A stretch of 64,000 bases of DNA from Acaryochloris sp. CCMEE 5410 (lineage in GTDB: Bacteria > Cyanobacteriota > Cyanobacteriia > Thermosynechococcales > Thermosynechococcaceae), in contig NZ_AFEJ02000001.1 in assembly GCF_000238775.2 (NCBI RefSeq), forward strand, positions 2,108,001 through 2,172,000. Direction: 5' to 3'. Within the stretch, counting starts at the first letter, position 1. Each line of letters begins with the position of its first letter. The notes below the pieces were generated by a model. That model did not search any database. It was not told the origin of the DNA and worked only from the letters and a program-made list of their open reading frames with translations. This document shows, in pieces, positions 1 to 64,000 of this stretch. Position numbers and translations under genes: made by a program.

Positions 1-30
1 AACAGATAATGCCTCCCTTTGGATGTCTTT

Positions 31-1758
31 TTATATCCCAAACAAGATCTGAATACGGCGACGGATCCAGATAAAAGGATCGTCTCCCGCCGATTCTGAT
101 GGATTAATCTGCGTCAAGCCCAATTCTTCAAGCACTTGCTGCCTCTGAGAGAGAGACTTTGCAATCTCTTCGGCTAACGCTTTGTAATTCTGGAGTAATT
201 TTTGTAACGCTTGTCGATCGACTACAAATAAGGTTGTCGCTTCAAGAACTCGCATGGTTGCCGTTCGTGGTGCCCCGGTTAATAAAGAAATCTCACCAAA
301 AAAGTCACCAACACCTAAGATGGCGATTTGGCGATTGAGTTTTTGAGAATAGACTTCTACTTGGCCTGAAAGGATAACGTAAAAGGACTCACCTGATTCA
401 TTTTCCCGAAAAATCACTTGCTCAGGAGCATAAAACTGTCGATATCCTTGTTCAATTAATACTCTCAATTGAGCATTCGTACAGTTTTCAAAATAGCTGA
501 CCTTACGCAGTAAGACCCGTAAGGTGCTGTTCTTAGTGACTTTAATTCCCGTCTTTAGTTTGAGCCCCTCCCCGCTAGCAACCGTTGGCAGTGGAGCAGC
601 AGCCTCTGGTTTAGGTTGTAAAGCCTGGGCCAACGCTTCAGGATTCTTTAACCACAGCTCTCGTTGGGGAAAAGGAATTTGGATGTTCTTACGATTTAAT
701 TCTTGTTCAATCAAAAAATTGAGCGAACTCTTGATGGGTTCAAAATCACAAGGTTGGTTTATCCATGCTAATAATTCAAATTTATAAGCATCATCTCCAA
801 AAGATTTGAACCATACCTGCGGAGGAGGGTACTTTAAGACTCGCGATTCTGACCGCGCTGCGATCAATAAGGCTTCTGTCACTAAAACCGTATCGGTACC
901 ATAGGCAACACTCACAGGAATATGCAAGCGACTTTCTGGCGTTTGGTAAGTCCAATTGATGACGTTTTTAGCAAAAAACCGTTGATTAGGCACTACAACA
1001 AACAGCCGATCTTGAGTCCGAACAATCGTCGAACGAATCGAAATTCGCTCAATAGTCCCTAACAAACCATCTACTTCTACAAAATCTCCGACCCGGATTT
1101 GCTGTTCCAGTAATAGGGTCAAACCACTCACGAAGTTACTGGCTAGCTCTTGCAAACCAAAACCTAAACCTAAACCCAAAACACCAGCAATAACAGCCAA
1201 TGAGCTCAGATCTATCCCTACCGATTGGAGAAGAATGATGAAGCCAATCAGACCAAAGGTATAGCTGATGATGGTAGAGATGGCGGCTTGTGCTCCCCGC
1301 TCCATACGAGTCTGGGGAAGAATGCTCTTCTTAAGCCACTGACCACATAACCGAGCGCCCACAAAAACCAAAACAGTTATTGAGACAAAGATGATGAGCG
1401 TCAACAAGGAGATCGGATTCTTCCGTTCTCCGACATCCGTAAAAGGGGTATTCAACGCTCCCCAAAACTTGTCAGGAAAAGCTGCCAGACCAGTGATAAA
1501 CAACTGTCTGATAGGTTGGAGGGCAGGGATGAGCGTCAAGATATTGTAAAAGGCGACTAGCCAAATCCCGAGTCTTAATCCAAACAGCAAACACCGTTGT
1601 AAAAGGGGGTAAATCGCTCGACCTTTTTTGGGGACCGTTCTCAAACGCCCCTGCATCCAGCGCCCCATCAACCCATCTGAGATCGCAGCTCCTCCCAAGA
1701 TCCCCACAACAATGAATAGGTTCTTGAGGAAATGAACATCAACAGCGAATAGAGTCAT
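31..1758 (-). CDS. MscS-type mechanosensitive channel with C-terminal cyclic-nucleotide-binding domain
   Basis: Inner-membrane channel of the MscS family, expected to open on hypo-osmotic stretch. Several membrane segments fill the first 200 residues and end in a Gly/Ala-rich pore helix (GVLGLGLGFGLQELASNF). The soluble beta domain follows, with GDFVEVDGLLGTIERISIRST as its recognisable core. The last 150 residues form a cNMP-binding/CAP-like domain (FRENESGESFYVILSGQVEVY, then GDFFGEISLLTGAPRTATM), so gating may be ligand-tuned; this architecture is known in cyanobacterial MscS homologues. A longer GTG start at 1782 is possible, but a TTGAGC-18-TATAAT promoter at 1785-1814 would place transcription start near 1778, so the ATG at 1758 is preferred. 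Family call is firm; the ligand is unknown. Confidence 0.93.
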   Translation of the reverse strand: MTLFAVDVHFLKNLFIVVGILGGAAISDGLMGRWMQGRLRTVPKKGRAIYPLLQRCLLFGLRLGIWLVAFYNILTLIPALQPIRQLFITGLAAFPDKFWGALNTPFTDVGERKNPISLLTLIIFVSITVLVFVGARLCGQWLKKSILPQTRMERGAQAAISTIISYTFGLIGFIILLQSVGIDLSSLAVIAGVLGLGLGFGLQELASNFVSGLTLLLEQQIRVGDFVEVDGLLGTIERISIRSTIVRTQDRLFVVVPNQRFFAKNVINWTYQTPESRLHIPVSVAYGTDTVLVTEALLIAARSESRVLKYPPPQVWFKSFGDDAYKFELLAWINQPCDFEPIKSSLNFLIEQELNRKNIQIPFPQRELWLKNPEALAQALQPKPEAAAPLPTVASGEGLKLKTGIKVTKNSTLRVLLRKVSYFENCTNAQLRVLIEQGYRQFYAPEQVIFRENESGESFYVILSGQVEVYSQKLNRQIAILGVGDFFGEISLLTGAPRTATMRVLEATTLFVVDRQALQKLLQNYKALAEEIAKSLSQRQQVLEELGLTQINPSESAGDDPFIWIRRRIQILFGI

Positions 1759-1784
1759 TTGCCTCAATAATTTAGATCGCACAA

Positions 1785-1814
1785 ATTATAGACAGCAGAA
1801 AGGGGTGAGCTCAA
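1785..1814 (-). promoter_or_regulatory. Sigma70-like promoter for the MscS gene
   Basis: On the minus strand a TTGAGC box (1809-1814) and a perfect TATAAT box (1785-1790) are separated by 18 bases. The predicted transcription start lies about 25 bases before the ATG at 1758. The -35 box falls in the loop and stem edge of the hairpin at 1798-1826. Confidence 0.55.
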
Positions 1815-1826
1815 CTCACCCCTTTC
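1798..1826 (-). terminator. 12-bp hairpin between the DUF1830 and MscS genes
   Basis: Perfect stem GAAAGGGGTGAG / CTCACCCCTTTC with a 5-base loop, lying 56 bases downstream of the DUF1830 stop. It lacks a clear U tract on the minus strand, so efficiency is uncertain. It overlaps the predicted MscS promoter. Confidence 0.55.
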
Positions 1827-1881
1827 TTTAGGATTATGCAGTTGAATAGCGCTGTAGGCACTGGATTAAACTGAAATAAAG

Positions 1882-2241
1882 TTAGGACACCTTAGCTGCT
1901 TCAGGAACGCTACGCATGCTAGAAGGTTCCGAGGTTCCAGCCGCTTCATCTTCACCTTGCAAAAACTGCTTGGACGCACTCACACTTTGGTGTAAGCGCA
2001 GGCGATAACAAGGAATGGTATCTGACAAGATTGCACTTGCCATCATCCCAGTGTGAATCTCCAGGTGAGCCTCAGGCACAGACTCAAACATTAACCGCTG
2101 GCCAGGAAACACAACACGTTCAAAATACCAGTTAGGGATATTCGTAATCCGAGCAACTTGGATCTTATTCGTTGAATTAACGTAACAGCAGACAATGAGA
2201 TCTGAATCGTTTGGAGGGACGGGATCGATGACTTGTGGCAT
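1882..2241 (-). CDS. DUF1830 domain protein
   Basis: 119-residue cytoplasmic protein of the cyanobacteria-restricted DUF1830 family; function unknown. Recognised from LIVCCYVNSTNKIQVARI near the N-terminus, followed by NIPNWYFERVVFPGQRLMFE and a conserved 'LEIHTG' region. The family core is about 70 residues; the remaining C-terminal 30 residues are polar, low complexity and probably disordered. It is a single-gene unit: a hairpin follows it and a 339-base gap precedes it, shared with the divergent radical SAM gene. Confidence 0.85.
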   Translation of the reverse strand: MPQVIDPVPPNDSDLIVCCYVNSTNKIQVARITNIPNWYFERVVFPGQRLMFESVPEAHLEIHTGMMASAILSDTIPCYRLRLHQSVSASKQFLQGEDEAAGTSEPSSMRSVPEAAKVS

Positions 2242-2580
2242 GGCAACTCACGGAAAAGGGTAATTTTATGGGTCTTTTTAATGGGCATTTAACGCAAACT
2301 TAAGCTAACATTCATCGATCCCAAACCGCTGTAAATATCGTTACTTAATTGACTTACTGCTTAGAGAAAGTTATGATCTTTACCTTTTCTTTAGAATTGA
2401 TGGCTGTTAGTTAAGTTGGGATCATATCGAAACTATCTTAACGAAGAATCTTGGGATCGGTGGGTGAGTCACTGCAAAGGCATCGGTCTAGACAAACACT
2501 CTAGGGCAACTCAGTACTATGATTAAGATATATAACCTAAGTGTTAATCACCTTATACCTTAACGTTCTCTCAAGGCGTG
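2242..2580. other. Intergenic region between divergent DUF1830 and radical SAM genes
   Basis: No gene seen in 339 bases. AT-rich, with a TATATA stretch near 2530 that could be a -10 element for the radical SAM gene and a CAAGG ribosome-binding-like sequence at 2572-2576. Confidence 0.4.
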
Positions 2581-4167
2581 ATGAACAATCCCCGAATCCT
2601 ATACATTCGTCTACCTTGTAATCCCATTTTTCCCATTGGGGTCGTTTACCTCGCCGATCATATTCACAAATGTCTACCTCATGTCGAGCAACGTATCTTT
2701 GATTTAGGCACCGTCCCTCCCCTGGACTTCAAACCAGCATTGGATCGCTGTATAGATGACTTCCAGCCTGATCTCCTTGTTTTTTCCTGGCGAGACATCC
2801 AAATTTACGCTCCTGTAGGTGGTAGAGGTGGCAATCCCCTACAACATGCCTTTGAGCTGTACTATGGTAAAAATCCTTGGACAAAACTCAAAGGTGCTTT
2901 TGGTGGATTAAGGGTATTTATTGCCTACTACGCAGAGTTATGGAGAAATTCAGGGCTAATCAAACGAGGACTCAAGCGAGCCCAGCGATATCATCCTGAA
3001 GCTCAGACGGTAGTTGGAGGTGGTGCAGTCAGCGTTTTTTATGAACAGTTAGGTACCCAGCTGCCGAAAGGGAGCATTGTCTCTGTGGGTGAGGGAGAGG
3101 TCCTATTAGAGAAACTGTTGACAGGGCAAGAATTTCGAGATGAACGATGCTATGTGGTGGGCGAGAAAGCTCCCCGAGATCGCATGATCCATGAATGGCC
3201 CACCGAGATCGACAAAACGGCCTGCGATTACCCATACATTGCGAGTATTTGGCCTGATTTTGAATATTATTTTGAGTCTCAAGACTTCTATGTAGGCGTT
3301 CAAACCAAGCGAGGGTGCCCTCACAACTGCTGCTATTGCGTCTACACCGTCATTGAAGGTAAACGCGTCCGAGTCAATCCCGCCGAAGAAGTCGTTGCTG
3401 AAATGCAGCAGCTGTACAATCGCGGCATTCGTAACTTCTGGTTTACCGACGCTCAATTCATCCCAGCCCGCCGCTATATTCCCGACGCGATTGAATTACT
3501 GCAAAAGATCCTAGATGCCGATTTAACAGATATCCATTGGGCTGCCTATATTCGTGCCGATAATCTCACGCCAGAGCTCTGTGATCTAATGGTCAAAACA
3601 GGGATGAACTATTTCGAGATTGGGATCACCAGTGGCTCTCAAGAACTGGTTCGCAAGATGCGGATGGGATATAACTTACGAACCGTGCTGCAAAACTGCC
3701 GAGATCTAAAAACGGCTGGCTTCAATGATTTAGTCTCTGTCAATTATTCTTTCAATGTCATTGATGAGCGTCCAGAAACGATTCGCCAGACAATTGCCTA
3801 TCATCGAGAACTAGAAAAGATCTTTGGAGCAGATAAGGTCGAACCTGCCATTTTCTTTATTGGCCTCCAACCTCACACCCATCTCGAAGAATATGCCTTT
3901 GACAACAATATTTTGAAGCCTGGCTATAACCCCATGAGTCTCATGCCTTGGACGGCCAAGAAATTACTTTGGAATCCTGAGCCCATGGGTTCGGTATTTG
4001 GAGAAGTATGTCTCCAAGCTTGGAAGCAAAGTCCCAATGATTTTGGGCGAGAGGTGATGAATATTTTGGAACAGCGTTTTGGTCGCGCTCCCTTGAATGA
4101 AGCTTTGACAGCCACCATTGAACCCAAAAAGCGATCACTGGCAACAGCTAGCCGAATGGGCTCATAA
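2581..4167 (+). CDS. B12-binding-type radical SAM protein, photosystem II high-light acclimation family
   Basis: 528-residue radical SAM enzyme. The N-terminal 160 residues look like the cobalamin-binding-like fold of B12-type radical SAM proteins, starting RILYIRLPCNPIFPIGVVYLADHI. The SAM/4Fe-4S cluster motif CPHNCCYC lies near residues 246-253 (C-x3-C-x2-C), followed by the barrel with WFTDAQF and IGITSGSQELVRKMRMGY. Close relatives are annotated in cyanobacteria as photosystem II high-light acclimation radical SAM proteins; the chemical substrate is not established. The ATG at 2581 is preferred to the GTG at 2578 because spacing from the CAAGG sequence is better. It is monocistronic, closed by the shared hairpin at 4232-4261. 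Confidence 0.88.
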   Translation: MNNPRILYIRLPCNPIFPIGVVYLADHIHKCLPHVEQRIFDLGTVPPLDFKPALDRCIDDFQPDLLVFSWRDIQIYAPVGGRGGNPLQHAFELYYGKNPWTKLKGAFGGLRVFIAYYAELWRNSGLIKRGLKRAQRYHPEAQTVVGGGAVSVFYEQLGTQLPKGSIVSVGEGEVLLEKLLTGQEFRDERCYVVGEKAPRDRMIHEWPTEIDKTACDYPYIASIWPDFEYYFESQDFYVGVQTKRGCPHNCCYCVYTVIEGKRVRVNPAEEVVAEMQQLYNRGIRNFWFTDAQFIPARRYIPDAIELLQKILDADLTDIHWAAYIRADNLTPELCDLMVKTGMNYFEIGITSGSQELVRKMRMGYNLRTVLQNCRDLKTAGFNDLVSVNYSFNVIDERPETIRQTIAYHRELEKIFGADKVEPAIFFIGLQPHTHLEEYAFDNNILKPGYNPMSLMPWTAKKLLWNPEPMGSVFGEVCLQAWKQSPNDFGREVMNILEQRFGRAPLNEALTATIEPKKRSLATASRMGS

Positions 4168-4231
4168 GCATCCTTTCAGGATGATGTTTGACGCACACAC
4201 AGTTCAACAGGTAAATCTTGCCACACAAATA

Positions 4232-4261
4232 AACCCCTCACCTATTTCTGGGTGAGGGGTT
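4232..4261. terminator. Bidirectional terminator between the convergent radical SAM and gap2 genes
   Basis: Perfect 11-bp stem AACCCCTCACC / GGTGAGGGGTT with an 8-base loop, lying between two convergent stops. Both flanks are A/T-rich, which suits termination from either side. Confidence 0.75.
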
Positions 4262-4302
4262 GAATCATTGTACTCTGGCATCAATAACCCAGAGGGTGAG
4301 AT

Positions 4303-5307
4303 TTACCACTTCTGAGCAACATACTCAGCTAGGTCAAGCACGCGCTGACTATAACCCCACTCATTGTCATACCAAGCTACAACCTTGATCATGTTGCCGC
4401 CCATGCCCATGGTGAGGGAACCATCAACAATAGAAGAGCAGTCATGTCCTTTGAAGTCACCTGAGACCAAAGGCTCTTCATTGAAAGCAATGATTCCTTT
4501 CATTGAGCTTTCAGACGCTTGCTTAAGAACTTCATTAACAGACTCAGCAATCGCTGGCTTCTCAGTTTGGGCAACAAAATCACAAACGGAAACGTTAGGG
4601 GTGGGCACCCGCAAGGCAATACCATTCAGCTTTCCTGCAAGGGCAGGAATAACAGTTCCTACCGCTTTAGCAGCACCCGTGGAAGTCGGAACAATATTGA
4701 CTGCAGCAGCACGAGCCCGTCGCAAATCTCGGTGGCTGGCATCTAGAATGCGCTGGTCGCCAGTGTAGCTGTGAGTAGTGGTCATCAAGCCATGAACAAT
4801 ACCAAACTGCTCATGCAAAATCTTAACCACAGGGGCCAAACAGTTAGTTGTACAGCTGGCATTACTGAGAATGGGCTCGCTGGGATCGTAATCCTCGTGG
4901 TTTACCCCAACCACATACATCCCCACACCACCCTTACCAGGGGCTGTGATTAATACTTTTTTGGCACCAGCTTCAATATGCTTGCTAGCTCCTTCTTTGG
5001 TGACAAACACACCTGTAGATTCGATCACTAGATCGATGTCCCAATCTTTCCAAGGCAAGTTAGCAGGGTTCCGATCAGAGACACATTTAATGACATGGCC
5101 ATTCGCCACAATCGTGTTATCGACTGCTTTGATGTCTGCATCTAAACGACCCAGCATGGAGTCATAGGTCAACAGGTGGGCATTTGTTTTGGGGTCAGAA
5201 GTATCATTTAATCCGACAATCTCGATGTTGCTGTTCGGCCGTAAAAGCCAACAACGCATAAAATTTCGTCCAATTCTCCCGAACCCGTTGATCGCTACTC
5301 TAATCAC
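4303..5307 (-). CDS. gap2: Glyceraldehyde-3-phosphate dehydrogenase, plastid/Calvin type
   Basis: Interconverts 1,3-bisphosphoglycerate and glyceraldehyde-3-phosphate. The Rossmann start [17 protein letters not shown], active-site SNASCTTNC with the catalytic cysteine, the [19 protein letters not shown] phosphate-site region and the closing [12 protein letters not shown] are all present. Length (334 residues) is normal. [20 protein letters not shown] and the overall pattern fit Gap2, the dual NAD(P)H Calvin-cycle enzyme of cyanobacteria, rather than the glycolytic Gap1. Start is GTG with AAGGA nine bases upstream. Monocistronic, with its own 150-base upstream region. Confidence 0.97.
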
Positions 5308-5458
5308 TGCGTCTTATCCTTATGTTCAATTTATAGTCTATAGTCAAGCCAGTAGTGACCCTCAATCATCATATCGTACAAGGCAGCCCTATTCTCCAAA
5401 GACTTTGTGCCTTGAGAATTGAAGGTATTAAGACTATGACTGGCGCAGAAATATAGAA

Positions 5459-6190
5459 CTATAGGTCTTGAGGACAATCATTCCACAGAGATGTCGTTTG
5501 GCGAAGGCTAGTGAAGTCACCATTCCCCAAAATGAGATGATCCAGTAGGGGTAAGCCTAGAATTTGCGCACCTGAGAGCAGCTGCTGAGTCAATTCAAGA
5601 TCTTCAGGGCTAGGATCCGTCTGCCCCGACGGATGGTTATGGGCCACAATGGCTCGGGTTGCTCCCTTACGGATAATTTCTCGAAAAATATCGCGGGGAT
5701 GAGCTAGGGTTTCGGTCGCAGTGCCAATACTCACCACTTGCGTTCCGAGTAACCGATGCTTGACATCTAGCAGCAGTACGGCAAATCGTTCTTGAGATTG
5801 CCACATTAAATCGCCAGCTAAGGCCGCAGCAGCAACGGCTGGATCATCTATCACAGTCAATTCAGGCGGACGTGCTTGGCAAATTCTTTTCCCTAACTCA
5901 ATGGCGGCCAGGATAGTCGTCGCCTTCGCTGGCCCTATACCTTGAATAGTGATGAGTTCAGACGCATTAACATCTCTCAGCACTGTAAGTGGATCTTGCT
6001 GATGTTCGCTGAAATGCTGCAGAACATGCTGGCCTAACCCGACTGCAGACAATTTGCCTGGTCCTTGGCCCATCCCGAGGAGTATGGCCAATAACTCTGC
6101 ATGGGTTAAATATTTAGCCCCTTGGGCAATGAGACGTTCACGAGGGCGATCGCTTTCGGGTAAGTCTAGAATCCTTAAGCTGTAGGTCAT
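5459..6190 (-). CDS. radC: RadC/JAB-domain protein
   Basis: 243-residue RadC-family protein: N-terminal UPF0758 helix-hairpin-helix region ([23 protein letters not shown]) then a JAMM metalloprotease-like domain. The zinc motif is intact, H184-x-H186 and D197 in [15 protein letters not shown]. The historical DNA-repair assignment is weak; the biochemical role of the family remains unclear. It follows pyrF by 181 bases and a strong hairpin, so is probably transcribed separately. Confidence 0.93.
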
Positions 6191-6327
6191 CGTCGCGAAA
6201 TTATGGGCTCCCTAAATCACAGGACATGGGCATCGACACTCGCACTCATGTTTAGTACACCCACTTTCGTCCCTTACTCCAACAGAACATCCCATATCCA
6301 TTGGTCAATTCCGATCGGTCAATGATG

Positions 6328-6379
6328 GCGATTGACAGCCAAAACACGATAGAAGCCAACCGTTTTGGCTATCAATCGC
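6328..6379 (-). terminator. 18-bp hairpin over the 3' end of pyrF
   Basis: Arms 6328-6345 and 6362-6379 match at 17 of 18 positions (core AGCCAAAAC / GTTTTGGCT) with a 16-base loop. The downstream arm includes the pyrF stop codon. A smaller competing AGCCAA/TTGGCT stem sits inside. There is no long U tract, so it may be a 3' stabiliser rather than a terminator. Confidence 0.5.
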
Positions 6380-7109
6380 TAGCTAAATCTGTACAGATCT
6401 GTTGAAAGGCATGTTGAGGATCAGCAGCAGTCGTGATCGGGCGACCAATGACCAAATAGTTGGCCCCTGCTTGCATGGCTGCAGTTGGTGTCATGGCCCG
6501 TTTTTGATCGCCCGTCGCTGATCCCGGAGGGCGCACACCTGGACAAACGATGAGCAATTCATCCCCGCATACCTGACGCATTTGCTCCGCTTCGTGAGGA
6601 GAACAGACAATCCCATCCAGACCTGACTCTTGAGCCAACAGCCCCATTTGCAAGGCATACTCTGGCAGTTCTAGGGGTATTTTTAAGTCTAAGGCCAGCT
6701 CCCGCAGCGAGAGACTGGTCAACACTGTAATTGCAATCAACTTCGGGGGAGACGTTTGAGCCGCTTGGGCACCTTCCTGTAAAGCCTGTTGCGCAGCAGA
6801 GAGGGCAGGACGCCCTGCTGTAGCATGAATCGTGAGTAGATCCACTCCATAAGTGGCAGCAGATCGGCAAGCACCAGCCACGGTATTGGGAATATCGTGG
6901 AATTTCAGATCGAGGAAAATCTTTTTTTGGCGTTGTTTGAGCTGCTTTAGGATACTGGGACCACAGCTAACAAACAGCTCTAACCCTACTTTCCAAAATT
7001 GCACTTGAGGAATTTGATCGATCAATGCGATCGCATCTGCCTCTGAAGGCACATCCAACGGCACAATAATTCGTTGAGCAATCTCAGTCGTCACGACACT
7101 AGCCTTCAA
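6372..7109 (-). CDS. pyrF: Orotidine 5'-phosphate decarboxylase
   Basis: Converts OMP to UMP in pyrimidine synthesis. Begins the barrel with IIVPLDVPS; the catalytic D-x-K-x-x-D is seen as D67, K69 and D72 in [12 protein letters not shown]; the phosphate-binding end is [15 protein letters not shown] followed by [10 protein letters not shown]. 245 residues, normal for the bacterial short form. Lies 18 bases after cobA and is probably the last gene of ftsH-sirohydrochlorin chelatase-cobA-pyrF. Confidence 0.96.
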
Positions 7110-7127
7110 TAGCGGTCGTTTAACACT

Positions 7128-7931
7128 CTACTGCCTAGGAATTACCTTTGGACGACTCTCGGCCAATAGGGGATGAAGATTGACCACATTTCCAATGACG
7201 GCCACAGCCGGAGCCTCAAATTGAGCCGCTTCCATTTGGCTGAGAATAGTGGCCAAGGTCCCCACGAGTTCTTCTTGATCGGGGCGAGTCCCCCAACGAA
7301 CTAATGCAATGGGGGTATCTGGGTCTTTTCCTGCCGCGTCCAGCTCAGACAAAATATGGGACAGATTATGCACCCCCATATAAATCACCAGGGTTTCGGA
7401 TGCCTCCGCCATGGCTCGCCAATTGACCCGAGGTCGATATTTGTCGATCGGTTCATGGCCAGTCACAAAGGTAACGGAGGAACTATAGTTGCGATGGGTG
7501 ACCGGAATGCCTGCATAGGCCGGTGCTGCAATACCTGCTGTAATCCCTGGAATAATCTCCACAGCAACCCCTGCTTGGATTAAATCTTCCATTTCTTCTC
7601 CCCCTCGGCCAAAGACAAAGGGGTCTCCCCCCTTGAGTCGGACGACGACGGCATGGGTTTGGGCTTTATCAATCAGCAACTGGGTGGTTTCTGCTTGTAA
7701 CAGAGAATGCTGCCCACGACGTTTACCGGCATGAATCTTTTCGGCTTGAGCACCAATCATAGCCAGAATTTCTGGGCTAACGAGGGCATCATAGATCACC
7801 ACATCAGCACATTCTAGAAGTGTCTTACCTTTGAGCGTGAGTAATCCGGGGTCACCGGGTCCCGCTCCCACAAGATATACTTTCCCAGAACAAGTGGCTG
7901 GCGGCTGGGGAGAATCAGTGGTCATAGACAA
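7128..7931 (-). CDS. cobA: Uroporphyrinogen-III C-methyltransferase (SUMT)
   Basis: SAM-dependent enzyme that methylates uroporphyrinogen III at C2 and C7 to precorrin-2, the branch point to siroheme and cobalamin. Motifs: VYLVGAGPGDPGLLTLKG at the N-terminus, VVRLKGGDPFVFGRGGEE, VEIIPGITAG and PVTHRNYSSSVTFVTGH. 267 residues means methyltransferase only, without the CysG dehydrogenase/ferrochelatase half; the chelatase is the adjacent upstream gene, 22 bases away. Cytoplasmic. Confidence 0.96.
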   Translation of the reverse strand: MSMTTDSPQPPATCSGKVYLVGAGPGDPGLLTLKGKTLLECADVVIYDALVSPEILAMIGAQAEKIHAGKRRGQHSLLQAETTQLLIDKAQTHAVVVRLKGGDPFVFGRGGEEMEDLIQAGVAVEIIPGITAGIAAPAYAGIPVTHRNYSSSVTFVTGHEPIDKYRPRVNWRAMAEASETLVIYMGVHNLSHILSELDAAGKDPDTPIALVRWGTRPDQEELVGTLATILSQMEAAQFEAPAVAVIGNVVNLHPLLAESRPKVIPRQ

Positions 7932-7953
7932 CCTGAAAAAGAGGGTAAAACAA

Positions 7954-8676
7954 TCAGGCAGTTATTAAATCTTGAATTAAATGAACGAGGGGAGCACTGG
8001 GCTCTAAAGGTGAAGAAAAAGTTAAATTTATGTGCTTAAAATCACATTTTAGCTGATCAACTTCCTGGGAAATGGTGTCTATGATACTGCCCGTAAACAA
8101 AAAATAGGGCTTGATACCCACCTTCAACCCAGGATGAGCCGCCATTTGAGTCACCGTTTGTCGCAAACTCGGAGATACGGACCAGTAGGCTGGCGCTGCA
8201 TCTAATTGTTGGGCCAAGGCCTCAACCGGTTGGTTCCCTCCTGGATATCGACTGCCATGGGACAGCAGAATCCAGCGATCCACATCCGTACCGGCCATGG
8301 TAGCCCGTAGAATTTGGAAGAGGTTTGGATGGCTACCTAAATGCGATCGCACCTCAATCTCTAAGGACTTCGGTAAAAACTGGCGCACCGTCGTCACCAC
8401 GTCAGGGATATCTACTCTGACATGGGTGCCAGGTAACAGGAATAGCGGCAAAATCACGAGTTGATCAATGTGGGTGAGCTGCTGTCCCCAATTACAAATT
8501 TGCTGTTTCAGGGGAACAGAGCCAAATTCCAAGGTAGCGGTCTTTACCCATAGAGGCCGGTCCCTTTGAGATTGCAAGGATTGTTTCACCCCTTCACCCA
8601 ATTGATGCAGCGAAGCTTGCGATCTTGGATCGCGACTTCCATGAGCTACCAGCAAATAAGCAGAGCGAACACTCAC
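7954..8676 (-). CDS. Sirohydrochlorin chelatase (CbiX/SirB family)
   Basis: Inserts metal into sirohydrochlorin, giving siroheme (Fe) for nitrite and sulfite reductases or feeding cobalamin (Co). The 240-residue protein has two CbiX-like halves, each opening with a metal-site histidine: LLVAHGSRDPRSQ near residue 8 and WILLSHGSRYPGGNQ near residue 136. An internal LPLFLLPGTHVRVDIPD region is typical. Coupling to cobA supports the siroheme role; the actual metal is not determined by sequence. Fourteen bases separate it from ftsH upstream. Confidence 0.87.
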   Translation of the reverse strand: MSVRSAYLLVAHGSRDPRSQASLHQLGEGVKQSLQSQRDRPLWVKTATLEFGSVPLKQQICNWGQQLTHIDQLVILPLFLLPGTHVRVDIPDVVTTVRQFLPKSLEIEVRSHLGSHPNLFQILRATMAGTDVDRWILLSHGSRYPGGNQPVEALAQQLDAAPAYWSVSPSLRQTVTQMAAHPGLKVGIKPYFLFTGSIIDTISQEVDQLKCDFKHINLTFSSPLEPSAPLVHLIQDLITA

Positions 8677-8690
8677 GGTTTTTCAAACAT

Positions 8691-10586
8691 CTAAGGCGTT
8701 AAAGATAACGGTTCTGGTATGACAGGCTTTTTATCCACTGTTTGACCATAGTCAAGAACAATTTGACGAAACTCATCACCTTCCAAAGTTTCTTGCTCTA
8801 GCAGGACCTCCACCAGCTTATCGACTAAGCTACGATTCTCCCGCAATATCTGTCGTGCTTTGTCATAACAATGCATGACAATGTCTCGGACTTCCCGATC
8901 AATTTTTATCGCTATCTCTTGGGAATACTCTGCTCGCTTTCCCCAATCATTCCCTAAAAAGACATCACTATTGTTGTCACTTTCCAAAGCAACATACCCT
9001 AGATCAGACATCCCTAACTGAGTTACCATCCCCCGCGCGATATCCGCAACATATTTAATATCACCACTAGCACCATTGGTTACTTCGGCATCACCGAACA
9101 CCTCAACCTCGGCGGCACGACCTCCTAGAGCAATCGTAATTCGATCGATCATCCAAGCTCGTGTATATAAACCGCTATCCACACGCTCTTCATTAAACAT
9201 CGCCTGAGAGAATCCTCCAATCCCTCCTGCTCGAGGCAAAATCGTAACTTTATTGAGGGGATCGGCATCTTTTAAGAGAGTTTCAAGCAGAGCATGACCC
9301 ACCTCATGATAAGCAATCAACCACTTCTTCTTGCTCTGTAAATGAGGAGCCATCGTTAACCCAATGGTAATCCGATCGATGGCATCATCCACTTCTAGCT
9401 CAGTGATGGCATCTTTCCGACGCCGAGCGGTTAAGATTGCCGCCTCATTCAGGAGATTCGCCAATGCCGCGCCAGAGAAACCTGGGGTACGGCGAGCAAT
9501 CGCTTCTAGAGAGACCTGAGGAGACATTTTCTTCTCTCGGCTATGGACTTCCAGAATGCCGAGTCGCCCCTTAAAGGCCGGTAAATCCACCGTGACTTGG
9601 CGATCAAAACGACCGGGACGCAAAAGAGCGGTATCGAGAATATCTGGACGGTTAGTGGCGGCAATAATAATGATGCCGGTATTTCCCTCAAAACCATCCA
9701 TTTCTGTCAGCAACTGGTTGAGAGTCTGTTCCCGTTCATCATTGCCCCCGCCAATCCCAGCACCTCGCTGGCGACCGACCGCATCAATTTCGTCGATAAA
9801 GACTAAGCAGGGGGCATTCTCTTTTGCCTTTTTGAACAGATCGCGGACCCGAGAGGCCCCAACCCCAACAAACATCTCCACAAACTCGGAGCCAGAGATA
9901 CTGAAGAAAGGTACCCCTGCTTCTCCAGAAATCGCTTTAGCTAACAGAGTTTTCCCCGTTCCCGGCGGACCAATCAGCAACACGCCCCTGGGAATGCGAG
10001 CCCCCACCGCCGTAAATCGTTCGGGCTGCTTCAAGAAGGTCACTACTTCTTGGAGTTCTTCCTTAGCTTCCTCGATCCCAGCCACATCTACAAAAGTGAC
10101 GCCGGTTTCGGATTCCATTTGAAACCGCGCTTTGGATTTGCCAAAGTTAAGAATTTGGCCTGGACCACTGCTCGATCCTGCTGTTCGCCGTAAGAATACA
10201 AGAAACAGAAAAATAATAAAGATAAAGAGCAGAAATTGAGACAAGATGCCCAATAGGGGGTTTTCCCCTGGATCAGGGACTTGTTCAAAGTCAACCTTGT
10301 TCTCGCGCAGGATGCTGAATAACTCTGGATCCTTATCAAACAAAATGACTTTGGAATACTCAGCGTCTTCGGGCTGGCCTTTGAGCTTGAATTCGGCGAT
10401 CCGTTGTTTTTCGTAGATCTTGGCAGTCTTAATCCTACGAGCCTCGATATGCTCAATAAAGTCGCTGTAGGATACGTTTTCGTCTTTAGACTCAGCCAAT
10501 ACCGGTAGAGGCTGGGACAGGACAACACCCACCACGAGTGCGGAGAGCTGTCTGACCCATCTGCGTTGGCCTAATTTTTGGTTCAT
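8691..10586 (-). CDS. ftsH: ATP-dependent zinc metalloprotease FtsH
   Basis: Membrane AAA+ protease; in cyanobacteria FtsH complexes degrade damaged membrane proteins including PSII D1. An N-terminal hydrophobic/signal-like segment ends at VLAES, a lumenal loop follows, and a second membrane helix ([16 protein letters not shown]) precedes the AAA domain: Walker A GPPGTGKT, Walker [11 protein letters not shown], second region of homology [17 protein letters not shown]. The protease motif is HEVGH. The first possible codon is GTG at 10619, but the ATG at 10586 gives a more usual N-terminus and length (631 residues). Which of the four cyanobacterial FtsH paralogues this is cannot be fixed by eye. 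First gene of a group with the siroheme genes and pyrF. Confidence 0.96.
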
Positions 10587-10966
10587 GCTGGCGTATCTTT
10601 TAGCATTTGTGGGGGGCACTGGATTTACCTTCAGAGTAGGTAAATTAATTCTGTCTCTTCAAGCCTAGTTTACAAATCATTTACTCAGCAACTCTTCATT
10701 CTTTCAACAAAGATATTACGCACCATTTTCGACCATTTATCACTGACGAATTACAGACCCAAACCAATCGCAAGCCTGGCTTTCCATTATCAATATCTCT
10801 ACAAAATCGGCCCGGGGTTTTGAAATTTAGGACCCGGATGTTTCCTTGGTTCAAGAATGGGGAATTCTGAGTATACAACGCCTGATTTCGGGCGACTGGT
10901 CGGTCTATCCAGTTTGCCCAATCCCTAACCAAATCCATACAGAACTGAACGAGGAGTTCACCAGAG
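10587..10966. other. Intergenic region upstream of ftsH and the STAS gene
   Basis: No gene supported. A small palindrome ATTTACC / GGTAAAT (10623-10645) lies just upstream of ftsH and may be a 5'-UTR hairpin or operator. GAGGAG at 10951-10956 serves the STAS gene. Confidence 0.4.
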
Positions 10967-11290
10967 ATGAGCCATAAAGTTGTCCAACCCACAGAACTAC
11001 TAGATGGAATCAGTGCTAATCAGTTGCGCCGCGAAATCACTGATGTGATGGCCGAAGGCGTCAAAACCATCCTCGTAGATTTGCAAGACGTAACCTTCAT
11101 GAACAGTTCGGCGATTGGCGCTTTAGTCGCAACGCTCAAAGCAGTTCGTGCTGGAGGTGGCGAAATGTTTCTATGCTCCCTGAACGATCAGGTGCGCATT
11201 ATTTTTGAATTGACCAAAATGGACCAGATTTTCAAGATTTGTGCTGACCGCCAAGAATTTGAGCAAAAGTTTGCGGTTACGGCCAATTAG
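10967..11290 (+). CDS. STAS-domain anti-anti-sigma-like protein
   Basis: 107 residues made only of a STAS domain. KTILVDLQDVTFMNSSAIGALVATL is the strand-helix core that carries the conserved phosphorylatable serine in SpoIIAA-like proteins (here NSS). Such proteins bind an HPK-type serine kinase and are released or captured according to phosphorylation, but no kinase or PP2C phosphatase gene is adjacent. Start ATG is preceded by GAGGAG ten bases away. It stands alone, about 120 bases before the pseudo-S2P gene. Confidence 0.85.
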   Translation: MSHKVVQPTELLDGISANQLRREITDVMAEGVKTILVDLQDVTFMNSSAIGALVATLKAVRAGGGEMFLCSLNDQVRIIFELTKMDQIFKICADRQEFEQKFAVTAN

Positions 11291-11408
11291 GTCAATTTTG
11301 TTGCAAATCAAGCCATAGAGCACCTGAGCTTGGTTCCATGACATCTATGCATACCCTTCAGCGATCGCATCTAGCGTATCGCTGTTTTATTGACTTGCCT
11401 ATCACAGC

Positions 11409-12761
11409 GTGAACATCCGAAAAATCCTGCACCTATTCATTCACCCCTGGCGAATTGGAGCCGTTGCAGGTATCCCCCTTTATGCAGATCTGACTTGCTT
11501 AGTTGCGATTGCCCTTGGGTCGATGTATTTGGCTCGGATGAGTCAAGCCTTTCACCCCGACCTGGGCCTCGCTATCGGCGTCATCGTCGGCTTCGCCTTA
11601 CCCCTCTCCATCTTTATCCATGAGATGAGTCGAGCCCTGGCAGCGAAGCATTATCAAATCTCGGTCCAAGGGGTTTACATTCGGGGGCTGGGGTCAGTCG
11701 CTAAGACCGATCAGACCTTTGCCCACCCCTTGCAAATGCTAGAAGTTTACTTTGCGGGAACGCTAGTGAACTTTATCTTATATGCAGGCCTTAATCTACT
11801 CGGCAACTTATCCCTGAATCTGGGAGGGACGGTGATTATTTCTTTGAATCACATCAAAGAATTTAACTTCGTCCTAGCCATGTTTTCTCTAGTCCCCCTC
11901 GTGCCCCTGAATGGTGGCTATATTTTCAGGGGGCTGCAGTGGGAGTGGACCCGCAAGCAACATCCCCTAGCGGGCCATGATGTCTACGGGGCTTATATTG
12001 CCGGTGGCGCGGCGATTGCCCTAGGTTTGATCTGGTATGGTAATCGGCCTTTTTTAGGGGTATGGATGTTGTACTTGGGACTCATGACTTGCCTCAGATA
12101 CCTCCTCTTTGAAGGAGAGTTTTTGCCTCTCGCGATGGAGCAGCGGTCCCCTCGACCCTTCGCAACTGCCACAGCGAATATCTCGGCAACGGCCCCCCGT
12201 TCTCCTGCCCCACCAGCCCGATCGACCGCTACAAAGCCCGCTATCCGACCGTTAGACTTCAATTATTTAAATGCGGAGTTCTTGTCGGTGACGGAACCAG
12301 ATCAGCAATTCCAGCAAGGTTTAGACTCCACCCAAGAAATGCGGCTACAAAATGCGATCGCATCTTTCAATGCCATTCTGGAGAAAGCCCCCAATAATGC
12401 CTCTGCCCTCCACAATCGAGGCAATGCTTACTTACAACTGGGGAAAAAGCAAGCGGCCCTCAGTGATTTTCAGGCGGCCCTCCATCTGAAAACGGACGTC
12501 CTAGAGATTTATTTGGGTAAGGGCAATGCCCACTTTGCTCTAGGGGATTTTCAGGGGGCAATTATGGAATACTCCGAAATTCTCAAACGAGATCCCGACC
12601 ATGCTCGGGCTTATTTCAATCGGGCCAGTGCCCAAGTGTTGAACGGCAATCGTCAGGCCGCCATTGCGGATTTCAAGCAGGCGCATACCCTGTTTGCCGC
12701 TATTGCAGATCAAACCCATACCTGCAAGATTGACCGACGTTTGCAGATTTTAACCCCATGA
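11409..12761 (+). CDS. Site-2-protease-like membrane protein with altered metal motifs, fused to TPR repeats
   Basis: 450 residues. The first 230 follow the M50/S2P topology: VAGIPLYADLTC opening, a helix with the expected HExxH position, AGTLVNFIL, then the second metal motif, and several membrane spans. The first motif reads HEMSR (residues 71-75) instead of HExxH, losing the second histidine, and the second reads VPLVPLNGG, with Asn168 where the family has Asp. Both metal-ligand sites are therefore changed and proteolysis is unlikely. After a Pro/Ala/Thr linker (about 240-280), four TPR units fill residues 295-440. It probably works as a membrane scaffold, but that is inference. Start is GTG. 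Confidence 0.85.
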   Translation: MNIRKILHLFIHPWRIGAVAGIPLYADLTCLVAIALGSMYLARMSQAFHPDLGLAIGVIVGFALPLSIFIHEMSRALAAKHYQISVQGVYIRGLGSVAKTDQTFAHPLQMLEVYFAGTLVNFILYAGLNLLGNLSLNLGGTVIISLNHIKEFNFVLAMFSLVPLVPLNGGYIFRGLQWEWTRKQHPLAGHDVYGAYIAGGAAIALGLIWYGNRPFLGVWMLYLGLMTCLRYLLFEGEFLPLAMEQRSPRPFATATANISATAPRSPAPPARSTATKPAIRPLDFNYLNAEFLSVTEPDQQFQQGLDSTQEMRLQNAIASFNAILEKAPNNASALHNRGNAYLQLGKKQAALSDFQAALHLKTDVLEIYLGKGNAHFALGDFQGAIMEYSEILKRDPDHARAYFNRASAQVLNGNRQAAIADFKQAHTLFAAIADQTHTCKIDRRLQILTP

Positions 12762-12868
12762 GCGCTCACCCGCTTGCTTAAAGCCCCGGCTCCAGTGAAC
12801 AATAGGGAATGGATGTTAGATAATTGTTCATCTAACCCGCCGAATTGATTCCTGATCGGGAGAGCAAC

Positions 12869-14308
12869 GTGACCCAACAATTTGACTATGACCTGGTAAT
12901 TATTGGCGCTGGTGTTGGCGGTCATGGTGCGGCTTTGCATGCAGTAGACTGTGGCCTGAAAACTGCCATTATTGAAGCTGCAGATATGGGAGGCACCTGT
13001 GTCAATCGGGGCTGCATCCCCTCCAAAGCCTTGTTAGCAGCGTCCGGGCGGGTGCGTGAACTCCGCGATCAACATCATCTGCAATCCCTAGGCATTCAGC
13101 TGGGTCAAGTGAACTTCGACCGGGGTCAAATTGCTGCCCATGCTGATAACCTTGTCGATACCATTCGCGGCAATCTCACCAATAGCCTCACTCGCCTAAA
13201 AGTCGAGATTATTCACGGCTGGGGCAAAGTCATTGGCAACCAAAAAGTGGTCGTCAAGTCCGATGCAGGTGAACAGACCATTACTGCCCGTGACATTATC
13301 ATCGCCAGTGGTTCAGTACCGTGGGTTCCCCCAGGAATCGAAATTGATGGCCGCACCGTCTTTACCAGTGACGATGCTATTCGTTTGTCTTGGCTCCCTG
13401 ATTGGGTCGCGATTATCGGTAGCGGCTATATTGGCCTCGAATTTTCCGATGTCTATACCGCTTTAGGCAGTGAAGTGACGATTATCGAAGCCCTAGATAC
13501 GCTAATGCCCACCTTCGACCCCGATATTGCCAAGATTGCCAAGCGCGTTTTAATCGATCCACGGGATATTGAAACCCATGCCGGTCGCTTGGCTAAGAAG
13601 GTGACCCCTGGTTCTCCCGTTGTAATTGAGCTGGCGGATGTCAAGACCAAAGAAGTGGTAGAGGTCTTAGAAGTAGATGCCTGCCTAGTGGCAACCGGGC
13701 GAATTCCAGCCACGGATAATTTGGGTTTAGAGGCCATTAGTGTGGATACGGATCGACGGGGCTTTATCCCAGTGAATGATCAGATGCAGGTGTTAAGCCA
13801 AGGCGAAGTAGTCCCCCACGTCTATGCCATTGGTGATGCAACGGGCAAAATGATGCTGGCTCATGCCGCTTCTGCCCAAGGGATTGTGGTCGTGGAGAAC
13901 ATCTGCGAACGTCCTCGGGACGTTAATTACCGCAGTATTCCTGCTGCTGCCTTCACTCATCCTGAAATTAGTTTTGTCGGTTTAACGGAACCCCAAGCCA
14001 AAGAGTTAGCCAAAACGGAAGGATTTAAAATTAAAACAGTCCGATCCTATTTCAAAGCCAATTCCAAAGCCCTGGCAGAAAGTGAGGCAGACGGCCTCGC
14101 CAAATTAATCTACCGTGAAGACACAGGGGAGATTTTAGGGGGGCATATTATTGGCCTCCATGCCGCCGATCTGATTCATGAAGTCTCTAATGCCGTTGCC
14201 CAAGGGCAGCCAGTCCAGAGCTTGAGCCATTTGGTACATACCCATCCGACCATTTCTGAGGTGATCGATGAGGCCTTCAAGCGAGCAGCAGCAGGCTTCG
14301 CCCATTGA
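12869..14308 (+). CDS. lpdA: Dihydrolipoyl dehydrogenase (E3)
   Basis: FAD flavoprotein that reoxidises dihydrolipoyl groups of pyruvate dehydrogenase and the glycine cleavage system, reducing NAD+. FAD site [15 protein letters not shown]; redox disulfide C44/C49 in [17 protein letters not shown] site [17 protein letters not shown]; second FAD strand [18 protein letters not shown]-terminal base HTHPTISEV. Length 479 residues. A TTG at 12845 would add eight residues, but the GTG at 12869 has GGGAGA upstream and gives the family-like beginning FDYDLVIIG. Confidence 0.96.
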
Positions 14309-14396
14309 TGGCAATCTGTTCTCGCTAAAAACCCTGGAACAGTAAGGGGGGCGCTTAAATCGTTATAATTGTTGGACCCTAGCTGTTTTGGTCTCC

Positions 14397-15308
14397 ATGG
14401 AAATTCGCCGTCGTCCCCCCAGTGTGGCCGTTAATGTTCAAGAGCTACAATATCAGGTTAAAACCCCTGAAAATGAACCTCGCAATATCCTAGAAAAGAT
14501 TGTTTGGTTCAAAGAAACGGAAGTGGAGCAGATGCGGGACTCTGTCTCCCTTCTAGATTTACGCAAGCAAGTTGCCAATTGTGACCCCCCCCTATCCTTC
14601 CTGGACGCGTTAAAGCATGGCAAGACTCAGCCTGCCCTGATTGCTGAAGTCAAAAAAGCATCGCCCAGCAAAGGAGTGCTCCGGGAAAACTTCGATCCCG
14701 TTGCCATTGCTCAGGCCTATGAAGCCGCTGGGGCTTCGTGTCTATCGGTATTGACGGATGCAGAATTTTTCCAGGGCAGCTTTGATTATTTACAACAGAT
14801 TCGTGCCGCCGTCAGCCTTCCTTTGCTTTGCAAAGAATTTGTGATCTATCCCTACCAAATTTATCTAGCGCGATCTCGGGGAGCTGATGCAGTCTTGCTG
14901 ATTGCCGCCATTTTGAGCGATCAAGACCTCACCTATTTTCTCAAGATTATTAAATCTTTAGGGATGACTGCCTTAGTTGAGGTGCATACCCTCCCAGAGT
15001 TAGAGAGGGTCATGGATATTCCTGGAATTGAGCTTATCGGTATCAATAACCGAGATTTAGAGACGTTTACAGTCGATTTAGAGGTCACCTGCCAATTACT
15101 GACTCAGCAGGGGACCGCCCTTCGAGACCAAGATATCTTAGTGGTCAGTGAGTCAGGGTTACATACCGCAGCAGACCTGGCCCAAGTCAAGCAGGCAGGG
15201 GCAGGTGCGGTCTTAATTGGGGAATCCTTAGTAAAAGAAACGGGCAATGCATCTACCCATAGTGAAACAGAACAAATGCAAGCTAAAATTTCTGCTCTTT
15301 TTTCCTAA
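14397..15308 (+). CDS. trpC: Indole-3-glycerol phosphate synthase
   Basis: Closes CdRP to indole-3-glycerol phosphate in tryptophan synthesis. The barrel shows [23 protein letters not shown] (catalytic Lys), [39 protein letters not shown] and [13 protein letters not shown]. The N-terminal 45 residues ([12 protein letters not shown]) are the usual cyanobacterial extension. 303 residues from the ATG at 14397; an in-frame TTG at 14388 is less likely. No other trp gene is adjacent, as is normal for cyanobacteria. Confidence 0.96.
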
Positions 15309-15419
15309 ATCGATTCAGGTTATTCAGTCTACTGAAGATGATTTGACCCTCATGAGCGGCCAGCTAGCATCACTATCTAACAGTTACCCGTTGAACCTAA
15401 TCAATAATACAGGTCGGTT

Positions 15420-15653
15420 ATGGGGATAGTTCCACTGCCTTCACATATCCATTATGAGCTTTTGCTCCAGATCCTAGAACGGCAAACCTTGCCGTCCTTA
15501 AACCCGGCATCTGGAGAATATAATCAGGCGAAACAAGTGGTTGTCTCCCTGCGCAAAGCCTTGGCCTATCAAAAAACTTTAGAGGATCGATGTAGCCAAT
15601 CGGACCGGACCGTAGAACATCGCTGGTCCCTCAATGAACAGCAAACGCTATAG
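15420..15653 (+). CDS. DUF5340-like small cyanobacterial protein
   Basis: 77 residues, starting with an IPLPSHIHYELLLQILERQT-like segment and followed by an amphipathic helix (QVVVSLRKALAYQK). The pattern matches my memory of the DUF5340 family of short cyanobacterial proteins of unknown function; I could not check it. The stop codon abuts the tandem repeat at 15654. Confidence 0.65.
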   Translation: MGIVPLPSHIHYELLLQILERQTLPSLNPASGEYNQAKQVVVSLRKALAYQKTLEDRCSQSDRTVEHRWSLNEQQTL

Positions 15654-15725
15654 CCTTTAAGGGGATAAGTCCCTTAGCATTTTTAAAAACCTTTAAGGGG
15701 ATAAGTCCCTTAGCATTTTTAAAAA
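15654..15725 (+). repeat. Two tandem 36-bp units, each a terminator-like hairpin
   Basis: Two identical copies (15654-15689, 15690-15725) start one base after the preceding stop codon. Each has the stem TAAGGG / CCCTTA with a 7-base loop followed by GCATTTTT, the form of an intrinsic terminator. Confidence 0.85.
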
Positions 15726-15818
15726 AAGGCTGAGCTTATCGAAAGCTTTACGAGTCAACTGTTAAACTAAACCACATTGAATTGCACCAAGCAATGGTCA
15801 ACTCGTGGGAGCCTTACG

Positions 15819-17078
15819 TTGGCAGAGCAACTGGAAATCGATTGGGTAAATCAGGGTGCCACTGAAAGTGCCTCACAGTCCCAAACTGCCGTGGGAGTGG
15901 AAGAAGCCGTTGTCATACCGCAGGAGTTGTCAGAGATGTCCCTTGAGATTTCCCCTGCTGAAGTAGAAGACAATGCCCTTGTGACAGATACGGACCAAGG
16001 CACGAACCAAGACACCACTAGTCCCCAGCAAAGAATTCAGCTTTTAGAACAAGCCTTAGAACAATGTCAGCTATATATTGACGAACTGAAGTCCAAATTA
16101 ATGGATCAAGCCTTTTTGGAAGAGCAGTTGGCGACAACCGAAGAGTTTTCCCATATTCAGAAACAAGCGGTTATTACTCTGCAAGATCAGCTCACCAATC
16201 GAGAGCAAATCCAGCAAGAGCTGGAAAATTTGCGGCAAGCCAAGATCGATTTAACCAATCGGTTGGCGGATAAAGATACGAGCCTGCGCTTTCAAGAAGC
16301 AGAACTATCTAAACTCCAAGATCAGTTTGCGGAAGAACGCACGGCTTTAGAACGGTTGCAAGATCAGGCCGAACGGCTATCCTTACAAATCCAGTCGTCG
16401 CAAAAAACAGCGGTGCATGAGACCCAACAGCGGATCATTGCCCAAACGACTGCAGAGCGGCTGCGCACCCAGTTACGGGAATGTGAAGCAGATATTCAAA
16501 CCTTAGAAGTACAGCTGCAGCAAGCCCGGGAAAGCCATACCAATCAACAAGATATTATTACGTCCTTGCAAAATGCAGATAAGTCAGATTCCCACAAAAA
16601 TCAGGCGATTCAAAGCTTAAGCTCTAGCCTCTTAAAAGCCCAAAACAAAATCGCTGATTTGGAAACCCAACTGTCCAATCAGTCGATCGTGCAAGCTCAG
16701 TTCCAGCATTCCACTCAGGAATTTGCGGAACAGGCCCAGTCTCTCCAAAAACGCTCTGAGGAATTAGAGCAGCAGGTAGCGGAGATGCAGGAACAAATTT
16801 TGCACCAGGCCCAGCAAGCCAGTGAGTATGAGACGGCGGTCCAACATTGGAAAGATCGCTCTTTTACGGCAGAGCAAACCGTCGCCCAAATGAAGCAAAT
16901 CCTCGAACATTTGTTGGCGGATCGCAAAGGTCCTGATTTACCTTTGCCCGAAAAATTGGATGATGCGATCACAGCCCTGTCTCAAACTTGTTTGTCTGAA
17001 GATACAGCCACGCCCCGCAAAAATATCAAGCTTGATTTGCCTGCCTTATTACACCGCTGGCGGAATACCAAAACTTGA
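15819..17078 (+). CDS. Long coiled-coil protein of unknown function
   Basis: 419 residues, rich in Gln, Glu and Leu. After an acidic, probably disordered first 80 residues, residues 80-380 are almost continuous heptad-type coiled coil (QLTNREQIQQELENLRQ, LQLQIQSSQ-like repeats). No membrane segment or enzyme motif is visible. The TTG at 15819 has GGGAG seven bases upstream and is preferred to an upstream TTG at 15777. Coiled-coil composition makes similarity to filament or SMC-like proteins uninformative; function unknown. Confidence 0.8.
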   Translation: MAEQLEIDWVNQGATESASQSQTAVGVEEAVVIPQELSEMSLEISPAEVEDNALVTDTDQGTNQDTTSPQQRIQLLEQALEQCQLYIDELKSKLMDQAFLEEQLATTEEFSHIQKQAVITLQDQLTNREQIQQELENLRQAKIDLTNRLADKDTSLRFQEAELSKLQDQFAEERTALERLQDQAERLSLQIQSSQKTAVHETQQRIIAQTTAERLRTQLRECEADIQTLEVQLQQARESHTNQQDIITSLQNADKSDSHKNQAIQSLSSSLLKAQNKIADLETQLSNQSIVQAQFQHSTQEFAEQAQSLQKRSEELEQQVAEMQEQILHQAQQASEYETAVQHWKDRSFTAEQTVAQMKQILEHLLADRKGPDLPLPEKLDDAITALSQTCLSEDTATPRKNIKLDLPALLHRWRNTKT

Positions 17079-17166
17079 TTCTGTTGTGAGTTCTGATTTT
17101 GCCTAAGGTTGCCGGGTCATTCCCGCAATATTTTAGACAGGCACTGACCCTGGCTTCTCCAATCCT

Positions 17167-17838
17167 ATGAGTTTTTCTGCTTCAGAATCTGTGTCTCCTG
17201 CTCTGGTCTCTCCTGATGAGATATCCCTAGAGAATCTATCTTCGTCTCCCCCTCTAAAACTGGGGATTATGGCCTCGGGAACTGGAAGTAACTTTGTTGC
17301 GATCGCAGATGCCATTGCCCAACATCATCTGGCAGCCCAAATCCAGGTGGTCATTTATAACAACCCCGATGCCCCCGTCGCCCAGCGAGCCCAAAAACGT
17401 CAGATCCCAACCCATCTCATTAATCATCGACATTTTTCAGCGCGGGAGGTCTTTGATCAGCAGATTGTTGACCGTTTGCGAGAGGCAGAAGTGGACTGGG
17501 TCGTCATGGTGGGATGGATGCGTCGAGTCACTCAAGTGCTGATTGACGCCTTCCCGGATCGCATTATCAATATTCACCCCAGTCTTTTACCTAGTTTTCC
17601 AGGGATACGAGCCATTGAGCAGGCCCTTGAACATCAGGTCAAAATTTCAGGTTGTACTGTTCATCTCGTTCGTTTAGAAGTGGACAGTGGCCCCATTCTG
17701 ATTCAAGCAGCCGTTCCAGTCTATCCAGAAGACACCCCTGACTGTTTGCATCGTCGCATTCAAATTCAAGAACACCGCATTATTGTCCAAGCCATTGCCC
17801 AGCTGATTCAGAACCGTCTCACCCTTTGCCGCCAATAA
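17167..17838 (+). CDS. purN: Phosphoribosylglycinamide formyltransferase
   Basis: Transfers formyl from 10-formyl-THF to GAR in purine synthesis. KLGIMASGTGSNFVAI is the phosphate-binding start; the catalytic region is RIINIHPSLLPSFPG, containing the Asn and His; SGCTVHLVRLEVDSGPILIQAAVPV carries the conserved Asp. 223 residues, with about 30 extra N-terminal Ser-rich residues before the fold; the ATG at 17167 may therefore be a little upstream of the true start. Confidence 0.95.
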   Translation: MSFSASESVSPALVSPDEISLENLSSSPPLKLGIMASGTGSNFVAIADAIAQHHLAAQIQVVIYNNPDAPVAQRAQKRQIPTHLINHRHFSAREVFDQQIVDRLREAEVDWVVMVGWMRRVTQVLIDAFPDRIINIHPSLLPSFPGIRAIEQALEHQVKISGCTVHLVRLEVDSGPILIQAAVPVYPEDTPDCLHRRIQIQEHRIIVQAIAQLIQNRLTLCRQ

Positions 17839-17989
17839 AAAACTAAGCAGATGCAAGATCTCTCATCTATGATTAGTCTTATTTCTTTCTTGAGAAAATA
17901 AATAAAGATCTGATTCTGTCGTTATGTCTCACTATATGGCTACCTCCATTTCTAGTCGTTAGAATTGGGAAATCAATCCTCAACCATTT

Positions 17990-18799
17990 ATGGAAGTCCG
18001 GCTACAGAAATTGTTATCTCAATGGGGCGTTGCCTCACGCCGTCAGGCAGAACAATTAATCTTAGCGGGACAGGTTCAGCTCAACGGACACACAGCTGAA
18101 TTAGGCCAAAAAGCCGATCCTGATCAAGATCAAATTACCCTCAACGGCCAGATTCTCAATCCCACGGATCGCCCTCAACCACTCTATTTACTGGTGAACA
18201 AACCGAAAGGCGTTGTTTCCACTTGTAAAGATCCCCAACATCGACGAACCGTATTGGACCTGCTGCCCACCCCCTATCAACAAGGACAAGGGCTTCATCC
18301 GGTCGGACGACTGGATGTTGACTCTACCGGGGCATTGCTCTTAACCAATGATGGACAACTCACCTTTGCCCTGACCCACCCGCGATTCCATATCGCCAAG
18401 ACCTATCAAGTTTGGTTAGAGGGATGCCCGCCCCCTGAAATCCTAGATCGATGGCGTCAAGGAATTCACCTAGATGGCCGAACAACCTTACCCGCCCAAG
18501 TTGAGATCCTAAAGCCTTACCAAAGCCATACCAATTCCATTTGTTTAGAGGTTATTCTACAGGAAGGGAGGAATCGTCAAATTCGTCGAATTGCTGAACA
18601 ACTGGGCTATCCGGTGCGTAAATTACACCGAACCCAGATTGGTTCAATATCCTTGCGCTCACCATCAGGTAAACTATTACCCCAGGGACGCTATCGGTCG
18701 TTAACAGCTTCAGAAATGAAGAATTTGCGACGTTTGATCAAAGTTAGGAGCAGTATAAGCCCAAGAAGGAGTTCTCCCTATGAATCCGCTCGAAGTTGA
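17990..18799 (+). CDS. rRNA pseudouridine synthase, RsuA/RluB family
   Basis: N-terminal S4 RNA-binding domain (VRLQKLLSQWGVASRRQAEQ) then the synthase domain with VNKPKGVVST and catalytic Asp in VGRLDVDSTGALLLTNDG, closing with LEVILQEGRNRQIRRIAEQLGYPV. 269 residues. Probably modifies a large- or small-subunit rRNA uridine (RluB-type at 23S position 2605 is the usual cyanobacterial counterpart), but the target cannot be decided. The 3' end overlaps the next gene by 20 bases, so the two are coupled. Confidence 0.93.
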   Translation: MEVRLQKLLSQWGVASRRQAEQLILAGQVQLNGHTAELGQKADPDQDQITLNGQILNPTDRPQPLYLLVNKPKGVVSTCKDPQHRRTVLDLLPTPYQQGQGLHPVGRLDVDSTGALLLTNDGQLTFALTHPRFHIAKTYQVWLEGCPPPEILDRWRQGIHLDGRTTLPAQVEILKPYQSHTNSICLEVILQEGRNRQIRRIAEQLGYPVRKLHRTQIGSISLRSPSGKLLPQGRYRSLTASEMKNLRRLIKVRSSISPRRSSPYESARS

Positions 18800-19601
18800 G
18801 CCAGATTTAACGCAAAAGCTGGCAGAGATCGGTACTCGCTTGCGTGAAGCACGCCAGGCCCAGGACACCTCCTTAGAAGAGATCTCTGGGAAAACTATGA
18901 TCCCGACCCGCCTACTCTCAGCCATTGAAGAAGGCCGGGTAGATAGTCTACCGGAAGCAATTTATACTCGCGGGTTTATTCGTCGGTTTGGAGATAGTGT
19001 GGGCTTAAATGGCTCCAATCTTGCAGACGTCTATTCAGGCAACTTAAGTCAAGATCAGCTAGAAACCGAAACTAAGACCAAGAAGCGAAAAAGACGAATT
19101 GGCGGCCTGAGAGGTGGCTTACGCCCTGTTCACTTATATGTTCTCTATATTGCTCTAATTATGTCTGCAGGGGTTGGGTTGTCCTACCTCACCAATCCTT
19201 CAGCCATCACCTCTACTAGCGATTCATCCGATACGGCTGGGGCTATCAACGCCGATCCCGAATCGGACCCCAAGGAAGAAGCTCAGGCTCCCAAAGAGAC
19301 ATCGGCTAAACCCGTTGCCGATCCGGCCACCACCAATCCTGAGACGGTTCGGGTAGACCTCACCATCAAAGAGGCATCCTGGATGGAGATTGTGGTGGAT
19401 GGTGAAGTCAGCTACGAAGGCATCTTATCTCCAGGGACCAATAAAACGGTGGTGGCGAAGAAAGAACTAGTGATTAAGGCTGGTAATGCTGGCGGCGTCA
19501 TGATGGCCGTCAATAAAAAACCCGCCCAACTTATGGGAGAGCCTGGCGCCATTGAAGAAGTCAAGTTGGAACCCGAAGCCCTAACCAGTCAATCGACTTA
19601 A
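18780..19601 (+). CDS. RodZ-like membrane protein with N-terminal helix-turn-helix
   Basis: 273 residues: HTH_25/Xre-like domain (RLREARQAQDTSLEEISGKT, then IPTRLLSAIEEGR and YTRGFIRRFGDSVGL), a basic stretch KKRKRR, one membrane helix at about 118-136, an acidic Pro/Ala linker, and a C-terminal beta domain of DUF4115 type (VRVDLTIKEASWMEIVVDGEVSYEG). This is the RodZ layout; RodZ links MreB to the envelope in rods. Translation is coupled to the upstream pseudouridine synthase gene. Confidence 0.87.
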   Translation: MNPLEVEPDLTQKLAEIGTRLREARQAQDTSLEEISGKTMIPTRLLSAIEEGRVDSLPEAIYTRGFIRRFGDSVGLNGSNLADVYSGNLSQDQLETETKTKKRKRRIGGLRGGLRPVHLYVLYIALIMSAGVGLSYLTNPSAITSTSDSSDTAGAINADPESDPKEEAQAPKETSAKPVADPATTNPETVRVDLTIKEASWMEIVVDGEVSYEGILSPGTNKTVVAKKELVIKAGNAGGVMMAVNKKPAQLMGEPGAIEEVKLEPEALTSQST

Positions 19602-20989
19602 ACTTTGGCTCTTAAAAGTCGCCACATCATGGGTGATATTGGTAGCCCCAAGAAAATCGGTAAACAGATCACAAAGCTAGCTAGACTTAGCAATAGTAAT
19701 GCGACTGCTAGCTGCTGTATCCGCCTGTCTGAGGTCCGCAGCCAATCATCAATAAACCAAGCCAGGGCAAGACTGGTAAACATGGATGCGGGCATATAGT
19801 GGTACAAAAACGTACATCGACTGACCCCCACCCAGGGCAAAAAATTCGCTAAATAATTGACGCCAACATAGCAAGGTAGCCAGGCCTGTTCTCCTGATAG
19901 GCTTGTCGTCTCCTGGTTTCCTTGACGGCGTTGAACCAGACCCCAAATTTGCCATCCCCCCCAGACTAAGAGTACAAAGATAGCAATGGTGCTGGCCCAC
20001 CAAAGTAGGGGATTACCAATCGCATACACACTATAAATCCATTTCACTGCGTCCTGAGGCAAGGGGGGACCTATGACAGGTAAAGGTTCGAGGGTGCTTT
20101 GGGTGACCTGATAAAAATAGCTAATGGGCTTGAGCAATAAAGGCCAGGTATACCAGGCCGAACAGTAGGGATGAACCTCATCTCCTCCGACTCGCCGATG
20201 GTAGCTAAAGATTTCTTGATGGACCTGCCAAAGGTTAAATTCAGGGTTTTGAGCTAAATGGGGAATCCATAAAATGCCGTAGACGAAGAGTGCGATAGCA
20301 GGCAGATACACAAACAGCTGTAGCCAGGATAGCTCTGATAATTTTTGAAGGGGTAACCGTCGCTTTGGCTTTTCTGATGATCCAAACCATACCTGACCGC
20401 CTTTCGCCACCAACCACAGCAGATAAAGGCCGAGCAAAAACCCTAAGCCATTCCATTTGACCGCTATCGTTGCCCCAAAACTAACACCCGCAGCTGCCAG
20501 CCATCCATTCCGCTGCATCCCTTGATGATTGAGGGAGATTAAGACCAACCAATGGGCCAATAGACCAAAAAATAGGATGTGGACATTGAGCAGGGCATAC
20601 CGTGATTCCACCAAAAGGAGGCCATCTAAACTCGCTAAAACAGCGGTGATCAAAGCATAGCTGGGGCGCTTGCAGAGTTGATAGGCAATGCCCGACAGGA
20701 TCAGCGGAATCGTAGCCCCAATCAGAGCATTCATCCATCGAAATCCCCAAGTGTTAAAGCCCTTGAGGGCGATGCCCAAGGCAATTAAATACTTGCCTAA
20801 CGGAGGATGAGCATCAAAAAATTCCGTTTGGGTGAGGTAGTTATGGCCAAACTTTGCAAAGTAGACCTCATCAAACACGAGGGTATTAAACCGTTCCAAT
20901 CCCCAAAACCGGAAGGCTAAGGCAAAAATCCAAACGCAACTGATTCCTATCCAAAACCACAGGGGAGGGCGAGATGAAGATACGCTCAT
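19598..20989 (-). CDS. PMT/GT39-family dolichyl/polyprenyl-phosphate-mannose glycosyltransferase
   Basis: 463-residue integral membrane protein with about ten hydrophobic spans. The first external loop holds the catalytic-type DE pair (FDEVYFAKFGHNYLTQTEFF) followed by DAHPPLGKYLIALG, hallmark of the protein O-mannosyltransferase family. Expected to transfer mannose from a polyprenyl carrier to secreted proteins. Its ATG directly abuts the stop of the HtrA gene, so the two are co-transcribed. Its stop overlaps the RodZ-like stop by 4 bases, convergently. Confidence 0.9.
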   Translation of the reverse strand: MSVSSSRPPLWFWIGISCVWIFALAFRFWGLERFNTLVFDEVYFAKFGHNYLTQTEFFDAHPPLGKYLIALGIALKGFNTWGFRWMNALIGATIPLILSGIAYQLCKRPSYALITAVLASLDGLLLVESRYALLNVHILFFGLLAHWLVLISLNHQGMQRNGWLAAAGVSFGATIAVKWNGLGFLLGLYLLWLVAKGGQVWFGSSEKPKRRLPLQKLSELSWLQLFVYLPAIALFVYGILWIPHLAQNPEFNLWQVHQEIFSYHRRVGGDEVHPYCSAWYTWPLLLKPISYFYQVTQSTLEPLPVIGPPLPQDAVKWIYSVYAIGNPLLWWASTIAIFVLLVWGGWQIWGLVQRRQGNQETTSLSGEQAWLPCYVGVNYLANFLPWVGVSRCTFLYHYMPASMFTSLALAWFIDDWLRTSDRRIQQLAVALLLLSLASFVICLPIFLGLPISPMMWRLLRAKV

Positions 20990-22216
20990 CTAGGCCGCAT
21001 TTTCCAGGGCTGCTGTCCGCACAGCAATCTGCTGAGTTCGTTCACCGCGCTTGAGGACGAGCTGCAGATTTTGTCCGACTTGAGTATTTTCGACAAACAT
21101 CTGCATGTCATTGGCACTCTTAATCGGTTGACCGTCCACCGACACAATCACATCTCCCCAACGGATACCAGCCTTAGCTGCCGGTGTATCGGGGAAAACT
21201 TTCATCACTAGCGCACCATCAATTTCAGGCAGGATAAAGGGAGAGTTAGGATCTTTATTATTTTCCTGGGCTTGCTCTGGGGTAAGGGTCGTCATTTGGA
21301 CACCAACGTAGGGATAAGCAATTTTCTCACCCCGAACGAGCTGATCTTTGAGGCTTTTAGCTTTATTAATGGGAATGGCAAACCCAATGCCCATGGCATC
21401 GGCACGAATAGCAGTGTTGATCCCAATGACTTCACCCGCATCACTCAATAGGGGACCGCCGGAGTTGCCGGGATTAATAGCAGCATCCGTCTGAATAAAG
21501 TCTAGGCGCTTGCCGGGGATGCCCACCTCAGCACTGGTGCGGTGCAGGGTACTGATAATTCCCAAAGTCACGGTATTGTCTAGGCCAACGGGGTTTCCCA
21601 CAGCAATAGCCCAATCTCCCACCTGGGATTGATCTGAATTGCCTAAGGCAGCAACGGGCAGCGGATCTTTGACCCCTTTGAGCTTGACGACCGCTAAGTC
21701 AGAAACTTCATCGACGCCACGGACATCACCTTCAAAAATTCGGCCGTCCTTAAGGGTGACGGAAACGGTATCGGCTTTGCTGACCACATGGGCATTGGTG
21801 AGAATAATGCCGGAGCTCTCGATAATAAACCCGGATCCTTGCCCTCGGAGCCGATCTTCTCGGGGACTGCGGGGGTACCCTTCGGGACCAAAGAAATCGC
21901 GTAAAAAGGGATCATCGAAAAAGGGATCGGCAGCAGGACGAACCACAGTCCGTTCCGTATCAATCCTAACGACGGTATCTCCCACCTTTTGCACCACATC
22001 TGAAATAAAGTTATGGGGGGCTCCAGTGGTTGCACTGGTGAGGATCTTAGCAGCAGGGCTAGCAGGAGCGACTTCTGCCTGGGCAGGCAACATCAATCCC
22101 AGGGTCAGGCCCATAACCAATACAGCCGAGAGAACTCTCTTGAGCCGATCAGGCCGCTGTATTGGCCTGGAAAAAGAGCATAATTCTGGAAAGAACTTTG
22201 AGAAAAGCATTTTCAT
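20990..22216 (-). CDS. HtrA/Deg-family serine protease with one PDZ domain
   Basis: 408 residues: basic start and signal/anchor (SAVLVMGLTLGLMLPAQA), trypsin-like domain with the complete triad H143 (LTNAHVV), D173 (VSDLAVVKL) and S252 (NPGNSGGPLL), then one PDZ (GALVMKVFPDTPAAKAGIRWGDVIVSVDG). Length and single PDZ match cyanobacterial HhoA/HhoB/HtrA, which are periplasmic or lumenal quality-control proteases. Which paralogue this is cannot be told. Operon with the PMT gene. Confidence 0.94.
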   Translation of the reverse strand: MKMLFSKFFPELCSFSRPIQRPDRLKRVLSAVLVMGLTLGLMLPAQAEVAPASPAAKILTSATTGAPHNFISDVVQKVGDTVVRIDTERTVVRPAADPFFDDPFLRDFFGPEGYPRSPREDRLRGQGSGFIIESSGIILTNAHVVSKADTVSVTLKDGRIFEGDVRGVDEVSDLAVVKLKGVKDPLPVAALGNSDQSQVGDWAIAVGNPVGLDNTVTLGIISTLHRTSAEVGIPGKRLDFIQTDAAINPGNSGGPLLSDAGEVIGINTAIRADAMGIGFAIPINKAKSLKDQLVRGEKIAYPYVGVQMTTLTPEQAQENNKDPNSPFILPEIDGALVMKVFPDTPAAKAGIRWGDVIVSVDGQPIKSANDMQMFVENTQVGQNLQLVLKRGERTQQIAVRTAALENAA

Positions 22217-22326
22217 GGGTTTCTTGCTGCTTTGCTGCCACCGTCTACGCTATAACAAGTTTAGTCGTTTCTAACTGTAACCTTCTTAAATAGCAGTGGG
22301 GTGACCCACACTTGCTACCGAACCTC

Positions 22327-22761
22327 ATGAGCCAATCTCCCATCCAAAATCCTACTTCTGACCCCAACGCCCAGTCTGTACAAGAGACTTCAGAATCCAA
22401 ATATGGGGAACGCCAAATTGCAGAAGGAACACTGATTACTTTCCCGAACCCTCGCGTGGGGCGTCGTTACGACATTCACATTACGCTGCCAGAATTTACC
22501 TGCAAATGTCCATTTTCTGGATATCCTGATTTCGCCACCATTCATCTCACCTATGTCCCCGATCAGCGCGTTGTGGAGCTGAAAGCGTTAAAACTCTATA
22601 TCAACAGCTATCGCGATCGCTATATTTCCCATGAGGAATCTGTGAACCAAATTTTAGATGATATTGTGGCCGCCTGTGATCCTTTAGAGATCACGGTAAA
22701 AGGTGACTTCCTACCCAGAGGAAACGTCCATACTGTGATTGAAGTCCACCACCAAAAATAG
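22327..22761 (+). CDS. queF: NADPH-dependent preQ0 reductase
   Basis: Reduces 7-cyano-7-deazaguanine to preQ1 on the queuosine pathway. The short (YkvM-type, 144-residue) form: catalytic cysteine in CKCPFSGYPDFATIHL, the QueF motif VVELKALKLYINSYRD, and NQILDDIVAACDP. The ATG at 22327 is preferred to a TTG at 22312. No preQ1 riboswitch was recognised upstream. Stands alone, divergent from htrA. Confidence 0.95.
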   Translation: MSQSPIQNPTSDPNAQSVQETSESKYGERQIAEGTLITFPNPRVGRRYDIHITLPEFTCKCPFSGYPDFATIHLTYVPDQRVVELKALKLYINSYRDRYISHEESVNQILDDIVAACDPLEITVKGDFLPRGNVHTVIEVHHQK

Positions 22762-22764
22762 AGA

Positions 22765-23325
22765 TTAGGGTTTAGGCGTGATCGATTTCGCCATGTAAAT
22801 ATCCGGCTTACCCCGTCCATTGGCATCCGGCATCACCCCGACAACCGAAAATCCACACTTTTGGTAGAACTCATAGGGGTGCTGGCGCAGGTTCTTAAGC
22901 TGAGCCAAATGCTCCAGCACATTGGGGTAGAGGTTGGCATGACTCAAATTCGTTTGGCCGGTCTCATCATCGGTCCCCACCCAGAGGGTCAAGCCACCCC
23001 GTTGCTGCACGCAGGTTTCTAAATCAGCGACTAAGCGACGCCCCCACCCTTGGCCCCGCTCTGATGCCTTAACGACCAGGGGATGCAGCTCCCAAACATG
23101 GCCCGCATACCTGGGCAGGCCGCCAATCCAACCCAGGACCTGTTCTTCCCGGTTGATCGCAATCCGACTAATCCGACCTAGCTGTAAAGATGCTTGTACT
23201 TCTAGCAGACCAGCCTCTAGATGGGGCCAAGCCTCGGGCCAATTTTCACGAAAGCCATCCACCAACAAAGTCGCGACGTCCCTGTGAATCTGAGGATGAT
23301 CGGGGGGTAAATCGAGAATGGGCAT
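22765..23325 (-). CDS. GNAT acetyltransferase, aminoglycoside-6'-acetyltransferase-like
   Basis: 186 residues with the GNAT acetyl-CoA loop in LVVKASERGQGWGRRLVADLE, preceded by VLGWIGGLPRYAGHVWELHPL and followed by YEFYQKCGFSVVGVMPDANG. The arrangement resembles AAC(6')-I type enzymes, but the substrate is not shown and resistance should not be inferred. Only four bases separate it from the downstream end of larB, so it is co-transcribed. Confidence 0.85.
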   Translation of the reverse strand: MPILDLPPDHPQIHRDVATLLVDGFRENWPEAWPHLEAGLLEVQASLQLGRISRIAINREEQVLGWIGGLPRYAGHVWELHPLVVKASERGQGWGRRLVADLETCVQQRGGLTLWVGTDDETGQTNLSHANLYPNVLEHLAQLKNLRQHPYEFYQKCGFSVVGVMPDANGRGKPDIYMAKSITPKP

Positions 23326-23329
23326 CTGT

Positions 23330-24124
23330 CTACTCAGACTTTTCCGACTGTGAAGTCTGGATCTGAACGGCTGTCCTCAAAATCTGCCCCGCTAACATGG
23401 CCGCACCAAACCCATTGTCAATATTGACCACACCAATGCCAGGGGCACAGGAATTCAGCATCGTCAGTAGGGGGGCTAGGCCGTTAAAGCTGGCCCCATA
23501 GCCAATGCTCGTAGGAACGGCAATGACGGGGCAGTCGACTAAACCTGCCACCACGCTGGCTAAGGCTCCTTCCATCCCTGCAACGACGATCAGGACATCC
23601 ATGGATGAGATCGCATCTCGGCAACTCAATAATCGATGAATACCTGCCACCCCCACATCCCAAAATCGAGTCACTGCATATCCCCAGAGAGCGGCCACCA
23701 CAGCCGCTTCTTCCGCAACGGCTTGATCGGCAGTCCCCGCAGATACAATCCCCATCTGACCGGGTTGTTTCGACGTTTTGGGTAATGGGGTTGTAGAGCA
23801 AATTCTGGCTTTTTCAAAGTACTGGAGCTGGGGCAAAGCTGGCTGCAGTTGGGCAAAAACCTCAGGTTCTATCCGCGTGGCGATCACACAATCGGCCTGG
23901 GCCTCCATGGTTTTGAAAATCTCGATAATTTGCTCAGGGGTTTTACCTGGTCCCCAAATCACCTCAGGGAAACCCGTTCGCAAGGTTCGATGGTGATCAA
24001 TTTTGGCAAAATCACCCACGGGTTCATAGGCGAGATATTTCAGCTTTTGCAAGGCTAGGTCTGGGCTGACCTCACCTGTAGAAACGGCCGTTAGCAGTTG
24101 CGCAAGGGTGTCAGGTAGGGTCAC
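23330..24124 (-). CDS. larB: Nickel-pincer cofactor carboxylase LarB
   Basis: 264 residues, PurE-like C-terminal domain with GIVSAGTADQAVAEEAA, DVGVAGIHRL, VVAGMEGALASVVAGL and VIAVPTSIGYGASFNGLAPLLTML. LarB carboxylates and hydrolyses nicotinic acid adenine dinucleotide in synthesis of the nickel-pincer nucleotide of lactate racemase. LarC and LarE are not in the window, so completion of the pathway cannot be judged. First gene of a pair with the GNAT gene. Confidence 0.93.
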   Translation of the reverse strand: MTLPDTLAQLLTAVSTGEVSPDLALQKLKYLAYEPVGDFAKIDHHRTLRTGFPEVIWGPGKTPEQIIEIFKTMEAQADCVIATRIEPEVFAQLQPALPQLQYFEKARICSTTPLPKTSKQPGQMGIVSAGTADQAVAEEAAVVAALWGYAVTRFWDVGVAGIHRLLSCRDAISSMDVLIVVAGMEGALASVVAGLVDCPVIAVPTSIGYGASFNGLAPLLTMLNSCAPGIGVVNIDNGFGAAMLAGQILRTAVQIQTSQSEKSE

Positions 24125-24169
24125 AAGCTTAAAACTATTGAGTTAGTAACAGATCACAGATGATATAGA

Positions 24170-24853
24170 CTAACGCCTAAACCTCACCACGGTATATCTT
24201 AAGCAACTCCTGAACCCGTTTCTATAGCCCGTACGAAAGGCTTGAGCCCGCTGAGCACGAGTGCCGTGGGTATTGGGATTAAATCGAGCATGACCACTGG
24301 AGTAGGACTGATAGTAGCCTTCCTTGGCATCATTGGGATCAAGCAGGCCTTTACGACTTGCATATTGGGCATAAACCCCCGCAAAACAGTCCGCCTGCAG
24401 CTCTTCTTGGTATAGGTAGCGATTGAGGCGACTTAGGCCGAGCTGGCGCTGAACTGCATGACCATATTCATGGGCCATGATCGTAATCGCAGCAAAATCT
24501 CCCCAGCGCCGATCAGCCCGGACTAAAAACGGGATATTAAGGTAAATGCCATGATCACGAGGGCAGTAGAGGGCATTAAAGGGACCAGAGATGCCACAGG
24601 CCGTGCGGACCGCCCGATAGTATGTGTAGGATTTGGGGCGATACCATTTACGACCCATTTGCCGAAACGCCTCATCCCAAAAGGCATTAATATCTGAATT
24701 CGCAAAATTGACTTTTTGACGCAGAGTTTGACTGGTGGCGGGCTGTGATGCCGTCAAGCCCAGCCCCGTAGCCAAACTTACTGAGAGCAGCAGTGAGGGT
24801 ACAAATCTACGTCGATTTAAAGACCAATGTCCCTTAGAAAGGCTGGAAAGCAT
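24170..24853 (-). CDS. Secreted neutral zinc metallopeptidase
   Basis: 227 residues with a signal peptide (LLLSVSLATGLGLTASQPATS) and the zinc motif HEYGH in IMAHEYGHAVQRQLGL; the downstream ELQADCFAGVYAQYA segment supplies the third-ligand region, as in the YpfJ/PF04228 neutral zinc metallopeptidase group. Exported to periplasm or outside; substrate unknown. The tail is basic (RYTVVRFRR). Separate from larB by 45 bases on the same strand. Confidence 0.88.
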   Translation of the reverse strand: MLSSLSKGHWSLNRRRFVPSLLLSVSLATGLGLTASQPATSQTLRQKVNFANSDINAFWDEAFRQMGRKWYRPKSYTYYRAVRTACGISGPFNALYCPRDHGIYLNIPFLVRADRRWGDFAAITIMAHEYGHAVQRQLGLSRLNRYLYQEELQADCFAGVYAQYASRKGLLDPNDAKEGYYQSYSSGHARFNPNTHGTRAQRAQAFRTGYRNGFRSCLRYTVVRFRR

Positions 24854-24964
24854 AGGGCTAGTGAGAGATTCAGAGGATATTAATTAACAGTGTAGACGGT
24901 ATTTTCATCCAGAAAGTTCACTGTCTTTGCTGGAAGATTTTCAGTCATAAACAGAGGTTTATCC

Positions 24965-25011
24965 ATAAAAAAAGTAGAGAACACCTAATAGAAACAGGCA
25001 TTCTCTACTTT
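24965..25011 (-). terminator. Intrinsic terminator of pntAB
   Basis: Minus-strand stem AAAGTAGAGAA / TTCTCTACTTT (11 bp, perfect) with a 19-base loop, followed by further T residues (24967-24970). It begins 25 bases after the pntB stop. Confidence 0.88.
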
Positions 25012-25035
25012 AGGCAGAATATTGAGTCAGAGACG

Positions 25036-26460
25036 TTAAGCGGCGACAGCTGTCTTGGTCTTGGTCGCAGCGAGTTGCCCTAAGATAGCATCGACGTTTT
25101 GACGAGCATCTCCAAACAGCATTTCGGTGTTGTCATTGTAGAACAAGGGATTATCAACCCCTGCATACCCACTGGACATCCCTCGCTTCATCACCACAAC
25201 ATTCTCAGCATTCCAGACTTCTAGCACGGGCATGCCAGCAATGGGACTTTCAGGATCGCTGAGGGCGCTGGGATTAACCGTATCATTGGCGCCAATCACC
25301 AGCACGAGATCGGTTTCGGCGAAATCGTCGTTAATTTCGTCCATTTCCAGCACGATATCGTAAGGAACATTGGCTTCTGCCAACAGCACATTCATATGGC
25401 CCGGTAACCGACCTGCGACCGGGTGAATACCAAAGCGGACGTTTGTACCCTGGTCCCGCAGAATCTTAGTGATTTGAGCCACGGGATGTTGAGCTTGGGC
25501 CACAGCCATGCCATAACCTGGGGCAATAATCACGTTCTTGGCATTTTTGAGCAGTTCCACGGTGCCTTCCACAGTGGTGGAGGTGGCTTCACCCACGGGA
25601 CCATCCGCGGACTTGGAACCGCCTTTAGGAGCAGCACCAAATCCACCCAGAATCACGCTGAAGAACCCTCTGTTCATGGCTTTGCACATAATGTAGCTGA
25701 GGATAGCGCCGCTACTGCCCACTAGGGCACCGGTGATAATCAAAAGGTCATTCCCCAACATAAAGCCCGCTGCAGCAGCCGCCCAGCCGGAATAGCTGTT
25801 GAGCATGGAGATCACCACAGGCATATCAGCACCGCCGATTGCCGCTACCAAATGGATGCCCAACAGACTTGCGATCGCAGTCATGATCAGTAAGGGTTGC
25901 AAACCACTAGTACCTGCCGCCCCCATAAACTGAGCACCTAGAATCACCGAACCCACCAACATGCCAATATTCAGAAAATGGCGGGCGGGCAACATCAACG
26001 GCTTACTGCCAATAATGGCGCGCAATTTGGCAAAGGCAATAATCGACCCGGTAAACGTAACCGCGCCAATAAAGACACCCAGATAAATTTCGATATGGTG
26101 AATGGCTTCTTCACCCCCGGACAATCCAGATTCCGGCTGCAGATAGTTGGCAATGCCCACTAGAACCGCCGCTAAACCGACAAAGCTATGCAAGATAGCC
26201 ACTAATTCAGGCATGGAGGTCATGGCCACGCGGGAAGCGACAATCGCGCCAATAATCCCACCGGGAATCACCACGGCGGCCAGGGTGCTGTAGCTGGTAA
26301 CTTCAGCACTCAAGGCGGTGGCTCCCAGGGCAATTACCATGCCGAGAATGCCATAAACATTGCCCTTGCGAGCGGTTTCCTGATTCGACAAACCGGCCAA
26401 ACTCAAGATAAATAATGCACTTGCCGCGATGTAAGCCACGGTGACAAGGCTATTGGTCAT
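25036..26460 (-). CDS. pntB: NAD(P) transhydrogenase subunit beta
   Basis: 474 residues: about eight to nine membrane helices in the first 280 residues (domain II), then the NADP-binding domain III with [54 protein letters not shown] and [18 protein letters not shown]. With PntA it couples proton entry to hydride transfer from NADH to NADP+. AGGAG lies six bases before the ATG. Second gene of pntA-pntB. Confidence 0.97.
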
Positions 26461-26486
26461 AGTGGACTCCTAAAAAAGGGTAGAGT

Positions 26487-26513
26487 CGCTGCCCTATCCA
26501 GTTGAGGGCAGCG
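26487..26513 (-). promoter_or_regulatory. Hairpin in the pntA-pntB spacer
   Basis: Perfect 9-bp stem CGCTGCCCT / AGGGCAGCG with a 9-base loop, lying in the 78-base spacer. On the minus strand a T6 tract follows about a dozen bases later, just before the pntB ribosome-binding site. It may attenuate transcription or protect mRNA ends. Confidence 0.5.
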
Positions 26514-26538
26514 GGAAGGGTGTTTAGAAATAGAGAGA

Positions 26539-28155
26539 TTATCGGCGGAACATTTGCAGCATCCGCTGGGTAACTAGGAAGCCACCGGCGATATTGATGG
26601 TGCCCACTAGGATTGCGATCGCACCCAGTATCGTGGTCGGTGAACCCAAGGGACCAGAGATTTGCAACATGCCCCCCAGAATAATAATGCCGCTAATGGC
26701 ATTGGTGACACTCATCAAAGGCGTATGCAGCGCAGGGGCAACATTCCAAATCACCTGCCAACCCACAAAACAGGCCAATACAAACACGGTGAAGTGAGTC
26801 AGGAAAGAAGGAGGAGCGGTTAAGCCAATTCCAAATAAGGCTGCACCGACTGCAATCAAGGGGAGCCACTGGCCAATCACAGATTTTTCTTTTACTTCCG
26901 GCTCAGCGGGCATTGCGGGTTGCTTAGCCTCAGCAGCAGGCTTTGGCGGTGAAGGCTGACTGACTTGAGGGGGAGGCCAAGTAATTTTGCCCTCTTGCAG
27001 AACGGTAGCGCCCCGCACCACCTCGTCTTCAAAGTCAATTTTGTAGTCTTCAGCGCCACCCATATCCTTCAGCAGATGGCACAGGTTATTGCCATAGAGC
27101 TGACTCGATTGGTTAGCCATGCGACTGGGCAAATCCGTCAGACCCACAATCGTCACACCATGATGTTGATAGACTTCGTTGGGTCGGGTGACTTCGCAGT
27201 TGCCCCCCTGCTCTGCTGCCATATCCACGACGACAGAGCCTTCCTTCATGCTCTCAACCATATCCTTGGTAATCAGCAATGGGGCTTTTTTACCTGGGAT
27301 CAAGGCAGTGGTAATGATGATATCTACTTCTTCGGCTTGCTGAGCAAACAGCTCCATTTCAGCAGCGATAAACTCAGGGCTCATGGTTTTGGCATAGCCC
27401 CCTGATCCAGTACCATCTTCCTCAAATTCCAGCTCTAGGAATTCAGCCCCCATACTTTGCACCTGTTCTTTGACTACAGGTCGAGTATCGAAGGAGCGAA
27501 CCACCGCCCCTAAACCTCGAGCTGCACCAATGGCGGCAAGACCGGCAACACCAGCCCCAATCACGAGTACTTTAGCGGGGGGAACTTTACCTGCAGCGGT
27601 GATTTGTCCAGTGAAAAAGCGACCAAAGTTATTCGCCGATTCCACTACAGCTCGATAGCCGGCAATATTGGCCATGGAGCTAAGAGCATCCATTTTCTGG
27701 GCGCGGCTAATCCGAGGGATCGCATCCATCGCCAGAACATTGGCCTTTTGCTCAGCTAACTGCTTCAATAAGTCTTCGTTTTGAGCAGGCCAAATAAAGC
27801 TGATTAGGGTTTTGCCTTCATTTAAAAGTTCTACTTCATGGCGATTCAGGGTAGGGTGCATCTGGGGTGCCCGCACCTTGAGAATAATATCGGCGGTTTC
27901 CCAGAGTTGAGTGGTATCTGCCACGACTTGGCAGCCAGCCTGTTCATAGACCTGATCGGAAAACGTGGCATCAGCGCCTGCTTTAGATTCCACTAAGACT
28001 TCAAATCCCATTTTTTGCAGCGTTTTAGCCGTATCGGGGGTCGCTGCGACTCGGCGCTCGCCGGGAAAGACTTCTTTCGGGATGCCGATTTTTAGGCCTG
28101 TTTTTGGATCTTGAGGGTTATCAGCGTTCGCTAATTTCTTGTCGGCAACAGTCAT
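26539..28155 (-). CDS. pntA: NAD(P) transhydrogenase subunit alpha
   Basis: 538 residues combining the NAD-binding domain I ([56 protein letters not shown]) with a Pro/Ala/Lys linker near 400-425 and three to four C-terminal membrane helices. It is thus the fused alpha form rather than split PntAA/PntAB as in some bacteria. Works with PntB in the plasma or thylakoid membrane to supply NADPH. The alanine-dehydrogenase-like fold resembles ald at 44742, but the membrane tail and context settle the call. Confidence 0.97.
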
Positions 28156-28591
28156 GAATGCTCCTTGCGGTGGTAAGTCTTCAACGGAAATTAAAAATTA
28201 CGGTGCGTCTGACCTCCCTGGGAATTATAGAGGCGGGATATAGTTTTCAAAAAACCCAACGGTTCACAGAGATGATCAATGCCCTCCAAATAATTATCTT
28301 GAGAGCGGTTTGGCCTCATTGCCACAGACAGGAAATGCAGCTCCGAGAGCGATCGAACTATAAAACGGAAGTGAGGCGTGAACAACGAGTTTTGGAAATT
28401 TTGCCAAGGGATTGAAGCGTAATCAGCGCAAGGCTTTACTAACTGGACTTAACACTAAATCAAAGTATGGGTTTACCTAATAAAAAGCTCATGCTAATGC
28501 ACTTAGATCCTAAGCCTGATCCCCAAAATTAGGCGACATTCTTTAACTTGTCTTATAAATTCTTTGTTCTGCTTTGTAGAGTGTTGTGTGC
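28156..28591. other. Intergenic region upstream of pntA
   Basis: No gene supported in about 430 bases. Presumably holds the pntA promoter, but no convincing -10/-35 pair was recognised. Confidence 0.35.
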
Positions 28592-28903
28592 ATGGCAGTT
28601 GGTACTGCTACAGTAATTTCTCTAAACCAACCGACACAGACTATTCAAGCTAAGGACCTATCCATTCATGGCCTTGGAGACTCAAGGGGGAAATCAGCAA
28701 CCGCATACAAAGTTAGCCTGCGGAAAACGACCACTCCGCAGGCATGTTCAGCAGATGAGATAAGCCAAAGTCAATTCAACCAGCCTGCCAGAAGAAAATC
28801 CAGAACTACCTTGGCCATTTTTAAAGACCATTCTCTCAACATTGGCTGGGTAATCGTTGACAGTGGCGTACCCAAAAATTCCCTGCTACCCAAGATTTAT
28901 TAG
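28592..28903 (+). CDS. Doubtful small open frame over a structured segment
   Basis: 103 codons from the ATG at 28592, no recognisable family, no membrane segment, unusual composition (many Thr, Ser, Gln). It contains a perfect GC-rich hairpin GCCTGCGG / CCGCAGGC at 28716-28743 and its last codons overlap the terminator of the opposite gene. It could be a genuine orphan protein, an ncRNA, or chance; I favour non-coding or chance. Confidence 0.22.
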   Translation: MAVGTATVISLNQPTQTIQAKDLSIHGLGDSRGKSATAYKVSLRKTTTPQACSADEISQSQFNQPARRKSRTTLAIFKDHSLNIGWVIVDSGVPKNSLLPKIY

Positions 28904-28913
28904 GTACCAGGGA
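28874..28913 (-). terminator. Terminator of the pentapeptide-repeat gene
   Basis: On the minus strand, stem TCCCTGGTACC / GGTAGCAGGGA (10 of 11 paired) with a 12-base loop, followed by ATTTTT. It lies 28 bases after the stop codon. Confidence 0.7.
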
Positions 28914-28940
28914 GTAGGGCAACTTCTATTTCTAATTTCG

Positions 28941-29435
28941 TTAAGGGCAACCCAATGAATCGCGAGTATCAACACCCGTGACAGGATTCACACCACTGGC
29001 GGTCTCGCAGAGGATCTTGACTTGGTCCTTATCAATCACGGCAAAACTAAAGTCAGCATCCGTAACGGTGGCATTGCGAAGACTGGACTGCAACAGCATG
29101 GCTTCCGTTAAGATGGCTCCACTGAGGTCGGCTTCTGCAAAGCTGCTCAGGTAAGCCATTCCACCGGTCATATCTACGTTTTTTAGACTGGCACCTGTTA
29201 AGTCAACCCCATTGAACACGACAGCTGTGAGGTCAGCCTCGCTAAAATTGGCCCCCGCCAATTGATTATTACTGAATTCAGCCTCTCGTAAGTCTTGCCC
29301 CGAAAAATCTTGGGTGACAATGTCCTCATCATCAATCGCACGAGTTGCGGCAGAACTGGCGGCATGAACAGGTAAAGGCAGTAATAAAAACAATGCTAAA
29401 AGCGTACATAAAATAGCGGTGCGAATCCGGAACAT
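28941..29435 (-). CDS. Exported pentapeptide-repeat protein
   Basis: 164 residues: signal peptide ([20 protein letters not shown], cut near VHA) followed by about ten pentapeptide repeats of A(D/N)LxX type ([40 protein letters not shown]). The C-terminus carries two cysteines (ILCETASG and SLGCP) likely to form a disulfide. Resembles thylakoid-lumen pentapeptide proteins of unknown function. A TTG at 29498 would add 21 residues before the signal peptide and is rejected. Confidence 0.86.
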
Positions 29436-29577
29436 ATTTTCTAAGTTTCTAAAGTCAATTTCTAGAGTAAGGCGAGAGCCAAAGGCCCCCTTTGACAAAA
29501 CTTAATACAAATTGGTCCCTTTGGCACGCACTCCCAAGAAAATCTCAGCCTTAGTACCAGTAATGCAAAAGAACTTT

Positions 29578-29610
29578 TCAAAAGCCCAACACCTACTCGT
29601 CTATGTTGGG
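29578..29610 (-). terminator. Terminator of the DHFR-like gene
   Basis: Stem CCCAACA / TGTTGGG with a 12-base loop; on the minus strand it is followed by CTTTTG. Twenty-one bases after the stop. Confidence 0.6.
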
Positions 29611-29630
29611 GGTCCTAACGTCGCAGTCCC

Positions 29631-30173
29631 TCAACTCACTGCATCGTAAAGGACGTTATAGAACAACAACACTAGTCCGTTGCTATAGATATTGTGATCC
29701 GATAGCTGCAGACGAGTGGTGGGGATAGGGGGTTGGCCACTTGCAAATAAAGGAATTCCAGTGCCAAATAAGACTGGATTCACTTTGAGAATAATTTCAT
29801 CGATATGTTGAGCCGCTAACAGCGTTTTAGCCAACTCTCCACCACCGCAGAGATAGATATCCTGGCCAGATTCCGCTTTCAGATTACGAACCAAGTCATT
29901 CACCTCATCCGCAACAACGGTCACAGCTTCATCTGGACGAATGGGTAACGTTTGAGAAATGACAAACTGTTTCATATGTGGGTAGGGATTAGTGACTCCC
30001 TCTTTGACTCCCACTTCATAAGTCTTCCGTCCCATCAAAACGACATCAAACTGCTGCAAGGCCGCTAAATAATCTGAGACATGATCTCCTTCCATCAAAA
30101 AACCATCAAAGGAACCATCTTCATGGGCAATAAAACCATCAATCGTGGATGCAATATAGTACTTTAGTTTCCG
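29631..30173 (-). CDS. Dihydrofolate-reductase-like protein (RibD C-terminal/YyaP family)
   Basis: 180 residues. KLKYYIASTIDGFIAHEDGSF starts the fold, VVLMGRKTYEVG and IYLCGGGELAKTLL are the NADPH-site segments, VNPVLFGTGIPLF closes it. Family members are NADPH reductases of uncertain substrate; a real folate role is unlikely. The ATG at 30173 is chosen; upstream in-frame starts extend to 30248 but add residues not seen in the family. Confidence 0.85.
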   Translation of the reverse strand, partial: RKLKYYIASTIDGFIAHEDGSFDGFLMEGDHVSDYLAALQQFDVVLMGRKTYEVGVKEGVTNPYPHMKQFVISQTLPIRPDEAVTVVADEVNDLVRNLKAESGQDIYLCGGGELAKTLLAAQHIDEIILKVNPVLFGTGIPLFASGQPPIPTTRLQLSDHNIYSNGLVLLFYNVLYDAVS

Positions 30174-30321
30174 CATAAGTAACCTTGTCATACCCTTGTG
30201 TCCTGAATCTAGACACTGATCAAAGGAAACGACAAGTCCATGCAGCAAAACATGATAATCTGCGCAGGATTGATAGAGATTCCTCTTTTATAGTTGGCCT
30301 TACCATTGAAGCCCCCTGAGT

Positions 30322-31935
30322 TTAGGAAGATTTCAGTGCCGTTGGCTGAGAAACAGATACTGGATCATTCAGCTTCAGTATGCAACCCACCCCAAATCCA
30401 ATCACTAAACCGGAGGCATGGCCGATAAAACTCACTTGAGGAGTCATGGCATCAAAAATCATTTGGATAACTACAAACAGACCAATCAGCCTTAAACGAG
30501 TCGCTGCCACCTTAGAAGATTGCTGTCTGATAATGCGCAGCTGAATCGCAGCTTCAGTTCCGATTAATCCCATAATGGCTCCAGAGGCCCCCACTGCTGC
30601 TGGGGTGACAAAAATACCGGTAATCGTTAATAGGGTCAGTGTCAGCATTGAGCCAATCGCTGTCATTAAATACGAAACTAAAAAGCGCCAAGTGCCCAAC
30701 ATTTTCTCCACAAACGGCCCGAGCAGCGCTAACCCAAACATATTGAGGCTAAGGTGCTGAATGCCAAAGTGCAGAAAAGCTGCTGCCAAGAGTCGCCACC
30801 AGTCCCCGGCGACCACTTCTGACGGGATAAGCGCCCCTAATGTGTACAACGCATTGGTATCTGTCCCCAAATTGAGTCCATTCGCACGACTGCCCAGAAT
30901 GACCTCAGCAACAAAGAAGGCGAGATTTATGACAATCAAGCCTAGGGTGATCGGTGACTGCCAGATCTTGACGCGCTGTCGTTCCCGATCTGGCAATTCT
31001 ACGAATAAGGCATCTCCCCACACCTTTAATTGGTGGTGTGAATGATCATCTAAGGCTTCATCAACGCGGGCTTGGGGATGACGCTGGCGTAGCGTATTAG
31101 CATAGAGGCCATTGCCACTGGCAATCAGTTGATCGAACTCTGTTTGAGCGAACTCGGTTTCACCGGCTGCCATGGCCGCTGTGGCGGACCAAAATTGTTG
31201 GGCTGAATCCGCTATTTTCGCCAGAGGGCCTTTGAGCAAGCGAGTCACCAGTTCTGGCTGCCCACAGAAGGAAAATACGATCAGACGGCTGAAGTCCCAG
31301 TAGTATTTGCTAGCAGCATTGGCCAGTTGAGGCTGGAATCGCTCTAACTCCAGAATCATCTCATTGAGACGATTGGTCTCTCCTAGGGCCATCAGGTAGG
31401 TCGCCATCAGCGAGGTGCTACTCATCACCGTGGCTTTGGGGGTTTCCTGGGTCATCCAGTCCAAGATTTCCTGCCACTCTCCTCGAAAGCGAGAGATTTG
31501 GCAGCGAGCCACAATACTCATCAGGGATTTCGATTGGCTAAACGGTCGCAGTTTGGTTTCAGCCTCCGGCAGTTGACCCGCTTGAGCGAGTTCCATGGCA
31601 TGGAGATAACGAGGCCATTGCCAAAAACTATCCATAGGATGCAACAGTCGTAGCACTTGAGCCCATTGACGCGCAGGCTTAAATCGATGCTGCCAGGTGA
31701 GTTGATTGATGCGAACCGAGCCTCGTTGAGGGATCAGGATCACGAGGAACCAAAGGGCACCACTGATGAGCCCAACATGATTGGGTAAAACTTGCTGGAG
31801 AAAGAGCGTTAATCCCAGGAGCAATGCCGCAATCAGCAGCCAACCTCTAGCCGCCTTGCCTCGTTTGAAACCAACGATTAATAAACTAATACAGGATACA
31901 TAGACCATCCACAGCAACAGTTGATTGAAGTCCAT
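30322..31935 (-). CDS. Rhomboid intramembrane serine protease with long N-terminal domain
   Basis: 537 residues. Three hydrophobic segments lie in the first 65 residues, then a soluble helical region of about 230 residues that looks TPR-like (LAQAGQLPEAETKLRPFSQSK). A membrane helix near 330 leads to the rhomboid domain: WWRLLAAAFLHFGIQHLSLNM, catalytic Ser451 in VGASGAIMG and His506 in IGHASGLVIGF. Catalytic dyad intact. Cleaves membrane helices; substrate unknown. Monocistronic. Confidence 0.92.
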   Translation of the reverse strand: MDFNQLLLWMVYVSCISLLIVGFKRGKAARGWLLIAALLLGLTLFLQQVLPNHVGLISGALWFLVILIPQRGSVRINQLTWQHRFKPARQWAQVLRLLHPMDSFWQWPRYLHAMELAQAGQLPEAETKLRPFSQSKSLMSIVARCQISRFRGEWQEILDWMTQETPKATVMSSTSLMATYLMALGETNRLNEMILELERFQPQLANAASKYYWDFSRLIVFSFCGQPELVTRLLKGPLAKIADSAQQFWSATAAMAAGETEFAQTEFDQLIASGNGLYANTLRQRHPQARVDEALDDHSHHQLKVWGDALFVELPDRERQRVKIWQSPITLGLIVINLAFFVAEVILGSRANGLNLGTDTNALYTLGALIPSEVVAGDWWRLLAAAFLHFGIQHLSLNMFGLALLGPFVEKMLGTWRFLVSYLMTAIGSMLTLTLLTITGIFVTPAAVGASGAIMGLIGTEAAIQLRIIRQQSSKVAATRLRLIGLFVVIQMIFDAMTPQVSFIGHASGLVIGFGVGCILKLNDPVSVSQPTALKSS

Positions 31936-32179
31936 TACTGCTCCTCAGAGGCTGGATTGATGGTCATATATGGTGCTTAACTAAACAACCGGACGTTCCT
32001 GTCATGATAATTCCCTTTGGGAGGCGGTTGTCTGACGAGCACGGTAAAAGTCGGATAGCCGTTGCCTACTGTCAATGCCTGCCCCCACATCTTTCCCCTC
32101 AACCACAAGAGAAGGAGGTAGGCGATACTAAGATCTGAAGACTATATATTATTCCTGCGGTTTATCCTCTGTTGATCCA

Positions 32180-34861
32180 TTGATATCTACCAACGTGACT
32201 ATTTCTAGTACCCCTGACCTACGACATGTGTTGACCAAAGATGTCAACAAAACAATCCTGGACAATGGCTTAACAATCTTACTGAAGGAAGTGCATACGG
32301 CACCGGTCGTCAGTGTGCAAGTGTGGTATCGAGTGGGTTCCCGCAATGAGGCATTAGGGCTCAATGGCATAACCCACCAGCTAGAACACTTGATGTTTAA
32401 GGGCACCCACTCTCGTCCAATCCAATTTGGCAAACTCTTCAGCGCCCTGGGCAGTGCCTCCAACGCCTTTACCAGCTATGACATGACCGCCTATTACGGC
32501 ACCGTGGGTAGCGACAAATTAGAAACCTTGCTGATCCTGGAAGCCGACCGGATGCAGAACGTAACACTGACGGCTGAACATCTGGCCAGTGAGAAGCGTG
32601 TCGTGATTTCAGAGCTGCAGGGCTATGAGAATAGTCCTGACTATCGCCTGAGTAAAGCCGTGATGCAGCAGGCTTTTCCAGAGTCCAACTATGGGTTGTC
32701 AGTTGGAGGAAACAAGTCGGACGTGGAGCAATTTACCCTAGACCAAGTGCAGGAATATTACCAAACCTATTACCAGCCGAGTAATGCCACGTTGGTGATC
32801 ACGGGGGATTTTGACGAACGTACGGTTCTAGAACAAATTCAGACCTACTTTGGTCCCATTCCTAGTCGTCCAGTCGCAACGGCCCCGACACCCATGTCCG
32901 TGGTTACAAAAACTGCCCCCTCAGCGCCGATTGTATTGAAAGAACCTGGCAGCGCCCCTCTGCTAGATGCGGTCTACCCCATCCCTGATGCCCAGCATCC
33001 CGATATTCCGGCCCTAGAGATTTTGGATTCCATTCTATCGGCTGGGCGCAATTCACGGTTTTATCCCGCCTTAATTGAGTCTGGCTTAGCCACGAATGCC
33101 CATGCCTATGTTGCCTCCCTGATGGATGGGGGTTGGTACAACATTTCGGTGACCGCTGCTGCAGGGGAACTGTCAGAAATTGATCAGGTGGTGGAGGCAA
33201 CCCTGGAGCAACTGCGGAGCCAGCCCATTAACCTTGAAGAGCTGGAACGAGCCAAAACTCAGGTCAAGGCTGGCTTTATTCTCAGTAACCGCGAGATTGA
33301 GAATCAGGCGAGCCAGTTGGCCTACAACCAAATTGTCACCAATGATCACTGCTTTAGCGATCGCTATCTAAAGGGGATTGAAGCGGTGACCCCTGCTGAT
33401 GTGCAGCGAGTCGCTCAGACCTATCTCACCCCTACCCAGAGAACGGTTGGTTTATTCGAGCCCACGCAGCTAGAGGGTCAGCCCATGCCTGCGAGCATTC
33501 CCGCCACCCAAACGGCAGAGAACTTTACGCCAAGCGAGCCGGTGGATCCGGCTCAGGTCGCTAAATATCTACCGGACTTGGCCACCTCTGCTGGCTCTGA
33601 CACCCAATCTTTGCCGGAGCGGTGGGTCTTAGATAATGGTCTAACGGTGCTGTTACTCGAGGATCACAGTACGCCCACGGTGACCCTGAGTGGTCATATT
33701 CAGGCTGGCAATCAGTGGGATTATCTGACTTTGGGCGGGGTGGCCAGCATGACGGCGGACAACCTGATGAGTGGCACGACGAGCAAAGATGATCTAGCCA
33801 TTGCTAAAGCCTTAGAAAATCGCGGGGCCAGTTTAGATTTTCTATCCCTGCGAGAAGGCGTTGATGTCTCGGGCTATGCCTTATCTCCTGACCTCCCCGT
33901 GGTGCTAGAGACCTTGGCAGACGTCCTGCAGCATGCGACCTTCCCTCAACAGCTGTTGGATTTATCTCGTCAGCGCATGCTGACCCACCTGCAGTTAGAG
34001 CTAGATGATCCAGGGGCGCTAGCCCGACGGACCTTTCAGCAAAAAATTTATGCCCAAGACCATCCGTTTCATGGGTTCCCCACAGCCAATAGCCTGAAAA
34101 ACATCAGCAGAGAAGGAATTTTGCGGTTTTATGAGCAGCATTATCGTCCCGACAATATGATTTTGACCTTGGTGGGAGATTTTGAGGGTGCGGAGTTGCG
34201 ATCGCACCTCAACCGAACCCTAGGCCAATGGCAAAATCTCCAGAGTTCTACCCCGCTCAACTTTCCTGAACCTCAGATGCCTCCTACGATCCAGCGAGTG
34301 AATGCACCTCTACCGGGCAAAACTCAAGTGGTGACCTATATGGGCTATCCCGGTATTGAACGCCACCATTCTCTCTACTATGCAGCCATGCTTCTGAACC
34401 AGATTATCGGAGGCGATACGTTATCGAGTCGTTTAGGTACTGAAATCCGCGATCGCAAAGGACTCACCTACGGCATCTACAGCTATTTTGCCGCCGGACT
34501 CCATGCAGGTCCCTTTGCCGTACAGATGCAAACATCCCCCGAAGATACTCAAACTGCGATTTCCAGTACCCTCGCCTTACTCAAACAAGTGAAAGCAAAA
34601 GGAATTACTCAGTCCGAGCTAGACACAGCCCAGCGCTCCATCCTCAACAGCTATCCCGTTGATCTGGCTGATCCCGATATTCTGGCCCAGCGGTTTTTGA
34701 TGAATGAAGTCCTGGGCTTACCCATCGAAGAAATCCGTCACCTTCCCCAACGCATCGGCGCTGTCACCATGGCCGAGATTAATCAGGCCATTGAAGCCTT
34801 TATCCATCCTGACCGAATGGTTATCGTTTCTGCTGGTCCCGTGGATGCCATTCGGAGCTAG
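32180..34861 (+). CDS. M16 zinc peptidase, active and inactive halves fused
   Basis: 893 residues. The N-terminal half has the inverted zinc motif H66-x-x-E69-H70 (ITHQLEHLMFKGT) and the distal glutamate in SEKRVVISELQGYENSPD. The C-terminal half (about 480-893) repeats the M16 fold (WVLDNGLTVLLLEDHSTPTV; GDTLSSRLGTEIRDRKGLTYG) but has SMTADNLMSGTT where HxxEH would be, so it is the non-catalytic half. Resembles bacterial processing peptidases that are often encoded as two genes. No signal peptide visible. The start (TTG 32180 or GTG 32195) is uncertain. Confidence 0.92.
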   Translation: MISTNVTISSTPDLRHVLTKDVNKTILDNGLTILLKEVHTAPVVSVQVWYRVGSRNEALGLNGITHQLEHLMFKGTHSRPIQFGKLFSALGSASNAFTSYDMTAYYGTVGSDKLETLLILEADRMQNVTLTAEHLASEKRVVISELQGYENSPDYRLSKAVMQQAFPESNYGLSVGGNKSDVEQFTLDQVQEYYQTYYQPSNATLVITGDFDERTVLEQIQTYFGPIPSRPVATAPTPMSVVTKTAPSAPIVLKEPGSAPLLDAVYPIPDAQHPDIPALEILDSILSAGRNSRFYPALIESGLATNAHAYVASLMDGGWYNISVTAAAGELSEIDQVVEATLEQLRSQPINLEELERAKTQVKAGFILSNREIENQASQLAYNQIVTNDHCFSDRYLKGIEAVTPADVQRVAQTYLTPTQRTVGLFEPTQLEGQPMPASIPATQTAENFTPSEPVDPAQVAKYLPDLATSAGSDTQSLPERWVLDNGLTVLLLEDHSTPTVTLSGHIQAGNQWDYLTLGGVASMTADNLMSGTTSKDDLAIAKALENRGASLDFLSLREGVDVSGYALSPDLPVVLETLADVLQHATFPQQLLDLSRQRMLTHLQLELDDPGALARRTFQQKIYAQDHPFHGFPTANSLKNISREGILRFYEQHYRPDNMILTLVGDFEGAELRSHLNRTLGQWQNLQSSTPLNFPEPQMPPTIQRVNAPLPGKTQVVTYMGYPGIERHHSLYYAAMLLNQIIGGDTLSSRLGTEIRDRKGLTYGIYSYFAAGLHAGPFAVQMQTSPEDTQTAISSTLALLKQVKAKGITQSELDTAQRSILNSYPVDLADPDILAQRFLMNEVLGLPIEEIRHLPQRIGAVTMAEINQAIEAFIHPDRMVIVSAGPVDAIRS

Positions 34862-37371
34862 CAGTTGGGAGCAGAGGGTTGGAAAGCATAATGAGATGGA
34901 CCTTGGCGCTGGGTTGTTAACACGGTGCGTCCCTGTTCATCCTGCTGCCAGCCTTGAGCTTCCGTAATCTCCTGAACTGGAGTATCTGTAGGCAAAGTAG
35001 CCGTCAATTCGGAGGCAGGACTGACCTGAGACAAAGGCTCAGAATCCGTACGCAGGTCTTGCCAAACCGCCAAGGGAGAAAGAGCGCTGTGGGGATTAAT
35101 GGGTAACCCCCCTCGCCCGGAACGTTTAAGTCGGCTTTGGTTCGCAAATTGCCGAGTTTGACATCCCTGCGCAATAGGTTGAGGAGCCTCTACCTCATCG
35201 GGTTGTTCTGCCAGGTTGTCGCTGGGGTCAGCATCGGGGGTGTTGAGTTCCACCACACCATTGAGCTGAGGATTGTTTTGAGAAATGGCTGTAATGTCAT
35301 TTAGGTTAGTGTTGCGATCTCGGACTGCAATCCCAAATAGACCTTGAGTTGTAATCGTAATTTGCCCTCCCGGTCCATTCATCGCATTCGCAGTAATATT
35401 GCTATCCCCCTCAAAAGGCAGTGCAACTAATAAATCGGCATTAATTTTGATATTGCCACCTGCATCAATCCCCGAGGCATTAGTCGTAATATTGCTGCCA
35501 TCTCCCAGGAGTAATAGGTTGGCCTCAATCCTAATATTACCAGCGGGGCTTGCCACTGCATTACTACTAATTTGACTCTGATTTTCCAAGAATACTGAGT
35601 TCGCTGTTACGCTCAAAGAGCCAGTCTGGCCTTGGGCGACACTACTCAGCTGAAGGGTTCCCCCATCCTTGACCATTAAAACGCCAGTATCGATTGTGAC
35701 ATCTCCGGAATTACCTGCACCAAAAGAACCGGCATTAATTTGACTTGCAATCAAGCCTGATCGACTAACACCTAAAATTTCGACCGATTGAGTTGCGTTG
35801 ATCCGGATATCTCCCGCTTGCCCTAAACCAAAGGCACTGGCAGTAATTACACCACCATCACGAAGAATCAGTTTATTGGCTCGAATAATGGTATCCAGGG
35901 CATTATTCTCACTAATAGACGCGGTAGAGATATTACTCGTTGAGAAGCCACGTTTGCTGGACCCGACAATTTCAACCGTACCCCGCGCATTGAGAGTAAT
36001 CGCCCCACCAGGCCCAAGATTTGATCCCGCTGTCAGGTTAGCCCCATTCCGTAAGGTCAGATCGCCTGTATTAATGGTGATATTGCCACTGGGACCACTG
36101 TTAGGGACAAATGCACTACGAGCATTAATTTGACTAATGCTGGTCTGGTCAATCAGGAAGTTTCGAGTAACGGGTTCCGTAAAAGGAACCGCTTCTGGAA
36201 CAAAGCCCAAGAGGATCGTTTCCCCTCCCACATCAATAGAACGAGCTGCATTGATGGTAAGGTTGCCTCCAGGACCCAAGCCATCGGTCGCTGCTGTAAT
36301 CTTTGCACCATCTGTAACCCGCACAGTGCCAGTATTAATTTCGATGGCACTGGCCTGCCCAGAGCCAATTGTGGTTGAAAAAATAGTGGTTGTCTGGGGT
36401 AAAAAGAATCCTCGTTGAGCAAAAAAGGGATCTATTGGACTATTTGGTGCAAAATTGCCCAAAACCTCTAGAGAGGTTTCGGCGTTGACCGTAATACCGC
36501 TACCATCAACATTTCCCAAAGTAATGGATTGCAGTCGTCCTCCATCAGCCAGGGTGACGCGATCGCCCTGCACATTGATCAATCCACCACCTGGGCCACT
36601 CGTATCAACAATCGCTAAATTATCAATGCGAATATCTTGAAAGCGTTGGACACCGCTGTAGTCTAGTCCAAAAGATAAGGGATCGAGCTGCACCTGTTGA
36701 TTCGCATCAACGGCCCCTAACTCAATTCGCCCTCCTGGAGCCGTTAGATTGCCCCTGATATTCACATCGCCCCCCAACAGGCTCAACATTTGACCCGGCT
36801 GAACGGTAAGGCCAGATCGTACTGTAATCGGACCCGGCTGTTGGTCAAACACTAATCCCAGGGGCTGATTAATGGACAGTAACGGCGCAGACTGGGCAGT
36901 AGGCATTGCGCTAAAAGCGCTGCCATTCGGGAACAGAACACGATTTGCTGTTGTGGCTAAAAAAGAGCCCCCTAAATTCAATTGAGCGTTGGGACCAAAC
37001 AAGATCCCTTTGGGGTTAATTAGGAATAAATTAGTGGTTCCATTGGCTCGAAGCACACCATCTACACTCGATGCCTGTCCTCCTGTAATCCGGGCAAAGA
37101 TATGGGTCAGAGCAGGATTCTGATCAAAATAGGCAGTCGTGCCAGGGGGCAAATCAAACTGCCGAAAACTATGAAATAAGTTTTGCCCTGCCTGAGTCCC
37201 GCCCAGAATTCGTTGAATTGCGCCTTCTGAACGCACTTCGGAATTAATCGGCAAAGTAGTATCAGGGCGAATTTGAGCTGAGGCTGAAGACCACAGGCCG
37301 ATCCACCCTAGAACACTGATTGTTGCCCACAGCAAAGCTTTATTGTGATTGGTTCGAGCCAAATTTAACAA
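34858..37371 (-). CDS. Two-partner-secretion exoprotein with filamentous haemagglutinin N-domain
   Basis: 837 residues: signal peptide (cut near ASA, about residue 32), then the TPS/haemagglutination activity domain (GTTAYFDQNPALTHIFARIT, NGTTNLFLINPKGILFGPNA, LNLGGSFLATTANRV), followed by about 500 residues of beta-helix repeats with recurring GG.I.I.T/A and NLTIN patterns, and a polar tail with a CQTR motif. Typical of large cyanobacterial TPS proteins; no TpsB/FhaC transporter is encoded nearby. Its end overlaps the M16 gene convergently by 4 bases. Begins with TTG. Confidence 0.9.
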   Translation of the reverse strand: MLNLARTNHNKALLWATISVLGWIGLWSSASAQIRPDTTLPINSEVRSEGAIQRILGGTQAGQNLFHSFRQFDLPPGTTAYFDQNPALTHIFARITGGQASSVDGVLRANGTTNLFLINPKGILFGPNAQLNLGGSFLATTANRVLFPNGSAFSAMPTAQSAPLLSINQPLGLVFDQQPGPITVRSGLTVQPGQMLSLLGGDVNIRGNLTAPGGRIELGAVDANQQVQLDPLSFGLDYSGVQRFQDIRIDNLAIVDTSGPGGGLINVQGDRVTLADGGRLQSITLGNVDGSGITVNAETSLEVLGNFAPNSPIDPFFAQRGFFLPQTTTIFSTTIGSGQASAIEINTGTVRVTDGAKITAATDGLGPGGNLTINAARSIDVGGETILLGFVPEAVPFTEPVTRNFLIDQTSISQINARSAFVPNSGPSGNITINTGDLTLRNGANLTAGSNLGPGGAITLNARGTVEIVGSSKRGFSTSNISTASISENNALDTIIRANKLILRDGGVITASAFGLGQAGDIRINATQSVEILGVSRSGLIASQINAGSFGAGNSGDVTIDTGVLMVKDGGTLQLSSVAQGQTGSLSVTANSVFLENQSQISSNAVASPAGNIRIEANLLLLGDGSNITTNASGIDAGGNIKINADLLVALPFEGDSNITANAMNGPGGQITITTQGLFGIAVRDRNTNLNDITAISQNNPQLNGVVELNTPDADPSDNLAEQPDEVEAPQPIAQGCQTRQFANQSRLKRSGRGGLPINPHSALSPLAVWQDLRTDSEPLSQVSPASELTATLPTDTPVQEITEAQGWQQDEQGRTVLTTQRQGPSHYAFQPSAPNC

Positions 37372-37486
37372 GAAAAAAATTTATTAAATGGTGCAGGTCA
37401 AACATGAAGTCACCCACTAACTTATCAAGAGATGAAGGTTGTCACCAGTCTGATCCGATTCAAGTTGGCCCATCGTTTAACCCAGA

Positions 37487-40400
37487 CTAAGCAATGGCAT
37501 CCGGTAATTCTGCTCGGTTATAGAGAAAATTGACCATTGCCTGGGAGCTATCCAACAGCTCAGGGGTCTCTGCCAGGGTCTGTTTTAACTCTTCCGAAAC
37601 CACTTTCACATAGGTCTGGGGGAGACTCTCTGGATTACTCGATTTGATAATAATCAGTTGGCCCAGCAGCAGAACTCCATTTTCTACAGCAGCAATGATT
37701 TTTAACAGAGCTGCGAGGGCCTTGGCACTCTGATGGAGAAGTGACGATGGCTCATCATATTGTTGCCTGGGTGGGTGACCGCGAAACAAGTCAACCCCCA
37801 CTTGGGCAATTTCAGCGAACTGCTGGGAGGAAAGTTGATCCGTATCTTGATATTGAACATCTTGAACTAAGGTATCTTCTTCAACTCGAAGCACAACCGG
37901 ATTATGGTATCCACAGGCCATCGCATATTGTTCAACACCACGATGGACCGCCGAAGATACGCCATTAGCATCAAAAATCCTCATCTTAAAGGTTTGCTTT
38001 GCACTCGCATCTGCACTGTCATGCAGAACTTTAGGAAAAACATCCTGGTCAAATAGATCCTGGATGCGTTGTCTGAGGCTCTCAGGTTCCACTTGATCCA
38101 GCACCCCTTGGTAATCATCCCGAACGTCATAGTCCGTCCGCGAGGGGGGCGATTCCAGCTTGCTCAGCCAGGCTGTATGTAGGGTTGGCCCAATATTTAA
38201 CTCCGGGTGATTCAGCCGATATAGCGGCCCTTGGCTGAGGTGGGCGGCATCAAAGATCCATAGCTCACTCAACTTAGGATGGATTGCATGGTCTGTTTGT
38301 GGATAATCCGTCGCCACAACTACGCAAACAATATAGCCATGGGTAGAACTGGGGAGGCCATCTTCTCTGGGGACGAACTGAGGAGAGCTGGCATAACAGC
38401 CTGGCGGAAAGGCGTAATAGTCTTCAACCTTGAGTTGAGGAGGCGTGGAGGTCTGTCCGTCTAGAGCAGGAGTCTGACTGACTCGCAGTAGATTGGCTGG
38501 TCTGCCTTCCTTAGCAAGCCGGTTAATTTGTTGATCGAGTACTTGAGGCTCGATTTGTTCTTTGTATAAATCGAGATGATTGAGGGTGTGATGATTAGGC
38601 CAGGCACCGCCACAATTCCAATACACATCTGTGACTTGGTTGGCTGTCTTTTCGTTGAGGGCAAAGAAGGCCAGCAGCTGAAACTTGTCTTCGTCTTCAA
38701 TAATGACTTTTTCAGATTGCCCCGTTTCCATATTTAGGGTCCACGTCCCTAACTGATTCGGTGCCATACTGTTGGCTAAAACCCCGGATCGCTGCTGCAG
38801 GGCTTCATTGATATCTTCTGGACAAGGTTGGCCTGAGTTGCTAGTGGCGGAATAATGACAGACTGCCTCATCAATTTTGTTGACAAACTCGGCTGGATCA
38901 AGACCTTTGATATGACCGACATGGAGCACCACTTTACCGGCTGGATTATCATAGCTCGCCAGGAAATGGGCAGTTTCCGGTTGAAGACGAAAATGCTTAG
39001 CCTTGACTTTGCGGACACCTAGACTGGAATCCCCAGACTCCAGATCAGAGCGGGCAATAACGTACACATCGGTGTAGGGGGTTTGGGCGTAGTTGAGGAA
39101 TGAGAATAAATCTTGAAAATCCTGGCGCCAGTCCCTTTTAACCTCTTGTTTAATCTCCTCTGGATTTTTATCGGGAGAGTCAGTTGAGGTGGGAGTGGGT
39201 TCAGCCTTTTCGGTCCCTTTCTGTTTGGAGCGGGCAACAAACCGAACGATCTTGCGTAGGTTTTTTGTAAAATCTTGGGGATTGAAGAGGCTGGGCAGTA
39301 CATCAGCCACCACAAATTTAAAGCTGGAATCAGAGATGACAATGTAGTCTTTCGTCAAAGACATTTGATGAACGGACTGATAGATGGGAATTGAACGCCC
39401 CTTCTCCGTGACCACTTCCCATTGATTGGATTCCTCAATCTCTGTTTGCTCCCCCTGCCATCGATAGAGGAAAAGCCGATCGGTCCCCCCTACTTCCCAG
39501 AAGCTCAAAATAGCCAGCAATATCCCGACTAGCCACAGCGCAACATTAACGACCCCCAACACAACATAGTTAAAGAAGGACATTCGCGGGACACTGGGGT
39601 CTTCTTCCTCTTGCTTATTGATGAATTCCAAAACCCCTTTGAGGAAATAGGGCTGCAGCCGTGAGACTTGCATCATGCTCCCCATGGATTTGGTGCCATT
39701 GACCATATAAACGGCATCTTCATGGTCGTCATAAACCGGATGGGCCGATGACAAAATCATGGGAAAGACCTGGGACAAAATCGGGAACCCAAACCACTTT
39801 TGCAAAGGCCGTGAAACCGCTGGCATATCAAAAATGGGTTTCCAATCTTTATTGAGGCCGACGGGAGCAACTAATCCTAAGGAGCAAGGGTCAACTTCAT
39901 AGGGCCGTCCGGCATCCCAAGTCACCAGTAACCGCTCGCTATCATTTTGTTTCGGCTTTAAGGGTAACCAGGCGGTATTGAGATAATTTCGACCGCCCAA
40001 CCCGATCGATAGACGCGTTAGGGCTGCATCCCGAAACGTCAGCTGCTGATAGTCTGACCTCGGCTTTTGATACTTGGGGTTGGATTCCAAAGCCCAGTCT
40101 GCATAGTAATCAGGGGTTTTGATTAGACGAGTCGCTAAATGGGCCCATCCCGGTTGCTGGGTTGTGGCACAAGGCTGTTCGGGGTGAGGGTTTTCTGGTG
40201 TAGCGGTTGAATGCACAGAGTTATGAAAATCTAAGCGATAGATCATGCCATCGCCAGAATAAATATGTTGCCAACCATCTTGGGTGGGTAAATAAATCTC
40301 AGTATTTTCTATCTTTTTGGAATCAAAAGAGGCTGCCGTGCCAATCACAAATACATGGCCTTTCAAGGTGGAGGGGAGAGGCCCTAGCTCCTCAGACTGG

Positions 40401-40606
40401 GGAGAATGGCTATGCCAATATTGTGGATCTAGGAAGGCTGTACTGCTGGGGTCTACTTGTTTTTCCTCATTCTTCCTAGACAGAATCGTTAAACCTAGAG
40501 GCTGATGGTAATGTTCCTTACGACTGACCGACAAGATCGCTTTGGGAAAGGATGGCCAGGTTTGAGATGCTGTTGAAGGTCCGCTCACTGTGATGTTCCC
40601 TTGCAC
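37487..40606 (-). CDS. Very large carotenoid-oxygenase-like membrane protein
   Basis: 1039 residues, no close family recognised as a whole, but CCO/RPE65-like blocks occur in order: SGDGMIYRLDFH (117-128), LLVTWDAGRPYEVDPCSLG (226-244), SSAHPVYDD with H289, SVHQMSLTKDYIVISDSSFK with H413, TAHFLASYDN with H547, PQFVPREDG followed by HGYIVCVVV, SELWIFDAAHLSQGPLYRL and PTLHTAW with H810. These match the positions of the four iron-binding histidines of carotenoid cleavage oxygenases. A membrane helix (344-369) is inserted between the first two, a charged linker lies at about 460-495, and about 225 extra residues follow the last block, ending in a hydrophobic helix near 980. CCOs are normally near 480-550 residues. 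Start is GTG at 40606. Confidence 0.6.
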   Translation of the reverse strand: MQGNITVSGPSTASQTWPSFPKAILSVSRKEHYHQPLGLTILSRKNEEKQVDPSSTAFLDPQYWHSHSPQSEELGPLPSTLKGHVFVIGTAASFDSKKIENTEIYLPTQDGWQHIYSGDGMIYRLDFHNSVHSTATPENPHPEQPCATTQQPGWAHLATRLIKTPDYYADWALESNPKYQKPRSDYQQLTFRDAALTRLSIGLGGRNYLNTAWLPLKPKQNDSERLLVTWDAGRPYEVDPCSLGLVAPVGLNKDWKPIFDMPAVSRPLQKWFGFPILSQVFPMILSSAHPVYDDHEDAVYMVNGTKSMGSMMQVSRLQPYFLKGVLEFINKQEEEDPSVPRMSFFNYVVLGVVNVALWLVGILLAILSFWEVGGTDRLFLYRWQGEQTEIEESNQWEVVTEKGRSIPIYQSVHQMSLTKDYIVISDSSFKFVVADVLPSLFNPQDFTKNLRKIVRFVARSKQKGTEKAEPTPTSTDSPDKNPEEIKQEVKRDWRQDFQDLFSFLNYAQTPYTDVYVIARSDLESGDSSLGVRKVKAKHFRLQPETAHFLASYDNPAGKVVLHVGHIKGLDPAEFVNKIDEAVCHYSATSNSGQPCPEDINEALQQRSGVLANSMAPNQLGTWTLNMETGQSEKVIIEDEDKFQLLAFFALNEKTANQVTDVYWNCGGAWPNHHTLNHLDLYKEQIEPQVLDQQINRLAKEGRPANLLRVSQTPALDGQTSTPPQLKVEDYYAFPPGCYASSPQFVPREDGLPSSTHGYIVCVVVATDYPQTDHAIHPKLSELWIFDAAHLSQGPLYRLNHPELNIGPTLHTAWLSKLESPPSRTDYDVRDDYQGVLDQVEPESLRQRIQDLFDQDVFPKVLHDSADASAKQTFKMRIFDANGVSSAVHRGVEQYAMACGYHNPVVLRVEEDTLVQDVQYQDTDQLSSQQFAEIAQVGVDLFRGHPPRQQYDEPSSLLHQSAKALAALLKIIAAVENGVLLLGQLIIIKSSNPESLPQTYVKVVSEELKQTLAETPELLDSSQAMVNFLYNRAELPDAIA

Positions 40607-40875
40607 TGATAGGTTGACGCTGGCTGAAAGCAGTTCGAGTCAAGAATGAAGCTTTTTACCTCATGGGTGACCCAAGCTTGAGATGTTGTTTATGCTAAAT
40701 TTTGCTGAATTCGGTTGTTGTGAATACCCTATTTTTTTTAACTTGCTGAAAGAAATAGGGGCACAAAGTTGTTCAGGCTGCCAACAACAATTATTCGTTG
40801 TTTGAACCATAAAAATATTCCTGATTTCAATCAGATTACTGACTGAAACCTCCAGATTCTTCGAAGGACCTGAGG

Positions 40876-41742
40876 TTAATCCAGACTAATTTGCGACCCC
40901 CAAGCATCCTGGGGAACGAAGGTGCGATCGCACGCAATAGACGCCACGGGTTCCGTTAAGGTAAACGTCCCCAACTCAATCCACTGCTTTAGTTCCAGCG
41001 CCACCTGACGCGCCAGGGCCATACTGGCTAACGGAGCAGAACGGACTTTGGTGCTCTCCACCTGAATGGTTCCAGATTTAAGCTGGGCATAGCTGACGAG
41101 GCCAAAGGTGGGTCGCACTCGACGAGGAATCGAAAAATCGATAATGGGAGCCACTAAGTCTTCATCCGTAACCGCACAGCAGCGGACGACTTCTTCATCT
41201 ATTACCGGTAAGGGAATCCCGACCCCCAACATCAAGGAGGGGCCATACTGCTTGAAATAACAGCCTCGCACCCATCGCGACTCCATCTGTTTGGCATCTC
41301 CAATCAGTGCCAGAGTCGCCGCTGGCCCAATGGGCGTATCATTCGGCAATCGTTTTTGGAGTGGAAAATGCTGAGTACCTTCCCAGGTGACATAGCCCAC
41401 GCCTCCCCCTAAAAAGATGCGAGTGCCAACGCCAATCAACCGTAGGTTGGGGTCATTGAGGAGGGGAGATAAAGCGCCTGGATTGGAGTAGATGGCATTG
41501 CCTAAACGCGGTTGTAAGGGACCTAAGTAGGTATAAAGCAGATGATCGCCCCCATTCACCCCCACAATAAAGTTTTGGTAGAGATTGCGGGGATTAAACA
41601 GATAAAACTGATTGATGGTCTCCTTGGTAATCATCGTGTCCAGAGTGGCCCGGGGATAGCAATCGGTCATTTGTCCCAGTGCCCGGAGATGAACCGCTCT
41701 ACCGGCGATCAAATCTTCAATCACATGGCCGCCCCCTTGCAT
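40876..41742 (-). CDS. DUF39 homocysteine-biosynthesis protein, C-terminal part after a frameshift
   Basis: 288 residues of the HcyBio/DUF39 family: GGGHVIEDLIAGRAVHLRA, INQFYLFNPRNLYQNFIVG, LYTYLGPLQPRLGNAIYSNP and GTRIFLGGGVGYV. In methanogens and other microbes DUF39 proteins, with a ferredoxin partner, make homocysteine from aspartate semialdehyde. The family is about 390-400 residues long; the missing N-terminal quarter lies in the overlapping frame at 41721-42074. Adding one base in the G run at 41754-41757 (minus strand) would join the two. Either a real inactivating frameshift, a sequencing error, or recoding. Confidence 0.85.
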   Translation of the reverse strand: MQGGGHVIEDLIAGRAVHLRALGQMTDCYPRATLDTMITKETINQFYLFNPRNLYQNFIVGVNGGDHLLYTYLGPLQPRLGNAIYSNPGALSPLLNDPNLRLIGVGTRIFLGGGVGYVTWEGTQHFPLQKRLPNDTPIGPAATLALIGDAKQMESRWVRGCYFKQYGPSLMLGVGIPLPVIDEEVVRCCAVTDEDLVAPIIDFSIPRRVRPTFGLVSYAQLKSGTIQVESTKVRSAPLASMALARQVALELKQWIELGTFTLTEPVASIACDRTFVPQDAWGSQISLD

Positions 41743-42074
41743 CTGGATATCTTCCCCTCCATCAATTCTGAGGGCTGCTTGCGATCCGGGGCTTGGGAAG
41801 CACCTAGGTAAAGGTCAACGGCCCCAAACCCCGAATAGGCCGCCACCCCATCCAGCCAGCATTGGCGAATTTTAATGGGTGGATCCGTATGCCCCAAGTT
41901 GAGAATGGCCCCGGAAGATTCCATCGGTTCAAAGGTGCCCGTGGTAATCACATCGACAGCTTTCGCGGCTTTAGTAATCCCCATATCGGCCACTTTGGCT
42001 TTTAGTTCTTCGACGGTCCAAACCACGGCTTTGCCCGCTTCGATTTTGTCGTTAATCTCGGCAATCGTACGCAT
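41721..42074 (-). CDS. DUF39 homocysteine-biosynthesis protein, N-terminal part before a frameshift
   Basis: 117 codons that begin as the family does: TIAEINDKIEAGKAVVWTVE, TTGTFEPMESSGAILNLGHT and IRQCWLDGVAAYSGFGAVDL. The last 20 residues after LMEG are out-of-frame noise; the frame change lies at the minus-strand G4 run (41754-41757), after which the sequence continues in the other frame as EDIQMQGGGHVIED. Divergent from the ferredoxin-MBL gene, about 100 bases away. Confidence 0.8.
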   Translation of the reverse strand: MRTIAEINDKIEAGKAVVWTVEELKAKVADMGITKAAKAVDVITTGTFEPMESSGAILNLGHTDPPIKIRQCWLDGVAAYSGFGAVDLYLGASQAPDRKQPSELMEGKISRCKGAAM

Positions 42075-42177
42075 AGGGGATAGGAGAAGTCACGGACGGT
42101 TACAGCCTATCACTGCGACTGAAGACTTGAGGCTCACGCTAGGCTGGAGACAAGCGGTGTTTCAAGAGGGTTTAAAA

Positions 42178-43050
42178 ATGGCTCAGATACAGAAAAGGCG
42201 ATCGCAAAACGTTACGGGTGATTTGTACGTTGATAGTACTTGCATTGACTGTGATACCTGCCGATGGATGGCCCCCAACATTTTCCATCGGGATGGCAGT
42301 CAGTCCGCCGTGTTTGCCCAGCCCACGCAAGAGAAAGACCGGCTGCATGCCCTACAAGCGTTACTCGCTTGCCCAACAGCTTCAATTGGCACCGTAGATA
42401 AACCCATCGAAATTCAACAGGTACAGCAGAGCCTACCTATGCTAATTGCTGAGAATGTCTACCACTGCGGCTACCATTCTGAAAAATCCTTTGGCGCGAC
42501 CAGCTATTTTATTCAACGGGACAAGGGCAATGTTCTGGTGGACTCCCCCCGATTCACTCCGCCATTGGTCAAACAGCTAGAAGCAATGGGGGGCATCAAG
42601 TATATGTATCTTACCCATCGGGATGATGTGGCGGACCATGCTCAGTTTCAAGCCCATTTTGGCTGCACCCGAATCTTGCACCAGGATGATATTTCCACCG
42701 AAACCCTAGATGTGGAATTACAGATTGAAGGGACTGCACCCTATCCTTTGGCTTCAGAGCTACTGATTATTCCCGTACCGGGCCATAGCAAAGGCCATAC
42801 CGTTTTGCTGCATAAGCATTTTTTATTTACGGGAGACCATTTAGCGTGGTCAGCAGGGTCGAATCGTTTGGTTGGGTTCCGACGCTATTGTTGGTATTCC
42901 TGGGATGAGCAAATTCAATCCATGCACAAGCTGTTAAATTACGATTTTGACTGGATTCTGCCAGGACATGGACGTCGATATCATGCCAGTTTGGATGATA
43001 TGCCTCAGCAGATTAAAAACTGTATTGCCGTTATGGAGACTGAAGCTTAA
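42178..43050 (+). CDS. 4Fe-4S ferredoxin fused to a metallo-beta-lactamase-fold domain
   Basis: 290 residues. The first 75 form a one-cluster ferredoxin of the CxxCxxC type (TCIDCDTCRWMAPNIF, closing LLACPTASIG). The rest is an MBL fold with THRDDVADH in the metal motif (HxHxDH with Asp for the second His), PVPGHSKGHTVLLH, FTGDH and LPGHGRRYH. Glyoxalase II-like hydrolase or redox role possible; reaction unknown. Start at 42178 has AGAGGG seven bases upstream; a longer in-frame reading from 41875 would overlap the DUF39 gene and is rejected. It faces the DUF39 gene, whose family uses a ferredoxin partner elsewhere. Confidence 0.88.
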   Translation: MAQIQKRRSQNVTGDLYVDSTCIDCDTCRWMAPNIFHRDGSQSAVFAQPTQEKDRLHALQALLACPTASIGTVDKPIEIQQVQQSLPMLIAENVYHCGYHSEKSFGATSYFIQRDKGNVLVDSPRFTPPLVKQLEAMGGIKYMYLTHRDDVADHAQFQAHFGCTRILHQDDISTETLDVELQIEGTAPYPLASELLIIPVPGHSKGHTVLLHKHFLFTGDHLAWSAGSNRLVGFRRYCWYSWDEQIQSMHKLLNYDFDWILPGHGRRYHASLDDMPQQIKNCIAVMETEA

Positions 43051-43070
43051 ACAGCCTGATTCAAATCGTG

Positions 43071-43838
43071 TCAATCCTGATTCTTTCGGTAGGATGAGTT
43101 GCTTAATTCCGCAATCAGCCAGCGAAAAGGCGCACCTGTACCTTGAGGATGCAATGTCACGCTAGCCCCAAAGGAGATTAGCGGAATGGCAGAGGTGAAC
43201 CCGTGAGCGTTAATCTGATGACTGCGTAAATCCTGCACAAACGGTTGAAGCTGCTGCTTGAGCTGTCCCCGACTCAGCTCTGTTTGCAATAAATCAAACT
43301 TGGTCAGAATCACTGCTAACGGATAGTTAGGGCGATTTGCTTGGGATTTGGGAAGGAAGTTCGCTAATTGTTGGAGCACCGATTTCACTTTCTGCTGATA
43401 GGGACGATCATTGACGAACGCGGGGGCATCGATCAGTAAACAGCAGGCATGGGAGCTAAAGAGCAGCAATTGCAAATCGGCATTATTAGGCTGGCAAAAT
43501 TCTCCCGGAATATCCCACCAGTGCAAATGGCAGCGCGTTTTGACGCCACAGAGGGTTCGAGTCTTAACACTGAATTTAAACTCGGTCGCTTTTAGGGTTG
43601 GCGGTGGATACTGACGAGACTGGGTGATAAAGTCCAACAGCTGATTCATCTTCTCGTGAGACTCAGCATCTTGGCAGTCCAGCCATTCTTGGTGCAATCG
43701 AGCTTTTTTTCGATTAAAGTGCAGAGAAGTATAGCTACCTGCCAGAAAAACGGTTTTCCCAGCGCCACGGAAGCCAATACTCAAAATATTATAGGTTTTG
43801 GGAGGTTGCCTCGAAAAAAATTGAGCGACACGCTGCAT
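43071..43838 (-). CDS. Small GTPase-like P-loop protein
   Basis: 255 residues. Walker A GFRGAGKTVFLAGS near the N-terminus, DxxG-type HWWDIPGEFC, and VILTKFDLL as the NKxD-like motif; the fold is GTPase/TRAFAC-like with unusual basic inserts between. Not assigned to a named family; resembles 'double-GTPase'-type domains. Its TTG at 43877 would overlap the NmrA gene; the ATG at 43838 starts 8 bases after that gene's stop and is preferred. No membrane segment. Confidence 0.7.
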   Translation of the reverse strand: MQRVAQFFSRQPPKTYNILSIGFRGAGKTVFLAGSYTSLHFNRKKARLHQEWLDCQDAESHEKMNQLLDFITQSRQYPPPTLKATEFKFSVKTRTLCGVKTRCHLHWWDIPGEFCQPNNADLQLLLFSSHACCLLIDAPAFVNDRPYQQKVKSVLQQLANFLPKSQANRPNYPLAVILTKFDLLQTELSRGQLKQQLQPFVQDLRSHQINAHGFTSAIPLISFGASVTLHPQGTGAPFRWLIAELSNSSYRKNQD

Positions 43839-43846
43839 TGTTGGGG

Positions 43847-44692
43847 CTAGATCAGTTCCGAAAATAGAGTGTTCCAATCAATGGTGCTAGGTCGAGCCCC
43901 CTCACTCATTATTTCAAAAACCTTGCCCTCCGTGTGGGAATTCTGCAGACAGGCGACACAAGCCGCTGCCAAATCAATCCGACTCGTTTCTCCGGATAGC
44001 TTATCCCCCGTGCCAACAACAATCCCTAACTGACTTTCCGTTTTGGCTTTCAACAACGTATTCAAATCGTAGGAGGTATAGGGACCATCGATCAGGCGAC
44101 CGGGACGCACAATCGTGAAAGGCAAACCTGACTCACGGAGCGCCGTTTCACCCACCAGCTTGGCATCCAAAACCCCAAAAGTATTGAGAATACTGAAGGG
44201 CAGCTTATCTTTGCGCTCGATACCACAAGCAGAGACGAGTAAAAAGCGCTTTAGATCCTGAGGCGCAGCATCAACCAAATGTTGCCCCCCTACTGCATCC
44301 ACCTTTTCCGGGCTATTGTCTGCTTGGGCTTGGCAATAGTTGGGTCTGGCATATCGCTTAAACCATTCCCACCGAGTTGACGCTGCTCGAAACTCCCATC
44401 GGGCAGTGGGAAAGGCGGTGCTGCCGGTGCAGGAAATAATATGGGTTACACCGGGCATTGCTGCTGGTAAAGTGTCTGCCTCGCGGGTATCGCCTACCAC
44501 TATCTCAACTTGATCAGCAAACATCTGCCGGGCCTTATCTTCACTGCGGGATAAAACTCGCACCTTGATATTTTGGGCTAGGAGTTCGCCCACCGTCAGT
44601 TGCCCCACCCCGCCTGTGGCACCTACCACCAAGACCAAATCAGACTCAGGATTTAATTCACCAGCATGGGACATAGGTTCGCGCCCAACCAC
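43847..44692 (-). CDS. NmrA/Ycf39-like SDR-family NAD(P)-binding protein
   Basis: 281 residues with VVGATGGVGQLTVGELL as the dinucleotide site, VRVLSRSEDKARQMF and VTHIISCTGSTAFPT, then FLLVSACGIE. Atypical SDR of the NmrA group; cyanobacterial members include photosystem-assembly factors (Ycf39) and chlorophyll-chain relatives. The catalytic Tyr-Lys pair of classical SDRs is not evident, so it may be regulatory. Followed closely by the GTPase gene. Confidence 0.87.
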   Translation of the reverse strand: MVGREPMSHAGELNPESDLVLVVGATGGVGQLTVGELLAQNIKVRVLSRSEDKARQMFADQVEIVVGDTREADTLPAAMPGVTHIISCTGSTAFPTARWEFRAASTRWEWFKRYARPNYCQAQADNSPEKVDAVGGQHLVDAAPQDLKRFLLVSACGIERKDKLPFSILNTFGVLDAKLVGETALRESGLPFTIVRPGRLIDGPYTSYDLNTLLKAKTESQLGIVVGTGDKLSGETSRIDLAAACVACLQNSHTEGKVFEIMSEGARPSTIDWNTLFSELI

Positions 44693-44741
44693 TCAAGACG
44701 TCCCTTTCAGCATACCGTTGAGCCGCTCTCCCAGAGCTGAT

Positions 44742-45839
44742 TTAGGCAGCTAAGTCGGGGAAGACTTGTTGGACTGCCGGGTGAACCAAGCGCTGTTGAT
44801 AAACATTCAATCCCTTTTGCAAGGCAGCATCTTGCTCTAGGGCCTTTAAGCCATGGTTGGCAAGCTGAGCTACAAACGGGAACGTACTGTGGTTTAAAGC
44901 TTGAGTCGCCGTCCACGGTACTGCTCCGGGCATATTGGGAACCCCATAATGGAGAACCCCATCGGCTTCATAAACTGGATCGGTGTGAGAGGTCGTGTGC
45001 AGTGTTTCGATGCAGCCGCCTTGATCGACTGCAACATCCACAATCACCGAACCCGCCACCATGTTCTGTACTAATGTGCGAGACACTAAGATGGGAGCCC
45101 GTTTGCCGGGTACAAGAACAGCACCGACCAATAGATCAGCCGTGGGTAATACCTGCTCTAGATGCCGGGAGCTGCTGTACAGTAACTCTACCCGAGAGCC
45201 AAAGAGGGTCTCTAAATAGGAAAGTCGCTCCACATTAATATCCAAGATGGTGACTTGAGCACCCATACCAACAGCAATACGAGCCGCTTCTGTGCCCACC
45301 ACACCGCCACCGAGAATGACAACTTTGCCAGGTTTGACGCCTGGAATTCCTCCTAGTAAGACCCCTCGTCCACCTTGCTGACGCTCCAGAAACCGCGCTC
45401 CGAACTGGATGGAGAGGCGACCCGCGATCACGCTCATGGGGGTGAGTAAAGGCAAAGAAATGCGATCGGGTAAGGTTACTTCGACCGTTTCATAGGCAAT
45501 CGCACTGACATTGGCTTGCATTAACTGCTCCGTCAAAGTGCGATCTGCCGCTAAGTGCAAATAAGTGAATAGAATTTGCTTCGATTGCAGCAGTCCATAC
45601 TCCGCAGGCAAGGGTTCTTTCACCTTGACGACTAGCTCATGGTTCCATGCTTGATCGGGGGTGGTAACGATCTTGGCCCCAGCTTGCAGATAGTCCTCAT
45701 CTGGAAAACCCGCGCCTATCCCAGCATGGGTCTCGACAAAAACTTGGTGACCTTGCTGGCATAAAGATTGCACGCTAGCAGGGCTAAGACCAACACGAAA
45801 TTCTTGATCCTTGATTTCTTTCGGTAAACCGATTTCCAT
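44742..45839 (-). CDS. ald: Alanine dehydrogenase
   Basis: Interconverts L-alanine and pyruvate with NAD. 365 residues: [20 protein letters not shown], the catalytic His/Lys region [36 protein letters not shown] as the NAD site, [15 protein letters not shown], and [17 protein letters not shown]. The lack of membrane segments separates it from PntA. Monocistronic or with the SDR gene, 49 bases downstream. Confidence 0.95.
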
Positions 45840-45862
45840 ACCCCACCTTGTTAACCGCCTAT

Positions 45863-46267
45863 CTACAAGGTAGACGATGAGACTGGGAAAAAGAGTTGTT
45901 TAAACACCGAGAAGCGCGAACAATCCCAATAATCGATATGGCTACACACTAACCCTGCGTCGTTGAGCTTCAGTTCGCTACGGCCCGTAATGGCCATCTC
46001 CGGTTTCCAGGGGAAGGGAGCTTGCCAATACAAGGTCCAACGGGTATTAATCTCGTTGTCTTGCTGCTCAATCCCATGCACTTCCATTCGGGTATTGATA
46101 AACCACTTCTGGATAAAGCCAATCATTTCCTGATACTTGGCAACCCCACGGAACTGGTTGAGAGGATCTTTGAAGTAAACATCCTCTGCATACAGGTCAA
46201 AAGACTGGTTCTCGGGGAAACGGTCGTAGTCTGCTTGAAGGCGCTCCAGAATGGTCATGGTCGTCAC
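45863..46267 (-). CDS. DUF2358 (NTF2/SnoaL-like) protein
   Basis: 134 residues: LQADYDRFPENQSFDLYAEDVYFKDPLNQFRG, then INTRWTLYWQAPFPWKPEMAITGRSEL and HIDYWDCSRFSVFKQLFF. This is the DUF2358 pattern shared by cyanobacteria and plastids; function unknown. Twenty-three bases upstream of ald on the same strand, possibly co-transcribed. Confidence 0.88.
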   Translation of the reverse strand: MTTMTILERLQADYDRFPENQSFDLYAEDVYFKDPLNQFRGVAKYQEMIGFIQKWFINTRMEVHGIEQQDNEINTRWTLYWQAPFPWKPEMAITGRSELKLNDAGLVCSHIDYWDCSRFSVFKQLFFPVSSSTL

Positions 46268-46291
46268 AAATGCTGCTACTCGAACCGTAAC

Positions 46292-47278
46292 TTATATTCG
46301 GTAAGCTTGGGCAAATCGAGGAATACCCGCTAAATCTGGATGAATTTGAATCTGTTCGTACTGGCCTTGGTTGATGAGGAGGGTTTTAACGGCTACATCT
46401 TGGCCACACATCATCTCTAGGAGTAAGACACCACCGGGTCGGAGGTATTGGGGTGCGATCGCAACAATCTCCCGTATCGCGCCTAATCCATCTTCACCAC
46501 CATCCAACGCCAAATGCGGTTCATGTTCAAACACTTCAGGCTGCAGGGTCGGTAAAATTTTCGTTGGGATATAGGGCGGATTACTAACAATCCCAGAGAA
46601 CTGGACTTCTAGACCCACTAAAGGTTGAAACCACTGCCCCAAATGAAAGCGGATTTGTTGGTCTAGACCATAGGTTTGACTATTGCGTTGGGCAATAGCT
46701 AGAGCTGCTTGACTACAGTCCACAGTATGAATCGTCGCTTGCGGAAAAGCCGTCGCTAGCCCTAAAGAAATGGCCCCACTTCCCGAGCCCAGATCGGCCC
46801 ATAAATTGGCTTGTTCTAGACGAGTAGAATTTTGAGCGGCGTCCACTGCTAAATCAATCAGTAATTCCGTTTCTGGACGAGGAATCAGAACATCCTCTGA
46901 CACCTGTAAATGAAATTGACGCCAATGGGCTGTCCCCGTCAGATGTTGAACCGGCCTATTCTCAGTCAGTCGTTGGTGCCAGAGCTGCTGCAGTTCTTCT
47001 AAGGACACCTGCATCTGAACGATTGGCGGCGCAGATGGCGTTAGCTTCAAATCTAGAGGGGTAAGGTTAGAGATCTCTAACAACAGCCAATCCAATTCCT
47101 GTCTTAAATCAACAAGCGACCGCCCCTGTTCTTGAGACAGATCTGCGATCGCTTGTTGATGCCATTGCCAAAGTCTTGAACTTGAGACTTGGAAACGATT
47201 ACTTGGCTTCCGGTTTTGCTGGGGTTGCACTGGGCTTCTGGGGCTGAGCGCCATTTTTCTTCTGCTGCTGAACAGCAT
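46292..47278 (-). CDS. prmC: Peptide-chain release factor N5-glutamine methyltransferase
   Basis: Methylates the GGQ glutamine of RF1/RF2. SAM site LWADLGSGSGAISLGLATAFP, catalytic SNPPYIPT, and VLIPRPETELLIDLAVDAA; the N-terminal helical region (RLWQWHQQAIADLSQEQGRS) is usual. Length 328 from the ATG at 47278 gives about 30 extra N-terminal residues; the 5' end overlaps tic22 by up to 80 bases, and an ATG at 47254 is an alternative. No closer in-frame start was seen after the tic22 stop. Confidence 0.93.
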   Translation of the reverse strand: MLFSSRRKMALSPRSPVQPQQNRKPSNRFQVSSSRLWQWHQQAIADLSQEQGRSLVDLRQELDWLLLEISNLTPLDLKLTPSAPPIVQMQVSLEELQQLWHQRLTENRPVQHLTGTAHWRQFHLQVSEDVLIPRPETELLIDLAVDAAQNSTRLEQANLWADLGSGSGAISLGLATAFPQATIHTVDCSQAALAIAQRNSQTYGLDQQIRFHLGQWFQPLVGLEVQFSGIVSNPPYIPTKILPTLQPEVFEHEPHLALDGGEDGLGAIREIVAIAPQYLRPGGVLLLEMMCGQDVAVKTLLINQGQYEQIQIHPDLAGIPRFAQAYRI

Positions 47279-48005
47279 ACTCTAAGGCATCTCGGGCCGG
47301 AATCAGCACAATTTGTTTAGCGGTGGCATCTTCAGACTTGAACAAAGAACCCACCAGGCGATCCAAGGACGTCACCTGAATTTTGGTGGTGCCGCTCAGG
47401 GGGTTATTTTGCTTCTTGAGCTGGTCGATCATGCCCTGCAAATCTTGCTTGCGGAAATAGAAGGGGATGATCTTCTCTTTGCCCTGCTCAATCGTCAGCA
47501 ATCCCTTCTCTTTGCCGCCAATGGCGAAGAACATGGGGACGCCCTGGAACTGCTTAACATCCTGACCTTCCTGCTTGAGGATGGCCTTGGCCAGATCGAC
47601 TTGCTCTTTATTGGGGATAAATTGGAACACCAGTTGATCCTGTTTATCCTTATTCTTCTTGGTGATTTCATAAGCATCCCGGAGGGAAATCAGCGTCACT
47701 CGGGCTGACTTACCAATTTCAGGCTTGTTGGTTTTTAAGTTATTGACCAAATTTTGAGCATCCGTTTGGCTCATAAAGAACGTCGCCACCTGGATCTTTT
47801 TGGTCTTATCTTTCGGGTTCGGGACAGCAGCGAGAACGGGGGACCCTTTCTCGTCCGTCACGGCAAAAGTAGGAACCGTTTCGAGGCGCTTAACCGCTTC
47901 CGCTTCAGGAATTGCGATTGCAGCTTCTTGCTGCACTAGAGAGGTACCGACAAAGCCACCTCCAGCCAGGCTAACTATCAGACCCCAGCGAATTAATCCT
48001 TTCAT
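47199..48005 (-). CDS. Tic22-family periplasmic chaperone-like protein
   Basis: 268 residues with an N-terminal signal/anchor (WGLIVSLAGGGFVGTSLVQQ). The Tic22 fold shows VKRLETVPTFAVTDEKGSPVL, ATFFMSQTDAQNLVNNLK and FQGVPMFFAIGG, with the second half repeating the pattern (IPFYFRKQDLQGMIDQLKKQ). The C-terminus is low complexity Gln/Pro/Lys. Cyanobacterial Tic22 assists outer-membrane protein insertion (Omp85). Overlaps prmC, upstream of it. Confidence 0.93.
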   Translation of the reverse strand: MKGLIRWGLIVSLAGGGFVGTSLVQQEAAIAIPEAEAVKRLETVPTFAVTDEKGSPVLAAVPNPKDKTKKIQVATFFMSQTDAQNLVNNLKTNKPEIGKSARVTLISLRDAYEITKKNKDKQDQLVFQFIPNKEQVDLAKAILKQEGQDVKQFQGVPMFFAIGGKEKGLLTIEQGKEKIIPFYFRKQDLQGMIDQLKKQNNPLSGTTKIQVTSLDRLVGSLFKSEDATAKQIVLIPARDALEYAVQQQKKNGAQPQKPSATPAKPEAK

Positions 48006-48196
48006 AGCTCCTCTCTAATTGCTCAGAAATTTTGAATGTGCGTGAGTTCAAGCAAACCCGATATTCGTGACCTCAAACCCGTGCTTACATGCCTTGAGTA
48101 TGCACATAGCAGAGTTAAACCTTAACATCGATCACTCGTCTGTCAAGTCATGTCCCGGGGGAATAAAATATTCAAATCCCACGTTGATATTAAGAC

Positions 48197-48223
48197 GGCT
48201 GGAACCCAGGTATAGTTCCAGCC
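48197..48223 (-). terminator. Possible terminator after the PadR gene
   Basis: Perfect 9-bp stem GGCTGGAAC / GTTCCAGCC with a 9-base loop, 32 bases past the PadR stop; on the minus strand a weak GTCTTAATA follows. Confidence 0.5.
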
Positions 48224-48254
48224 GAAAGCTCATTCAATCAAGGTCTAAGGGGGA

Positions 48255-48635
48255 TTAAGTCAACACTAAAGACTCCGTTAAGGCAGGATCCTTCCCGAGA
48301 AACTTTAGCCACAATTGGGACAAGTTTTTAGCATCCTCTTCCCGTCCCTCGGCAACTTGATACATCCGCCGAGGTCGACCTCGACCCGACTCATTTTGCC
48401 AATAGCCACTCAGCATCTCCTCATCAATAAGGAAATTGAGGGCCGCATACAGCACCGTATCAGAGATTCGATAGGGAGGGTGATTGGCTCGAATATGCTT
48501 CAGGAGAGCCGTGCCATAGGAATCTCCTTCTTCCAACAAAACCGTCAAGATATAGCAAACAGCTACTTCTTTAGTAATGTAAACGGGCGGAGGGTTTTTG
48601 AAATATTGGTGGATGTCTTGAACGTTCATAGTCAT
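48255..48635 (-). CDS. PadR-family transcriptional regulator
   Basis: 126 residues, winged-helix PadR-N domain: AVCYILTVLLEEGDSYGTALLKHI, ISDTVLYAALNFLIDEEMLSGYW and GRGRPRRMYQVAEGREE (the wing). No long C-terminal helix, so the short PadR-s2 type. Cyanobacteria contain PadR proteins such as the clock-related Pex; similarity to Pex specifically was not established. Its neighbours on the left (tic22, prmC) are separated by a hairpin. Target unknown. Confidence 0.87.
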   Translation of the reverse strand: MTMNVQDIHQYFKNPPPVYITKEVAVCYILTVLLEEGDSYGTALLKHIRANHPPYRISDTVLYAALNFLIDEEMLSGYWQNESGRGRPRRMYQVAEGREEDAKNLSQLWLKFLGKDPALTESLVLT

Positions 48636-48770
48636 ACCCCTTGATCAATTAAGATAAATTTAGGCATCGCCACTTCGCGGATCGACATGGGGACAAGCGA
48701 TGGCCTGATTAATACTCAAATCTTTGATTCACTTTTCCTAGCCTAGCAAAAATTTCTAAGAAAAAAAATT

Positions 48771-48791
48771 AGAGTTTTCTTAGAAAACTCT
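48771..48791. promoter_or_regulatory. 21-bp palindrome upstream of the PadR gene
   Basis: AGAGTTTTC-TTA-GAAAACTCT, 136 bases before the PadR start. Size and symmetry suit an autoregulatory operator for a dimeric winged helix, but it does not match the usual PadR consensus (ATGT-N8-ACAT). Confidence 0.3.
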
Positions 48792-49000
48792 GAAAGCACT
48801 CATTAATTTGCATTATGCAAGAATAAGGGCAGCAAATTATTTATTTTTGTAAATAAAATTTTCAGTAGCGAGATTGATATATTTAATCCTGCGTTACTCG
48901 GATGCTCAGTCTACAAAGCTACTTTGCGCCATTTGATCAAAGTCCGGCCATTTTTGATAGTAAAAAAAAGTAATCACTAAAAACTAACGAATAAGTTTTT

Positions 49001-49058
49001 CTTTATTGAACAAAGGTATAGTCTTGTGGCCGAAAGATTAGACCTTTGTTCAGTAAAG
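49001..49058. repeat. 58-nt imperfect palindrome / stem-loop of unknown role
   Basis: Arms 49001-49017 and 49042-49058 pair over 17 bases (16 Watson-Crick plus one G-T), then an internal AT/AG loop, an inner 6-bp stem and an 8-base loop GTGGCCGA. Neither strand shows a U tract after the stem. Confidence 0.6.
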
Positions 49059-49207
49059 ATAGCTTACATAAACATCAAAGCCTTCAGAACAATTCAGGCG
49101 ATGGGTTTCTACTCAAAGCCTAGTGATAGTTATCTAACTTTGTGAAGAAAACGTGAATAACATTTCCAGACCATCAGAATTCCAATTCATCAGCTTTGCT
49201 CTGATGC

Positions 49208-49582
49208 TCAGGAGTGCTTACTTAACACCGGGGGGGAGTTCACCTTCAGTAAGTGGCAACCAGGGCGAACCGACATCGCGACCACAGCGGCACCATTAGG
49301 GCCACAGGTGACCAACTTAGCACCATCTTCTGCACCGCCAATATTGGCATCTGGCTCAGCACCTTCAGTGGGTGAAGCGCTCTCTGGTGTGATGCTTTCT
49401 TCGGGGGGCGCAGCTTCGGTCTCTACAGGGGGAGCTGCCTCGGGGGGCGCATCTGGGGTCATCGAACCATCAGGAGTAGGAGTGATGGGCATCGAATCCG
49501 ACTCAGATTGAGCCAGGGTCGAGGCTGTCGGTAGCAGCAAACACAGGCCCAGACTCATAGCGGCAAGCGCTTTTATTTTCAT
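49208..49582 (-). CDS. Small exported Pro/Glu/Ala-rich protein
   Basis: 124 residues. Signal peptide KIKALAAMSLGLCLLLPTAS with cleavage near LAQSE; then about 60 residues rich in P, E, A and T (PPEAAPPVETEAAPPEE), then a short C-terminal part with two cysteines (LVTCGPNGAAVVAMSVRPGC) likely disulfide-bonded. No family recognised. A GGAGG five to eight bases upstream fixes the ATG at 49582 against an earlier one at 49612. Preceded and followed by gaps, so single gene. Confidence 0.75.
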   Translation of the reverse strand: MKIKALAAMSLGLCLLLPTASTLAQSESDSMPITPTPDGSMTPDAPPEAAPPVETEAAPPEESITPESASPTEGAEPDANIGGAEDGAKLVTCGPNGAAVVAMSVRPGCHLLKVNSPPVLSKHS

Positions 49583-49824
49583 GCTGATCCTCCGGGGGAT
49601 ATCCCAAATCAAAACTGTGTATTACGATACAAACCCCCAGTGAAAATATGGTGAATGGTCGCAATTTGGGGCCATGCGGGTCTCCAAGCGCCTCTCGTCA
49701 AGCTAGGGCAAATTAAAGCTTTGTAGCAGGACTAGGAGAAGCGGAAGTGAGTCGACTAAGCTGGTGATTGAATTTTCTGGTCTCATCAACTCATGGTTGA
49801 TATTCGGTGCTCGGGAGGTTGGTC

Positions 49825-51111
49825 ATGCTTCGTCAACGTCTAGTTTCAGGGGCAGCTTTAGGGCTTTGTTGTGCCATTACAGGATGTCAATTATCTGTCC
49901 CTAACTCAACAGGAGGCGGCCTCAAACTCGGTACACTATTGCCGATTACCGGAGACTTGGCGCAATATGGCACGCCGATGCAAGAAACGGCCAACCTGTT
50001 AATCAAAACCGTGAATGCCTGTGATGGAGTATTGGGTAAACCGGTCACCCTCATCAGTGCGGATACTCAAACGGATCCCGCCCAAGGCACCCAAGCCATG
50101 ACTAAACTTGTTGAGGCTGATCAGGTCGTGGGAGTGGTGGGAGCAGCCTCTAGTGCATCATCTAGCGCAGCGCTTCCCATTGCAGTTCGGGGTCAAGTTG
50201 TCCAAATCTCTCCGGCCAGTACGAGCCCTGTGTTTACTGAACGGGCCGAAAAAGGTGAATTTAAAGGCTTTTGGGCCCGAACTGCGCCCCCTGACACCTT
50301 CCAGAGTCAGGCCCTCGCCCAACTGGCCCAACAGAAAGGGTATAAATCGGTCGCGATCTTAGCTATCAATAATGACTATGGCAATGGCTTAGTCTCTGCC
50401 TTTATCCCAGCCTTTAAAGCCTTAGGGGGAACCGTGGTCAATGAAGCCCGACCCACCTTCTATGATCCCAATACTTCCACCTTTGATACCGAAGTGAATC
50501 AGGTCTTTAAGGGAGAGCCGGATGCCGTCTTGCTGGTGTCCTATCCCGAAACCGGCAGTTTAATCCTCAAGTCTGCGGAAGAATTAGGGTTCCTCAACGG
50601 GGAAACGGCCTTAATCGCAACAGACGGCATGAAAGAAGCCAATCTGGCGGATTTAGTTGGGAAAAACTCCCAAGGTCAATATATTGTGGCTGGGATGTTG
50701 GGGACGGCTCCCAGTGCGGGAGGCCCTGCCTTAGAAGCGTTCCAGCAACGCTATCAGGATGCCTTTAAGCGAGAACCTAGTGTCTTTGACCCCAATACTT
50801 GGGACGCGGCAGCGCTGCTAGTTTTGGCTGCTGAGGCCGCCAAAGAACCCACAGGTTCTGGCATTCGAGAACATTTGCAATCGGTCGCCAATGCCCCCGG
50901 AGAAGAAGTGACGGATGTTTGTGAAGCCTTAAAGTTGTTACGCGCAGGGAAAACCATCAACTACCAAGGCGCTAGCGGTACGGTCGATCTCAATCCGCAA
51001 GGGGATGTGACCGGGAGTTACGACATTTGGACCATTGATGAACAGGGCAAACTCACCGTCAGCGATACCATCGCCATTACGGGGTCAGAACCCGCTAAAA
51101 CCACAGAATAG
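49825..51111 (+). CDS. Branched-chain amino acid-type ABC substrate-binding lipoprotein
   Basis: 428 residues. Lipobox AITGC (acylated Cys near residue 22) after a short signal peptide. Periplasmic type-I fold of the LivJ/LivK group: LKLGTLLPITGDLAQYGTPM, VVGVVGAASSASSSAALPIA, VAILAINNDYGNGLVSAFIPA and VFDPNTWDAAALLVLAA. No permease or ATPase gene is next to it, so it may serve a transporter elsewhere or be an orphan sensor. The GGGAGG seven bases ahead of the ATG at 49825 fixes the start. Confidence 0.92.
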   Translation: MLRQRLVSGAALGLCCAITGCQLSVPNSTGGGLKLGTLLPITGDLAQYGTPMQETANLLIKTVNACDGVLGKPVTLISADTQTDPAQGTQAMTKLVEADQVVGVVGAASSASSSAALPIAVRGQVVQISPASTSPVFTERAEKGEFKGFWARTAPPDTFQSQALAQLAQQKGYKSVAILAINNDYGNGLVSAFIPAFKALGGTVVNEARPTFYDPNTSTFDTEVNQVFKGEPDAVLLVSYPETGSLILKSAEELGFLNGETALIATDGMKEANLADLVGKNSQGQYIVAGMLGTAPSAGGPALEAFQQRYQDAFKREPSVFDPNTWDAAALLVLAAEAAKEPTGSGIREHLQSVANAPGEEVTDVCEALKLLRAGKTINYQGASGTVDLNPQGDVTGSYDIWTIDEQGKLTVSDTIAITGSEPAKTTE

Positions 51112-51121
51112 ACTCATAAGC

Positions 51122-52597
51122 TCAATCGTCTTCAGCTATGGGGTCATCCGAGGACTCAAGCTTGTCCTTTAGCTCCGATTTAATCCGATTGAGAATGGTG
51201 GCCTGATCTAAGGAAGAGAGAATCTCATGGACGACGGTTTTAGGACCGTTGGGTCCCCAAGACGCCCCATTAATCAGGTACCGTTTGGTGACTTCGCCAA
51301 TGCCATAGGAAGACACCCCCGCCACGGCAGCTTGGGAAACGGCCACAGAAACGTAGGGCAACAGGGAGGCTCCCCCCGTTGCTGGAGCCGCTAAGCTGAG
51401 GAGTCCTTTGAGGGAACTTAGCCCCAGAGTGGTTAATAGTTCCGTAGCGCCAACACCGCCCATAGTTAGGGCAATTTTTCGTAGTAAGTCTACGGCTCCT
51501 TTTTGGGTCATGGAAATGCCGTAAAGCTTAGAAAGAGTGAGGATCATGGCGATGTCGATGGCGGCACTACTGAGCACATCCACAACGGTAACGGGATTGA
51601 GGGCAATGGCGACAGCTTTGGCCATGACGCCACGCCAAATAATCTGATTTGCACTGCGATCGCGGATCCGCATCTTCCGCTCAATCAGCTGCTCATTAAT
51701 ATCATCGGCATAGAGCATGGTGTTGAGGGCCACCAGGGACTTGCCTTCCCGCTCCAGCACTTCCAATATTTTTAGCTTCAGATCTTGAACTTGGGGTGGT
51801 CCTGGCACGAGTTCGGCCCCCAATCGACCATCGGGATATTGAATCGCTTGGGCCACCAGTGGTGCCGCCGAAGCCATCACAATCTCATCGGCAGACAGCA
51901 GCTCCCGCACTCGCTCATCTCGAATTTTTTCGTAAATGGCATTGCGATCGGCCTCGGGATATTGGTCCACTTTGTTGAACACTAGCAAGATGGGCTTACT
52001 GGCCTGCCGCAGCTCCGATAGAGCCTCAAACTCTACCTTGGTCATATCCCCCGCAATCACAAATAAAATCAAATCGGCCTGTTGAGCAATTTGGCGAGCC
52101 AGGCGCTCCCGCACTTCACCATCGACTTCATCAATCCCAGGGGTATCAATCAGTTCAATCCGGGATTGCCCCACCCCTTGCAAAGAGACGCGAATGGCCT
52201 CTTCGCCAGAGTCTTGATCCACAAACCAGCTCGCCTGCTGACTCTGTTGGGTCACCCCATGCACTGGCCCGGTGGCAAACACAGACTGTCCTAACAAGGC
52301 ATTGAGGAGGGACGATTTGCCTCGACTGACCATGCCAAACACGGCGATGTGCACCACCTGTTTTTCCAACTTGTCGAGCATGGATTGCAGGGAATTGATT
52401 TCGGTTTCTAGTCCCGCTCGCTCTCGGGGAGAGAGATCCAGCTTATCTACCAAGGTCTCTAGGGCAGAATGGGCTTGCTGATACCCCAATTCTGCCTGCA
52501 TTTGCTCAAAATCCTGAATGGTCTGATCCAGCTCAGCTTCTAAGGTCTCTGGATCAGAATGCTCAAAGGCGTAAGGGTTAGGAAAACCGGAGTTCAT
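51122..52597 (-). CDS. DUF697-containing GTP-binding membrane protein
   Basis: 491 residues: helical N-terminus with an acidic start, then G domain (GMVSRGKSSLLNALLG G1, IELIDTPGIDEVDG G3, LLVFNKVDQYPE G4), then helices with a hydrophobic C-terminal DUF697-type region (NPVTVVDVLSSAAIDIAMILTLSKLYGISMT, GGVGATELLTTLG). Related cyanobacterial proteins are Era/dynamin-like GTPases of unknown membrane role. Convergent with the binding-protein gene; 10 bases between stops. Confidence 0.9.
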   Translation of the reverse strand: MNSGFPNPYAFEHSDPETLEAELDQTIQDFEQMQAELGYQQAHSALETLVDKLDLSPRERAGLETEINSLQSMLDKLEKQVVHIAVFGMVSRGKSSLLNALLGQSVFATGPVHGVTQQSQQASWFVDQDSGEEAIRVSLQGVGQSRIELIDTPGIDEVDGEVRERLARQIAQQADLILFVIAGDMTKVEFEALSELRQASKPILLVFNKVDQYPEADRNAIYEKIRDERVRELLSADEIVMASAAPLVAQAIQYPDGRLGAELVPGPPQVQDLKLKILEVLEREGKSLVALNTMLYADDINEQLIERKMRIRDRSANQIIWRGVMAKAVAIALNPVTVVDVLSSAAIDIAMILTLSKLYGISMTQKGAVDLLRKIALTMGGVGATELLTTLGLSSLKGLLSLAAPATGGASLLPYVSVAVSQAAVAGVSSYGIGEVTKRYLINGASWGPNGPKTVVHEILSSLDQATILNRIKSELKDKLESSDDPIAEDD

Positions 52598-52770
52598 AGG
52601 GAATGACTGGAGAATACCGCTCCTCGCGTGATCTCTAGGGTAGCGCTATCAGGGAGATCTACATCAGTCAGACGCCTGAACCCTTTAATTCAGGTTGCAC
52701 AGATAGCGCTGAGCTTCTGACATCCTACATTTTTGAGCAGGTCACGCTAAACCTTAAACCGCTGAGCCTT

Positions 52771-54204
52771 TTAGGTATTCTGTTTCTGGCGTGGCTGACA
52801 CCATAAAAAATCACTGATTTCCCGAACGAGCCATTCTTTTTCGGGCAGGCTAAGCAGCGTACCAAATTTATAGAGTTTGTCTCCTTCAATCAGGGTGCAG
52901 GCGGCAACGGGTCGGTCATTACTTTTATAGGCCGTCGTTAGTTTAACCCCATCCAATGCTGCTGTGCTGCCCGATATTGGATGTCGCAGCCCCAAGCGCT
53001 GAATTTGCCAACACAGTTGAAAGGTTTGAGGGTTGATCTGTAACTGGATACTCCCAGCAATACCGAACAAGACCGCTATCAACAGCCCTGATCCTGAAAT
53101 CAGTAGGGGTAGAATCGCGACAAACGCAAACAGAGGAGGAACTTGGCCATTGAATAGACTGGTGGCGACACTGGCTGCGATCACCAAGGCAATCCCTTCA
53201 AAAAACAAGGCAGACAGCCCCACCCCCAAGGTTTTCCCCCGCAATCCACTAGGGGGAATATCAACCGTCAGTTGGGATGGCGTTCTCTGGAGTTGAATCT
53301 TACTCCCTTTAGGCTGATGTCGCAGCGCTTCCTTTTTTCTTTGAGATAACGATTTGGGGCGGGTGGGAGAGGGCTGGGTTAATTCCGCCAATGCCTCCTG
53401 GGCCGAGTTCAAGCGATCTTCCACGGCAGGTTCAAGCATATGGTCTAACCAATCGGCAAAATCTGGCTGGAGTTGCACGGCTTTGCGGAAATTGATCTTC
53501 AGTCGCTGATGGGGTAGATCGGCAGGAGAACAGTGCGTCAGGAGAAATAGGAGGGTTGCCCCCAAAGAATAGAGATCCGTCGCCGGGACCGCTTTTCCCT
53601 GGAAATGTTCGGGAGCCATATAGCCATAAGTTCCCACCACCGTACTACCTACCATCGTATTGCGATAGACATTTTGCACCGCTCCAAAATCCACCAGGTA
53701 AATCTGGCCATCCTCATTACGGATAATATTGTGCGGTTTAATATCCCGATGAATAATCGGTGGCGTTAACTCATGTAAATATTTCAGAATGCCTAGAATT
53801 TGCACAGCCAACTGACGCACTTCAGCTTGGCTAGCTTGCCATCCATCCTGCACAAGGTCAGCGAGTGATGTGCCTGGGGCTAGTGCCTGAACAATGTAAA
53901 ACCATCGATTTCCTGCTGTGTCGGTTTGGAAGTAGTCGATATACCGAGGAATGGCTGGATGTTCGAGTTGCGCTAGAACTTTAGCTTCCCGCTCAAATAG
54001 TTCTAACTGTTTCCAGTCATAAATTCCTCTGAGAGACAGCGCTTTTACAGCAAATTGCTGATGAGTATGGACATCTTCCACGGCATAGGTGATGCCCGAT
54101 CCGCCTTGACCTAGAACGGATTGCACATGATACCGTTCCGCAATCAGGTCACCCGTTTGATAAAAGGGCTGCTCCAGCATGAATCTCTTTGTCGGCAATG
54201 TCAT
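52771..54204 (-). CDS. Serine/threonine protein kinase with membrane tail, copy 2
   Basis: 477 residues. Kinase domain 10-270: VLGQGGSGITYAVED P-loop, FAVKALSL (Lys), PPIIHRDIKPHNIIR, LVDFGAVQNV and GTYGYMAPEHF; all catalytic residues present. Beyond about 275 a basic stretch, then two to three membrane helices (LFFEGIALVIAASVATSLF, FVAILPLLISGSGLLIAVLFGI) and an SRS-like cytoplasmic end. Very similar to the next upstream kinase throughout, so a tandem duplicate. Starts at 54252 (TTG) or 54180 (ATG) are possible; the ATG at 54204 follows GGA. Confidence 0.92.
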   Translation of the reverse strand: MTLPTKRFMLEQPFYQTGDLIAERYHVQSVLGQGGSGITYAVEDVHTHQQFAVKALSLRGIYDWKQLELFEREAKVLAQLEHPAIPRYIDYFQTDTAGNRWFYIVQALAPGTSLADLVQDGWQASQAEVRQLAVQILGILKYLHELTPPIIHRDIKPHNIIRNEDGQIYLVDFGAVQNVYRNTMVGSTVVGTYGYMAPEHFQGKAVPATDLYSLGATLLFLLTHCSPADLPHQRLKINFRKAVQLQPDFADWLDHMLEPAVEDRLNSAQEALAELTQPSPTRPKSLSQRKKEALRHQPKGSKIQLQRTPSQLTVDIPPSGLRGKTLGVGLSALFFEGIALVIAASVATSLFNGQVPPLFAFVAILPLLISGSGLLIAVLFGIAGSIQLQINPQTFQLCWQIQRLGLRHPISGSTAALDGVKLTTAYKSNDRPVAACTLIEGDKLYKFGTLLSLPEKEWLVREISDFLWCQPRQKQNT

Positions 54205-54282
54205 GCTTCCATTTTGTCCTGACTCAAGCAATCGGTTGGTGATCTTGAACAACTAGCAACTGGCCGTTTCGGTGCCACCTCC

Positions 54283-55683
54283 TCAGTGTTGCTGCATGAT
54301 GAGGAAATCTCTTATTTCCTCCACTAACCAAGCTTTTTCACTGGGACTGAGCATGGTGCCGAATTTGTGAGTGTTAACTCCTTCTAATAAAGTGCAACCT
54401 TTGACAGGCCGATCATTACTGGTATAAGCCGTGGTCAGCTTAATTCCTTCGATGTCTTCTGTTCGGCCACTACGCCGATATCGAAGCCCTAAAGACTTGA
54501 CTTGCCAAACTAACTCAAAGGTTTGTGGATTAATTTCTAAATGGGTACGTCCAGCCACCCCGAAGACAACGACACTTGCCATACCAATACCAACAATCCA
54601 AAACGGAATGGAAAACAAGGGAAATAGGAAAGGCGCACCAGCCGCCAGAGCGCCTGCAGTCCACACAAAAATAAACCCATTCCAAAACAAGGCAAAACAT
54701 CCAATCCCCAAAGTTTCTCCCCGTAAACCAATGGGGGGAATGTCAACGGTTAGATGGGTCCTTGTGCGTTGTAGCTTAACCTTACTGCCCATCGGTTTTC
54801 GCTGTAGAGCCTTGGCTTTGGGTGGGGTAAGAGATGCAGGCTGCGCTCGTCGTGGCGGTGCTTTAAGCGCGTCAATCGCATCTTGGGCCGAGGCCAGCCG
54901 ATCCTCCACGGCAGGTTCCAGCAGATGATCGAGCCAGTCCGCAAAGTCTGGCTTGAGCTGCACGGCAGAGCGAAAATCTATCTTGAGTCGCTTTTGCGGC
55001 AAGTCAGCAGGGGAACAGTGGGTGAGCAGAAACAGCAACGTTGCCCCAAGAGAGTACAAATCAGTGGCGGGAACCGCTTTCCCCCGGAAATGCTCAGGGG
55101 CCATATAGCCATAAGTCCCCACAACCGTACTGCCCACCATCGTGTTGTGATAGACATTTTGGACAGCACCAAAGTCCACCAGGTAAATCTGACCGTCTTC
55201 ACTACGAATAATATTTTGCGGTTTGATATCCCGATGAATAATCGGTGGGGTTAGCTCATGTAAGTATTTCAGAATGTCCAGAATCTGTAAGGCCAACTGA
55301 CGCACTTCAGCTTGGCTAGCCCGCCATCCCTCTTTCACCAAGTCTGCTAGGGATTGACCCGGGGCTAATTCCTGAACGATATAGAACCACCGATCTTCTT
55401 CTGTATCGGTTTGAAAGTAGTCGATATAGTTGGGAATGGCTGGATGATCGAGTTGAGACAAAACCTTGGCTTCACGCTCAAACAGTTCTAGTTGTTTCCA
55501 ATCTCCCATGCCCTTTAGAGATAGTTCTTTGAGGGCAAATTCCTGTTGGGTATAAATATCCTCTGCGGCATAAGTAATGCCAGCCCCTCCTTTACCGAGT
55601 ACAGAAAGGAGGCGGTATCGCTCCGCGATAAGATCTCCGGCCTGGCGATGGGATTGCTCAAACATATTGTTGTTAGCTGACAT
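54283..55683 (-). CDS. Serine/threonine protein kinase with membrane tail, copy 1
   Basis: 466 residues, paralogue of the gene downstream (most of the kinase domain identical: WKQLELFEREAKVL, HPAIP.YIDYFQTDT, PPIIHRDIKP). Motifs VLGKGGAGITYAAED, FALKELSL, LVDFGAVQ, APEHF intact. Linker with Pro/Arg/Lys, two membrane helices (LGIGCFALFWNGFIFVWTAG and VGIGMASVVVFGVAG) and the same C-terminal beta-rich domain. The upstream gap has two 16-bp direct repeats at 55762-55799. Hanks-type kinases of this kind are common in cyanobacteria; substrate unknown. Confidence 0.93.
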   Translation of the reverse strand: MSANNNMFEQSHRQAGDLIAERYRLLSVLGKGGAGITYAAEDIYTQQEFALKELSLKGMGDWKQLELFEREAKVLSQLDHPAIPNYIDYFQTDTEEDRWFYIVQELAPGQSLADLVKEGWRASQAEVRQLALQILDILKYLHELTPPIIHRDIKPQNIIRSEDGQIYLVDFGAVQNVYHNTMVGSTVVGTYGYMAPEHFRGKAVPATDLYSLGATLLFLLTHCSPADLPQKRLKIDFRSAVQLKPDFADWLDHLLEPAVEDRLASAQDAIDALKAPPRRAQPASLTPPKAKALQRKPMGSKVKLQRTRTHLTVDIPPIGLRGETLGIGCFALFWNGFIFVWTAGALAAGAPFLFPLFSIPFWIVGIGMASVVVFGVAGRTHLEINPQTFELVWQVKSLGLRYRRSGRTEDIEGIKLTTAYTSNDRPVKGCTLLEGVNTHKFGTMLSPSEKAWLVEEIRDFLIMQQH

Positions 55684-55761
55684 AACCTCAGGCTTCCCGC
55701 ATCGGTACTAGCTCTTGCAGAAATGGGACTTTAATATGATGAGTTGAATCAGCATCTATCG

Positions 55762-55799
55762 CTGATTTTTGCACCTATTAATTCTGCTTTTTGCACCTA
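55762..55799 (-). promoter_or_regulatory. Two direct 16-bp repeats spaced 22 bp, upstream of the kinase genes
   Basis: CTGATTTTTGCACCTA at 55762-55777 and CTGCTTTTTGCACCTA at 55784-55799 (15 of 16 identical), about 80-115 bases upstream of the kinase start. The 22-bp period is about two helix turns, as for binding sites of a dimeric or cooperative regulator. Confidence 0.4.
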
Positions 55800-55953
55800 A
55801 ATAAATATGGAGCCTTTTCCAGCTCACCAGAGCTTATTCAGGAGAACTAAGATTCTTTAGATACAAAGAGCATTTGAGAAATAATACCCGCTTCAGGTTT
55901 GCTCTCAAGAACTTGAAACGGCTCTGACGTTAACTGTTTTCTGACAAGGTGCT

Positions 55954-56466
55954 CTACTCTTTCTTCTTTTTCAAGTTTCCGTTAATGATTCTACGTACAA
56001 CTCTGTCTTTAAAATTAGCGGCAAGATATACTTTGATTTCTCCCTGTACTAAATCTGGGTCTAGTTCGTCTGTCTTGTTGGAAATCACTTCAGGGTGGTG
56101 GTACCAATACACAATCTCTTCAAGTAAATTGGGACACACATTCTCGTCTTGCCTATAGAAAGTTCCACACACTTCACAAAATCTCTGTTCTTTTCTCACC
56201 GTAAAAGCTGTAAGTTCCCCCATCTTGAACACTAAGCAAGGGAAGTGCTCACTAATTTCGTGTGGAGAATGATTATTGAAGTCTGTCAGCAAGACATCGA
56301 AGACCCTGGAACATTTATGACAGTTATACTCTGAGCCGTGTGGGGTATCTGTCCAAGCCTTAATTCGATGAGAACAATATGGACACTTTCCTACGAAATT
56401 AGACACTACAACTTTCTGTGGAATTGTATTGAAATAAAACGGATTATGTGGCTCGTCCAATAACAA
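55954..56466 (-). CDS. Orphan cysteine-rich protein, possibly 5'-truncated
   Basis: 170 residues of unknown family. Zinc-ribbon-like pairs: CPYCSHRI with CHKCSRVF (near residues 28-56), then CEVCGTFY with CPNLLE (near 97-112). The C-terminal third is charged and ends in KKKKE. The ORF begins with TTG and no ribosome-binding site, and the reading frame stays open about 40 bases further upstream with protein-like sequence (KYEIEW), so the true start may be lost. AT-richer than its neighbours and next to an IS630 remnant; probably horizontally acquired. Confidence 0.6.
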   Translation of the reverse strand: MLLDEPHNPFYFNTIPQKVVVSNFVGKCPYCSHRIKAWTDTPHGSEYNCHKCSRVFDVLLTDFNNHSPHEISEHFPCLVFKMGELTAFTVRKEQRFCEVCGTFYRQDENVCPNLLEEIVYWYHHPEVISNKTDELDPDLVQGEIKVYLAANFKDRVVRRIINGNLKKKKE

Positions 56467-56583
56467 CCATTCGATCTCATATTTATGAGGGTGTATGAGT
56501 TAAAGCAATGTCAACGCCCTGCCTTCAGCACTTGTTCAGCCGTTAGTCCCAAGTCTGGGGTAGTTTAGCTTTGATTATTTATA

Positions 56584-57722
56584 CCAAATCCGACTCATTA
56601 ACTCCCGAAATATCTTATCTGTCAAGCTGGCCACCAATGGTAGTGAGTGAGAGCTTTAATGTCTGATTGCATGGTCATTAAAGTTCGACAGCGCTGCTCG
56701 AGCACATCTTCCAACTCATCCAGGGTCTCAAAGCATCGATTGGCCAGTGGTTCGTCCGCTAGCCGCCACAACCGTTCAGCGGGCTGTAGCTCTGGAGAAT
56801 AGGGGGGTAAACCTTCAGATGAATGCCAGGTGGCACCACCCGATTCTTACAGGTATGCCATCCGGCTCCATCGAGAACGAGAAGAATCTGTTTGTGCTTT
56901 CCCGCTCCAACTTGCTGAGCAAAGCTTTGTAGGGCTTGATTAAACCATTCTCCATTGACCCGAGGCAGAATGAACCATTCGGTATTGCCAGTTGCGGGAT
57001 GAACGAATCCGTATAGATAGGTCCATTCATAGCGATGGTCCACCTCAGCAATTGGACGCTGACCCACAGGCGCCCAAATCTTTCGAATAATGGGTTTAAG
57101 GCCTAAACGATGTTCATCAAAAGACCAAACTTCGACCTGAGCATTAGGGTAGCGTCGCTCCAATTCTGCTTTGTACTCAGGCAGTTTTTTAAAAGCGGCT
57201 TGGGCCTCTGGTTCACCTTTACGGTGGTGAGGACGTGGGCATTGCAGGGACTGCTCCAATCGCTTGAGATAGTCCCAACCTCGTTGGGGCCAAACCTTAT
57301 CGACTCCTGTCATCTGAGCAATGACCTGGGCTACTTAGGTCCGTTCCATAGACCACCGTCGGCGGGTGGGGTTTGTAGACGAGTCAACAATTGTGCACAT
57401 TGGTCTTGAGTCAGAAGACTGCGAGATTGATGAGGTCGCTTATCTTTGCGTCGGTTGCGTAACCCATGGGCGCCATTGTGGTTATACTCCCTGACGATTT
57501 CTCGAGCGTAATCGTAGTTGAGACCGACCACTTGGGCTGCTTGAGTTAGCGTTGTTTGCTCACTGACGAGCCATAGTAGATGCCAGCGGCGCGATTCTAC
57601 TGGGTCTTGGCTGGCTCGATAATGAGACTTCAGCTCCTCGGGCGAAAAATGAGGTTCGAGATATAGTTTTCTTGGCATTCTCTAATTATGTATTATATCG
57701 GAGTTATATAAATCGGATTTGG
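56584..57722 (-). mobile_element. IS630-family element, broken
   Basis: About 1.14 kb. Terminal inverted repeats start CCAAATCCGA at each end (left 56584, right complement ending 57722) and share an AACTCC-GA block further in. TA dinucleotides flank both ends (56582-56583 and 57723-57724), as expected for IS630 insertion into TA. The single transposase gene is interrupted by two frame changes. Confidence 0.85.
56622..57678 (-). pseudogene. IS630 transposase, two frameshifts
   Basis: Three segments in three frames: N-terminal HTH part (57331-57678; PRKLYLEPHFSPEELKSHYR, LTQAAQVVGLNYDYAREIV), middle DDE part (56759-57313; EVWSFDEHRLGL and LLVLDGAGWHTC) and C-terminal part to the TGA at 56622 (PPYSPELQPAERLWRLADEP), holding the last catalytic Glu. 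The first break is near 57331 (GPK, then a stop; one base more gives GPKVAQVIAQ), the second near 56820 (one base more gives HLEGLPPYSP). Repaired length about 352 residues, normal for the family. Confidence 0.85.
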
Positions 57723-57749
57723 TATTACAAGTACTTTGAACACTAAATA

Positions 57750-57999
57750 GTCGTCCCTGAAAAACCTCATCAGACCATATACCGTAAGACTTTAAGTCGC
57801 TAAAGTACGGCTTTAAATTGCAAGTAAATTCGCTGACTCTTGTAAAAACTGGCGAAATAGCGTTTTTTTAGATTATTTGAAACTCCCAATCCTAGTAGAT
57901 GATCAAATCTCTATGTTTCAAATTTGACCTCTAAGAGCTTTGATATGCAAGGGTTATGGCAAAGTACCGCCAAAATAGAAGGGGTTTTTCAGGGATGAC
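57750..57999. mobile_element. MITE-like 250-bp element with TIRs and TSD
   Basis: 17-bp terminal inverted repeats, GTCGTCCCTGAAAAACC (57750-57766) and GGTTTTTCAGGGATGAC (57983-57999), differ at one position. Each is flanked by TAAATA (57744-57749 and 58000-58005), a 6-bp target duplication. No transposase inside. Family unknown; likely a deletion derivative of a larger IS. Confidence 0.8.
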
Positions 58000-58018
58000 T
58001 AAATACCCAATCTAAAGA

Positions 58019-58225
58019 TTACGCAGCCTGTAAAACTTTTGGTAAAGGTAAGGGTCTCCCCATTTGCCCATAGGCGTAGATGAGATCCTCTAAAACTTCC
58101 CTGGCATTTTCCAAAGCTTCTTCATAGGTGTCACCGTGGGTTGATGCGAATCTTCCCCACTCTGGCAAGCTTGCAATATAAGACTGATCAGAATCAGACC
58201 ACTGAATAAGAATGCTGTATTTCAT
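58019..58225 (-). CDS. hicB: HicB-family antitoxin, short form
   Basis: 68 residues, partial RNase-H-like HicB domain: YSILIQWSDSDQSYIASLPEWGRF, then HGDTYEEALENAREVLEDLI. The C-terminal DNA-binding part found in long HicB proteins is absent; short forms like this are common. Neutralises HicA. Starts inside the stop codon of hicA (ATGA overlap, 58222-58225), so translation is coupled. Confidence 0.88.
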   Translation of the reverse strand: MKYSILIQWSDSDQSYIASLPEWGRFASTHGDTYEEALENAREVLEDLIYAYGQMGRPLPLPKVLQAA

Positions 58226-58446
58226 GTATCTTCTTCACCTTGTAACCGTTCTACCGTCTTTAATGCTTCATCTACTCGCTTCTCTTGGTAGGGCTTTGCA
58301 TCTCCACCATCCTTGCCAGACAAAACAACTGGCTTAGGTAAGAGTTCATGCATCCAGTAAGAATGACTTCCTTTACCCCGCTTGGGCAGCAACACAAACC
58401 CTGCCTTTTGCAACAGCCGCTTCAAATCTTTGATCTTTTTGGGCAT
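58222..58446 (-). CDS. hicA: HicA-family mRNA interferase toxin
   Basis: 74 residues with the dsRBD-like HicA fold: LKRLLQKAGFVLLPKRGKGSHSYW with the catalytic-type histidine in GSHSYW, and the long helix KPYQEKRVDEALKTVERL. Cleaves mRNA when released from HicB; toxin gene first, as usual for hicAB. Located just downstream of a MITE and IS630 remnant, in line with mobile toxin-antitoxin loci. Confidence 0.88.
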   Translation of the reverse strand: MPKKIKDLKRLLQKAGFVLLPKRGKGSHSYWMHELLPKPVVLSGKDGGDAKPYQEKRVDEALKTVERLQGEEDT

Positions 58447-58797
58447 CTTCGCCCATTACCTCTTTGCCCTGAAAATTGAGCTAACAATAATTCTCATATT
58501 CTAGCCAAAGACTGGTGCCTTCAAGTGGCTTAAGAAAATCTGGCATAACACAGGCTCCATAGCCATCTTTTGATGGTTATGGCAAATAACCATTTCATTG
58601 AAAAACAAGAATGTTTGCACTCTGTGATTCGATTACCGCACAATAGAGACTGTGACAAACGTCATGCTGATGGAATCCCTGCGATGTAGATTTCAATCAG
58701 CTTCTTTTTTTGCTCTGTAGTTGATCATCTCAGCCCGTACACTAGGCTGGACCTTGATTCGAACTATCTCACTCTTAATTCAACTAGCACCAAATTT
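58447..58797. other. Leader region upstream of pheT
   Basis: No gene in 351 bases. Overlapping hairpins occur at 58557-58593: CCATAGCCATC pairs with GATGGTTATGG (58557-58582), and ATGGTTAT alternatively pairs with ATAACCAT (58573-58593). No promoter was recognised with confidence. Confidence 0.4.
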
Positions 58798-61239
58798 ATG
58801 CGTATCTCTCTCAATTGGCTTAAAAATCTAGTCGATATCGATCTGTCACCCGAAGATTTGGCAGAACAACTGACTCTGGCTGGGTTTGAGGTTGAGGACA
58901 TTGAAGATTTGCGCACTTGGGCGGATGGGGTTGTGGTGGGGAAAGTGCTGACCTGTGAGTCCCATCCCAATGCCGATAAACTACGCGTTTGTACCGTTGA
59001 TATTGGGGAAGCAGAGCCATCCCAAATTGTCTGTGGTGCTCCCAATGTCAAAGCCGGACTGTGCGTCCCCGTTGCCACCTTAGGCACCTACTTACCCACA
59101 CCAGACTTAAAAATCAAAAAAGCCAAACTCCGAGGTGTGCCCTCTGCCGGGATGATTTGTTCTCTGACCGAGCTGGGCTTAGAAAGCGAGATTGACGGTA
59201 TCCATAGCTTTGAAGCGGAGGGTGTAGCCGTTGGAGAGGATGTCCGTCCCCTCTTGGGCCTAGATGATGTCATCTTAGATCTGACCTCCACCGCGAACCG
59301 TGCCGATGCCCTCAGTATGGTGGGGGTCGCCCGTGAAGTCACGGCACTGACGGGGGCGAAGCTAAAACTACCCACTACACCCAAGCTAGATATCCCCTCA
59401 GGCAAAGATGTCAAAGTGGAATTGTCTGACGCTGAAGCCTGCCCTGCCTATATCGCCACGGTACTAGAAGACGTCACTATCGCCCCTTCTCCAGACTGGC
59501 TGCAGCAGCGACTAATCGCCGCTGGCACTCGCCCTATTAATAATGTGGTGGATATTACCAACTACATCCTGCTGGAGTGGGGACAGCCCCTCCATGCCTT
59601 TGACGCGGATTCCCTGGAGGCGTTAGCAAATAAGAAGCCCCTGACCTTAGGCGTACGTTTAGCCAAATCTGGGGAAACCCTCACAACCCTAGATAGCCAA
59701 CAGCGCAAGCTACAGGAACAAACCCTGGTGATTACTGCCAATGATCAGCCAGTGGCGCTAGGGGGCGTAATGGGCGGTGAAGACACAGAAGTCAAAGACA
59801 CCAGTACTCGTTTAGTCCTGGAAGCTGCTCTCTTCAACTCCCTAACCATTCGGCGCTCGGCTCGTAGTCAAAGCCTCCGCAGTGAAGCCTCGGCCCGCTA
59901 CGAACGCGGGGTAAATGAATCTCAGCTAGAAACCGCCTGCCTGCATGCCTTGCAGCTATTGGTGGATTTGACAGGAGCTAAGGTGGTTGCTCAGCAGCGG
60001 GCTGACCATCGTAAGTCTTTGGAGCGATCGATTGAGCTACGTCTGGATCGGGTCAATCATGTGTTGGGGAAAGTCAAAGGCAAAAACGGTGAACCCACAG
60101 ACTTAACCGCCAAAGACATCCTGCCGATTTTAGAATCTCTCAGTTTCGATACAACCCCCACCGACCGACTGGAGACTTGGACCGTTATGGTGCCACCCCA
60201 TCGCCATAGTGATATTGAGCGGGAAATCGACTTGGTGGAGGAAATTGCTCGACTGTATGGCTATGATAATTTCTGTGAAACCCTACCTGCAAAGACCGAG
60301 TTAGGAACCCTATCTAGTCAGGATGCCTTGGCTCGTAAACTCAGAGAAGCCTTCCGAGCGGTTGGTTTGACTGAGTTAATTCATTATTCCTGGGTCAAAC
60401 CTGGGGGGGATGACCAAGTGGTCGTAGTGAATCCCTTGTTAGTAGAGTTCTCCGCTCTGCGCACCGAAATGCTGACTAGCTTGCTCAATGCCTGTCAACG
60501 GAATTGGGAGCAGGGCAATGGAGCACTCAATGGCTTTGAAGTTGGTCAAGTTTTCTGGAAAGAGGGCAAGAAACTAAAAGAGGCTCGGGCCATTGCAGGC
60601 ATTCTGGGGGGCGACCCCGCCCAAGGTAAATGGATGCGCACCGCAAATCAAGACTATGCTATGACCTGGTTCGAAGCCAAGGGATTATTGGAGCGAGTCC
60701 TAAGCCAGTTGGGATTGTCCGTGACCTTTCAATCCGATTGTCCTGATCCGCGGCTCCATCCGGGGCGCACGGCAGCTCTAATTTCTCAAGGCGCAAAGCT
60801 TGGCTATTTTGGCCAAATCCATCCTCAGGTACAGCAGGAGCGAGACCTGCCGACGGTTTATGTGTTTGAGCTGAATTTAGACCTGCTTCTAGAGCAGCTC
60901 GCCCGACTGCAAACAAAGGCGACGCTGTTTTCTACCTACTCCACCTATCCCGCCGCCGATCGCGATTTGGCGTTCTTTATTCCCACGGACGTTACCGTTG
61001 CCGAGATTGAAAAAGTCATTCGCAAGGCAGCAGGCGGTCGCAAGCAGTCTCTGCTGACGGCCATTGAGCTGTTTGATGAATATCAAGGGGAACATGTGCC
61101 GGAAGGGCAGCGGAGTTTGGCGTTTCGATTGCTGTATCAGGCCTGCGATCGCACCCTCACGGACGAAGAAGTTAACCCCATCCACCAAAAAGTGCGTGAC
61201 GCCCTGGAAAAACAGTTCAAGGTGAGCCTCAGAAGCTAA
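58798..61239 (+). CDS. pheT: Phenylalanyl-tRNA synthetase beta subunit
   Basis: 813 residues, normal size. Domains in order: B1/OB-like start with [22 protein letters not shown] (tRNA-binding EMAP-like), B3/B4 region ([45 protein letters not shown]), B5 ([19 protein letters not shown]), catalytic-like core and the C-terminal ferredoxin-like anticodon-binding domain ([18 protein letters not shown]). Works with PheS, which is not in the window. Cytoplasm. Confidence 0.96.
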
Positions 61240-62561
61240 GTCCGCCGACTTCCCACTATCTCAGGGAGTTTGACAATAATTTGATTGCGGCCATTGACCT
61301 TGGCCTCATACAGGGCTGCATCCGCCACCCCCACTAAGTGAGTGGGGTGATAAATCGGTTGGGGCACGGTGCTCGCAACACCAATACTCAAAGTGACGTG
61401 ATCGGCCACCTCAGACTGCAAATGCTCAATTCGCAGATCAAGCATCGCCCGCTGGATTTTTTCCGCCACCAGACAGGCCTGCTTATGATCGGTATTGGGC
61501 ATGATCACTGCAAACTCTTCGCCCCCATAACGAGTCGCTAAATCTCCCGTCCGCCTGACATTGGCGTTGATGACACAAGCAATCTTTTGGAGACAGTGAT
61601 CTCCTGCCTGATGGCCATAGGCATCATTAAAGCGTTTGAAATAATCAGCATCACACATAATCAAAGCCAAAGGCTTCTGTTGGCGCTGCATACGTCGCCA
61701 TTCTTGCTCCAATACCTGATCAAAACACCGCCGATTAGCCAGTTCAGTCAAGCCATCCAGGTGAGCCAGTCGATTTAGGGCAGCGGTCTTTGCCTCAACC
61801 TTAGCCTGCAAAATTTGATTACTATTCTGTAAGTAGCTAATCACTAGGATCAGGCTGGTGACCGCCAGACAGCCAATCACAATCAATGTGGTCCAGATAC
61901 TCTTTAACCCCTCTTGCGCCTGAGCCACAAAGGCATCAATGGGCTGAGTGATTTCTAGAACTCCTCGTACATCGCCCACCTGCCAATCGGTTTTAGGGCT
62001 GCCTGGCCAGGTGTTATGACACTTGACACAGCTCGGTTCCATTTGGACGGCTTCGGCATAGCGAAACAAAAGGTGATCCTTCTCCTTTGCTTTTTGGTAG
62101 TAGAAGCCAGTCGGGTTTCGCTGTAAATACTTCAGCGCCTTCTGTTCAAATATATTTTGGGGTCCCCCTGACCCTTGGCGATTGGGAAAGGGGTAATTAC
62201 TAAACAAGCGAAAAGATAGACCACTTTCCGATTGGCTGACCCGTTCTCCCAACTCAATCGTGAAAGTCGCAGGCACTGGAACACCACCTGCCATTTGATG
62301 GTATTCAGGACTTGCCGTCACATTATCTACATCGTCCAAACGCCCCACCACAGACTGGCTGTAAAGGAGCCAAGCTTCCTTAACCGTATTCACAGAAACC
62401 CGCGCATGTTGAAGTGCTTGGGCATCCACTAAATCTGCCGATAACTCAAAGGTGCCCGAGAGGGCAACCCCCGTCCCCATACAGAGCAGCAGCACCAGAA
62501 TCAGTGCTATCCGTTGATACAACCAAAGTGTTAGCTTTCGAAATCGCTGCAAATTAGACAA
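61236..62561 (-). CDS. Heme-sensor diguanylate cyclase (DUF3365-GGDEF)
   Basis: 441 residues. Membrane helix near 12-36, then a periplasmic DUF3365 (Tll0287-like) domain ending in a c-type heme motif CVKCH (residues 178-182), a second helix at about 220-243 and a GGDEF domain: YGGEEF (346-350) with the product-inhibition site RTGD (337-340) five residues before. Predicted to make c-di-GMP under redox or gas control. Family known, the ligand inferred. Convergent with pheT, stops overlapping by 4 bases. Confidence 0.93.
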
Positions 62562-63017
62562 GCCCCCAAAAGTTCAGCCTGCAGAGATAGCAAAGACAAA
62601 CCTCAGCTCAGTGATGACACCAAACTTTTCCGATTTACAGCAATCACATAAGGGAAAATAATGCAGAGTACAACCAATCGTTCGCTGCTAGATTAAGCAT
62701 CGTAGCCTTTAGTTGTTACTGCCTAAAAAAATAGCAGGATAACACCCAGACTAGAGATCAAACAGTTCCTCAATGGTTAGATATAAAGCTCACCTGTTAA
62801 TACCCATTAATTATAAAGACCGATTCGCCCAAATGGCCCGTCATACAGAGAAATTAGCGAATAAATATACCCCGTTCTTTCTGTCTAGAAATTAAAATAT
62901 TTGAGACTCAAGATTTACTTCTCTCGAAAAAATTGAATCGCCATCGAGTTCACAGACAGGTTCAACATTGCCACGTTAGGCTATAGCAGTATCAGCACCG
63001 GATATTTTGGAGACCTC
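62562..63017. other. 456-base gap upstream of the methyltransferase gene
   Basis: No gene or RNA recognised. AT-rich; a GGAG six bases before the 63018 ATG is the only clear signal. Confidence 0.4.
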
Positions 63018-63827
63018 ATGGCAGCGAAACCTAACGTTTTTTCTAACGTTCTCTCACCCTTTGCATGGCGATCTCGAATCTCTCGTCTCGCAACGGTATT
63101 AGCAGGGCTATGGGTTCTCGGTACTGTCCTATGGAGTCTGATTGGCCTCAATGCGGAAGCTCTAGCCGGGGTAGGCTTTACGGATCCCGCCCTTTACCAA
63201 GAGAAATCAGGATATAGCCTGGATGGGATTGGCAAAGTCTACATGGGCAGAGAAATCGCCCAAGTTATGGGCCACCAAGGCGCAGGATGGCTAGAGCGCT
63301 CAGGACGGGCTAGCAGTGAACAACCTCGGCGATTGGTGGAAGCCCTCAACTTAAGCCCGACGGACGTCGTCGCTGATATTGGGGCAGGAACGGGGTATAT
63401 GAGTTTTCGGATGACTCCCTTCCTACCTGAAGGAAAGGTTTTAGCAGTCGATATTCAGCCTGAGATGGTAGAAATCCTCAATTATTTCAAAGAAGAACGG
63501 CAGGTTGATAATTTAGACGCAATTTTAGGCAATGAGCAGAATCCTAACTTACCTGAGCAAAGTGTGGACTTAGTGCTGATGGTGGATGCTTACCACGAGT
63601 TTGAGTTTCCCAACGAAATGATGACGGGCATCGTTAAAGCTCTCAAACCCGGCGGCAGAGTTGTTTTAGCCGAGTATCGGGCCGAAAATCCCCTGGTGAT
63701 GATTAAGCCCTTACACAAGATGACGCAAAAGCAGGTCCGTAAAGAGATGCTCAAGGTCGGATTGGTATGGAAAGAGACCAAAAACCTATTGCCCCAGCAA
63801 CATTTGATGTTTTTTGAAGCCGCTTAG
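63018..63827 (+). CDS. Membrane-anchored class I SAM methyltransferase
   Basis: 269 residues. An N-terminal hydrophobic segment (LATVLAGLWVLGTVLWSLIG, about 24-43) is followed by a leader-like AEALA, so the protein is anchored or exported. The SAM domain shows VVADIGAGTGYMSFRMT, GKVLAVDIQPEMVEIL, VDLVLMVDAYHEF and ALKPGGRVVLAEYR. Methyl acceptor unknown. No operon partner on its strand for 450 bases upstream. Confidence 0.88.
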   Translation: MAAKPNVFSNVLSPFAWRSRISRLATVLAGLWVLGTVLWSLIGLNAEALAGVGFTDPALYQEKSGYSLDGIGKVYMGREIAQVMGHQGAGWLERSGRASSEQPRRLVEALNLSPTDVVADIGAGTGYMSFRMTPFLPEGKVLAVDIQPEMVEILNYFKEERQVDNLDAILGNEQNPNLPEQSVDLVLMVDAYHEFEFPNEMMTGIVKALKPGGRVVLAEYRAENPLVMIKPLHKMTQKQVRKEMLKVGLVWKETKNLLPQQHLMFFEAA

Positions 63828-63947
63828 GATCTTCTCTAAGGCAACCGTTATCTCAGCCCATCTTGCCCCTGGATGTGATCCCAACCATGACGTTGGCCCA
63901 GAGACGTGCCAAGATGGTGCTGAGAGTCGGGCTTTGGAGTCTCCTGT

Positions 63948-64000
63948 ATGCGTCTAAAAGTTCAGTGGCTATGGGTTGGGATTGGCATTGTGCTAGGGGC
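63948..64000 (+). CDS. 5' end of a gene cut by the window edge
   Basis: Seventeen codons, starting RLKVQWLWVGIGIVLG, look like a signal/anchor segment. GGAG lies eight bases before the ATG. Product unknown. Confidence 0.4.
   Translation, partial: MRLKVQWLWVGIGIVLG

Follow-up and report, generated by a model that had tools for sequence, protein, structure and literature searches.

Here we report that the minus strand of a 64,000-nucleotide stretch of DNA (the window, to which all unqualified coordinates refer) encodes a 1039-residue member of a clade-wide, cyanobacteria-centred subfamily of long carotenoid cleavage oxygenase (CCO) homologues, a kind that a preliminary description of the sequence had been unable to name. 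Proteins of this subfamily retain the four His that bind iron in ordinary CCOs, have lost most of the carboxylates that surround those His, and are usually encoded directly beside a large partner gene, most often one for a signalling protein. We tentatively favour, at somewhat less than an even chance, the reading that the protein is a membrane-surface four-His iron enzyme converting a polyene whose product signals to the adjacent partner.

Homology to the RPE65/CCO family

The open frame of the protein extends just 11 codons further upstream before closing (Table 1). The motifs and His numbering quoted in the preliminary description are exact; the strand, which it did not give, is minus. Its proposal that the protein is homologous to CCOs, together with the profile search that it suggested, was borne out: the single family found by Pfam was RPE65 (PF03055; E=2.3e-26; 93.3 bits, the curated cut-off being 27 bits), which aligned with residues 75-814 over model positions 19-468 of 469, and a profile-profile alignment (hhalign) with 11 ordinary CCOs spanned residue 26 to nearly the end of the core (probability 99.9%, E=1.2e-31). 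A single-sequence search of the PDB returned weak matches to lignostilbene dioxygenase and to ACO of Synechocystis, mostly over the C-terminal signature, and a profile of 17 relatives matched ACO, lignostilbene dioxygenases, fungal carotenoid oxygenases and RPE65, among others. Because of the PF03055 score, the hhalign probability and the invariance of the four His, the motifs go beyond chance, and both the homology and the four-His motif are nearly certain. The core would be expected to fold into a seven-bladed propeller in which all four His meet at a single iron; AlphaFold2 runs with the sequences of the window and the relatives L007 and L008 gave pLDDT values of 33.8 at full length and 34.1 for the core only, too low to show the fold. 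Assignment as a lignostilbene-alpha,beta-dioxygenase was rejected, with scores of 22.3 for NF053778 (cut-off 800) and 21.6 for NF053780 (cut-off 650). The source genome (8.09 Mb) encodes five ordinary CCOs in addition to the 1039-residue long CCO.

Table 1. Features of the long CCO and its downstream neighbour, with positions in the window.
Feature	Position	Strand	Basis or remark
Long CCO-superfamily protein	37487..40606	-	1039 aa, GTG start
RPE65/CCO core, residues 75-814	38165..40384	-	PF03055, 93.3 bits; hhalign against ordinary CCOs
Thr211, aligned with the occluding second-sphere Thr of ordinary CCOs	39974..39976	-	hhalign; Thr 48/56, Val 5, Ile 3
Asp231, replacing a second-shell Glu (ACO Glu150)	39914..39916	-	Asp 54/56, Glu 2/56; Glu 11/11 in ordinary CCOs
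His289, putative iron ligand 1	39740..39742	-	aligns with ACO His183; 56/56 in subfamily
H1-H2 insert, residues 304-395	39422..39697	-	spacing comparison in clade
Strongly hydrophobic helix, residues 344-369	39500..39577	-	Kyte-Doolittle 2.72 over 348-366
His413, putative iron ligand 2	39368..39370	-	ACO His238; His 56/56; followed by Gln414
Charged H2-H3 linker, about residues 436-505	39092..39301	-	dN/dS 0.19, least constrained stretch against L007
His547, putative iron ligand 3	38966..38968	-	ACO His304; 56/56
Phe642, replacing a second-shell Glu (ACO Glu370)	38681..38683	-	Thr in 40/56 relatives
Ser741, replacing a second-shell Glu (ACO Glu426)	38384..38386	-	Ser 55/56, Thr 1
His810, putative iron ligand 4	38177..38179	-	ACO His484; 55/55 rows reaching the position
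Subfamily-wide C-terminal tail, residues 815-864	38015..38164	-	ends in LFxxxVYP-like motif
Acaryochloris-specific C-terminal domain, residues 865-1039	37490..38014	-	also in L063 and L064 pentapeptide-repeat proteins
TPS-domain (two-partner-secretion, haemagglutinin-like) exoprotein	34858..37371	-	PF05860, 181.9 bits

A long cyanobacterial subfamily and selection on its 1039-residue member

Relatives were found in 18 of 386 cyanobacterial genomes by single-sequence search, and of 388 genomes from the class searched with a profile, 51 gave matches and 40 of these carry the long form, counted as matches above about 200 bits. Plasmid records add long CCOs of Fischerella, Kovacikia and, on one Bacteroidota plasmid, the genus Bernardetia; no relative of the long CCO was found in the viral contigs searched. 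Upstream of the plasmid-borne Fischerella CCO lie two 610-aa homologues of reverse transcriptase, inverted relative to each other and identical at their starts (L068 2416-4248 and 5999-7831). Members of the long subfamily measure about 650-1080 residues. In a quick LG+G4 tree that carried a long-branch warning, 56 long members and two outliers split from 11 ordinary CCOs with an SH-aLRT value of 100%, and because of the long branches only this gross division is read from the tree. The 1039-residue protein falls inside the monophyletic long group and has the three residues typical of it, Asp231, Ser741 and Gln743 (54, 55 and 56 of the 56 members, respectively). The two outliers (L134 166-2016 and L135 1243-3075; 616 and 610 aa) are very divergent relatives that retain the four His, Asp231, Ser741 and Gln743, have no insert between the first two His (H1-H2 insert) and lie beside kinase/AAA_16 genes.

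The protein is under purifying selection, with a dN/dS of ~0.10 over its whole length, 0.09 for the core, 0.12 for the C-terminal domain and 0.19 for the linker, measured against L007, a 79% identical reference with synonymous sites near saturation. In several genera, frameshifts or stops interrupt the long CCO gene (L040 8411-10058, L047 7906-10438 and L048 8964-11033), and in L043 (7599-10768) an insertion of ~1 kb divides it into two frames; to judge from these broken relatives, the gene is dispensable in some species. Such cases lend some colour to the idea that the window holds a degenerating gene or a chance open frame, which we regard as highly improbable given the frames open at full length in the window, L007, L008 and L065 and the low dN/dS extending into the C-terminal domain. 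The L043 insertion consists of two overlapping ORFs, which recur near the CCO of L042, and resembles an insertion element.

Putative iron ligands and second shell

All four His assigned in the preliminary description, His289, His413, His547 and His810, correspond in alignment to the iron-binding His of ordinary CCOs and are invariant in the 56-member alignment, in which one row is truncated before His810 and 55 therefore reach it; the ACO numbering was derived through alignment of the paralogue L001 to 2biw. Gln414, present in 55 of the 56 long members, stands where ordinary CCOs have an invariant Asp and is specific to the clade.

The residues behind these ligands are different. In CCOs, three of the four His are held by hydrogen bonds from three second-shell Glu (PMC8866865, PMC5133782; Glu/Asp in PMC12051055), mutagenesis has demonstrated the need for these Glu (PMC5133782), and a Thr, Val or Ile occludes near the iron in CCDs (PMC12051055, PMC11142922). 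The three Glu are present in 11, 11 and 10 of the 11 ordinary CCOs analysed. At the second of these sites the long protein has Phe642, which is Phe in all four Acaryochloris rows and lies in a weakly aligned stretch, making it the least certain of the second-shell assignments. The third, Ser741, sits in a motif that reads SPQFVP as opposed to EPxFVP, and its assignment is also backed by the PDB profile alignments. Compared with catalytic CCDs, the protein thus has the occluding residue (Thr211), keeps one carboxylate (Asp231) and has two replaced (Phe642 and Ser741); because two of the three second-shell sites deviate, we class it not as a catalytic CCD but as a divergent branch of the superfamily.

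Two PDB entries of ACO, 5kjb and 5kjd, have Asp and Gln at position 150, and we take both to belong to the work of Sui et al. in 2016. Those authors are said to have found that Glu150 of ACO is required, and the matching RPE65 change, Glu148Asp, is reportedly a disease allele. Replacement of Glu by Asp at this first second-shell site reportedly disables ACO and RPE65, two well-studied relatives, and the clade naturally carries this Asp. With two second-shell carboxylates gone and the third an Asp, canonical cleavage may be weak or lost; the intact His and the mostly retained Thr211 favour metal chemistry.

The loss of these carboxylates suggests that the protein is no standard dioxygenase, and a non-turnover ligand sensor is therefore a serious rival. 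Such a pseudo-oxygenase would bind iron, a carotenoid-like ligand or both without cleavage, and would signal the state of ligand, iron or redox to the neighbouring STAND or kinase protein by contact. The change of the second-shell Glu to Asp, Thr/Phe and Ser across the clade would fit this role, as would the multidomain signalling proteins adjoining long CCOs and the added domain, common to pentapeptide-repeat proteins and plausibly suited to protein contact. The four His and, for the most part, the occluding Thr are, however, absolutely or strongly constrained, beyond the need of a pocket that only binds, and we consider the sensor somewhat unlikely.

Insertions and C-terminal additions

The spacing between the first two His is 124 residues in the 1039-residue protein, 72-210 in the clade and 55 in ACO, and the site of the resulting insert presumably corresponds to the membrane-facing loops of RPE65. 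The segment within it that had been described as an inserted membrane helix is indeed strongly hydrophobic, a property nearly confined to Acaryochloris (Kyte-Doolittle 2.1-2.7, against about -0.8 to 2.1, mostly below 2, in other members), but it is unlikely to cross the membrane once. A single crossing within one loop would put the propeller halves on opposite sides of the membrane, whereas a chain inserted in a propeller loop must come back to the same side; a helix lying in the membrane plane or a re-entrant hairpin is therefore the likelier arrangement. The further claim that the protein is membrane-embedded is doubtful, and binding to the membrane surface likelier. Membrane binding is in itself not new, because CCOs generally attach to membranes by a hydrophobic patch around the mouth of the tunnel (PMC5133782, PMC11142922).

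The charged linker noted earlier is present and can be placed more precisely as an Acaryochloris expansion: the spacing between the second and third His is 134-155 residues in this genus and mostly 80-107 elsewhere, with L145 also long. Similarly, the 225 residues reported as extra at the C terminus are real additions but not one unit, comprising a subfamily tail of ~50 residues and a separate domain at 865-1039. Chains of most relatives end about 45-85 residues past His810. The ~175-residue domain is carried by the window, L007 and genome G387 (L065), and L008 is without it. Pentapeptide-repeat proteins encoded at L063 4398-5624 and L064 2076-3182 (another Acaryochloris) end in a domain of the same type with 24-25% identity; no Pfam family matched the domain, and a search of 243 other cyanobacteria did not find it. 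This mobile accessory domain probably serves protein contact. The lone match outside Acaryochloris among 146 genomes (L149) is peptidase-like, unmatched by the domain profile, and was set aside as chance.

Conserved gene neighbours

Annotated ORFs were surveyed around 55 long-CCO loci, with 68 other genes of the same loci as controls. At 46 of the 55 loci the CCO has a large partner gene as its immediate neighbour; by type, the partners are kinase/AAA_16/TPR/GAF/cyclase or AAA_35 proteins at 24 loci, NB-WD40 proteins at 11 and TPS exoproteins at 11. A signalling gene adjoins the CCO at 35/55 loci and only 1/68 control genes (Fisher P=2e-15), the enrichment of TPS genes is weaker (11/55 versus 3/68, P=0.009), and both P values ignore shared ancestry. 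Likewise, 33/55 long CCOs and 0/15 ordinary CCOs have a signalling partner within 1.5 kb (P=1.4e-5, again ignoring shared ancestry), the ordinary count leaving out L134 and L135, which are outlying members of the long clade and have a kinase. CCO and partner lie on one strand in 44 of 50 pairs, 38 of those within 200 bp, and the sole AAA_16 gene found in genome G370 is the one beside its CCOs. Tandem long CCOs of different sub-branches, usually near a kinase/cyclase gene, occur as if paired at L051, L106, L107, L108, L111 and L114.

Neighbour types track the sub-branches of the CCO tree, with few changes along it (WD 2, TPS 3, kinase 11). The CCO-adjacent kinases cluster (6 label changes versus a shuffled mean of 16.2) yet form several lineages, which led us to reject a single orthologous CCO-kinase pair and indicates that CCO and partner came together, or were recombined, on more than one occasion. 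The window's CCO sits in the TPS branch and has as its own neighbour a TPS exoprotein, not a kinase; that gene lies 115 bp downstream on the same strand, a pairing conserved in the window's sub-branch. Also beside the CCO is an HcyBio (homocysteine biosynthesis, PF01837) gene at 40876-42074 (-), apparently split by a frameshift into two overlapping frames that both match one 402-aa protein of L007. A role in anti-phage defence was rejected: the CCO matches no PADLOC model, and one partner kinase matches generic kinase/cyclase models alone, such as PD-T4-6 and PycC.

These neighbourhoods also bear on whether the protein is just an ordinary CCO whose loops are lineage-specific and whose neighbours are incidental. 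Clear homology, four intact His and a public record naming one relative 'carotenoid oxygenase family protein' all agree with this simpler account, which we nevertheless judge clearly unlikely in view of the clade-wide second-shell change and of strongly non-random neighbours that are absent at ordinary CCO loci.

Proposed function

According to the polyene-converting reading that we favour, the protein would be a four-His, single-iron beta-propeller resting on the membrane through the H1-H2 insert. It would take up a hydrophobic polyene, for example a carotenoid or apocarotenoid, which would be oxidised, isomerised or otherwise converted, and the product would be the signal for the neighbour-encoded protein, mostly a kinase/AAA_16/GAF/cyclase or NB-WD40 protein, but a secreted TPS exoprotein in the lineage of the window. 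Fold, iron, membrane pose, substrate and catalysis are all inferred here, as is the coupling of the product to the partner. A lipid-soluble signal made or read by the long CCO is suggested because its relatives adjoin large signalling genes; against this, adjacent genes need not act in one pathway, and loci that share descent do not count as independent cases. A broader scheme, possible but doubtful, is a dedicated cyanobacterial apocarotenoid or polyene module in which a four-His CCO with a carboxylate-poor second shell would make or present a hydrophobic ligand for adjacent STAND ATPases, Ser/Thr kinases or nucleotide cyclases, the partner having become a TPS exoprotein in Acaryochloris.

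Comparison with known systems

Long RPE65-like proteins are known. Table 2 of PMC3299332 includes Ava_2047, of 765 aa, and PMC7029182 describes WP_016873878.1 of Chlorogloeopsis as having just two of the four His, whereas all four are present in the 56 members aligned here. Both proteins may belong to the long subfamily, which they fit by length and annotation, and the parts of these two papers that treat them contain no mention of partner genes or of the second shell. A literature search that covered few subscription journals yielded no account of this subfamily, of its second shell or of the genes that partner it, and no CCO connection for the kinase-AAA_16-GAF-cyclase proteins of cyanobacteria. 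The altered second shell and the signalling-gene neighbours, neither of them noted in the preliminary description, are the most telling features of the protein. With AAA_35 proteins, these kinases adjoin the long CCO at 24/55 loci, and we take them to be HstK/PknK-like.

The best single-sequence PDB match is to the lignostilbene dioxygenases (6ojr and relatives; NCBIfam NF053778 and NF053780), which share the C-terminal signature at residues 734-814 but keep the Glu of the EPxFVPR motif. ACO (PDB 2biw; mutants 5kjb and 5kjd) shares with the long protein the RPE65/CCO core, the four aligned iron His and the occluding Thr. In contrast, ACO has 490 residues and not 1039, is without the H1-H2 insert, and has Glu150, Glu370 and Glu426 where the long protein has Asp231, Phe642 and Ser741; moreover, the ordinary CCO loci examined have no signalling partner. 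Even ordinary CCO functions in cyanobacteria are described as poorly understood (PMC5133782, PMC7029182). A trio of second-shell carboxylates has been described for four-His CCOs, and a clade that has lost two of the three with its His unchanged is a natural test of their role; if the signalling link is real, the long subfamily would also point to bacterial signalling by carotenoid products.
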